Shown here piece after piece: positions 1 through 39,799 of a stretch of DNA of 39,799 bases. How positions within the stretch are numbered: the stretch's first letter is position 1; the number at the start of each line of letters is the position of its first letter. Below the pieces are notes generated by a model that saw only the letters and a list, made by a program, of their open reading frames with translations, had not been told where the DNA came from and made no database searches. Location: NCBI GenBank assembly GCA_016788565.1, contig JAEUSP010000126.1, forward strand, positions 1-39,799, read 5' to 3'. A program made the translations under genes and the position numbers. Source of the stretch: Chlorobiota bacterium (GTDB lineage: Bacteria; Bacteroidota; Ignavibacteria; OLB7).

Positions 1-48
1 AGCACGGAGTAATGCTGAAGAGAAGCCACCGCCGAACAGCGAAGTACT

Positions 49-178
49 GTCATCGCGAGGAGCGATTAGCGACGTGGCACCGCGAAGCAGCGGCGAAGCC
101 CATCTCGCGTGTGGCAGCGTGTCCGATGCCATCCCAGAAACGCGCGGGATCGCTTCGTCGAAGACTCCTCGCAATGAC
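49..178. repeat. Interspersed palindromic repeat with GTCATYGCGAGGAG ends
   Basis: The left end (49-62, GTCATCGCGAGGAG) is matched by the inverted right end (165-178, CTCCTCGCAATGAC) with one mismatch. The element is about 130 bp and contains no convincing gene. Interspersed repeats with GTCATTGCGAGGAG-type ends occur in many bacterial genomes. Whether this is a mobilisable MITE or a REP-like element cannot be told from one copy. Confidence 0.6.
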
Positions 179-180
179 GG

Positions 181-198
181 GGTGGAGTAAACTCCACC
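181..198. repeat. Short perfect hairpin
   Basis: GGTGGAG and CTCCACC flank a TAAA loop and form a 7-bp perfect hairpin just beyond the right end of the palindromic repeat. There is no T-run, so it is not a convincing intrinsic terminator. It is probably part of the repeat block. Confidence 0.4.
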
Positions 199-211
199 GA
201 ACCCAGCCCTC

Positions 212-244
212 CGCTCATGCTGAAGCCCTGTCGAAGTATGAGCG
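212..244. repeat. CGCTCAT...ATGAGCG palindromic repeat (copy 1)
   Basis: CGCTCAT (212-218) and ATGAGCG (238-244) are inverted around a GCTGAAGCCCTGTCGAAGT-like core. A near-identical element lies at 31538-31568, and a degenerate one at about 31421-31453. This is a dispersed repeat family shared by two distant intergenic regions. Confidence 0.65.
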
Positions 245-335
245 TGAGCCACTAAACCGAGAAGCCGCCTACCCTCACCCCCCGCTCGCGCCCAAGTGAG
301 TGGTGGTGCTGCTTGCCTCACTTTCGTCGGGTGGA

Positions 336-436
336 AGAGTGAAGAGTGAAGAGTGAAATGGAGCCAAAGCTAGAAACTCACTAATGACCAATGACTAATG
401 ACTAATGACTAATGACTAATGACTAATGACTAATGA
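336..436. repeat. Heptanucleotide tandem repeats (AGAGTGA)3 and (CTAATGA)8
   Basis: Three exact AGAGTGA heptads lie at 336-356. After a short spacer, eight heptads run from 381 to 436: seven CTAATGA and one CCAATGA. Both arrays have a strict 7-bp period although the motifs differ. They resemble the short tandemly repeated repetitive (STRR) heptamers known from filamentous cyanobacteria. Together with the palindromes they fill the gene-free stretch 1-469, in which I see no credible coding sequence. Confidence 0.85.
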
Positions 437-469
437 CCAATTCCCCCCACACCTGCGCCTCCCCGCTCT

Positions 470-1894
470 TCAGTTCACGTTAGCAGCGCGCTGCTCGTGG
501 CCTTGCAGCCACGCCAGATCGTGCATTGTTAGGCTGCCCGATAGCATCGCCAACAACAGCGGCAACAGCAGCGACACCGGCAGCAGCCACAGCCCACCTC
601 CAAGCAACAACCCAACAGCAATCGTTGCGGCGGCAGCGGCAATCGCAGTAACCACAGGGCGCAACACTGGCACGGTGAAATGCTTCCGAAATTGGAGGTA
701 CATCAACATCATCATGGCTCCCTCGCCCAGTGTGATTCCCCACGCCGCGCCATGCAAGCCTTCCAGCCAAATGGCCACCGAAGCAATCGGCAGAAATATC
801 ACCCCGCCAATCATGCTGGCTTTCATGTAGCGTTGTTGCTGGCCAATGCCCACCAGCGCGTAGGCGAAGTAGCTGTTCCACAACGTGGCCACGGCGTACC
901 ACGCAACCACTTGCAATGCTGGGCCGGCAGCCGTGTATGCGGTTCCAAACAGCAGTGTGATAACCGCGTTGGCATGAACCGTTGCGGCCACGCCAATCGT
1001 CACCCCGGCAACCACCACCAACCGGAACCCGCGCGAAAGCTGGCGCGGCAAGTCGTGGCGATTTTGGCCCCAACCGCTGGCAACACGCGGCAGATAGAGT
1101 GCCACAAACAGACGGTCGGCCATCATCAGCAACGTCACCACGCGCAGCACCACGCCCAGCGTTCCGGCATCGGCAGGGCCATGCAGAAAACCAAGCAGAA
1201 GCAGCGGCACGGTTTGCAGAATGCTTCCAACAATGCTCCCCAGCAGTATCGGGAAGCCTTCACGAAGAAGAGCCGAACGGCGGCTGGATTGCCCCACGTT
1301 TTCCGCTCCGGCAGCGCGCAGATCGGCACGGTCGGCCATCAGAAGCAATGCGAACGCGGCAGCAAGATTTGCGCCGATGTAGAGCAATGGAACCAGAGTA
1401 ATCTGGTTTGGAACGTGAACCAGCAGCAGCAACGCCCCGGCATACAATCCCCCCGACAAAAATTTCCCGACCGTCACCGCACGGTAGTTCCGTTTCCCCT
1501 GGTGATACCAGTCCACATACAGGGCGTAGGTGATGGGATAGAGCAAGTACAACTGCATCACAGCCCGCAACGTAGGTGGCAACGGAATCAGCAGCAGAAG
1601 AAGCTCCCCCAACAGCATCACCACAAACGCCGCAGCCAACTGAAGCCGAAGGATAGCAACCGGCGGGAATTGGCGATGCTCCGGCTGGGTTGCGGCAATC
1701 CGCACGCCCAGCGTGTTCAGCCCAAGATCAACCGGCCACAACGCCCACGTCAGCAGGGCAAGCCCCATGGAAAGCGTGCCGAAGCCTTCCGGTTGCAGCG
1801 TGGCGGCGGCCCAGGCGGTTGCCAGAAACCCAAGCAGCCGCGCAACTGCATCGCCCGTGAATGCCGTCAAAAGGTGCTGCACTAATCGGCTCAT
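470..1894 (-). CDS. Wzx/MATE-like polysaccharide flippase (oligosaccharide exporter)
   Basis: A 474-residue, very hydrophobic protein with about 12-14 predicted membrane segments. The N-terminal segment (residues 1-40, with LLTAFTGDAVARLLGFLATA) is typical of polysaccharide-biosynthesis flippases of the MOP superfamily (Wzx, RfbX, PST). These proteins move undecaprenyl-linked sugar intermediates across the inner membrane. The ATG at 1894 is chosen because it overlaps the TGA of the upstream glycosyltransferase by 4 bp (ATGA), which suggests translational coupling. A longer reading to 2137 would only translate the glycosyltransferase in another frame. It is the last gene of the four-gene minus-strand cluster. 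The transported substrate is unknown. Confidence 0.82.
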   Translation of the reverse strand: MSRLVQHLLTAFTGDAVARLLGFLATAWAAATLQPEGFGTLSMGLALLTWALWPVDLGLNTLGVRIAATQPEHRQFPPVAILRLQLAAAFVVMLLGELLLLLIPLPPTLRAVMQLYLLYPITYALYVDWYHQGKRNYRAVTVGKFLSGGLYAGALLLLVHVPNQITLVPLLYIGANLAAAFALLLMADRADLRAAGAENVGQSSRRSALLREGFPILLGSIVGSILQTVPLLLLGFLHGPADAGTLGVVLRVVTLLMMADRLFVALYLPRVASGWGQNRHDLPRQLSRGFRLVVVAGVTIGVAATVHANAVITLLFGTAYTAAGPALQVVAWYAVATLWNSYFAYALVGIGQQQRYMKASMIGGVIFLPIASVAIWLEGLHGAAWGITLGEGAMMMLMYLQFRKHFTVPVLRPVVTAIAAAAATIAVGLLLGGGLWLLPVSLLLPLLLAMLSGSLTMHDLAWLQGHEQRAANVN

Positions 1895-2871
1895 TGCTTC
1901 CCGTGGTTGAGTATCTGAACCAACCGCGCTTCCCGTTTCGTTTGCGAAAATTTTGCCATCACTCGCTCCCGTGCTTGCAGCCCCGACTGCGGCAGAAGTT
2001 GGGCAGCGGCGGCAATCGCTTTCTGCAGAGCTTCGGCGTTTCCGGGATTGGCCACAACGCCGGTGTCGCCAATCGCATCGGCAACCCCGCCAACATCGGC
2101 ACCAACGGGGATGCAGCCGCAGAGCATCGCCTCGCACAGGGTGTTCGGCAACCCTTCGCGGCGCGAGGGCTGGCAGAAAATCAAAGCCCGTTGGTAGTGT
2201 GGCAGAAGTTGGTTGCGGGGGAGGGGAGGAAGAAGGGTGACGTTGGAAGGAACCGTGGAAATCAGCGATTGCACGGCGGGGGTGATCCCGATAATCTGGA
2301 CCTGGAGTTCGGGAAGCTGCCGGGCCGCCGCCAGCAGAAGATCAATTCCTTTGATTGCCAGCCGCTGGTGGCTATCGCAGTGCGCAACGCACAGCACGGT
2401 TGCCCCTTTTGGTTGGCCACCTGGTTTCCAGCGGTCTGGGTTGTAGCCGGTGGGAAGAACCTCTAATTGGGGAAGCGGGTGGCCAACGCGCTGGCGCAAT
2501 TCCGCAGCAAGGGGTTCGGCAACGGCAAGCAAGTGGTTGGCACGGGGAAGCCCCCACCGAAGCAACGCACGCTTCCACCAACTCAGCCAGATTCCATACT
2601 TGTTTTCTGGGTCGCGTGCGGCATCAACCCCGCCGATAATCACCACCGAACGGCGGCCAAGCAAGCGGGCGAAGAAGATCATCACCACGGCATAGACTGA
2701 ACCGAACCAACTGATGCTAACATCGGAATCCCGCACACCCCGAAACAGTATCGGCAGTGCGCGGAATCCCGATGCGGTTTTCCATTCCACAGGGCAATGC
2801 TTCCGCAGAAGCTCCACATCATCGCGGATGAACGGTGCGTCCATCGTGGACCAAACGAACGCCCGTTTCAC
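1891..2871 (-). CDS. Glycosyltransferase family 4 (GT-B fold)
   Basis: A 326-residue protein with the two-domain GT-B layout. The N-terminal acceptor half contains an IIGGVDAARDPENKYG stretch. The C-terminal donor half starts near residue 160 (ATVLCVAHCD...KGIDLLL) and carries the EX7E-type signature REGLPNTLCEAM. This indicates a retaining, nucleotide-sugar-dependent glycosyltransferase of the GT4 group. It starts at GTG 2871, three bases after the stop of the upstream M16 gene. The N-terminus (KRAFVWST...PFIRDDVELLRKH) fits family starts, so the later ATG is less likely. The stop overlaps the flippase start, so the two probably build and export one glycan or glycolipid. Sugar specificity cannot be deduced. 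Confidence 0.87.
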   Translation of the reverse strand: MKRAFVWSTMDAPFIRDDVELLRKHCPVEWKTASGFRALPILFRGVRDSDVSISWFGSVYAVVMIFFARLLGRRSVVIIGGVDAARDPENKYGIWLSWWKRALLRWGLPRANHLLAVAEPLAAELRQRVGHPLPQLEVLPTGYNPDRWKPGGQPKGATVLCVAHCDSHQRLAIKGIDLLLAAARQLPELQVQIIGITPAVQSLISTVPSNVTLLPPLPRNQLLPHYQRALIFCQPSRREGLPNTLCEAMLCGCIPVGADVGGVADAIGDTGVVANPGNAEALQKAIAAAAQLLPQSGLQARERVMAKFSQTKREARLVQILNHGKQ

Positions 2872-2874
2872 CGG

Positions 2875-4311
2875 CTATCCCTCGGGTGAAATCTCAACAT
2901 TCTCCGACGCATCTTGCGCGGTCTGGCGGTAGTTGTTTTTATCAACCTCGGACGGGTTGCCAACAATCACGATGGTGAAGTTCCGCAGGTATCGGCGCGC
3001 GGCAAGGTTCATCTGGGCCGGCTTGATTGCGCGGATTCCATCCAACGTGCGGAAGGCATTTTTCCAGGAGCCGGTGTAGAGTTCGGCAATCCCCATTTCG
3101 TTGGCTTGCGATTCGGCGGTTTGCTGGCGCATGTAGTTGCTGGTAAGCCACCCCACCAGCCCGTTGCGGATTGATTGGTCGCTGATGACAATCTCGCGAA
3201 ACAGATCAACCACATTCCCCTTTGCCACGCGCCACGTGGAGTCGGGAAGCGTTGTGGAGACGGTGAGTTGGCCGTAGGAGGAACGCCCGTACTCAATTTC
3301 AGCATCGGGGGCGTAGCTCAGATTCCGCTCCACACGCACCTCGCGGAACATGTGGCCGGCAAGGAAACTGGTAAGGCGCATCATCGGGAAGTAGAGGCTA
3401 TCGCCACGGTTGGGGGCCAGATAGCGTGCAATCATGTAGCTGGTGACAGCGCGCCCGCCGCCGTATGGGGGGCGGACAATCAGCGTTTGCTTCCCGGCGT
3501 TTTGCGGCGGCGGAACCGGGCGCGCAACGTAGGCCCCTTGCGGCAACTTGGCAAGGCTGGCCGCCACACGGCGGTGCAGGCTTGCCGAATCAATATCCCC
3601 CACCACCACCAGGAAGGTGCGTGACTTCACGAACATGGCGGTGTAGTAATCCAGCAAGGCTTTTTCGGTGATCGGCGCAACGTCCGATTCCTGGGCAAAC
3701 CGCCCGTAGGGGTGGCCGTGATAGAAGGCACTATCAACCAGATAATTGGCGTAGGCTTCGGGGCTGTTGAAGCGATTGCGGAGGCCGATCACCAGCCGCT
3801 CCTTTGCGTTCTGGAACTCAACCGGGTCAATTTTTGGGCGCATGATAACGCCGGTGAACAGCTCCCAGGATTTATCGAAATTTTCCAGAGCGCACCGAAG
3901 CGTCATCACCGAGTAATCGCGGTCGTCGCCGGGGACGATGCCGCTGTTAAGGCGATCAAGAACCCGGCGATATTCTTCCTTGCTCATTCCGCCGGGCCCG
4001 CTAAGCGGGGGCAACTGAAGCGCAAGCTGCTGCACCGCCGGCGAAACCCCTTGTGGGATTGCTGCAAGCCCGCCATCAATAAACAGCTTTGCACTAACGA
4101 TCTGCGACCCGGGGTCGGTTTGGCGAAGGATCACCCGAAGCCCATTGACGGCGAACTCCTTCACGTTGTCGGGCGCGCCGCGGTAGTAAATCACCTGCTG
4201 CTGCTTTTTGGAAGAAGCACAACCAACGGGGATCAGAAACGCAGCAAGCATCGGCACAAGAAGCCAACGAAGCAAGAAGGGATGGGAGATTGGTGCGTGT
4301 GTGCGGGCCAT
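2875..4311 (-). CDS. M16-family peptidase-like lipoprotein lacking the zinc motif
   Basis: A 478-residue protein with the fold pattern of the insulinase/processing-peptidase M16 family: an N-terminal M16 domain, then an M16C domain after about residue 190. No HxxEH motif occurs where the partner has one; the equivalent stretch reads PAVQQLALQLP. This is therefore probably the non-catalytic subunit of an M16B heterodimer. The N-terminus has a hydrophobic stretch followed by PVGC (Cys31), which fits a lipoprotein signal peptide and periplasmic or outer-membrane anchoring. Its ATG overlaps the stop of the catalytic gene by one base (TAATG), so the subunits are probably made in matched amounts. 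Confidence 0.87.
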   Translation of the reverse strand: MARTHAPISHPFLLRWLLVPMLAAFLIPVGCASSKKQQQVIYYRGAPDNVKEFAVNGLRVILRQTDPGSQIVSAKLFIDGGLAAIPQGVSPAVQQLALQLPPLSGPGGMSKEEYRRVLDRLNSGIVPGDDRDYSVMTLRCALENFDKSWELFTGVIMRPKIDPVEFQNAKERLVIGLRNRFNSPEAYANYLVDSAFYHGHPYGRFAQESDVAPITEKALLDYYTAMFVKSRTFLVVVGDIDSASLHRRVAASLAKLPQGAYVARPVPPPQNAGKQTLIVRPPYGGGRAVTSYMIARYLAPNRGDSLYFPMMRLTSFLAGHMFREVRVERNLSYAPDAEIEYGRSSYGQLTVSTTLPDSTWRVAKGNVVDLFREIVISDQSIRNGLVGWLTSNYMRQQTAESQANEMGIAELYTGSWKNAFRTLDGIRAIKPAQMNLAARRYLRNFTIVIVGNPSEVDKNNYRQTAQDASENVEISPEG

Positions 4312-5732
4312 TATTTCAGCACCTCCGACTTGTTAAGATTGAGGTTGTTGAGTGCTTGTTGATTGCTGGTGATTCCCAACACGTAGTTCTTCCCCTTGAC
4401 GTAGGTTCGGATGTAGCGTTGGATATCTTCGCGGGTCACTTTCGATAAATTATCAAGGTAGCCACGGAAGTAATCCAGCCCGGTGGTGCTCCACCAGAAG
4501 GAGAGTGTGTGCGCCCAATCGGTGGTCTCCTCGCTGTCGTACAGGTGGTCCACATGCAAGATTGCTTTTGCGGTTTCCAGCTCCTCATCGGTGAAATAAT
4601 CGGGGGAGTCGAAGGCTTGGATTTCCTCCCACAATGCTTCCTGAAGTTTCTTGATATTCTCCGGCGCGCAAACCGCCTCCACCTGAATTGGGCCAACGTA
4701 GCGTTGGGTGTAGTATCCCATGCCTGCGCCTTGTGCCAAGCCGCTTTCCACCAGTTTCCGTTGGAACCGGGACTGTGGCTGGCGGGTGATAAACAGGAAG
4801 ACATCGGCAGCGTAGGTGGCGGCGTTGTCAATGCCGATCGAGGGGCCGTGGAAGCGGTACTCCACTTGGGCAACATCCACCGCCGCCGGGACTGTCACCA
4901 ATTTTTTTTGCGTTAGCGGCTTCGCCATTGGGGGCGGGTCTTTCTCGAACGGGTTTTTCCCTTCCTCCCAATTCCCGAAGTATTTCTCGGCAAGCTGATG
5001 AACGATTGCCGAATCAACATCGCCGGCAACAATCAGTGCGCAGTTGTTGGGGATGTAGTATTTCTTCTGGATGAACCGCATTTTTTCGGGGGTGGCGGTT
5101 TTAATCACGGGCCGCTGGCCAATCGGTTGCTTGCGGGTGACGACATCGCCCCACAAGGCTTCATCCATTGCGCGATTGAAAGCGAAAAAGGGGTTGGATT
5201 CGTGGCGGTCGAACTCGCCAATCACCACTTCCCGCTCGCGTTCCAGTTCGGCAACATCGAATGCCGGAAACTGCGCCGCGCCGGACATGATTTCCATCCC
5301 TTTTTCAAGGTTCTCAATCGGAAGAGTGAAGTAGTAATAGACCACTTCCTCGCGTGTGGTGGCGTTGAAGATGATGCCGTTCGCGCTCAGCACCGCGCTG
5401 AAGGCTTCGCCGCTGGGATACTTGTTATTGGCCTTGAAGAACATGTGTTCGTACAAGTGCGACAGCCCAGCATATTCCGGCCCTTCGGTGAAGGAGCCAT
5501 TGCGTGTGGCAAGCTCTAGAGTGGCAATCGGGACAAGGTGGTTTTGGACGATGACCACCTCCAAACCATTATCCAGCACAAAACGGGAGTACGCTTTTTC
5601 CGGGGCGGTGATGCCGCTGCCAGTGGTTTGGGCATGGAGTTGGGGGAAGAGCGCGACAAGCAGAATCAGCCCAAGAAGGCTATGCCGCAGAACGTTCCGG
5701 CGGGCCGCCGGAACGCAACGATGATGCACCAT
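4311..5732 (-). CDS. M16-family zinc metallopeptidase (catalytic subunit)
   Basis: A 473-residue protein with a signal peptide (hydrophobic residues about 17-33, cleavage near LHAQ), so it is probably periplasmic. The inverted zinc motif HLYEH (residues 92-96) is intact. The downstream acidic segment ELEREREVVIGE (about 163-174) would supply the third ligand. An M16C domain fills the C-terminal half. M16B proteins of this size normally pair with a non-catalytic homologue, which is the next gene. The substrate is unknown; degradation of small or misfolded periplasmic peptides is usual for the family. The start at 5732 follows a gene-free region and is the first ATG in frame. This is the first gene of the M16-M16-glycosyltransferase-flippase cluster. 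Confidence 0.9.
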   Translation of the reverse strand: MVHHRCVPAARRNVLRHSLLGLILLVALFPQLHAQTTGSGITAPEKAYSRFVLDNGLEVVIVQNHLVPIATLELATRNGSFTEGPEYAGLSHLYEHMFFKANNKYPSGEAFSAVLSANGIIFNATTREEVVYYYFTLPIENLEKGMEIMSGAAQFPAFDVAELEREREVVIGEFDRHESNPFFAFNRAMDEALWGDVVTRKQPIGQRPVIKTATPEKMRFIQKKYYIPNNCALIVAGDVDSAIVHQLAEKYFGNWEEGKNPFEKDPPPMAKPLTQKKLVTVPAAVDVAQVEYRFHGPSIGIDNAATYAADVFLFITRQPQSRFQRKLVESGLAQGAGMGYYTQRYVGPIQVEAVCAPENIKKLQEALWEEIQAFDSPDYFTDEELETAKAILHVDHLYDSEETTDWAHTLSFWWSTTGLDYFRGYLDNLSKVTREDIQRYIRTYVKGKNYVLGITSNQQALNNLNLNKSEVLK

Positions 5733-6067
5733 GATGATTGTTCAGGAAAAGTGAGTTACGGAAAAACCCCTTCGGATCAACGGGGGGTAATATAGTGGAA
5801 TCGGTTTTGGCAGAGTGTGGAAAAGTACGTGAGTATGCCGGTATCTGCCACCAAACCACCAATCGCAACAACAGGACGCAGGGGCGGGGGGTGGGTAACA
5901 GGGGAGGAGCAACTCATGGCCAGCCTACTTCCCCCTGTATCCAATTTGTGCTTGCTTTCCGCAATCGCTTCGCCTAAGTTAGGCCAAGCCCTTAACCAAG
6001 CTGCTGGTGAAGACGAATACCTGTGATTGCCCGCAGGCTACACCAAAGCTCACGCTAACCAGAACAG
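5733..6067. promoter_or_regulatory. Divergent intergenic region between the M16 cluster and the TPR-fol cluster
   Basis: 335 bp separate two divergently transcribed gene groups, so promoters for both must lie here. On the minus strand a TATATT-like hexamer (around 5788-5795) is a possible -10 for the M16 operon, but no good -35 accompanies it. No tandem repeat or hairpin terminator was seen. Exact promoter positions are not supported. Confidence 0.35.
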
Positions 6068-7507
6068 ATGGATATTTTTGGATTTGGTGACGATGACCCG
6101 ATGGAAGAATCGGACCCTGAAGAAGGTCGCGATTCCGACGCGCTGCGCCGCTACCGCCGCCGCTTGAACAGCAGCGATGATGCGGATGCTGATGCGTTGC
6201 CGCACAATGTGGAGGTGCTGGAATCACTCACCGAAATTTGCATTGATAAAGAGGAGTTCGACTACGCAATTCGGTTCTGCAATCAGTGGCTTCGATTTGC
6301 CCCGTACAGCTCCCAAGCGTGGCTTCGCAAGGGAATCGCACTTCTGGGGCTAGAAATCCCCGATAAAGCCCTGGACTGCTTCGACCAAGCCGATCTACTG
6401 AACCCAATGGACACCGAGTCCATGATCTACCGCGGCCTTGCCTTCAGCCAGATGGAAATGCCCGGGCAAGCCCTTAAGGTCTATCAGCAAGCACTGGAGC
6501 TTGAGCCTGACAACGAAGACGCAATCTTCAATATGGCCTTAGCATTCCAACAGATGAACCGCCATGAGAAGGCGATTGCGGTGTTCCGCACGCTGCTTTC
6601 AAGCGAACGCTACGCACACGATGTGACGTTTGAACTTGGCCTTGCCCTGAAAAATTTGGGCCGGTTCGAGGAGGCCTTGCAGGTGTACACTGGCTACCTT
6701 GACATTGACCCGTTTAACCCCAGCGCGTGGTTTGCTCGGGGGCTGATGCTAAGCGAGCTTGGACGATTGCAACAGGGGATTGAGTGCTACCAGATGTCCA
6801 TAGCTATCCGCGAAGATTTCTACCCAGCTTGGGTGAACAGAGGGAACAACCTTGCCAGCATGGGCAGCCTGCTGGAAGCGGTGGAATCATACTGGGAAGC
6901 TCTACGCCACGATCCCCGCGACGGCAAAGCGTGGTGTGGATTGGGGAACTGCTACCAGGAGTTGGAGGAGGATTACGACAAAGCACTGCAATACTTCGCC
7001 CGATCGTTGGAGTGCAAGCCCGGTTTCCGCGAAGCACTGTTCGGGCGGGGAAGCTGCTTCGAAGCACTGGGGCAGTACCAGCGCGCTTTGGAAAACTACG
7101 ATGCCGCGCTTCGCAACGATGCCGATGATGTTGAGTTGCTGATCGCCCGTGGCGATGTGCTAAGCCTGTTGGAACGAGCCGAAGAAGCGCTTGTTTGCTA
7201 CCGCCGCGTGGTTGAACTGACCCCAGACAATAGTGAAATATGGATCGAGGTTGCGCTGATTTTGTACGGCCAGAAAAATTTTGAAGAATCGCTGCAAGCA
7301 TACGACACCGTTATCCGGCTTGACCCAGAGTGCGGGGAAGCCTACTACGGGCGGGCGCGGAACCAGTTAGCGTTGGGACAATATCAAGCAACGGTGCAAT
7401 CACTACAGATGGCCATTGCCGTGGACCCAAGCCTTATCGAGGTGCTGAAATTAGAGTTCCCCCGCATTGCTGGGGCAGTGGCGTTGGATGACCAGGAGCC
7501 TTCCTAA
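6068..7507 (+). CDS. Tetratricopeptide repeat protein
   Basis: A 479-residue protein made almost entirely of TPR units, about eleven from residue 55 to the end, with typical W-L-G-Y-A-F-A-P spacing (for example AWLRKGIALLGLEIPDKALDCF and AWFARGLMLSELGRLQQGIECY). The first 50 residues are acidic (EESDPEEGRDSD), with no signal peptide or membrane segment. It is probably a cytoplasmic scaffold. Long TPR proteins of this kind are frequent in the Bacteroidota/Chlorobiota lineage but have no assigned role. The end may overlap the start region of folB, which suggests co-transcription with folate genes, though no functional link is known. Confidence 0.85.
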   Translation: MDIFGFGDDDPMEESDPEEGRDSDALRRYRRRLNSSDDADADALPHNVEVLESLTEICIDKEEFDYAIRFCNQWLRFAPYSSQAWLRKGIALLGLEIPDKALDCFDQADLLNPMDTESMIYRGLAFSQMEMPGQALKVYQQALELEPDNEDAIFNMALAFQQMNRHEKAIAVFRTLLSSERYAHDVTFELGLALKNLGRFEEALQVYTGYLDIDPFNPSAWFARGLMLSELGRLQQGIECYQMSIAIREDFYPAWVNRGNNLASMGSLLEAVESYWEALRHDPRDGKAWCGLGNCYQELEEDYDKALQYFARSLECKPGFREALFGRGSCFEALGQYQRALENYDAALRNDADDVELLIARGDVLSLLERAEEALVCYRRVVELTPDNSEIWIEVALILYGQKNFEESLQAYDTVIRLDPECGEAYYGRARNQLALGQYQATVQSLQMAIAVDPSLIEVLKLEFPRIAGAVALDDQEPS

Positions 7508-7925
7508 TCGCTTCGGCCACCCCTGTGTGCAGCCCCATCATCTTCATCACAATCATCATCCTGCTTTGTCCTTCATTCGCGTTCTTGGTGCCGAAGTCTA
7601 TGCCCGCCACGGTGTCACCGATGCCGAGCGGGCCATTGGTGGGCGGTACAGTTTCGATCTGGAAATTGAAACCGACATTGCCACCGCCGCCGCTACCGAC
7701 CACGTGGCCGACACGATCAACTACGAATCGGCCTACCTGATTGCCCGCGACATCCTGATCGGCTCCAACCGCCGATTGTTAGAATCGCTGGTTGTGGAGA
7801 TCGCCGATGCGCTGCTCCGGAATTTCCCCGCTGCGCAAGCGGCCACCGTCCGCCTCCGTAAACTCTCTGCGCCGATTGATGGAGTGCTTCGGGCGGTGGA
7901 AGTGGAGCAGACCCAACGGAGGTGA
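7467..7925 (+). CDS. folB: Dihydroneopterin aldolase (FolB)
   Basis: Converts 7,8-dihydroneopterin to 6-hydroxymethyl-dihydropterin and glycolaldehyde in folate synthesis. The conserved core runs from VLGAEVYARHGV through DTINYESAYLIARDIL and ESLVVEIADALL to the C-terminal VRLRKLSAPIDGV, matching FolB over about 115 residues. The start is uncertain. The longest reading (ATG 7467, 152 aa) overlaps the TPR gene by 41 bp and adds a His-rich leader (HHLHHNHH). In-frame alternatives are ATG 7488, GTG 7527 and TTG 7566; the last gives a family-typical 119 aa. No start has a clear Shine-Dalgarno sequence. The stop shares bases with the GTG of the 7922 reading of the next gene. Confidence 0.85.
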   Translation: MLGQWRWMTRSLPNRFGHPCVQPHHLHHNHHPALSFIRVLGAEVYARHGVTDAERAIGGRYSFDLEIETDIATAAATDHVADTINYESAYLIARDILIGSNRRLLESLVVEIADALLRNFPAAQAATVRLRKLSAPIDGVLRAVEVEQTQRR

Positions 7926-7981
7926 AATATCCTTGCCCTGAAGTCGTGCCTGTGTGTGCTGCCTACCTCTTCTTTCCAACT

Positions 7982-9172
7982 ATGCCAGAGACTCTCTCCA
8001 CTGATTCTTCCACCACCGTTGCCCTATCGCTTGGCTCCAACATTGGCGACCGCTTGGGAACGCTACGCAAAGCACTGCAGCTGATTGAACAAATAGAAGG
8101 CGTTTCCCAACTGAACGCTTCCAGCTTCTACCGCACCGCGCCGGTTGGCTACACCGCTCAGCCAGATTTTATCAACTGCGCAGCAACGCTGCAAACCATC
8201 TTGGAGCCAGAACAACTGCTGGGCCGGCTTCGCGAAATTGAACAACGGTTGGGGCGGCTTCGCCGAGAACGTTGGCGGGAGCGTGAGATTGATATTGACA
8301 TCCTGCTGTTTGGCCAGCAAGTGATTGCCACCCCAACGCTGGTGGTTCCGCATCCCGAGATGAGCAACCGCGCGTTTGTGCTGGTTCCGCTGGCCCAGCT
8401 TGCGCCCGCATTGCGCCACCCGCTGCACGATGCAACGGTTGCCCAACTTCTGGAACAGCTTCAGGATAGATCGGGGATTGAGCGGGTGATGGAGGCCGAC
8501 GGAAGAATAGTTGAGAGTAAGACAAACTTCCCACAGCATATTGCGGTAGAGGGGGGAATCGGTGCCGGAAAAACCACGCTGGCAACCGCGATTGCCAACC
8601 GAGTTGGCGGGCGGTTGGTGCTGGAACAGTTCGAGGACAACCCGTTTCTGCCACTCTTCTACGCCGACCCAGAGCATCACGCTTTCCAGACGCAACTCTT
8701 CTTTCTGCTAAGCCGCTACCGCCAGCAAGAAGCATTCCGGCAACCGGACCTGTTCCACCACACCATTGTCAGCGATTACCTGTTCGACAAGGATCGCATC
8801 TTTGCTTCGCTTACCCTGCGCGACCATGAGCTTGCGTTGTACGATACCATCGTTGCGGCATTGCAGCCCTCGGTTCCAACGCCCGATGTGGTGATCTACT
8901 TGCAAAGCAGTGTGGAGCGGCTGGCGGCAAACATCCAGAAGCGGGGGCGGGCGATGGAACGGGAAATCACGTTGGAGTATCTGGAGCAGTTGTCGGATGC
9001 CTACCGGCGGCATATTCTTCGCTACACGGCGGCCCCGGTGCTGATCGTCAACACCGACCAAGTGGACCTTGCCAACGATGCCGCCGCGTTTGCACAGCTT
9101 CTTGATTCGCTTCGCGGTGGCCATCCGGTTGGGGCTGCTCCGCTTCAGTTCTCATCATTATCGAACCACTGA
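7982..9172 (+). CDS. folK: Bifunctional HPPK (FolK) - deoxynucleoside kinase fusion
   Basis: Two enzymes in one chain of about 396 residues. Residues about 10-165 are 6-hydroxymethyl-dihydropterin pyrophosphokinase: VALSLGSNIGDR at the start, FYRTAPVGY, then REREIDIDILLFG with the catalytic Asp pair and VVPHPEM. Residues about 185-385 form a deoxynucleoside kinase of the dCK/dGK family: P-loop GGIGAGKTT near residue 191, then FQTQLFFLLSRYRQ, a DKDRIFA stretch, and RGRAMEREI as the lid region. The FolK half follows folB in the folate pathway; the kinase half salvages deoxynucleosides. The ATG at 7982 puts the FolK core 11 residues in. A GTG at 7922 that overlaps the folB stop is an alternative. 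Confidence 0.87.
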   Translation: MPETLSTDSSTTVALSLGSNIGDRLGTLRKALQLIEQIEGVSQLNASSFYRTAPVGYTAQPDFINCAATLQTILEPEQLLGRLREIEQRLGRLRRERWREREIDIDILLFGQQVIATPTLVVPHPEMSNRAFVLVPLAQLAPALRHPLHDATVAQLLEQLQDRSGIERVMEADGRIVESKTNFPQHIAVEGGIGAGKTTLATAIANRVGGRLVLEQFEDNPFLPLFYADPEHHAFQTQLFFLLSRYRQQEAFRQPDLFHHTIVSDYLFDKDRIFASLTLRDHELALYDTIVAALQPSVPTPDVVIYLQSSVERLAANIQKRGRAMEREITLEYLEQLSDAYRRHILRYTAAPVLIVNTDQVDLANDAAAFAQLLDSLRGGHPVGAAPLQFSSLSNH

Positions 9173-9390
9173 TGTTCCGGCTTCTTCTTATCGCAGCACT
9201 GATCTTCATCGTTGTTCGGTTTGTGCAACGGCATCTTTCCGCCAGCAAGCCGCCGCCGCCGCGCGTGCGCCCCGCCCCGCCCGAGCCTCCGCTTCCCCGC
9301 CCGGCCCCCACGGTGGATTACTCCCACGCCCGCGATGCCGATTTCCGTGAGGTCCATGGGGAAGGCCACGACCCCAAAAAAGAACAATAA
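9172..9390 (+). CDS. Small single-pass membrane protein, proline-rich tail
   Basis: A 72-residue protein. Residues 1-18 form one hydrophobic segment (FRLLLIAALIFIVVRFV). A basic, proline-rich linker follows (PPPPRVRPAPPEPPLPRPAP) and then a charged tail ending HGEGHDPKKEQ. Its ATG overlaps the TGA of the folK fusion by one base (TGATG), and a strong terminator begins a few bases after its stop; both argue that it is a real, last-in-operon gene. No function is recognised. It resembles the small DUF4834-like membrane proteins found next to housekeeping genes in Bacteroidota, but that is only a size and layout resemblance. Confidence 0.65.
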   Translation: MFRLLLIAALIFIVVRFVQRHLSASKPPPPRVRPAPPEPPLPRPAPTVDYSHARDADFREVHGEGHDPKKEQ

Positions 9391-9395
9391 ACAGC

Positions 9396-9429
9396 AAGGG
9401 CCAGCACCTCCTCTTTGGTGCTGGCCCTT
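9396..9429. terminator. Bidirectional intrinsic terminator
   Basis: A perfect 13-bp stem (AAGGGCCAGCACC 9396-9408 with GGTGCTGGCCCTT 9417-9429) closes an 8-nt loop. It lies six bases after the plus-strand operon and upstream of the end of the convergent 9476 gene, so it can serve both directions. The T-runs are short. Confidence 0.85.
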
Positions 9430-9475
9430 CTGCTTCCTCCCTCGTGAAAAAACCTCTGTTCCGTACCCAATCGGT

Positions 9476-10315
9476 TTATGGATTGAAGATGATCGTCACG
9501 GTAAACGTGTTGTTCCCTTCGTTGCTTTCGGCCACGGCGTTGTCGTCATCCAGCGACATCTTGTACTGGTGCTCACCTTGCGGCAGATACCCCTGCGTGT
9601 TGATCTGCTCGGTGGAACTGGCATTGACGCTGACGGCGGTTTGCTGCGTAATCAGGGTCCCCATGTCGGAGCGGAACCGGTTGGCGAACGGCCCTGCGTT
9701 CACGCTTCCGGTATTGACGACATCGTAGGAGATATTGAAGGCGAAGTTGCCGTTCGATTCCAAAAAAGCATCAGTTTTGTCCAGCTTTAGCGTGCCACCC
9801 CAGGGGGCAAATTTGTTCCCCACTTTTATTCCACGCTTGCTGGTGATGTCCGCTTGCTTGACGCGCCCTGGCTTGGTGGGGGTTGTGGGCTGCTGAAAAT
9901 TTGTGCAGAGTAGTTTGAAGTCCGCATGGTTGGACTCCATTGGGTTGGGGGCAAGGATTTTAATCGCTTCCCACCCAGCAAATTCTGGCAGTGATGTTCC
10001 CCCTAACGTCCATGTTGTGCTGACCGGCTTGGTTCCGGGCCCCGAAAATACCAACGTTTGCACCGGCCCCACGGCTCCATCGCTACGGATGAACTGATAT
10101 TGCACTTCCCCCTGGCCGTTTGCGGCAATTTTTCCGTTGAACTTGATGACCCCCGGGCAAGGGCCGTTGTAGTTTGTGGGGTCGGCAGAAAGTGCGGCTC
10201 CGGTAACAGCAAACTGTGATTGTGCAATGCTTCCGGTGAACGCCCAAAGCGCAAGAAAGCAGCTAAGGTGTGGTACGATGCCAGTGGCGGTACGGATTGT
10301 TTTCCAGATGCTCAT
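9476..10315 (-). CDS. Secreted protein with a C-terminal CARDB-like domain
   Basis: A 279-residue protein with an N-terminal signal peptide (hydrophobic residues about 12-31, cleavage near SIAQS). The middle (about 35-140) looks like a beta-rich domain with GVIKFNGKIAANGQGEVQYQF and two possible cystine partners. The C-terminal part (about 165-278) has the CARDB/APHP pattern: FNISYDVVNTGSVNAGPFANRF, then DDDNAVAESNEGNNTFTVTI, the NEGNN signature of this cell-adhesion-related domain. There is no transmembrane anchor and no clear sorting domain. It is a stand-alone gene between a terminator and a promoter region. The role is unknown; surface or matrix binding is a family-based guess. Confidence 0.75.
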   Translation of the reverse strand: MSIWKTIRTATGIVPHLSCFLALWAFTGSIAQSQFAVTGAALSADPTNYNGPCPGVIKFNGKIAANGQGEVQYQFIRSDGAVGPVQTLVFSGPGTKPVSTTWTLGGTSLPEFAGWEAIKILAPNPMESNHADFKLLCTNFQQPTTPTKPGRVKQADITSKRGIKVGNKFAPWGGTLKLDKTDAFLESNGNFAFNISYDVVNTGSVNAGPFANRFRSDMGTLITQQTAVSVNASSTEQINTQGYLPQGEHQYKMSLDDDNAVAESNEGNNTFTVTIIFNP

Positions 10316-10789
10316 GTTCTTGTTCTCCTGTTCGTGGTTGTGGTCATTGGTTGCGTTGTGGCATCCATCAGCGAATGCCGTTCATCATTAACATGGCAAA
10401 CAAGGTACAGGTTCCCGGTCACGAAAACCTGCTCGGGCGGTAACGCAGGAAAAAAAATGGTTGCGGGAAGGTTTTTGATCTATACTCCAACGAAAGTGGT
10501 TTGCGACAAAACCCGCGTTGTCATTCCCGCGAAAGCGGGAATCCACGCAGTTTGGCACCTCACCCGGCTGAGTAGAATTTCGCAAACCAATTTGCTCTGG
10601 GTATAACGGTAAATGAAACTCAGCAATCCTCCCCGTCTCCCAACCCTGCTTCGGGTGAGGAGAAGCAAGAAAAAGAATGGAATGATCCTTCACCTTCCGC
10701 CCCCGGCTCCCGCCCCCCGGTTTTATGAGTAGAGTGAGTTCAGTAAGTTCGTAGCCGTCGGCATTGTTAAACAGCAAGTCCAAAAAATT
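10316..10789. other. Gene-free divergent intergenic region containing a MITE-like element
   Basis: 474 bp separate the minus-strand CARDB gene from prsW. The central part is occupied by the MITE-like element at 10481-10605. The remainder presumably holds promoters for both genes, but no clear -35/-10 pair or operator could be assigned. No ORF here looks like a gene. Confidence 0.5.
10481..10605 (+). mobile_element. MITE-like element, copy A
   Basis: About 125 bp bounded by imperfect terminal inverted repeats: TATACTCCAACGAAAGTGGTTTGCG on the left, and on the right the inverse of TATACCCAGAGCAAATTGGTTTGCG. The middle carries the perfect palindrome ATTCCCGC-GAAA-GCGGGAAT. A second copy lies in inverted orientation at 20389-20524, sharing both ends, the CTACTCAGCC block and the palindrome. 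It has no coding capacity, and no target-site duplication could be fixed. Copy number elsewhere in the genome is unknown. Confidence 0.7.
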
Positions 10790-11911
10790 ATGGCGTTGGA
10801 AACTGTCGCTTCCGCAAAGCCAGCAAAGGCTTCACGATTGATCGGTTGTGGGTTATCCGCAGTGCTGCTGCTGGGGCTGCTTACCATTGCGCTGATTGGC
10901 GCAGAGGTTGGCATGAGCCACTTGATCCAAGCAATGATCTTGGCCATGATCCCCGCGCCATTCTACATTGCCATTGCCCTTTGGCTCGATCGGTTCGAGG
11001 CCGAGCCGACGCGGCTGCTGGTCTATGCATTTGTGTGGGGTGCTGCCGGCGCAATCTTCATCTCCTACGTGCTGAACACCCTGTTTGGGGCGATTGTGGC
11101 CCAAACACAAACGGGCGATTCGGCCAACCAACTAATGGCCGTGATCTCGGCCCCGGTCGTTGAAGAAGTCTCCAAAGGGCTGGCACTGTTCACCCTATTT
11201 TTTTGGAAGAAAGATGAGTTCGATAACATCACCGATGGCATCGTGTATGCCGCGCTGGTCGCGCTGGGGTTTGCGATGGTTGAAAACTTCCTCTACTACG
11301 GCAGGGCCTTAAGCGAAGGGGTCCAGACGGCAACGCAAACCTTTATCCTGCGTGGCATTATTGCCCCGTTTAGCCACCCACTTTTCACCGCCATGACCGG
11401 CATTGGGTTAGGCTGGGCGCAGCAATCGGGAAAAAAATCGGCGCGGTGGATTGGCCCGTTAGCTGGGCTTGCCTGCGCCATTCTGCTTCACGCACTCTGG
11501 AACCTTTCGGCCACAATCAGCGGCGAGGTTTTTCTGGGCATTTACGTGATTGTGATGATGCCGGCATTTCTTGGCGTCGGCATCATCGTCTTCTTCTCGT
11601 TGAAACGGGAAGGGAGAATTATCCGCCAACATCTGAGCAGTGATAGGGCCGAAGGCCGGCTAACCGAAGAAGAGTACAACGCGCTTGGCCGCTCGATACA
11701 ACGGATGCGACGCTCCTGGCGGGCGTTGCGGCGTGGCGGGCCAAGCTCCTGGCGGGCTTGCCGGCGGTTTCACCAAACAGCAAGCGAACTGGCATTTCAC
11801 CGCTGGCGGGTGGAGCGCGACCAGCTTGAGCTAACCGACCAATTGCTCCAAATCGAACTTCTTCATCTGGCCGCATTGCAGCAGCTACGCCAGAACATCA
11901 GGCAGGAGTGA
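10790..11911 (+). CDS. prsW: PrsW-family intramembrane metalloprotease
   Basis: A 373-residue protein with about eight membrane segments in residues 18-275. All PrsW/CAAX-like signature motifs are visible: VVEEVSKG (Glu125-Glu126, Lys129), FAMVEN (161-166), SHPLFTAMTG (His196) and HALWN near residue 234. These glutamates and histidines would bind the catalytic zinc within the membrane. In Bacillus subtilis PrsW cleaves the anti-sigma factor RsiW (site-1). No such pair lies adjacent here. The last 100 residues form a soluble, Arg-rich, probably helical cytoplasmic tail (EEEYNALGRSIQRMRRSWRALRR) absent from short PrsW proteins. A 107-bp gap separates it from the small membrane protein and the CHAT protease downstream. 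Confidence 0.87.
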   Translation: MALETVASAKPAKASRLIGCGLSAVLLLGLLTIALIGAEVGMSHLIQAMILAMIPAPFYIAIALWLDRFEAEPTRLLVYAFVWGAAGAIFISYVLNTLFGAIVAQTQTGDSANQLMAVISAPVVEEVSKGLALFTLFFWKKDEFDNITDGIVYAALVALGFAMVENFLYYGRALSEGVQTATQTFILRGIIAPFSHPLFTAMTGIGLGWAQQSGKKSARWIGPLAGLACAILLHALWNLSATISGEVFLGIYVIVMMPAFLGVGIIVFFSLKREGRIIRQHLSSDRAEGRLTEEEYNALGRSIQRMRRSWRALRRGGPSSWRACRRFHQTASELAFHRWRVERDQLELTDQLLQIELLHLAALQQLRQNIRQE

Positions 11912-12018
11912 GTGCTGGGAAAACACTGCACCATCTTACCGAACAAGCACAATCCATGATGTGAACGCCCCCGTTCGGGCGGCCTTACTTACTACTCACG
12001 TTCTATCACCCGATTCCC

Positions 12019-12297
12019 ATGAGACCAGATCAAAAACGATTGCTAAAATTTGGTTGTCTTGCAACGCTGGGGTTGTTCGTTCTATTGCTGGCGATGGTGC
12101 TGGCCGTATCGCCCCAGTTACGCGAACGGGTGGAGCGGAGGCTGTGGCCTGAGCCTATACGATTCAACGTCTTCGGGATGCTGGCACTCCCAGCATATCC
12201 ACTGTACCCGACGCCCATACGATTCAACAACCTGGCGCCAACACAACCAAGCAATCCCGCTACAAACCACGATTGCCCACTCACTGCAATTACCTGA
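12019..12297 (+). CDS. Small single-pass membrane protein upstream of the CHAT protein
   Basis: A 92-residue protein with a basic N-terminus (RPDQKRLLK), one hydrophobic segment (residues about 11-31, CLATLGLFVLLLAMVLAVS) and an arginine-rich juxtamembrane stretch (RERVERRLW). A Pro/Asn-rich tail follows in which the motif PIRFN occurs twice (ATACGATTCAAC is duplicated in the DNA). The stop TGA shares a base with the ATG of the CHAT gene (TGATG), which supports it as a translated, coupled gene. No homologous family is recognised. It could anchor or regulate the CHAT protein, or be a substrate for the PrsW protease encoded just upstream; both are inference. Confidence 0.6.
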   Translation: MRPDQKRLLKFGCLATLGLFVLLLAMVLAVSPQLRERVERRLWPEPIRFNVFGMLALPAYPLYPTPIRFNNLAPTQPSNPATNHDCPLTAIT

Positions 12298-15200
12298 TGT
12301 TCCGTTCCCTTCTGCTTCTCACTCTAATTTCCTGCGCTTGGTCTGCGGTGGCAGTGGCGCAAGTTGGCAGGTTGGATACCATGACCTTTTACTTTCGTGT
12401 GCCGCCGAAGATTGAGCATGGCAAGAACCGGATGACAACGGTGCAGATTCCGGTTCCGCGCAGTGTCCGGCTGGTGGTGGGGGAAACCAGCGGAAGGGTG
12501 TATGGAGTTGGTTTTGATGAAACCGCCCAGCGGAATTTGACAATGCTGGCGACCGCCACCGTGCTGAAACAGCAGCAGCAAGTGGCCACCATCCGCATCA
12601 CCCAAACAGCAGAAGACGATTCGCTTCGGGCCGGGGATGCTATTGAGCTGCGTGGGGTGATGGATACCGCAATCTTCCGCGGCGACCTGTTCCATCCCGC
12701 CCGCTTTGGCCTCGGTTTTCTCACCATGGAGGGCCAGCCGCTGGCCGAACCCTCAGCCGTGATGGAGTCCACCGACTCAGCGTTGGAACAATCGGTGGTT
12801 GGGGCAATCACCAACCAGATTCACGAAGGGGCCAAACGCCTTTCGGCAAACACCCCCGTGGATTCCGCTCTGCTTGCTCCGTTGCCGGGAGGGTTGTTCC
12901 GTGGGACCAGCATGATTGCCGCAATGGAGCACGCCACCCAGCGGGATGTCCGCTCCTTCCTCCGCCATATTTCCAACAGCCCGAGCATCTATTTTTCGCG
13001 TGATGTTGTTGCCGCAAGCGGGTGGCTGATGTGGGCGGCAAACGATGCCCCAATCACCACCAACGACCTTCGCGAACGCCTACTTTCGGCCCCCTCCGAT
13101 TCGGCCCAAGTTCAGTTGATGGATGGCTACCGCTCCCTTCTCACCAACGATCTGCTTCTTGCTTGGGATAGCGATGCAGAAGACCTGTTCCAACAAAAGC
13201 AAGCCAAGCAAGCGGAGCAGATGGAGAGAGTGATGCTCCAGGCCGCCCAGCTTCAGCGCGACACCGTGGCAATCGCTTGGGGGCGGTATCGCTTGGGGCG
13301 TTTTTTGGCGCAGAGTACGCCAGCGGTAGCGGCGGATCACTACCGTGCGGCCCAGCAGTTGTTTGCAGGGATAGGCGAACGGGATGGAGAAGGTTGGGCG
13401 CGGCTGGGCTTGGGGTGGATTGCAGCAGTGCAAGGGAAGCCGAAAGAAGCCGAACAGGAGTACAACGCAGCGTTGCTGCTGTTCCAAGCCAGCGGCCAAC
13501 AGGGCTACGAAGCCTACGCCCTGAACAACCTGGGGGATGCCGTCTCGCAGCAAGGGGACTACGGCCGTGCGTTGCAACTCTATCAGCGTGGGTTGTCGCT
13601 GGCGCAATCGCTGGGCGATGCCGAAAAAACCGCCAGCGCGTGGTCCGCAATTTCGCTGATGTACAGGATGACTGGCGAATTGGAGAAAGCCCTTTCAACC
13701 GCACAAAGCGGGTTTGCGGTGTGGAAATCGGCAAACAACAATCCGTGGGGAATGGCGCAGGCCTTCACGACGCTGGCCAACGTGTACACCGCGCAAGGTG
13801 AGTTCCAGCAGGCGTTGACCAATTACACCAGTGCCGACAGCATCTACCGCCAACTGAACGACACCAACAGCCGAATCACCACGCTGAACAACTCCGGCAA
13901 CGTCTATTTTTTTCAGGGGGATTACAACCACGCCCTTGCCAATTTCCGCGAAGCATTGGCCATTGCCCGCGCGGCAAACACCCGCGACGAAAGCGAGCCG
14001 CTGCTGCTGAGCAACATGGGTGAGGTTCTGTACGAGCAGCACCGATTCGACACCGCCGAGCAGTGCCTGAAAGAAGCGTTGGAGTTGGCTCGCCAGCGGG
14101 AAATCCGCCGGATGATTGCCAGCACCCACCGGCTGCTTGGCAAGCTCTGGTTGCTGCAAGAACGCTACCCCCAAGCCGAACAAGCCTTGCTGCTGGCCGA
14201 TAGTTTATTCACCGCAGGGAAGGAAGCCGATGACTTGATGGATGTCCGTGGGGCGTTGGGGGAGCTGTACTACCGCCGCAACGAAATCCAGAAAGCGCGG
14301 CAGATTTTGCAACGGGCCATTGATTCCGGGCGGAGCATGGGGCTGTATCATTTCCTCTATCAGCCACTTACCACACTTGGCCTGATTGAACGCGATGCCC
14401 ACAACAACCCACGTGCGATTGAGCTTCTTTCCGAAGCCGCCGGGGTGGTGGAACGCCTGCGGGACCGGGTTGCCGGCGGCGAGAACGCCCGCAAGCTCTA
14501 CTCCTCCGGCACGGCCCGCGTCCGCATCTACGAATCGTTGATCGCGCTGTTGATTGAGCAAGGGGAAATCGAGCGCGCACTGGAGTACTTGCAACGGAGC
14601 AACAACGACGAACTTCGGGAACGATTTGGGGCGTTGGAGCGGAGCATTGGCGACACGGCCCGCCGCAAAATTTTGGATCAAGATCGCTTGATGAAAGCGC
14701 GGTTGGACAACCTTGCCGACCAGATCACCAAGGAGCAATCGAAGCCGAATGCCCAGCCGGAAAAAATTGCAAGCCTGAAGAACATCATCTCGGTTGCCGA
14801 AGGGGAGTATGTGAAGTTCGTGCGGGAAACAATCACCGCCCAGCCAGAGCTTCGCAGCCACTTTGGCGGAACCGTGAACCCGATTGATCTTCGCGCAAAA
14901 AAGCAGCGCATCCCCCGCGATGCCGCCGTGGCGATGTACCTGCTGGGGGAAACGCAACTCTACATTTTTGCCGCCACCACCGACACGGTGATTGCCCGGG
15001 TTGTTCCGGCAGCGCGAAGTGAGGTGGAAGCAAAAATCAACCGCATGTACCGCCTTGCCAGCGACCCCGATGCCGCCGCCGCACGCGCAAAAACCGCACG
15101 CACCAACGGGACCGGAAATCCCCCCGAACCAGACCGCGAACAGCAAAGCTACGAACGCATTGCGGGCGAACTCTATCAACTGCTGATTGACCCCATTGCC

Positions 15201-15974
15201 GACCAACTTGCTGGGAAGACGAAGCTGGCAATCACCCCAAGCGGGCCGCTCTATTTTGTGCCGTTCCAAGCAATCGGGCCGGTGGGGGATGATGGCCAAG
15301 TGCACCCGTTGCTTCGCGACCGCACCATTTTCTACATCAACGACCTGTCGGTGTTTTTGCAGGATGGGGCAACAAAAGGGGAACCCAAAATCATCGGGTT
15401 TGGCAACGCCGATGGGTCGCTTCCCAGTGCCGAACGTGAGGTGAAGGAGATCACAAAACTCTATCCTGGATCGGAGGCGTTGCTGGAAAGCGCGGCAACG
15501 GAAGACCGCGCAAAAAATATCCCGGAAGGGTTCGGCATCATCCATTTTGCCACGCACGGGAATTTGGATTACCACGACTTCAAAAATTTCTACCTGACTC
15601 TTGCACCCAACAAAGCGGCGGGGGAAGATGGGAAGCTGACGATGGAGGAAATCTGGGGGATCACAACGCTTCCGGCGTGCCAGTTGGTGACGCTATCGGC
15701 CTGCAACACCGCCGTCACCGACGAAAGCCTTGCCGGCTGGCCGATCAATCCCGCCAACGCTTTCCTGACCATTGGCGTTCCCCGTGTTGTGGCATCATTG
15801 TGGCAAGTGGACGACGACGCAACCGCAATCCTGATGGAAGATTTCTACAAACACCTTCCCCAGCTTGGAGCCGCCGAATCGCTTCGGCAAGCGCAGTTGC
15901 GGTTGGCCAGCAACCCCCAGTGGTCCCAGCCCTTCTACTGGGCCCCGTTTGTGCTGTTCGGGGATTGGAGGTGA
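12297..15974 (+). CDS. Exported TPR-CHAT protein (caspase-like peptidase)
   Basis: A 1225-residue protein. Residues 1-22 form a signal peptide (hydrophobic run, then AVAVAQ). Residues about 25-320 are an unassigned beta-rich region. Residues about 330-770 hold roughly ten TPRs of the Kinesin-light-chain/TPR_12 type (for example ALNNLGDAVSQQGDYGRALQLY). A coiled-coil-like helix region covers about 770-870. The CHAT domain fills the C-terminal 350 residues. The catalytic dyad is intact: His1087 in HFATHG and Cys1136 in SACNT. CHAT domains are caspase/separase relatives. The ATG at 12297 is chosen because it begins the signal peptide and overlaps the upstream stop. The substrate is unknown, and no CRISPR or gasdermin gene is nearby. 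Confidence 0.9.
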   Translation: MFRSLLLLTLISCAWSAVAVAQVGRLDTMTFYFRVPPKIEHGKNRMTTVQIPVPRSVRLVVGETSGRVYGVGFDETAQRNLTMLATATVLKQQQQVATIRITQTAEDDSLRAGDAIELRGVMDTAIFRGDLFHPARFGLGFLTMEGQPLAEPSAVMESTDSALEQSVVGAITNQIHEGAKRLSANTPVDSALLAPLPGGLFRGTSMIAAMEHATQRDVRSFLRHISNSPSIYFSRDVVAASGWLMWAANDAPITTNDLRERLLSAPSDSAQVQLMDGYRSLLTNDLLLAWDSDAEDLFQQKQAKQAEQMERVMLQAAQLQRDTVAIAWGRYRLGRFLAQSTPAVAADHYRAAQQLFAGIGERDGEGWARLGLGWIAAVQGKPKEAEQEYNAALLLFQASGQQGYEAYALNNLGDAVSQQGDYGRALQLYQRGLSLAQSLGDAEKTASAWSAISLMYRMTGELEKALSTAQSGFAVWKSANNNPWGMAQAFTTLANVYTAQGEFQQALTNYTSADSIYRQLNDTNSRITTLNNSGNVYFFQGDYNHALANFREALAIARAANTRDESEPLLLSNMGEVLYEQHRFDTAEQCLKEALELARQREIRRMIASTHRLLGKLWLLQERYPQAEQALLLADSLFTAGKEADDLMDVRGALGELYYRRNEIQKARQILQRAIDSGRSMGLYHFLYQPLTTLGLIERDAHNNPRAIELLSEAAGVVERLRDRVAGGENARKLYSSGTARVRIYESLIALLIEQGEIERALEYLQRSNNDELRERFGALERSIGDTARRKILDQDRLMKARLDNLADQITKEQSKPNAQPEKIASLKNIISVAEGEYVKFVRETITAQPELRSHFGGTVNPIDLRAKKQRIPRDAAVAMYLLGETQLYIFAATTDTVIARVVPAARSEVEAKINRMYRLASDPDAAAARAKTARTNGTGNPPEPDREQQSYERIAGELYQLLIDPIADQLAGKTKLAITPSGPLYFVPFQAIGPVGDDGQVHPLLRDRTIFYINDLSVFLQDGATKGEPKIIGFGNADGSLPSAEREVKEITKLYPGSEALLESAATEDRAKNIPEGFGIIHFATHGNLDYHDFKNFYLTLAPNKAAGEDGKLTMEEIWGITTLPACQLVTLSACNTAVTDESLAGWPINPANAFLTIGVPRVVASLWQVDDDATAILMEDFYKHLPQLGAAESLRQAQLRLASNPQWSQPFYWAPFVLFGDWR

Positions 15975-16268
15975 GGGGAATGCCGAATGCCGAATGTCGA
16001 ATGCCGAATGTCGAATTGTTTTTTTCAACTGACCACTGACCACAATTCCTCAGTGAGGGAAATGCCAAATGCCGAATGCCAAATGCCGAATGTCGAATTG
16101 CTTCTTTCAACGGACCACTGACAACGGACAACTGACCACAAGCCCTCAGTGAGGGAAATGCCGAATGCCGAATGTCGAATTGCTTCTTTCAACGGACCAC
16201 TGACAACGGACAACTGACCACAATCCCTCAGTGAGGGAAATGCCAAATGCCAAATGCCAAATGAAAAG
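15975..16268. repeat. Compound heptanucleotide repeat array, four units
   Basis: Begins directly after the CHAT stop. Each unit of about 75-95 bp joins a small palindrome (CCCTCAGTGAGGG, absent from the first unit), a run of GAATGCC/AAATGCC/GAATGTC heptads, a linker GAATTGCTTCTTTCAAC, and a run of TGACCAC/TGACAAC/GGACAAC heptads. Units start near 15976, 16049, 16144 and 16227, the last truncated. Heptad numbers differ between units, which suggests slippage within an already duplicated array. This fills most of the 381-bp gap before the cupin gene. Confidence 0.85.
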
Positions 16269-16355
16269 TTCATTACCAACACTCATGTTTCAGCCCAGAA
16301 GCTGGCGTTGTAATTTGCCAGTGATGGTTTCAAGATCAACCCTCAACACACAATC

Positions 16356-16736
16356 ATGGACATCAAACCAGAAGACCTTCCTGTAAGAATCGAGAAGCCG
16401 TGGGGCTATGAGATATGGTACGCCTGGACCGAGCAGTACGTCGGCAAAATTTTGCACGTGAAGGCTGGGGGGCGATTGTCGCTGCAGTACCACCACCACA
16501 AAGATGAGACCAGCTACGTGCTGCGTGGCAAACTGAAGCTGATTAAAGGCCCCAGCGTGGATCAACTAAGCGAAACAGAAATCGGCGAAGGCTACACCTG
16601 GCGCAACCGCCCGGGCGAAGTTCACACGCTGGAGGGGATTGAGGATGCCGACGTGCTGGAGGTCTCCACGCCACACCTTGATGACGTTGTGCGAGTTCAG
16701 GACTGGTACGGCCGCGAAGGAACAAACCAGCCGTAG
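16356..16736 (+). CDS. Cupin-domain protein, mannose-6-phosphate isomerase type II-like
   Basis: A 126-residue single-domain cupin. It opens with RIEKPWGYEIWYAWTEQYVGKILHVKAG, the pattern of the C-terminal domain of type II phosphomannose isomerases and of small stand-alone sugar-phosphate cupins. Metal-ligand motif 1 is YHHHKDETSYVLRGK (His-His-Glu, about residues 46-60), and motif 2 is RPGEVHTLE with its His near residue 89. It may isomerise or bind a sugar phosphate, but small cupins are functionally diverse and no nucleotidyltransferase half is attached. The gene is monocistronic as far as can be seen, with repeat arrays upstream and 199 bp to nrfH downstream. Confidence 0.8.
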   Translation: MDIKPEDLPVRIEKPWGYEIWYAWTEQYVGKILHVKAGGRLSLQYHHHKDETSYVLRGKLKLIKGPSVDQLSETEIGEGYTWRNRPGEVHTLEGIEDADVLEVSTPHLDDVVRVQDWYGREGTNQP

Positions 16737-16935
16737 CCGCAAACCAGGACGTGATGGAGTAGCGGAAAGAAGATGGATACCGCAGGGGCATTGGCATTGC
16801 AGCCAATGCCCCTAAATTTTTGCTTCTAACCCTGACATCCGTCATTTTGCCTGCCGCCCTTTGCCTGTATTCTTGCAGCAGGGTGTGGCGGGGTATGGTT
16901 AGCGGGAAACATCAATCAACTTCGTAGAATTCATC

Positions 16936-17412
16936 ATGCGATTCAGTGCTGTGCAACTTCGATGGATGATTGTGGGAGGAGTTGGTGGGCTGATGATTGG
17001 AATCATTGCCTACACATTCATCTATGCCCAGGGAGGGTCCTACCTTACCAACAACCCTGCGGCATGTGCCAACTGCCACATCATGCAGGAGCATTTCGAT
17101 GCTTGGACGAAATCGAGCCACCGTGCGGTTGCGGCCTGCAATGATTGCCATACGCCGCATTCCACGCTTGCCAAGTACTGGACAAAGGCTCAGAACGGTT
17201 TCTGGCATTCGGTAGCCTTTACCACTGGTGATTTTCCCGATCCACTGCGGATTAAGCCATATAACAGGGAAGTGACCGAGGGAGCCTGCCGCAGTTGCCA
17301 CCAACCGATTGTTGATGCCATTGATGCCCAGCATCACGAAGAAACTGCGACCGGCGCAGGGGCAACTTCATGTGTTCGGTGCCACGCAACGGTGGGGCAT
17401 TGGGTGCGATAG
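16936..17412 (+). CDS. nrfH: Cytochrome c nitrite reductase small subunit NrfH
   Basis: A 158-residue NapC/NirT-family quinol dehydrogenase. One N-terminal membrane anchor (residues about 11-31) is followed by four c-heme sites: CANCH (44-48), CNDCH (68-72), CRSCH (118-122) and CVRCH (146-150). The first site reads CANCHIM, the CxxCHxM arrangement in which Met50 would ligate heme 1, a hallmark of NrfH. It oxidises menaquinol and feeds electrons to NrfA on the periplasmic side. It lies 88 bp upstream of nrfA in the same orientation. The ATG at 16936 gives an N-terminus of family-typical length. Confidence 0.93.
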   Translation: MRFSAVQLRWMIVGGVGGLMIGIIAYTFIYAQGGSYLTNNPAACANCHIMQEHFDAWTKSSHRAVAACNDCHTPHSTLAKYWTKAQNGFWHSVAFTTGDFPDPLRIKPYNREVTEGACRSCHQPIVDAIDAQHHEETATGAGATSCVRCHATVGHWVR

Positions 17413-17489
17413 TTGCGCAGGGGGCTAATGCTTTTTAGCCCAACGTTTACAAAAACTTCTTCAGAAGCCACTGCTTTCATTCACTGTTC

Positions 17490-17495
17490 GGGAGG
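17490..17495 (+). promoter_or_regulatory. Shine-Dalgarno sequence of nrfA
   Basis: GGGAGG lies five bases upstream of the nrfA ATG at 17501 and fixes this start. It stands out because most start codons in the window have no comparable purine-rich sequence upstream. Confidence 0.7.
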
Positions 17496-17500
17496 TTATC

Positions 17501-18916
17501 ATGGCCACAACATCACAGCCACAGGCATCGCGCCGCCCTATTGGCGGCTTCCGATTCTTTCTGCTGACAGGGTTAGCCACACTGGTGGTAGCCGTTGGCG
17601 GGGGATTGCTTCTTAGCAGCATTATTGAGCGGAAGGAGGAAGCGAAGAATCCGTTTTATCGGGTGGTGAACTTAAACGATAGCATTGATGACCCAGCAAC
17701 GTGGGGAAAAAATTTCCCGCTTCAATACGATGACTATCGGAAGACCGTTGACCAAGTCCGCACCCGCTACGGCGGAAGCGAAGCACTTCCCCGCACCCCC
17801 ACCCAAGCCGATCCACGCTCGGTTGTGGCGCAATCAAAATTGCAAGAAGACCCACGGCTGGTAACGATGTGGGCTGGCTACGCCTTCAGCAAAGATTTCC
17901 GCGAAGAGCGCGGCCATGCGTTCATGCTGGAAGACCAAATTTTTACCGAACGGCAAAATGTAGTGAAGCAGCCAGGCACCTGTCTTCACTGCCACGGGTC
18001 GGTCTATCTCCCCTATAAACGGGCTGGTGGCGGCGATCTTATCAAAGGGTTCGAGATTCTGAACAGCCGGCCATACAGCGAGGTGAAAAGCCTTGTTCAG
18101 CATCCCGTGGCCTGCATTGATTGCCACGACCCAGCAACCATGCAATTGCGGGTTACACGGCCAGGGTTTATCGAAGGCATTCAAGCGTTGAAGGCTTCGC
18201 AAGGAGTTCAGAATTACGACGTAAACACCATGGCTACACGCCAAGAACTCCGCAGCTACGTCTGTGGCCAGTGCCATGTTGAGTACTATTTCAAGGGGCC
18301 AGAAAAACGCCTTGTGTATCCCTGGTTCAAAGGGCTGCAAGCCGATAGCATCCTTGCTTATTATGAGTCGGTGGGGTTCAAGGATTGGACCCATTCGATG
18401 ACCGGCACACCAGCCTTGAAGGCGCAGCATCCTGAGTTCGAATTGTACAGCCAGGGAATCCATGCACGCAGCGGCGTTGCTTGTGCTGATTGCCACATGC
18501 CGTACAAGCGGGAAGGGGCAATGAAAATCAGCGATCACCATATCCGCAGTCCGTTGCTGAACTTGAATAAATCGTGCCAGACCTGCCACCGCTGGTCAGA
18601 ATCGGAGCTACTAGCGCGCGTGGAGACAATCCAAGATCGGCACTTCCAACTGCGTAATCTTGCAATGGATGCGCTGATGGATCTAATCAACGAGATGCGA
18701 AACGAGCGCGCCGCCGACAGCAGCAGCCAGCGGCTTATTGCCGCGCAAAATTTCCAACGCAAAGCACAGTTCTTGCTGGATTTTGTGGAAGCTGAAAACT
18801 CCACGGGATTCCATGCCCCCCAGGAGGCTGCACGCATCTTAGGGCAATCCATTGATTACGTCCGTAAGGGGCAGATGGCATTGCGGGCTGCCGCCGCTGC
18901 GCCAGCGAAACGATAG
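17501..18916 (+). CDS. nrfA: Ammonia-forming cytochrome c nitrite reductase NrfA
   Basis: Reduces nitrite to ammonium with six electrons in the periplasm. The 471 residues begin with an uncleaved-looking anchor (about 15-41), then carry five heme sites: CLHCH (161-165), CIDCH (205-209), CGQCH (255-259), CADCH (328-332) and CQTCH (359-363). The first is the active-site heme position. In classical NrfA this is CxxCK with lysine as proximal ligand; here it is CxxCH, as in Campylobacter-type enzymes. KAQH (307-310) matches the KxQH motif linked with the active-site calcium. EYYFKGPEKRLVYPW after heme 3 is also conserved. Paired with nrfH, so the enzyme is probably a membrane-bound NrfHA complex. 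Confidence 0.93.
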   Translation: MATTSQPQASRRPIGGFRFFLLTGLATLVVAVGGGLLLSSIIERKEEAKNPFYRVVNLNDSIDDPATWGKNFPLQYDDYRKTVDQVRTRYGGSEALPRTPTQADPRSVVAQSKLQEDPRLVTMWAGYAFSKDFREERGHAFMLEDQIFTERQNVVKQPGTCLHCHGSVYLPYKRAGGGDLIKGFEILNSRPYSEVKSLVQHPVACIDCHDPATMQLRVTRPGFIEGIQALKASQGVQNYDVNTMATRQELRSYVCGQCHVEYYFKGPEKRLVYPWFKGLQADSILAYYESVGFKDWTHSMTGTPALKAQHPEFELYSQGIHARSGVACADCHMPYKREGAMKISDHHIRSPLLNLNKSCQTCHRWSESELLARVETIQDRHFQLRNLAMDALMDLINEMRNERAADSSSQRLIAAQNFQRKAQFLLDFVEAENSTGFHAPQEAARILGQSIDYVRKGQMALRAAAAAPAKR

Positions 18917-18964
18917 AAATATCAGCGCAGTTTTTTCCGTGCTATCCTTTTTTTTCCGAACACC

Positions 18965-20335
18965 ATGAAGACCAACCCAAGAAGCCGCGAACTGGCCGAC
19001 CGCTACGACGTTCCCGGGCCGCGCTACACCTCCTATCCAACAGCACCACATTTCCAGCCGTGGGGCAACAACGATTGGCTGGATGCCTTACGAGAAAACG
19101 AGCGATACTCCCAACGTCCGCTGTCGCTTTATTTCCACCTGCCATTCTGCCCAACCCTTTGCTTGTACTGCGGGTGCAACGTTGTTATCACCAAGGACAG
19201 GCAACGGGTTGGCAAGTATGTGGAATATCTGATGCGGGAGATGGAGCTGTTCCAATCGCTTGTGCCAACAAAACGGGGGGTGAAGCAAGTTCACTGGGGT
19301 GGGGGATCGCCAACATGGCTGAACCCCTACGAAATCCGGAAGTTGGCCGAGAAGATTTGGTGGCATTTCAACCTTTCGCGAACCGCAGAAATTTCCGTTG
19401 AGGTGGACCCCCGACGATTAACCGAGGAGCACGTTGCTGCGTTCTGTGATGTTGGGTTCAACCGCATCAGTTTGGGGGTGCAAGATTTTGACCCCCAAGT
19501 GCAGCAATCCGTCAGAAGATTACAAACCGAACAGGAAACGCTCAACGCCCTGGAGTGGTTCCGGCAGCGTGGGGTGCGTAGTGTGAACATTGATCTGATT
19601 TACGGGCTGCCAGGGCAAACCGTGCAAAGTTTCCACCAGACGCTGAACCGTGTGATTGAGCTTCGGCCCAACCGCATTGCGGTGTTCAACTTCGCGTACC
19701 TTCCCACCATGAAGCCCCACCACCGTGCCATTGATGCTGCCGCGCTCCCCGAACGAACAACCAAGCTGATGATGCAAGAAGACATCATCGCAACCCTGAC
19801 CGGTGCCGGCTACCGATACATTGGCATGGATCACTTCGCACTTCCCGACGACGAACTTGCGGTGGCGCAGCAGGAAGGAAGGCTTCACCGGAATTTCCAG
19901 GGATACACCACCGGGGCCGAGTGTGACCTGATCGGCTTTGGCATGACCAGCATCAGCAGCCTTGACCGCGCCTACGCCCAAAACCTGAAAGAATTGCCAG
20001 AGTACGAAGCCGCGATTGACCGCGGAGAGTTGCCCGCATCGCGCGGGTTGCGCCTAAACGACGATGACTATTTACGGCGGCATATCATCAACGAACTGAT
20101 GTGCAACCTCCACCTTTCCATCCCCCAACTTGAACAAGATTTTGGGGTGGATTTCTTCAAATACTTCCCTGATGTGGAGGAGCAACTAACCCCGCTGGTG
20201 ATGGATGGTTTGGTGAAGTTCGACCCCGACTCCATTGATGTCACCGAACAAGGGCGGCTGTTTTTGCGGAACATCGCCATGCAGTTCGATGCCTACTTGG
20301 GGGCCAATACCGCGGTGTTCAGCAGGACGGTGTGA
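18965..20335 (+). CDS. hemN: Oxygen-independent coproporphyrinogen III oxidase (HemN)
   Basis: A radical-SAM enzyme of 456 residues that decarboxylates coproporphyrinogen III to protoporphyrinogen IX in anaerobic heme synthesis. YTSYPTAPHF near the N-terminus and the cluster motif CPTLCLYCGC (Cys62, Cys66, Cys69, plus Cys71) are the signatures that separate true HemN from the related HemW. The HWGGGSPTWL motif and the C-terminal HemN domain (from about residue 365) are present. It starts 48 bp after nrfA on the same strand. Co-expression would supply heme for the nine hemes of NrfHA under anoxia; this link is inferred from position. Confidence 0.94.
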   Translation: MKTNPRSRELADRYDVPGPRYTSYPTAPHFQPWGNNDWLDALRENERYSQRPLSLYFHLPFCPTLCLYCGCNVVITKDRQRVGKYVEYLMREMELFQSLVPTKRGVKQVHWGGGSPTWLNPYEIRKLAEKIWWHFNLSRTAEISVEVDPRRLTEEHVAAFCDVGFNRISLGVQDFDPQVQQSVRRLQTEQETLNALEWFRQRGVRSVNIDLIYGLPGQTVQSFHQTLNRVIELRPNRIAVFNFAYLPTMKPHHRAIDAAALPERTTKLMMQEDIIATLTGAGYRYIGMDHFALPDDELAVAQQEGRLHRNFQGYTTGAECDLIGFGMTSISSLDRAYAQNLKELPEYEAAIDRGELPASRGLRLNDDDYLRRHIINELMCNLHLSIPQLEQDFGVDFFKYFPDVEEQLTPLVMDGLVKFDPDSIDVTEQGRLFLRNIAMQFDAYLGANTAVFSRTV

Positions 20336-20388
20336 CAAAAAGAGGAGGTGAAAAAAGTGGAGGGTGAAAAGTGAGGCTCATCTACCGT

Positions 20389-20524
20389 TATACTCGGTGC
20401 AAATTGGTTTGTGAAACTCTACTCAGCCAGGTGCGCTATGGATGCGCTTCGCAGGCCTTCGGCTCCCGCTTTCGCGGGAATGACAGTGGTTAAGTTTTTC
20501 GCAAACCACTCTGTTTGGAGTATA
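20389..20524 (-). mobile_element. MITE-like element, copy B
   Basis: About 136 bp in the opposite orientation to the copy at 10481-10605. Shared parts are the TATACTC...GCAAATTGGTTTG end, GAAACTCTACTCAGCC, the TCCCGC-TTTC-GCGGGA palindrome followed by ATGACA, and the TTCGCAAACCAC...TTGGAGTATA end. The centre between CAGCC and the palindrome differs (GATGCGCTTCGCAGGCC inserted). It sits between the convergent genes hemN and the 20567 gene, where its hairpins could also stop transcription. It occupies most of the 231-bp gap. Confidence 0.7.
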
Positions 20525-20566
20525 GCGTGCAACGCATGTCCCGAGCCACCGAACCTCTTTCTCACC

Positions 20567-22282
20567 TTACTCACCCGTCGGCTGCGGTGCACGCACTTTC
20601 TTCTTTGGGGCTGGCGGCTTGGTTTTCACCACCACCAGCGCGTTGCTCACCCTGCGCGACGATGGTTTGCTCCCTTGCCGGCTGACGGTTTCGCCATCAA
20701 TCACCATCGAGGTTGATCCTCCGCCGTCGAAATTCATTGCCTGGTAGGCACCCTGGTCGGCCATGAATCGGGCAAGCTCCGAAAGGTTCATCCCAACGGT
20801 TCCGGCATCGTTGCTGCCGCTGTTGATTGCCACCAGAATCAAGGTGTCGCCGTTGCGGGTTGTTCCCACAGCCGTTCGTGCAAGCAGCCCCTGGACAAAC
20901 CGCACTGCCTTCGATCCCTCCGTTTCATACTCTGGGTCAGCCACGCCATCGCGGACAAGCCGGGGGGTTCCGGTAAGAATGTCGCGCACTTTTTTTTGCG
21001 GGGTTGGCGAAACTTGAAAGATCAGTTTCACCGTGTCCCCTTCTTGGATTGTTGTGAAATACTCCGCCGCCAACCCCAGCGAGATCACAAACCCGTTGTC
21101 GGGAATTTCTACCGAGCCGGTATCCACCGCTACCACGTGCAGCCGCATGGTATCGCCAACGGAGGGGGGGGGGATTGGGTCCCGTTTGCGGCGTGGCTTC
21201 AGCGGTTGCAGCGCGATTTTCAGCATCGGGTGTTCGCGGTCTTCGCGCAGTTTTGCGGCGCGCCATGTTGCGATAATCGTGGCGGTGTCAATGATTGGAG
21301 CCTCGGTTTCATCACCACTTTCGGCGGCCACTTGGTTGGCTAGAACTTCGGCAATAATCGCGCTGTCGGTTTTGCGGCTTCCGCGTGGGATCGAGTCGCC
21401 GTAGTAGCGGTTGTAGGCCACCAGCCCATCTTCCCCGCCGCGTGCGTTCACCGCCCCGATTGCGGTTTGGCGATATTTCCAGAGGAGCGTGCCGCGCAGC
21501 TGAACCCGTTCAAATCCAATCGTCCCATCGTCGTAGATCAGCAGCGACGACCACGCCTTGTAGCCCATCGTCTCAATCACTTCGCCGTTGGCGACGGTTG
21601 CGCCGATTGGTGAGTTGTACGTGGCTTTCCAGAAGCTGGCGTTGGTTGCGGCAATCACGGTATCCTCCAACACACTGTCGGCCATTTCAAAAATGTCCGA
21701 TGCCTTTTGCAGTCCGTCGAAACGCTCGTGGGCTTTGACCGTGCGTAGCCGTGCGTTGGCACGCAAGTCGGCTTTCACCACGTGGGCAATGTGTCCGCCG
21801 GCGGTTCGCATCCATTGGTAGGTTACTCCATCGGCAAGCTGTTCGGTGATAACCGAGTCGGCAGCAACCGACCTCAGTTTTGGCGCGGCTGGGGGGGCGG
21901 ATGCCGAGCGGCGTTTCCGTTTGGGGCCGTACTTTTTTTTCTGCCGTGCTGCTCCTTTCCCTTTCAGAGTTTTTTTCCGTTTCTGCGTTGCTTTTTTTTG
22001 CGTTGTCCCTTTCGCGCTCCCTTTCCGTTTGGTTGATTTCTGCGCGGTTGGAATTCCCCCGCCGTGCCGCTCGTGAAGCGGTGGAAGGGTGGTGGTTGTG
22101 CCGGTTGGCAAACTCAATGCCGGAGGGGGGAACTCAGCATGGCGCAGAAAGGGGTTGGGGGCATCCGAAGTAACTGGCGTGCTCACGGTTTCGGCGCGCA
22201 CTCCATTCACCCACCACACTGCTGTTGCCAGCATCAGCAATGTGAGCAGCGCAATCGAGCGGGGGATACTGTGAGCCGTCAT
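20567..22282 (-). CDS. Exported phosphodiester glycosidase-family (NAGPA/DUF2233) protein
   Basis: A 571-residue protein. Signal peptide or anchor at residues 8-28. A low-complexity linker of about 55 residues (roughly 80-135) is extremely rich in Lys/Arg, with KKATQKRKKTLKGKG and KKKYGPKRKRR. The catalytic-type domain (about 140-555) has VTYQWMRTAGGHIAHVV, ATNASFWKATYNSPIG and the C-terminal MNFDGGGSTSMVIDG, the hallmark of the phosphodiester glycosidase (uncovering-enzyme-like) family. These cleave sugar-phosphodiester linkages, probably on cell-surface polymers here. The start at ATG 22282 gives the signal peptide; the upstream reading frame adds an unlikely Arg/Cys-rich leader. Confidence 0.8.
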   Translation of the reverse strand: MTAHSIPRSIALLTLLMLATAVWWVNGVRAETVSTPVTSDAPNPFLRHAEFPPPALSLPTGTTTTLPPLHERHGGGIPTAQKSTKRKGSAKGTTQKKATQKRKKTLKGKGAARQKKKYGPKRKRRSASAPPAAPKLRSVAADSVITEQLADGVTYQWMRTAGGHIAHVVKADLRANARLRTVKAHERFDGLQKASDIFEMADSVLEDTVIAATNASFWKATYNSPIGATVANGEVIETMGYKAWSSLLIYDDGTIGFERVQLRGTLLWKYRQTAIGAVNARGGEDGLVAYNRYYGDSIPRGSRKTDSAIIAEVLANQVAAESGDETEAPIIDTATIIATWRAAKLREDREHPMLKIALQPLKPRRKRDPIPPPSVGDTMRLHVVAVDTGSVEIPDNGFVISLGLAAEYFTTIQEGDTVKLIFQVSPTPQKKVRDILTGTPRLVRDGVADPEYETEGSKAVRFVQGLLARTAVGTTRNGDTLILVAINSGSNDAGTVGMNLSELARFMADQGAYQAMNFDGGGSTSMVIDGETVSRQGSKPSSRRVSNALVVVKTKPPAPKKKVRAPQPTGE

Positions 22283-22377
22283 CAAGCCGAAAGAAGTGGG
22301 AATGGTTGAATGGAACAAAGGGTGATGGAGGGGCTGGCAACGGAGCAAACACGAAACCGAGCTACGGCAGGAAAGGG

Positions 22378-22881
22378 TTATTCTTCGCTGCCGAACGATT
22401 GTGGTTCCCAGCCTTCCCCTTCGCAAGGGAGGTAGCGTTCGCTGACGTGTTCGTCAAGTTTGGTGCAATGCAGGCCATCGGGATTGAAGAAACGGCAGCT
22501 TGAGCAGAGCGTTTCCTCGATGATCTGGCGGCTGGATTGGCGGAAGTGGTTGTACTGCACCTGGGCGGGGAACACCACAAACCCGTAGATGCCGGCAATC
22601 GTGATCCACCACCATTCGCTGTAATCAACGCGGTCGTACAGCATCAGCGCGGCGGCAATGGTGAGAACTAACCGCAGCATGGCATACCAGACAATCGAGC
22701 CAAACGTGGGGCGGTCGCTTGCCCCCCGCTTGCCGGGAACGTCGGGCCGATCTTCGGTTGGGTCGGCGTGAAATGGTCGGTATGAGGTTCCTTTGCGAAT
22801 CACTGCGTTGCTACACCAAATACAAAATGGCGGTTGAGAAATGCCATGCAAGCTGCGAAACTGCAATGGCGGTTGCTTCAA
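22378..22881 (-). CDS. Small membrane protein with a C-terminal cysteine cluster, unknown function
   Basis: Up to 167 residues. Two adjacent membrane segments lie at about residues 62-105 (SIVWYAMLRLVLTIAAALMLY and WWWITIAGIYGFVVFPAQV). A soluble tail carries CSSCRFFNPDGLHCTKLDEHV followed by LPCEGEGWEP, four cysteines that look like a metal site. The start is uncertain: TTG 22881 gives the longest form with two more Cys (CIWCSN), and GTG 22803 is a plausible alternative that removes 26 residues. The gene lies about 100 bp upstream of the glycosidase-family gene on the same strand. I do not recognise a named family. Confidence 0.65.
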   Translation of the reverse strand: MKQPPLQFRSLHGISQPPFCIWCSNAVIRKGTSYRPFHADPTEDRPDVPGKRGASDRPTFGSIVWYAMLRLVLTIAAALMLYDRVDYSEWWWITIAGIYGFVVFPAQVQYNHFRQSSRQIIEETLCSSCRFFNPDGLHCTKLDEHVSERYLPCEGEGWEPQSFGSEE

Positions 22882-23267
22882 CGTTGGGCGATATTACGGC
22901 ATCCGTTCCTCCCAAGCAAGGGTGGAGTTGGGGGGATGACGTTTTTCTTCCGGTGGTGCGTGTTGGGGCATCATTTTTTTTGCTGGGGATCGGGGGGCGG
23001 GGATCGGGGATCGGTGGTCGGGGATCGGGGGGCGAAGGTGAAGGTGGAAGGTTCATCCCGCTAATTTTCTCCCCCTCCTATTTTCTTTCACCCCTTCTTG
23101 AGGGGGCCGGGGGGTAATAGCGGCCACCAACAAACCCAGCAACCTTACTCTGCAGAGTTGGAGCAGCATTTTTTTCGTAGCGAACGTTTGCCGCTATCGA
23201 AAAGCTACAGCGAATTGAATACTTTGCGCCCAGCAGACACAAGCTCCAACGCCAGCCCAGCACCCCC
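22882..23267. other. Gene-free divergent region with a G-rich heptanucleotide array
   Basis: This 386-bp stretch between divergent genes contains the heptad array described separately at 22985-23033. It also has a CCCCTTCTTGAGGGGGCCGGGGG-like palindromic patch near 23091-23115. Promoters for both flanking genes should be here but cannot be assigned. Confidence 0.5.
22985..23033. repeat. G-rich heptanucleotide array (GGGGATC)n
   Basis: Seven consecutive heptads: GGGGATC, GGGGGGC, GGGGATC, GGGGATC, GGTGGTC, GGGGATC, GGGGGGC. The period is exactly 7 with drift at internal positions. The clustered G-runs could fold as a G-quadruplex on the plus strand. Confidence 0.8.
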
Positions 23268-24353
23268 ATGACCATCCTTCCCGAATCTGAAGATCACTTC
23301 CACCAGCTTTCCGAAACGGGAGCGTATGAGTGGAGCTACTTCGATGGAGTCAGCGATGACGGCCAGTGGGGGTTTGTGGCAATCTGGTTTCGTGGCGCGC
23401 CCCTCTCGCCCTGGTATTCCGCTGCGGTGGAGCGTGCGTTGCGCCGGGGTGAGGCGTTGCCACCGCTACGCCACTGCGCATTCCATTTCAGCCTGTTCCA
23501 CCGTGGCAAACGTATCTACTCTGCGCTGCATGAGCGCGATGGCGAATCGTTCCACACCGACTACCGCACCCCCGACGTTCGCTTGCGGGATAACTCCTTG
23601 TATGCCAACGCAATCCCGGCTGGGGGAACCCACTACGCCATTTCGGTTGATACCGAGTTCCCGCGACAAACCAGCCGTGTGGTTGGCGAGATTGCTATCC
23701 GCTCGGAACGCCAAGAACTGAAACCACTGTTGGAATCACAGTTGGAATCACAGATGCCCCGCCCCCATGTACAACATTTCTGGGTTCCGGCAGCGTTGGC
23801 CGGGAACTTCACTGCCGAGCTTGGCCTGTGGCGGCTTGCTGGCGGGACCAAGCGCATCTCCTTCGGCGGGCGCGCCTACCACGACCGCAATTTCGGCACC
23901 GCGCCGCTGCATCATCTTCCCGGAAATTGGTTGCGGGGGCATGCGCATTCTGGGGAGCGCACGTTCCTCTATTTCCATGTTGGCGGGTTGGATACCAGAC
24001 CTCAATTCCAGCACGCACTGCTGTTGGAGAAAGGAACGATTGTGGCACAAGCCAGCAGCCTGACGTTGGTGCAAGCCGATCCGAAAAAGAAGCGGTGGGG
24101 AATTGGCCACGCTGGTATTTTGCACGGAACAAGCAAGGAGTTGGAGTTCACCGTGACCCCACGGTGGTGTGTTGATTCTGGGCCGTTGTGTCATCGCTCA
24201 ATTCAATCCCTCACCGTTCGTCAGCAGGGGGCGCAGCAGCCGGAACAGACAATGGATGGAGTAGGAATTGGCGAAGTCCTACGCCCAGATAGAGCAGCAG
24301 TAGGCTGGATTCGCCCGCTTGTTAAGTTTGGGGCAAGAAGAACACGGGAGTGA
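23268..24353 (+). CDS. CrtC/AttH-like lipocalin-fold protein (carotenoid 1,2-hydratase-like)
   Basis: A 361-residue protein with no signal peptide. It opens with YEWSYFDGVSDDGQWGFVAIWFRGAPLSP, the pattern of carotenoid 1,2-hydratase (CrtC) and the broader AttH/tandem-lipocalin group. The second lipocalin half has the conserved GRAYHDRNFGTAPL stretch (about residues 200-213). In CrtC these residues lie at the site that hydrates the terminal double bond of acyclic carotenoids. No other carotenoid gene is in the window, so a carotenoid substrate is plausible but not shown. Related AttH-like proteins have other roles. The gene appears monocistronic and precedes the mutL repeat region by 38 bp. 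Confidence 0.78.
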   Translation: MTILPESEDHFHQLSETGAYEWSYFDGVSDDGQWGFVAIWFRGAPLSPWYSAAVERALRRGEALPPLRHCAFHFSLFHRGKRIYSALHERDGESFHTDYRTPDVRLRDNSLYANAIPAGGTHYAISVDTEFPRQTSRVVGEIAIRSERQELKPLLESQLESQMPRPHVQHFWVPAALAGNFTAELGLWRLAGGTKRISFGGRAYHDRNFGTAPLHHLPGNWLRGHAHSGERTFLYFHVGGLDTRPQFQHALLLEKGTIVAQASSLTLVQADPKKKRWGIGHAGILHGTSKELEFTVTPRWCVDSGPLCHRSIQSLTVRQQGAQQPEQTMDGVGIGEVLRPDRAAVGWIRPLVKFGARRTRE

Positions 24354-24391
24354 TGATTGCAATGATGGGACTTCGCGGTGCGGTGGAAATT

Positions 24392-24426
24392 GGTCAGTGG
24401 TCAGTAGTCAGTGGTCAGTGGTCAGT
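24392..24426. repeat. Heptanucleotide array (GGTCAGT)5
   Basis: Four GGTCAGT and one AGTCAGT heptads in a row. Read on the other strand this is (ACTGACC)n, the same motif as the TGACCAC heptads in the array downstream of the CHAT gene. That makes it a dispersed family rather than a one-off. Confidence 0.85.
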
Positions 24427-24492
24427 GGCAAAGAAGGGAGTGGATTTTTTCTTTGAGCGAGATTGTTAATGGCCTTCAATTAACTGATTCCT

Positions 24493-24611
24493 GAAACCCG
24501 ATTCCCGAAACCCGACTCCCGAAACCCGACTCCCAAAAACCGAAACCCGACTCCCGAAACCCGATTTCCGAAACCCGATTTCCGAAACCCGATTTCCGAA
24601 ACCCAATTCCC
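24493..24611. repeat. 14-bp (2 x 7) tandem repeat abutting mutL
   Basis: Eight copies of a 14-mer built from two heptads, GAAACCC plus GATTCCC (variants GACTCCC, GATTTCC, AATTCCC). A single 7-base interruption (AAAAACC, 24535-24541) sits between copies 3 and 4, so the heptad register is kept over 119 bp (17 x 7). The array ends three bases before the mutL ATG and leaves no room for a normal ribosome-binding site outside it. Confidence 0.9.
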
Positions 24612-24614
24612 GAC

Positions 24615-26570
24615 ATGCCAATTATCCACAGACTGCCCGAATCCTTAGCAAATAAAATCGCCGCTGGTGAGGTGGTGCAACGCCCCGAATCGGTGGTGAA
24701 AGAATTAGTGGAGAACAGCCTTGACGCTGGCGGGACGGAGATTGCCGTCATTACCCGAAGTGCTGGCAAATCGCTAATCTACGTTTCGGATAACGGCAAA
24801 GGGATGGCCGAGGAAGATGCCGTGGTTGCCTTCGAGCGTCACGCCACCAGCAAAATTTCCACCCAGGATGACCTTGACCGAATTATGACCCTGGGATTCC
24901 GTGGCGAGGCGTTGGCCGCAATCGCTGCGGTGGCGCAAGTGGAGCTGAAAACCCGCCAAGCCGATGAAGAGCTTGGAACACTGGTGCGCGTGGAAAATGG
25001 AAAGGTGATGGAGGTCTCCAAAACCGCCTGCGAGCGTGGGACCAGCATCGCCATTAAAAACCTCTTCTTCTCGGTTCCCGCGCGCCGCAAGTTCATGAAA
25101 TCGAACGCCACCGAGTTCAAGCATATCGTCGAGACGATGCAGCGGTTCGCGCTTTGCTATCCCCACGTTTCCTTTGCCCTGAGCGACGACGACACCATTG
25201 CCTTGAACGTGAAACCAACCGGTTTGGAGGATCGCATCCGCGCTATTTACAACGAGGAGATGTTGAACGCCTTGCTTCCGTTCGAGGCTTCCGGCGATGG
25301 GCTAACGATCACCGGATACATCGGCAGGCCGAATTTTGCGCGCAAGTCAAAAAGCGACCAGTACATGTTTCTGAACGGACGCTACATCAGCAGCCGGCTT
25401 CTGTCGCACGCAATTTTTACCGGTTACGAGCATCTGATGGATGCCCAAAGCTATCCCCCCTATGTCCTCTATCTGGAGATTGACCCCGAGCGGGTGGATG
25501 TGAACGTTCATCCAACAAAATCGGAGGTGAAGTTCGATGATGAGAACACGATCTACCAGATGCTTCAGCAGGGGACACGTCGCGCACTCAGCAACCACAA
25601 CCTTGTTCCGGCCATGACCATGCCGCGCCAGGAAACAGGCGAAGGGGTGCTGGCCGCGCTCCGGTTTGCGTTGCCAACCCACGACCGTGCCGAGCAGTTC
25701 CGCACCAACCCTGCGCCGGCAAATCCAAACTCACCTGTAAGCTCACCTGTAAGCTCACCTTCCGGCGCATCGCAGGGGAACTGGCGCGACACCCAACCGC
25801 CAATGCCAAACAGCAATCGCGAGGCTTCTGGTGGAGTTGGGAAGGATGTGTTGGAGCAATTATTTGGCCGCCCAAACTATGCCAGCACAGAAGCGAGCAC
25901 GGCAACCAACGCTGCCGCCGCGCAAGCCGCGCCACCTTCCGGCGAAGGGGTGACGTTCCAGCAGCAAGTGCGTTCGGTGGAGGATGCCGAGCATGAACAC
26001 CGTTTGGGGTTGTGGCAGATTCACAACAAGTATATTCTTTCGCAAATCCGTTCTGGGCTGATGATTGTGGACCAGCACGTTGCCCACGAGCGCATCCTGT
26101 ACGAACGCGCCCTGAAAAGCATGGAAGCCGCCATGCCGATGTCGCAGCAGTTGTTGTTCCCGTTGGAGCTTGCCACCAACCCGGCCGAGTTCGCGCTAAT
26201 CCGCGAGCTACGGAACGACCTTACCGGCATGGGGTTCGACATTGCGTTGGAGCGTGGCGAAAAAGTGGTGATTACTGGTGTGCCGAACGACGTGCGCCCA
26301 GGGCAGGAGGCGGCAATTTTGCGGGAGTTGCTGGATCAATACGAAGAGTACCAGCAGATGGGGAAGACGAACCAGCGGGATATGTTGGCCGCATCGTTTG
26401 CGTGCCGTGCAGCAATCAAAGCGGGGGACCCGTTATCGGAGCGTGAGATGCTGGATTTAATTGAGCAACTCTTCTCCACCACCATGCCCTACGTCTGCCC
26501 GCACGGCCGCCCGATTGTCATCAGAATAGAGTTAGGAGAACTTGACCGGAGGTTTGGGAGGACATCGTGA
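24615..26570 (+). CDS. mutL: DNA mismatch repair protein MutL
   Basis: A 651-residue protein that couples MutS mismatch recognition to strand removal. The GHKL ATPase domain is complete: KELVENSLDAG, DNGKGM and GFRGEALAAIAAV. The transducer domain follows to about residue 330, then a Pro/Ser/Ala-rich linker (about 365-455). The C-terminal endonuclease motifs are present: DQHVAHERILYE (about 486-497, with Val for the usual Ala at position 4), ACRAAIKAGD, CPHGRP and a terminal FGR. This should be a nicking MutL of the type found in organisms without MutH. The ATG at 24615 starts the conserved IIHRLPESLANKIAAGEVVQRP block. Its upstream region is a tandem repeat array. Confidence 0.95.
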   Translation: MPIIHRLPESLANKIAAGEVVQRPESVVKELVENSLDAGGTEIAVITRSAGKSLIYVSDNGKGMAEEDAVVAFERHATSKISTQDDLDRIMTLGFRGEALAAIAAVAQVELKTRQADEELGTLVRVENGKVMEVSKTACERGTSIAIKNLFFSVPARRKFMKSNATEFKHIVETMQRFALCYPHVSFALSDDDTIALNVKPTGLEDRIRAIYNEEMLNALLPFEASGDGLTITGYIGRPNFARKSKSDQYMFLNGRYISSRLLSHAIFTGYEHLMDAQSYPPYVLYLEIDPERVDVNVHPTKSEVKFDDENTIYQMLQQGTRRALSNHNLVPAMTMPRQETGEGVLAALRFALPTHDRAEQFRTNPAPANPNSPVSSPVSSPSGASQGNWRDTQPPMPNSNREASGGVGKDVLEQLFGRPNYASTEASTATNAAAAQAAPPSGEGVTFQQQVRSVEDAEHEHRLGLWQIHNKYILSQIRSGLMIVDQHVAHERILYERALKSMEAAMPMSQQLLFPLELATNPAEFALIRELRNDLTGMGFDIALERGEKVVITGVPNDVRPGQEAAILRELLDQYEEYQQMGKTNQRDMLAASFACRAAIKAGDPLSEREMLDLIEQLFSTTMPYVCPHGRPIVIRIELGELDRRFGRTS

Positions 26571-26601
26571 GGAATAATTGGAGGTGCTAAATTTTTTTTT
26601 G

Positions 26602-26640
26602 AGAGTGTGTCACGTTTTCCCAAGTTGCGGCATAATAGTA
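26602..26640 (+). promoter_or_regulatory. Possible promoter of the sigma-factor gene
   Basis: A TGTCAC-like hexamer and an ATAATA hexamer (26632-26637) are spaced about 18 bp apart in an AT-richer stretch, about 80 bp before the sigma-factor ATG. This is a weak match judged by eye and could be fortuitous. Confidence 0.25.
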
Positions 26641-26648
26641 GGTGACAA

Positions 26649-26680
26649 CGTTGTTGAAAGAATGCGCCCAAGCAACAACG
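26649..26680 (+). promoter_or_regulatory. Inverted repeat in the sigma-factor leader
   Basis: CGTTGTTG (26649-26656) and CAACAACG (26673-26680) are perfect 8-bp inverted repeats with a 16-nt loop, placed between the possible -10 and the start codon at 26720. It could be a leader hairpin or an operator. There is no T-run, so it is not a terminator. Confidence 0.4.
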
Positions 26681-26719
26681 GTGTCGCTCCTGTGCCTTAC
26701 CCTAAATTATCTATGTAGC

Positions 26720-27331
26720 ATGAAGTCTTTGGTGCCCCACCAGCGAACGGAAGAGTTTCTGCAGTTATACGAAAAAGAGGCTCTGCCGCTTCTGAAAAAA
26801 TGGCTTAGCATTCATTGCAGCGATAGATATGCGCGGGAAGAGATTCTTGCACAGACAAAAATACAAGCATGGAAGGGGTTTGAGGTATGGGATGGCCTAC
26901 GAAGTTTTAGGGTTTGGGTGTTGGGTATTCTTAAGCATGAATCGGAGGTGTATCATCGCCGCGAGGAGCGCAAAGGGATGCGTGGAGGAGCCAACGTAGA
27001 GTTTGATGAGGAATTGCACTCGGGAGCGGGAGCGGGAGCGGGAGCGGGAGCGGGAGCGGGAGCGGGAGCGGGAGCGGGAGCGGGAGCGGGAGCGGGAGCG
27101 GGAGCGGGAGCGGGAGCGGGAGCGGGCATTGAAGCATTGCTGGATTGGGAGATAATCAAGGAGATACTGACGGAGGAGGAAGCAGAAATCCTATACTTAC
27201 ATTATGGAGAGGACTATAGTTATGGCGAGATTGCCGAACTATTCGGGAAGAAGGTAACGGCGATACGAAAACAAGCGAACCGAGCAAAACAGAAAGTTCA
27301 ACGCCGATTTCCAGAAAGGAACGGTAATTGA
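26720..27331 (+). CDS. Sigma-70/ECF-like sigma factor with an in-frame Gly-Ala repeat
   Basis: A 203-residue protein. Residues about 10-90 resemble sigma region 2 (LQLYEKEALPLLKKWL, then FEVWDGLRSFRVWVLGILKHESEVYHRREERK). Residues about 145-195 resemble region 4 with a helix-turn-helix (EEEAEILYLHYGEDYSYGEIAELFGKKVTAIRKQANRAK). Between them, residues 102-135 are 17 perfect Gly-Ala pairs encoded by a hexanucleotide repeat. The ATG at 26720 starts the conserved part; the longer frame from 26642 runs through the leader hairpin. No anti-sigma gene is adjacent. The region is AT-richer than its flanks. The next gene, a secreted Cys-rich protein, is a candidate target. The family call rests on region 4 and is fairly sure. 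Confidence 0.75.
   Translation: MKSLVPHQRTEEFLQLYEKEALPLLKKWLSIHCSDRYAREEILAQTKIQAWKGFEVWDGLRSFRVWVLGILKHESEVYHRREERKGMRGGANVEFDEELHSGAGAGAGAGAGAGAGAGAGAGAGAGAGAGAGAGAGIEALLDWEIIKEILTEEEAEILYLHYGEDYSYGEIAELFGKKVTAIRKQANRAKQKVQRRFPERNGN
27022..27126 (+). repeat. Hexanucleotide microsatellite (GGGAGC)17 inside the sigma-factor gene
   Basis: Seventeen perfect GGGAGC copies (27022-27123) plus a trailing GGG. Being a multiple of three, the unit changes protein length by two residues (Gly-Ala) per copy and never shifts the frame. G3-N3 spacing also makes it a textbook G-quadruplex-forming sequence on the coding strand. The absence of any point substitution implies recent expansion or ongoing turnover. 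Confidence 0.97.
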
Positions 27332-27556
27332 GCAATAAATAGGTGAAAAAAATCGAGATGCTATGCTCTCGTAGGGAAAGAAAAGCTCCATCAAGCTATC
27401 TGTTATCAAACTTGGAAAAGAAGAAACTGAAAGGTGCGATAATCAATGATATGATAACAGCAAAATCTGCGTTTTGAATTTTCAAACGATTTTCTGGTTA
27501 GCCACATGCTCTTCCCTATTGGGTAGAGGCCATAATACACACTTAATAACCCTTAT

Positions 27557-27562
27557 AGGAGG
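27557..27562 (+). promoter_or_regulatory. Shine-Dalgarno sequence deciding the start of the secreted-protein gene
   Basis: AGGAGG ends four bases upstream of the ATG at 27567. It selects this start over the in-frame upstream one at 27474 and places a clean signal peptide at the N-terminus. Confidence 0.75.
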
Positions 27563-27566
27563 CCCT

Positions 27567-28097
27567 ATGCTTCAGAGATTATCGGCACTAATTCTCAGTA
27601 CTGTGCTGTACTTGGGAGTTACTCCAGCATCGGCAACAGTAACGTTATCCGTTCCAAATTATCCAACGGTTGCGCAACTAGAGACTGGTTGGAATAATGC
27701 ATTCATTGCAATTCTAACCGCAGCCCATGGGACGGCGCCAACAATTACAGGCACTACAACCTATCAAGGTGCAGGCGGAGCGATTTATGTGGTATCTACT
27801 TTTACGGTAGGATCAACAACTGGGTCTATACTTGGTACGGCTTTTAACCCAGCGACAGCAACATCGTTAGGGAACGGTAATTATAGTTACGCTGCGAACA
27901 AAGGATTCCGTTGTGAGCGCAGCGATGGTTCCTGTTCTTGTACCGCACGGCAAGCCATCAAACCGGACGTAATTATCCAAGAATGCGTTTGTGATGGGGG
28001 AAGTGGAGGGTGTGCATTAATCAACATTGATGGCCAGTTCACTGGAACCTACGACCTTAATCCAGCTAATTATTCTAGCTTGCCAACTATGAACTAG
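27567..28097 (+). CDS. Secreted protein with a six-cysteine C-terminal cluster, unknown function
   Basis: 176 residues. The first 23 form a signal peptide (LQRLSALILSTVLYLGVTPASA). The mature part is rich in Thr, Ala, Gly and Asn, with a possible beta-rich region (TITGTTTYQGAGGAIYVVSTFTVG, shortened here). The C-terminal third holds six cysteines at 116, 123, 125, 140, 142 and 149, in the pattern C-x6-C-x-C ... C-x-C-x6-C, a near mirror-symmetric spacing. This suggests disulfides or a metal site outside the cytoplasm. No family is recognised. It follows the sigma-factor gene by 235 bp, shares its AT-richer composition, and is closed by its own strong terminator. Confidence 0.7.
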   Translation: MLQRLSALILSTVLYLGVTPASATVTLSVPNYPTVAQLETGWNNAFIAILTAAHGTAPTITGTTTYQGAGGAIYVVSTFTVGSTTGSILGTAFNPATATSLGNGNYSYAANKGFRCERSDGSCSCTARQAIKPDVIIQECVCDGGSGGCALINIDGQFTGTYDLNPANYSSLPTMN

Positions 28098-28135
28098 ATT
28101 TTATCTGGAATATTCACGTGGTTAAAATTCAATAA

Positions 28136-28170
28136 AAAAGCACCGAAGGAATTGATCCTTCGGTGCTTTT
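28136..28170. terminator. Bidirectional intrinsic terminator
   Basis: A perfect 15-bp stem (AAAAGCACCGAAGGA 28136-28150 with TCCTTCGGTGCTTTT 28156-28170) and a 5-nt loop. A-runs and T-runs on the two flanks make it efficient in both directions. It separates the secreted-protein gene from convergent gcvH. Confidence 0.93.
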
Positions 28171-28185
28171 CTATTCGGGCTTTGC

Positions 28186-28569
28186 TTATTTCCCTACCGA
28201 AGCCGCATACGCCTCGGCATCCATCAGCGCGGTGAGGTCTGCGTCGGGGGCAATTTCAATTTTCACCATCCAGCCGTTGCCGTAGGGGTCTTTGTTCACT
28301 GTTTCTGGCGCGTCGTTCACTGCCGTGTTAATCTCGGTGATGCGGCAAGCAATCGGCATGTACAGGTCGGCTACGGTTTTCACCGCTTCAATCGTGCCAA
28401 AAACTTCCCCGGCGGCAACGTCGTCGCCAACGCTGGCGGTGATGTCCACAAACACCACATCGCCAAGCTCGGATTGGGCATATTCGGTGATGCCAACGGC
28501 TCCAGCGGTTCCGTCAATGCGGACCCACTCGTGGCTTTTGTCGTACTTCAGATCGGTTGGAAAATTCAT
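28186..28569 (-). CDS. gcvH: Glycine cleavage system H protein (GcvH)
   Basis: A 127-residue lipoyl carrier. It starts with MNFPTDLKYDKSHEWVRIDG and carries the lipoylation motif with Lys64 in IEAVKTVADLYMP. It then has INTAVNDAPETVNKDPYGNGWMVKI, all typical. In the glycine cleavage complex it shuttles the aminomethyl group between the P, T and L proteins, none of which is encoded here. In some bacteria GcvH also serves as the platform for lipoate assembly or relay. The start at 28569 is set by family length; an upstream extension is not conserved. It lies 43 bp downstream of accC on the same strand, so it may be the last gene of the accB-accC transcript. Confidence 0.95.
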   Translation of the reverse strand: MNFPTDLKYDKSHEWVRIDGTAGAVGITEYAQSELGDVVFVDITASVGDDVAAGEVFGTIEAVKTVADLYMPIACRITEINTAVNDAPETVNKDPYGNGWMVKIEIAPDADLTALMDAEAYAASVGK

Positions 28570-28612
28570 TGCAAGAACGCCTTGATGGATGTTGATGTAG
28601 CTGGTTTTTCGG

Positions 28613-29973
<1,361 letters not shown>

Positions 29974-29974
<1 letters not shown>

Positions 29975-30498
29975 TATTCCGGTTCAATCAGGAAAAGGGG
30001 CTGGTTATACTCCACCGGCTTTCCGTTCTCCACCAGAATCTTCGCTACTTTCCCGTACACGTCGCACTCAATTTCGTTCATCAGCTTCATGGCTTCAACA
30101 ATGCAAAGCACGGTGCCGGGGGAAACGGATGTCCCTACCTCAACATACATCGGCGAATCGGGGGAAGGGGAGCGGTAGAAGGTGCCAACGATTGGCGAGT
30201 GTATCTCGTGATAGTGTGTGGAAACTTCGGCAGGAAGGGTGGGGGCTGGCGGCGGAGCCGAAATTGCCGGGGCCGCTTGCATTGCGGGGGCTTCCGGCAT
30301 AATGATTGGAGCCGTGGAGATTGGAGCCATGGGGGGGAACATTGCTGGCATTGGCATTCCGCCAAGCTCATGTTTCCCGGTTTTGGAAAGCCGGATGGTG
30401 GTTCCATCCTGCTCGATCCGCAGTTCATTGACGGAGCTTTCGTCGAACAGCCCCAGAAGCTGGCGGATGTACTCAATGTCAATCATGTGTGCGCCCAT
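29974..30498 (-). CDS. accB: Acetyl-CoA carboxylase biotin carboxyl carrier protein (AccB)
   Basis: A 174-residue BCCP. The N-terminal segment [22 protein letters not shown] is typical of AccB. It is followed by a Pro/Ala/Met-rich flexible linker (about residues 45-90) and the biotinyl domain. Biotin is attached to Lys138 in [12 protein letters not shown]. The chosen ATG at 30498 gives [10 protein letters not shown]; a second ATG four codons later is equally possible. The partners AccA and AccD are not in this window. Arranged efp - accB - accC - gcvH on the minus strand, with efp 44 bp upstream, a common neighbourhood for accBC. Confidence 0.95.
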
Positions 30499-30542
30499 GC
30501 TCTGTTCCTTCTGCTTACCTGATTCCAGATGAATGGTTTGCG

Positions 30543-31106
30543 TTAGTTCTTGACGCGGTCAAGATATTCGCCGGTGCGGGTGTCAACGCGGATCACATCC
30601 CCTTCGTTAACAAACAGCGGGACCTGAACGGTTGCCCCCGACTCCACTTGTGCTGGCTTGGTTGCGCCGGTTGCGGTGTCCCCTTTCACCCCAGGCTCGG
30701 TGTGGGTGATTGCAAGAACAACGTGCGGCGGAAGCTCGATGCCAACCACTTGGGTTCCGTTGAAGGAGATATTGGCCTCGCCAGATTCTTTCAGGAATCC
30801 GGCTGCGGTTCCAACAATCGTTTCTTCGATATAGACTTGGTCGTAGGTCTCGGTATCCATGAACACCATTTTATCGCCATCGCGGTACAGGTACTGCATT
30901 GGCTTGCGGTCAATCCGCACAAGGTCAATTTCTTCGCCGGAACGGAAGCGGTTTTCCAGCAGCTTGCCGTTGTTCAGGTTGCGCATCTTCACTTGGTAGA
31001 AAGCGCGAAGGTTGCCCGGGGTGCGGTGGACGCTTTCCAGAACCGTGCAGAGTTCCCCGTTGTAGCGGATTACTATGCCTGGACGCAAGTCGGAGGTGGT
31101 TGCCAT
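30543..31106 (-). CDS. efp: Elongation factor P
   Basis: A 187-residue, three-beta-domain translation factor that relieves ribosome stalling at polyproline stretches. The order of KOW-like N-domain, OB domain and C-terminal OB domain is intact, ending [17 protein letters not shown]. The tip of the loop that reaches the peptidyl-transferase centre reads TPGNLRAF, with Asn32 where Escherichia coli has the modified Lys34 and Neisseria/Pseudomonas have a rhamnosylated Arg. Arg34 lies two residues further on. EpmA-type lysylation of this position is therefore not possible. First gene of the efp-accB-accC row; the tRNA-Cys gene lies just upstream. Confidence 0.95.
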
Positions 31107-31132
31107 GAGTAGTTTTGTGAATTGAAAGTGAG

Positions 31133-31203
31133 AGGCGCCGAACGGATTCGAACCGTTGTACAGGGTTTTGCAGACCCTTGCCTAGCCGCTCGGCCACGGC
31201 GCC
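31133..31203 (-). tRNA. tRNA-Cys (GCA anticodon)
   Basis: The reverse strand folds as a complete cloverleaf. The acceptor stem is GGCGCCG/CGGCGCC, the anticodon stem AGGGT/ACCCT with loop CTGCAAA giving GCA, and the T-arm AACGG-TTCGAAT-CCGTT. The discriminator base is U, a known identity element of tRNA-Cys. CCA is not encoded. It lies 26 bp upstream of efp in the same orientation. Confidence 0.96.
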
Positions 31204-31676
31204 ATGATGGAAGATTGTTCGATGGTTTGCTGATCCTGTCCACCCAAACTCCAATGATGAGTTGGGGTATCGGTGAAAAAGCCGCCAAAGATATTGTTTG
31301 CCCCCTCACTTATGCAAACAGGGGTGTGTAACGGGAAGAAAGGGAGCCGGGCGGAATGGCGAATGTTGAATGCCAAATAGAAGAGTGAAGAATGCTGGAG
31401 TTTTCACCGAACGCTGCTCTCCGCAGATGCTGAGCCAGTCGGAAGTATGAGTGGAGCCATGGGAATGGTGAATACCGAATGTCGAATGCCAAATAGAAGA
31501 GTGAAGAATGCTGGAGTTTTCACCGAACGCTGCGCTCCGCTCATGCTGAGCCTGTCGAAGTATGAGCGCAGCCACCGGAATGGCGAAGTTTCTACCAGTT
31601 TCTCCCGTCGCGCATTGGCTTTGCTTGCTGCGGCCAATCTGCAGAGAGAGGGGCGGGGGGATTTGGGGTAGCAATG
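31204..31676. other. Gene-free region between tRNA-Cys and ackA, largely repeats
   Basis: 473 bp. The part near the tRNA probably holds the promoter for tRNA-Cys, efp and accBC (minus strand), but no clear elements were recognised. From 31354 on it is filled by the duplicated repeat unit described separately. No ORF resembles a gene. Confidence 0.5.
31354..31578. repeat. Tandem duplication of a ~110-bp compound repeat
   Basis: Unit 1 (31354-31462) and unit 2 (31463-31578) share GAATGCC-type heptads, AAATAGA, AGAGTGA, then AGAATGCTGGAGTTTTCACCGAACGCTG and the palindrome CGCTCATGCTGAGCCTGTCGAAGTATGAGCG (degenerate in unit 1; its arms in unit 2 are at 31538-31544 and 31562-31568). The palindrome also occurs at 212-244, and the AGAGTGA and GAATGCC heptads occur in the other arrays. 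This ties the families together. Confidence 0.85.
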
Positions 31677-32927
31677 CTACCAACTTGGGACGGCAATCCC
31701 TTCCACAAGGCGGACGGTGTCGCGGGCAATCAGCAATTCTTCATCGGTGGGGATAACGTAGGCGTGAAGCCGCGAGCTATCGGCACTGATGCGCCCTTCG
31801 GTTCCGGCTTGCAGCGTGTTGTTCCGCTGTTCGTCAAGGTGCAGCCCCAGCCACTCCATCTGCTGGCAAACCCGCTGGCGAATGATGGCCGAATTTTCGC
31901 CGATGCCACCAGCAAAAACAATTGCATCGGCCCCGTTCATCTCGGCCAAATATGCGCCAATGTATTTGCGGATTCTCTGGGTGAACATCTGCACCGCAAG
32001 GCTGGCGCGGCGGTCGTTGTTCTCCTGTTCTTCGGCCAGAAGGTCGCGCATATCGTTGGTTAGCCCGCTGATTCCCAGCAGCCCCGATTGCTTGTTCAGC
32101 AACGTGTCCATCTGGTTGATGCTGAAGCCTTCTTTCTCCATCAGATACTCAATCACCGCCGGGTCCACATCGCCGCTGCGCGTTCCCATCACCAAGCCTT
32201 CCAGCGGGGTCAGCCCCATGGAGGTATCAATCGAACGCCCCCCTTTAATTGCGGCTGCCGAGCATCCATTCCCCAAGTGGAGGGTGATGATGTTGACCTG
32301 CTCCTTCGGTATATCCAACAGTTTCCGGTAGCGGTAGGCAACGTACCGGTGCGAGGTTCCATGGAACCCATAGCGGCGCACCCGATGCCGCCGGTAGAAC
32401 TGGTAGGGGATAGCATACAGGAACGACCCTTCCGGCATGGAGTGATGAAACGCCGTATCGAACACCGCCGATTGCGGAATCCCCGCGCCAAAAATTTCGG
32501 TGATCGCCGCAATCCCGCGAAGGTTGTCGGGGTTGTGAAGCGGGGCAAGGTCAATGCACTCCTCGATTCCATCAATCACTTCCGGGGTAATCAGCGTGGA
32601 GGCAGTGAACTTCTCACCGCCATGCACCACCCGGTGGCCAACGGCGTGGATGTCGGCAAGGGAGTTGATTTGTGGAATGTCTGCTTCTGGGCTTACCAGC
32701 CAGCGCACGGCAATGTCAATCGCTGCGCGGTGGTCGCGCACGGGTTGGGCGTTGCGGGTAACGCGGCCCGCGCTGTTCTGAAATCGGAGTAATCCTTGCG
32801 AGCCAATCCTCTCAATGGTTCCTTTGGCAATGCGGCGGTCGGTGTCGCTTGCCATAGTTTCCGGGTCAGTATCAATCACTTGGAACTTCAGTGATGATGA
32901 GCCAGTGTTAAGAACAAGAACGTTCAT
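31677..32927 (-). CDS. ackA: Acetate kinase
   Basis: A 416-residue ASKHA-fold enzyme that interconverts acetyl phosphate and ADP with acetate and ATP. The N-terminal signature NVLVLNTGSSSLKFQV is exact. VVHGGEKFT, FDTAFH, the YGFHGTSHRYVA signature, LGNGCSA, GTRSGDVDP and FAGGIGENS all follow. The start at 32927 begins the conserved signature; a reading 14 codons longer is unlikely. Phosphotransacetylase (pta) is not adjacent. The gene is downstream of the nuoGHI row, separated by a hairpin pair, so it is probably transcribed separately. It would provide substrate-level ATP under anoxia. Confidence 0.96.
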   Translation of the reverse strand: MNVLVLNTGSSSLKFQVIDTDPETMASDTDRRIAKGTIERIGSQGLLRFQNSAGRVTRNAQPVRDHRAAIDIAVRWLVSPEADIPQINSLADIHAVGHRVVHGGEKFTASTLITPEVIDGIEECIDLAPLHNPDNLRGIAAITEIFGAGIPQSAVFDTAFHHSMPEGSFLYAIPYQFYRRHRVRRYGFHGTSHRYVAYRYRKLLDIPKEQVNIITLHLGNGCSAAAIKGGRSIDTSMGLTPLEGLVMGTRSGDVDPAVIEYLMEKEGFSINQMDTLLNKQSGLLGISGLTNDMRDLLAEEQENNDRRASLAVQMFTQRIRKYIGAYLAEMNGADAIVFAGGIGENSAIIRQRVCQQMEWLGLHLDEQRNNTLQAGTEGRISADSSRLHAYVIPTDEELLIARDTVRLVEGIAVPSW

Positions 32928-32967
32928 GGTTGGAAGTTGGGTTGGGAATCGGAGAAAGCTCTGAACC

Positions 32968-32995
32968 AAAGAACCCCGACGAATCGGGGTTCTTT
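32968..32995 (-). terminator. Hairpin terminator between nuoI and ackA
   Basis: A perfect 12-bp stem (AAAGAACCCCGA with TCGGGGTTCTTT) and a CGAA tetraloop, about 110 bp downstream of nuoI and 41 bp upstream of ackA. The T-run is only three bases, so termination may be partial. Confidence 0.6.
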
Positions 32996-32997
32996 AG

Positions 32998-33018
32998 CAT
33001 AAGCGGTGTGCGCTTATG
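32998..33018. repeat. Second hairpin next to the nuoI terminator
   Basis: CATAAGCG and CGCTTATG pair over 8 bp around a GTGTG loop, two bases from the preceding hairpin. It could be a second termination or RNA-stability element. Confidence 0.45.
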
Positions 33019-33104
33019 ATGTGATGCAGGCAATGTTGTAGCGACGTATGGTAGAGGTTTTTTCAGCCAGTTAGCAATGCCATGCTGCTGGCCGATGCAG
33101 AACA

Positions 33105-33611
33105 CTACCCCCGATACTGCCGCAAAAATTCCAGCCGATCTTGCAACTGCGAGACTGGCATCAGCAGGCGATCTTTGCCGAAAATGGCATCCTCGACGTT
33201 GGTGAACACCAGTTCGTAATCCTTCGACATCACAATCGCTTCTTCCGGGCAGACTTCCTCGCAGTAGCCGCAGTAGATGCAGCGAAGCATGTTGATTTCG
33301 AATTTGGATGGATAGCGTTCTTTCTCGCGTGTGGTCTCGCCGGCTTGCACTTCGATCGCTATCGCCGGGCAGACGCGCGAGCAAAGCCCGCAGGCAACGC
33401 ACCGCTCGCCGTTCTCTTCTTCCACCAGCACTGGGCGGCCACGGTAGCTTCCGGCGGGGGCGAATCGCTCTTCTGGATATTCCCGAGTGAACTTTGGGGT
33501 GAACACCTGCTTGAACGTCAGCGTCAAACCGCGAGCGATTTCTGGGAGGTAGAGTTTCTCCCAAAAATTCAGTTTCTTGATCTGTTTTGTCTGGACGCTT
33601 TTGATGGCCAT
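33105..33611 (-). CDS. nuoI: NADH-quinone oxidoreductase subunit I
   Basis: A 168-residue ferredoxin-like subunit of complex I that carries the two 4Fe-4S clusters N6a and N6b on the path to the quinone. Both motifs are intact: [12 protein letters not shown] (Cys71, 74, 77, 81) and [12 protein letters not shown] (Cys111, 114, 117, 121). The N-terminal amphipathic helix region ([12 protein letters not shown]) packs on NuoH. The ATG at 33611 gives a normal length. It is third in a nuoG-nuoH-nuoI row with 95 bp between nuoH and nuoI. A 278-codon reading frame over the same DNA is a shadow. Confidence 0.95.
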
Positions 33612-33706
33612 GATAGATGCTTTGTGTTAGTTCGATTTTTTTTCGGGTTCGGGTACGGTTCGGCTGTTGTTGGTATCGGCGTTGCGGTTGCTTGCTTGCC
33701 GCCGAT

Positions 33707-34765
33707 TTACTGCCGCATTGCTTGCAGCACCACTGCGGTGGCAACGGCGTTCAGCAGGGCGATTGGGAACATCACCCGCCAGCCGAGGTTCATCAGTTGG
33801 TCGTAACGGAAGCGGGGGATAGACCAGCGCACCCAAATGAAGACCGTGACAAGCATGAAAGTCTTGAAGGAGAACGCGCCAATCTGCAGCACGGCGCGAA
33901 GCACCTCATTCTGCTGGAAGAACGCAAGGTCCTGAAGCCAGGGGGCGTTGTAGCCGCCAAAGAAAAGCGTGGCCATCAGTGCCGACATCAGGATGACGTT
34001 CCCGTACTCACCCAAGAAAAATAGCCCGAAACGCAGCCCCGAGTACTCCGTGTGGAATCCACCCACCAACTCCGGTTCGGCTTCGGCAAGGTCGAACGGG
34101 GCGCGGTTGGTTTCGGCAAAGGCGGCAACTAGGAAGATCAGGAAGCCGATTGGCTGCACAAAGACGTTCCATTTGGGAAGGAATCCAAACCAGTAACCGG
34201 ATTGCTGCACCACGATTTCGGAAACGTTCAGCGACCCCATGACCAGCATCATTCCAATCAACGAAAGGCCCATGGAAAGCTCATAGCTAATCATCTGTGC
34301 TGCCGAGCGCAATCCCCCCAGCAGGGAGTATTTGTTGTTGGAGGACCACCCGGCAATGGTGATGCCATAAACCCCAAGCGACGACAACGCCAACAGCAGA
34401 AGAATACCGACATCTAAGCCGGGGGCGATTGTCAGGTCTATCATTTTTCCGGCAACGGTAAACGGCCCGGCAAACGGGATCACACACCAGAGCGCGATGG
34501 CAATGGCAATGGTGATGATGGGAGCCAAAAAGTGAAACCCCTGGTGCGCCTCCTTCGGGACGATGTTCTCCTTTTTCACCAGCTTCAGCACGTCGGCAAA
34601 CGATTGCAGCGACCCGCGCCACCCAACACGGTTGGGGCCAACACGCTTCTGCACCCACGCCGATAGCTTCCGTTCGTACAGCACCACGTAGGCCGCACCG
34701 ATCAGGAAGACGTGCAGAACAATGAAAATTTTGGCGAGAAGGATGCCAATGTCAAGCAATTCCAT
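33707..34765 (-). CDS. nuoH: NADH-quinone oxidoreductase subunit H
   Basis: A 352-residue membrane subunit of complex I with about eight membrane helices, forming the quinone chamber at the junction with the peripheral arm. Signatures are YVVLYERKLSAWVQKRVGPNRVGWRG near residues 27-52 (shortened here), FAETNRAPFDLAEAEPELVGGFHTEYSG with the acidic residues of the E-channel, and WVRWSIPRFRYDQLMNLGW near the C-terminus. All are intact. It lies between nuoG and nuoI with spacers of about 90 bp on each side. Confidence 0.96.
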   Translation of the reverse strand: MELLDIGILLAKIFIVLHVFLIGAAYVVLYERKLSAWVQKRVGPNRVGWRGSLQSFADVLKLVKKENIVPKEAHQGFHFLAPIITIAIAIALWCVIPFAGPFTVAGKMIDLTIAPGLDVGILLLLALSSLGVYGITIAGWSSNNKYSLLGGLRSAAQMISYELSMGLSLIGMMLVMGSLNVSEIVVQQSGYWFGFLPKWNVFVQPIGFLIFLVAAFAETNRAPFDLAEAEPELVGGFHTEYSGLRFGLFFLGEYGNVILMSALMATLFFGGYNAPWLQDLAFFQQNEVLRAVLQIGAFSFKTFMLVTVFIWVRWSIPRFRYDQLMNLGWRVMFPIALLNAVATAVVLQAMRQ

Positions 34766-34855
34766 GAGCAGAAGAAGGTTTGTTGAGAAGTCCAGAGTTC
34801 AAAGCCCGTGCGGTGTTCGCCCAACGCTATTTGTGGGGAATCTACCGGATGCTTT

Positions 34856-36580
34856 TCAGTTTTGCTCCATCACCTGTGGGCGGTAGTCGTGCGGTTTGTA
34901 TTGAACCCCCGGGGCAACGGGGCGGTCGCCACGGCCAAGCTCGATTCCCATGTAGGTGTCAAGCGCGTCGTAGGTCATCTGGCGGAATGCCGGGAGCTTG
35001 GCGGCCATATCCTCAAAGACATCTTCGGCCCAGCGGTAATCCCACTGCGCCCCCATCTGCCGTGCGATGGATTGAATGATTTGCCAAGCAGGGCGTGCGT
35101 CGCGCCGTGGGCCTTGGGTCCAGCGGTCGTTTGCCGCGCCAAACTTGTCCAGCCGTGACATCTTCATCCCCATAATCCGCTCGTTCTCCTTGGTCACCAC
35201 TGCTGGGGTAAAATGCTGCACCATTCCGGCGGCATTGATGAACGTCCCCTCTTTTTCGGCATAGGTGGAGGTGGGGAACACCACGTGGGCAAGTTTTGCA
35301 ATCTGGGTGTGATTCCAAGCGTGAACCACCAGAAGGTCCAACTGGGCAATCGCGCTGGCAACGTCCTCGCTAAGAATCAGCGATTGATCCAACACGTACA
35401 ACGCCTTGATTGCTCCACGGCGAATTTCCTCTACCACACGATCCACCCCAACCGCCCCTTTTCCGGGAACCACCCCAACCTCCACCGCGCCACGAGTGTT
35501 CGGTGTGCGGTCGGCGGTGCGGAGCATGGTGTCGGCAAAGTCGGGGTCGTTGTGCCGCACAAAATCAATGTTTTGGGTGCCGATAATTTCGCGGGCAAAC
35601 CGGCTGAGTAGGTAATTCTCCTCGTTGGTGGAGTACGGCGAACCGATCACCGCAACCTGATGCGGCTTGATGCCCCGCAGTTGGTCGGCAACCGCTGCGA
35701 ACGCCTCGGCCCAAGAAACCGGAACCTGTGTTCCACCACGGTTCACCATTGGCTGTTCCACCCGTGCGGTGTTCACGTAGCGGTACTGGCCAACGCGGCC
35801 GGCGTCGCACATCCAGTAGGTGTTCACCTTCATGTTGGTGCGTGGCTCAAGCCGTAAAATTTCATTGTTGCGAACGCCAACATCAATGTTGCACCCGCGC
35901 GAGCAGCCCGGGCAGATGGAGGGATTGAACGACATATCCCACACCCGTGCCTTGAACCGGAAATCGCGCGAGGTGAGCGCGCCAACCGGGCAGATGTCAA
36001 TCACGTTCATCGAGTAGGGGTTGTCCAACTGCGTGCCGGGGAAGGTCTCGATGGAGACATGGTCGCCACGCTGCACAAACGTCAGCACCGGCTGCTGTGC
36101 AACTTCATCGCTGAAGCGGATGCAGCGCGAGCAACTGATGCAGCGTTCGCCGTCGAACATCACCTCTGGGCCAAGCTCCACTCGTTTATCCTTGTGGACC
36201 TTCAGCTCCACAAACCGGCTTTCCCCTTTCCCGTGCGAGAAGGCGTAGTCTTGCAGCTTGCACTGTCCGGCTTCGTCGCAGATTGGGCAATCCAGCGGGT
36301 GGTTAATCAGCAAGAACTCCATAATTGCCTCGCGCGCTTTCAGCACACGGGCGTTGTTGGAGTGGACAACTTGGCCCTCGGCAACGGTGGTGGCACAGGC
36401 AATCGCCAGCTTCGGATTCTTCTCCACCTCCACAAGGCACATCCGGCAGTTGCCGCTAACCGACAATGCAGGATGCCAGCAGAAATGGGGGATATCAATG
36501 CCGTTATCGGTTGCGGCTTCGATGATGGTTTTCCCCGGAGCGCACTCGATGGCCTTGCCGTCTATGGTAATTGTTGGCAT
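34856..36580 (-). CDS. nuoG: NADH-quinone oxidoreductase subunit G
   Basis: A 574-residue iron-sulfur subunit of the peripheral arm. The 2Fe-2S cluster is at Cys34, 45, 48 and 62. The His-Cys cluster is His94, Cys98, 101 and 107. A 4Fe-4S cluster is at Cys147, 150, 153 and 197. CPGCSRGC (223-230) begins the molybdopterin-oxidoreductase-like domain, which is shortened relative to the roughly 900-residue Escherichia coli protein but close to short NuoG forms. This suggests normal electron transfer without the extra domain. The ATG at 36580 begins MPTITIDGKAIECAPG. It is first of the minus-strand nuoGHI group, and the 331 bp upstream hold no gene. Confidence 0.93.
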   Translation of the reverse strand: MPTITIDGKAIECAPGKTIIEAATDNGIDIPHFCWHPALSVSGNCRMCLVEVEKNPKLAIACATTVAEGQVVHSNNARVLKAREAIMEFLLINHPLDCPICDEAGQCKLQDYAFSHGKGESRFVELKVHKDKRVELGPEVMFDGERCISCSRCIRFSDEVAQQPVLTFVQRGDHVSIETFPGTQLDNPYSMNVIDICPVGALTSRDFRFKARVWDMSFNPSICPGCSRGCNIDVGVRNNEILRLEPRTNMKVNTYWMCDAGRVGQYRYVNTARVEQPMVNRGGTQVPVSWAEAFAAVADQLRGIKPHQVAVIGSPYSTNEENYLLSRFAREIIGTQNIDFVRHNDPDFADTMLRTADRTPNTRGAVEVGVVPGKGAVGVDRVVEEIRRGAIKALYVLDQSLILSEDVASAIAQLDLLVVHAWNHTQIAKLAHVVFPTSTYAEKEGTFINAAGMVQHFTPAVVTKENERIMGMKMSRLDKFGAANDRWTQGPRRDARPAWQIIQSIARQMGAQWDYRWAEDVFEDMAAKLPAFRQMTYDALDTYMGIELGRGDRPVAPGVQYKPHDYRPQVMEQN

Positions 36581-36911
36581 GGAAGCAGTTGCGTGTGTAT
36601 GTGAGAGAGAAAGGACAAGAGATGTCGGTTCATCCAGCAGATACCCTTTTCGGTGAAGATTGGAACCGTGGGTGATCCTCTGTTGAGAAAGCCACGGCTG
36701 CCGAATTTAGCACTGCCGCTTGGTAATCGGGGGGCAAAGGTACAACGAACCGGAAAAAATCCGAAACCGTGAAGAAGAAGGGGGGCTGTGTCAGTTCGTA
36801 CGTCGTACCAACTGTGCCTTGCCGCCCAAAAAACAAGCTGCGAGCCGGTGTTGTCAAATTTCAGCAGAAAGGGTTCCTGTGAGCGATTCTGTTGTAACTT
36901 GCGCCCCACAC
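36581..36911. promoter_or_regulatory. Divergent intergenic region between nuoG and the 36912 gene
   Basis: 331 bp between divergent genes must hold both promoters. I see no tandem repeat, terminator or operator-like symmetry that can be supported. An in-frame extension of the 36912 gene back to 36720 exists but would put a Cys/Arg-rich leader before the signal peptide. Confidence 0.35.
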
Positions 36912-38096
36912 ATGACCCGTCGCAGTACCCGATACCAACCAATGCTTGGCCACTGGCCGTTGCGCATTGCCAACAACCGCGCCGTTGGCGTGGTGCTTTG
37001 CCTGCTGCTGCTGGCGCTTGGCGTTGGTTTGCCAAACGCCGCTGCTGCAATCACGGAATGGGCGTTGGTGAACCCAATGCTTGCACAGCGGACGGCCAGC
37101 TCGCTAACCCGCTACTACACCGAAGTCAAGCCACAGAAGACGTGGGTGCGCTACATCGCCCGAAACAGCGGGCGTTCGGAGTTCCGTTTGCGGAGCGTTT
37201 CCACCGCGAATGACACGTTGGGGGAGTTGATTTCGCTCCGGTTGGGGCAGTTCCGCATCAGCTCCACTACCGAGCTTCGCGTGGCACTTGGGGATGACCT
37301 TTACGCCGCCCTTCTTCTTTCCCGAAATGATCCGATGGCGGTGCAGGAAGCACTGTTCATCGGCGACCAATTCACCCACGATGATTGGCTCAGCAACTCC
37401 ACCGGAATCCTTTCGCTGGATCGGTTGGATTATCGGGTTACTCCATCGCTGGGGTTGTTTGTTGGGCTTGGCGCGCCGGAATCGAACCAGTCGTGGTGGA
37501 ACGATGGAAGCCTTCGGTCAGGAGTGGCATCGCCAGAATGGGAGTTCGCAATCCTTGCGCCGCTTGCTTCGGGAGGGAGCGCGGTTGGGCCGCTGCGGGA
37601 ACGCCGTGTTGCGCCGGGATGGGGGGCGGCGGGGATGGTTCGGCTGCAAAATTTCACGGGGCGTGCGCGGTTCACTGGCCTAAGCGATGCTGCGCTGAAT
37701 GCCACCCAGACAATCGCTTCCCCGTACGTCCACAGCTTGTCGTTGCAGGGGACGTTTGGCTTCCCGTTCGAAACTCCGTTGGGGGCGATGCGGCTGAGCG
37801 CAGGGGCCGGCTACGAAGAGTACGCCCAAGTGTGCAGCGACCAAAACAATCAAGTTGTGCAGGGGGAGCGTGTCCGCAGATTTTCGCCGGTGGGGGACCT
37901 TGATTGGGTGTTGCCGAACGAAGACCTGCGGTTCAGCATTGGAGTTGCTGATCTTTCGCTGCGTGGCAGTTTCACCGCACGGCTTACCAACTCCTTCTAT
38001 TTCCAAGTGCGTGCCGTCAGCAACAACACCCTGCGCAAGCCGGAACCGTTCGAGCATCCGTTCACCCTTTTCTTGACCCCAATCATCAAGTGGTGA
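36912..38096 (+). CDS. Exported protein of unknown function, possible outer-membrane beta-barrel
   Basis: 394 residues. The N-terminus is basic and followed by a hydrophobic run (VGVVLCLLLLALGVGLPNAAAA, cleavage near residue 48; the motif is shortened here). The mature part alternates short beta-like strands ending in aromatic or hydrophobic residues (LSLQGTFGFPFETPLGAMRLSAGAGYEEYAQV, shortened; LRFSIGVADLSLRGSFTARLTNSFYFQVRAV). It ends LFLTPIIKW, a hydrophobic aromatic terminus as in outer-membrane barrels. I do not recognise a family. The chosen ATG at 36912 places the signal peptide properly. It is convergent with thpR. Confidence 0.65.
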   Translation: MTRRSTRYQPMLGHWPLRIANNRAVGVVLCLLLLALGVGLPNAAAAITEWALVNPMLAQRTASSLTRYYTEVKPQKTWVRYIARNSGRSEFRLRSVSTANDTLGELISLRLGQFRISSTTELRVALGDDLYAALLLSRNDPMAVQEALFIGDQFTHDDWLSNSTGILSLDRLDYRVTPSLGLFVGLGAPESNQSWWNDGSLRSGVASPEWEFAILAPLASGGSAVGPLRERRVAPGWGAAGMVRLQNFTGRARFTGLSDAALNATQTIASPYVHSLSLQGTFGFPFETPLGAMRLSAGAGYEEYAQVCSDQNNQVVQGERVRRFSPVGDLDWVLPNEDLRFSIGVADLSLRGSFTARLTNSFYFQVRAVSNNTLRKPEPFEHPFTLFLTPIIKW

Positions 38097-38147
38097 TGGC
38101 AAGTGGTGATGGCCGCCAAGCAAGCTATGTTTCTGGACGGATCAGCA

Positions 38148-38744
38148 TCACCCTCCCCAACGTCCTACCACTTCATACTCTACTCCACGTTCGGTTAGGT
38201 TGCTTTGCATCAGAAGCAGTTCGGCAATGCTGCAAAAGGGGGAAAGGCACTCCCCAACGGTCATCGCATCCACAACGGTTCGCAATCCTGGCGAGGGGTT
38301 CCGCACACGGCCCAGGGTGAGGTGTGGGGTGTATCTTCTTCCTTCCGGAGCCAAGCCGATTTCACGCGCCCATCCTTCGGTGAGCCGTTGCAGTTCGCTG
38401 AGTTGTTGGCGGTGTTCGGGCGTTTCCCCTTCCACGCCAGTCCAGAGTATCCGTGCCGAGCGGAGCGTTGGGAATGCCCCCAATCCGGCAGCACGCAACC
38501 GAAACCCAAGCGGCAACAACGCCCCGGCTGGCAGTTGCTGAATCTGCTGAAGTTGCCGGCGGTTGATCTCCCCCAAAAAACGGAGCGTCAGGTGAAGATT
38601 GCGTTGCGGAGTCCAGGCCACATCGGCCCCATGCCCCCGCAAGCTCTGGATCATCGCCGCCACGTACTCCTCGATCTGGGCCGAAAATTTCACGGCAAAA
38701 AAACAGCGGTGCAGCGGTTGTGGGGCGTTCGGAAGGTTGTTCAT
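38148..38744 (-). CDS. thpR: RNA 2',3'-cyclic phosphodiesterase (ThpR/LigT)
   Basis: A 198-residue 2H phosphoesterase. The two catalytic HxTx motifs are visible: HLTL in RNLHLTLRFLGE (about residues 48-59) and HLTL in YTPHLTLGRV (about 136-145). The family hydrolyses 2',3'-cyclic phosphate RNA ends to 2'-phosphates and was first known for reversible 2'-5' RNA ligation. The N-terminus CFFAVKFSAQIEEYVAAM is typical. The ATG at 38744 fits; extending further upstream gives a Pro/His-rich non-conserved leader. Convergent with the 36912 gene and divergent from nuoA. Confidence 0.9.
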   Translation of the reverse strand: MNNLPNAPQPLHRCFFAVKFSAQIEEYVAAMIQSLRGHGADVAWTPQRNLHLTLRFLGEINRRQLQQIQQLPAGALLPLGFRLRAAGLGAFPTLRSARILWTGVEGETPEHRQQLSELQRLTEGWAREIGLAPEGRRYTPHLTLGRVRNPSPGLRTVVDAMTVGECLSPFCSIAELLLMQSNLTERGVEYEVVGRWGG

Positions 38745-38938
38745 GGGGCAATGATAGGGGAAAAAGTGAGTTCCACCGCCGGGTTCAGGTTGGGCTGCGG
38801 AAAGAGGGTGAGGTGTTTCTGGGAACGGCGGCGCGGCGGTGATACAAACGCCGAAAATTTTTATCCCTCCATCATGCTTGCTCTTCGTATGTTTGCGCAT
38901 CATCTACACTAAGCACCTGCTAACCGTACATCAACAGG

Positions 38939-39295
38939 ATGATTGAACAGTACATTCCGGTTATCGCCATGATCGTGACAGGGATACTCTTCGGGGTGGT
39001 CTCGGTGAAGGCGCACGAAATTCTTGGGCCGCAACGCCCAAACAAATCCAAAGAAACCCCCTACGAATCAGGGATGGAGCCAGTGAAATCGGCCCACGAG
39101 CGCTTCTCGGTGAAGTTCTATCTGGTGGCCATGCTCTTTATCCTGTTCGATATCGAAATTGTCTTCATGTACCCGTGGGCTGCCAGCTTCCGCGAGCTTG
39201 GCGGGTTTGCGTTGTGGGCAATGCTGCTGTTCATCGTCACCCTGTTCGTTGGCTACATCTACATCGTTAAGAAAAAGGCACTGAAATGGGACTAA
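38939..39295 (+). CDS. nuoA: NADH-quinone oxidoreductase subunit A
   Basis: A 118-residue, three-helix membrane subunit of complex I at the quinone-site junction. Signatures are [44 protein letters not shown] (residues about 38-80, shortened here) with the conserved YESG and the acidic FDIE. The ATG at 38939 is preceded by a weak ACAGG. It overlaps the nuoB start by 10 bp, so the two are coupled. It begins a plus-strand nuo group that probably continues past the window (nuoC, nuoD). Confidence 0.96.
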
Positions 39296-39792
39296 ACGAT
39301 CAACTCCAACGCGATGGCTTCCTGACAACCACCATCGAAGCCGCCCTGAACTGGGCACGCAAAAACTCCGTGTGGCCAATGCCGCTTGGGATTAGTTGCT
39401 GCGGAATCGAGATGATGGCCTTCGCCGGCCCGCGGTTCGACGCTGCCCGCTTCGGCTCCGAACGATTCAGCTTCTCGCCACGCCAGGCCGACCTGCTGAT
39501 TGTTGCCGGAACCGTGACCTACAAAATGGCGTGGGTGGTTCGCAAAATCTACGACCAAATGCCGGAGCCAAAATGGGTCCTCTCGATGGGGGCCTGTGCA
39601 AGCTCGGGGGGGATGTTCCGCTCCTACTCGGTGGTGCAAGGGATTGACCAATTCATCCCCGTGGATGTCTTCGTCAGCGGCTGCCCGCCCCGGCCCGAAA
39701 ACCTGATTAAAGGCTTGATGGCTATCCAAGAGCAAATCGGCAGCATGAAATCCCGATTGATTGAGCGGGAGCCAATCGTCATCAGCGGCTAA
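39286..39792 (+). CDS. nuoB: NADH-quinone oxidoreductase subunit B
   Basis: A 168-residue subunit that carries cluster N2, the last 4Fe-4S centre before quinone. Ligands are the tandem Cys38-Cys39 ([10 protein letters not shown]), Cys104 (GACASSGG) and Cys133 (SGCPPRPE). The length and motifs are complete. A longer antisense frame over the same bases is a shadow. It overlaps nuoA by 10 bp and ends seven bases before the window edge. Confidence 0.96.
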
Positions 39793-39799
39793 CGCCAAA

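Follow-up and report, generated by a model that had tools for sequence, protein, structure and literature searches.

What a long, perfectly repetitive hinge is doing between the two DNA-binding domains of a bacterial sigma factor is the question raised by a gene on contig JAEUSP010000126.1 of a Chlorobiota bacterium (GCA_016788565.1), which we analysed within a stretch of 39,799 nucleotides, hereafter the window. A sequence-only reading of this DNA had proposed that the number of repeat units retunes promoter choice. We arrive at a different answer: the array is probably a slippage-prone, tolerated extension of the linker in a genus-specific extracytoplasmic function (ECF) sigma factor, and the effect of the array on initiation would be graded at most, without retuning of promoter spacing. 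The features on which the argument draws are collected in Table 1.

Table 1. Position and basis of the features discussed, in window coordinates
Feature	Position	Strand	Basis or remark
Promoter-like element GTCACGTTTTCCCAAGTT-N6-TAATAG-TAG-GTGAC	26609..26646	+	Common to six hinge-bearing genes; putative promoter
ECF-type sigma factor gene, 203 aa	26720..27331	+	ATG-to-stop ORF; Pfam, TIGR02937, AlphaFold, fold comparison
Sigma region 2 domain, about residues 1-85	26720..26974	+	AlphaFold helices 6-84; sigma2 fold matches; Pfam weak
Acidic linker segment EFDEELHS, family-conserved	26999..27022	+	Alignment of family
17 perfect GGAGCG units, (Gly-Ala)17 hinge, 34 residues, 102 bp	27023..27124	+	Coding strand G-quadruplex-like
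Linker end and sigma region 4 domain	27125..27331	+	PF08281 4.4e-11; AlphaFold helices 133-201
Downstream ORF of 176 aa with a signal peptide and a Cys-rich C-terminal part; candidate cassette partner	27567..28097	+	

The identity of the protein was established by profile searches, structure prediction and fold comparison. Region 4, C-terminal to the array, matches PF08281 well over the gathering score (4.4e-11). Region 2 scores 17.5 bits, under the 24-bit Pfam cut-off; in the paralogue C75, which is 57% identical to the window protein, it scores 35 bits, over the cut-off. The window protein also scores over the cut-off of TIGR02937, the ECF-type sigma model. AlphaFold modelled sigma2 (residues 6-84) and sigma4 (residues 133-201) with confidence, which was low only at residues 103-135, the Gly-Ala repeat. 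When the model was compared with known folds, residues 2-80 matched region 2 of SigR (Z 12.1, rmsd 1.9, 78 aligned), and both domains were matched by Bartonella RpoE (Z 15.3, rmsd 3.4, 153 aligned), CnrH (Z 13.8, rmsd 3.5, 141 aligned) and SigW (Z 12.8, rmsd 4.2, 146 aligned). Regions 1 and 3 are absent from its 203 residues, in which Pfam and AlphaFold place sigma2 and sigma4 as the sole domains; a region 4 helix-turn-helix, a region 2 and only these two domains are among the marks of an ECF (group 4) sigma-70 factor. By sequence and modelled fold the protein is a two-domain ECF sigma factor, predicted to bind RNA polymerase, and the call of a sigma factor made from the letters alone can be narrowed to this type.

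The same reading had described a 17-copy, perfect, in-frame repeat lying precisely between regions 2 and 4, and the ORF, Pfam and AlphaFold agree, as does TRF, which reports 17.7 copies at 100%. In the other register the array reads GGGAGC x17 (27022-27123), in the coding register GGA GCG (27023-27124), and the frame is intact across all units. Across the entire 4.58-Mb genome the unit's tetramer was found at 14 places, every one within this array, and the probability that all 34 codons would be GGA or GCG by chance is about 1e-24 at local codon usage. Array statistics were taken over 1.53 Mb of the 4.58 Mb (33% of the genome), a sample of which the C119 locus was deliberately made part. It holds 80 perfect arrays of at least 24 bp, 61 with period 7 and 10 with period 14; just two have period 6, both within genes of this sigma family, and the window array ranks among the three longest. 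The codon probability and the rarity of period-6 arrays in the sampled 1.53 Mb together exclude a chance origin. A genome-wide habit of hexamer slippage was ruled out for the sampled third, where the remaining arrays are mostly heptamers. Perfect heptanucleotide arrays are abundant genome-wide and, in the window, are found at 380-441, 15971-16263, 24391-24613 and 31360-31587. Other sigma genes of the genome also hold coding repeats, since another ECF sigma factor, at L030 (1421-2137, minus strand), ends in a repeated SPTAQ motif and overlaps an ORF with a KPNRT repeat.

At the fourfold rate of mutL, about 8.6 synonymous changes would be expected in the 34 codons since the species split; the array is pure, with 0 seen (P about 2e-4), which argues for recent slippage. 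Slippage may well continue at the present day. The array is, in addition, a long pure run of short units (17 units, 102 bp), as in simple-sequence-repeat contingency loci. A G-quadruplex on the coding strand had also been suggested, and this stands in part: the array fits a G3 quadruplex pattern (G4Hunter 1.54), which may aid its slippage, but the motif is not shared by the GGCACA array of the paralogue C119 (G4Hunter 0.33). The G-quadruplex was accordingly rejected as a family-conserved feature, being absent from this Gly-Thr-encoding array.

Could the copy number be a guess of the assembler, or the gene be losing its function? This is a draft genome of 137 contigs, the assembled 102-bp array may be mis-sized, and region 2 is under the Pfam cut-off. 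Set against this, the reading frame survives in every unit, both domains are modelled confidently, the promoter-like element described below is retained, and similar arrays are present at three loci in two genomes. Because arrays recur in two genomes, we regard assembly error or gene decay as quite unlikely.

Six hinge-bearing members of the family were compared: the window gene (C100), C75 and C119 of its own genome, and C51, C81 and C72 of one congener, the MAG JADZEY01, deposited as Armatimonadetes bacterium SJ842. All six carry Gly-X dipeptides at one place, behind an acidic FDEELH-like motif. At this same aligned position the hinges are GA17 (C100), GA2 (C75) and GT10 (C119) in the window's genome and GA2 (C51), GA8 (C81) and GA3 (C72) in the congener; a more distant homologue, C36, is without the repeat. 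C75 and C81 are clear orthologues: they have the same neighbour, their proteins are 93% identical, and over 167 aligned codons they differ at 22 nucleotides. Their hinges of 2 and 8 units stand six whole units apart. Copy number that differs between related genomes, a further mark of contingency loci, was thus found for this pair, which is paralogous to the window gene. The window gene itself is without a clear orthologue in the congener. C51 of the congener (G001), which occupies the mutL site there, was rejected in this role: it is the sister of C119 of the window's genome (G000), with support of 1.00, and 17 versus 2 units at the mutL site is therefore a comparison of paralogues. The C119 hinge is built of 10 GGCACA units instead of GGAGCG, and because the hexamer is a different one, expansion at this point occurred more than once. 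Copy changes, as had been predicted, do shift the hinge by whole in-frame units (2 and 8 in the orthologues; 2, 3, 10 and 17 among the paralogues), and a length-variable, slipping sigma hinge is well supported.

Among 391 genomes of the class, the DNA pattern for the hinge was found only in the two congeneric genomes, barring G060; this match was discarded as a GA hinge elsewhere in the class, there being no Gly-Ala run in the matched letters. Judged by this pattern, we are dealing with a small sigma family that is restricted to the genus among the 391. In the open-access literature we found no paper on repeat hinges in sigma factors.

In the ECF factors, the largest sigma class, no part is less conserved than the linker. 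Between regions 2 and 4 it measures 62-63 residues in the window protein, 32-36 in the GA2-GA3 members and 28-49 (median 37) in 27 distant ECF factors. Since the linkers of the GA2-GA3 members fall within the ordinary ECF range, the array is added length and the short forms are the normal ones. In Mycobacterium tuberculosis SigH and SigL, Bartonella RpoE, SigW and CnrH, sigma2 and sigma4 are likewise joined by a linker, and the fold matches to such factors extend over both domains; what sets the window protein apart from known ECF factors is the length of this linker and the pure Gly-Ala microsatellite within it. The array begins immediately after FDEELHS. An FDEELH lies at the equivalent place in distant ECFs of Acidobacteria and Chthoniobacterales (L055, L075 and L081); these loci were partly chosen by this motif and so give no measure of its frequency. 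Solved ECF complexes show the linker passing into the active-site cleft, touching the template strand and exiting via the RNA exit channel, with sigma2 and sigma4 bound to core RNA polymerase as separate domains (PMC6372665, PMC6411747). By analogy of position, the acidic motif would occupy the cleft part of this path and the Gly-Ala string the exit part.

We propose that replication slippage in the hexanucleotide microsatellite would add or remove whole Gly-X dipeptides, so that length changes at one fixed point, behind the acidic FDEELH and before the first region 4 helix. The conserved FDEELH segment probably performs the work of the linker in the active-site cleft. The Gly-Ala string would then be surplus slack further along the linker, in the C-terminal portion presumed to thread the RNA exit channel, and RNA polymerase could accommodate the surplus since sigma2 and sigma4 dock on it separately. 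The length of the string would alter initiation quantitatively at most, through promoter escape or release of sigma4. A long insertion may not be neutral, however, because replacement of the sigma-H linker by a disordered sequence abolished activity in vitro (PMC6411747).

All six hinge-bearing genes have a promoter-like element 96-148 nt upstream of the start codon. Its form is near GT(C/A)ACGTTTTGGCAA(A/G)TT, followed by 15-16 nt that include a TATA-like hexamer and then by GTGA(C/T). From the start of the block to the TATA-like hexamer the distance is 24 nt for GA17, 24 for GA2, 24 for GA8, 26 for GT10, 26 for GA2 and 25 for GA3. Thus, the geometry is constant within 1-2 nt over hinges of 2-17 units and does not track hinge length; in the C75/C81 orthologues, with 2 versus 8 units, the spacing is identical. 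The sequence-only reading held that hinge length sets the -10/-35 spacing that the polymerase can use. It is true that the repeat connects the domains that bind the -10 and -35 elements, and that ECF factors demand a strict spacer length (PMC6411747), but the six distances are unaffected by hinge length, and the path of the linker in solved complexes indicates that, inside RNA polymerase, it does not alone fix the distance between the domains. We therefore reject this idea as the leading explanation and regard it as very unlikely.

The element looks like a family-specific promoter, and the regulon may also include genes with other promoters. Under a weight matrix the sites of the family score 28-32, and no other site in 1.53 Mb exceeds 18.7. 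A whole-genome search of the two genomes, allowing at most 2 mismatches, returned the sigma genes and two further matches, of which the one examined, C109:36091 of G000, was dismissed because it sits inside coding sequence; no convincing other regulon member carrying the element emerged from this search or from the matrix scan of 1.53 Mb. Autoregulation through the shared element is a candidate mode of control. In two of the six genes the element opens with GTCAC and closes with GTGAC, which form an inverted pair separated by about 33 nt; others come close to this arrangement, and the pair could also be a regulator site.

Tolerated slack is not the only way to read the length series. Selection might act on hinge length as a graded control that is inherited: slack in the exit channel would change abortive initiation, pausing or promoter escape such that regulon strength varies with copy number. 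At least two paralogues have expanded at precisely the same point and with different hexamers, the orthologues differ by 2 versus 8 units, and the ECF linker takes part in initial transcription and in escape (PMC6372665). That expansion recurs at a single site in two species could reflect selection for changing length, beyond tolerance. Half of the members have a linker of ordinary length, however, and the same observations are accounted for by neutral slippage in a disordered, permissive site, and so we consider selection of this kind doubtful. The broader proposition, that the family uses a slipping linker microsatellite as heritable graded control of initiation, acting on escape, abortive cycling or sigma stability, with cells of one population differing in regulon output, likewise strikes us as unlikely, if worth bearing in mind.

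A further possibility, by analogy, is that the Gly-Ala run impedes an AAA+ protease such as ClpXP, in which case copy number would tune the half-life of the sigma factor or leave a one-domain fragment. Gly-Ala tracts 11-37 residues long influence how ClpXP processes stable substrates (PMC9531181), and the hinge, at 34 Gly-Ala residues, is the same dipeptide at a similar length. The reported effect is confined to very stable domains, however, no degradation signal is known for the window protein, and the paralogue C119 has Gly-Thr instead. The window run also differs from the protease-hindering repeats (PMC9531181) in that it joins two transcription domains. Control through proteolysis is thus highly improbable, and we retain a tolerated, slipping linker extension as the preferred reading.

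A close parallel among known repeat systems is the in-frame repeat switch of Salmonella mutL, in which small tandem units likewise gain and lose copies through slipped-strand mispairing, altering a core protein without reliance on a promoter switch (PMC2955026). The Salmonella array is short, with functional and defective alleles (PMC2955026), whereas the linker array here reaches 17 units and would act, if at all, by degree. By coincidence, the neighbour of the window sigma gene is also mutL, and the array lies outside it. To our knowledge, the effect of ECF linker length on initiation is little explored. The family offers a natural graded series of 2, 3, 8, 10 and 17 dipeptides, nearly pure slack inserted at one point of homologous proteins, and because nature provides this series the influence of linker length is directly testable. 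Should copy number vary within populations, the hinge would be a contingency locus that works without frameshift in the transcription machinery itself.

The surroundings of the gene differ between the two species. On the mutL and gcvH sides synteny with the congener is kept (86% and 85% identity). Between mutL and gcvH the window has the sigma gene and the 176-aa secreted Cys-rich ORF; in the congener, C51 precedes a 426-aa lipoprotein gene and a thioredoxin-like ORF. Within this interval (26571-28185; L024/L040) each species has a different sigma cassette, and the secreted or lipoprotein genes downstream are unrelated between them, a pattern that resembles an exchange of cassettes at a single site. 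An adjacent gene for a cognate anti-sigma factor is common, though not essential, for ECF sigma factors; none is recognisable beside the window gene, whose neighbours are mutL and the secreted Cys-rich ORF. The 176-aa ORF matched no Pfam family over the cut-off, a result that holds for all six downstream ORFs tested. At L021, L023, L024 and L026, several sigma genes precede genes for small secreted proteins, some of them Cys-rich, or lipoprotein or thioredoxin-like genes.
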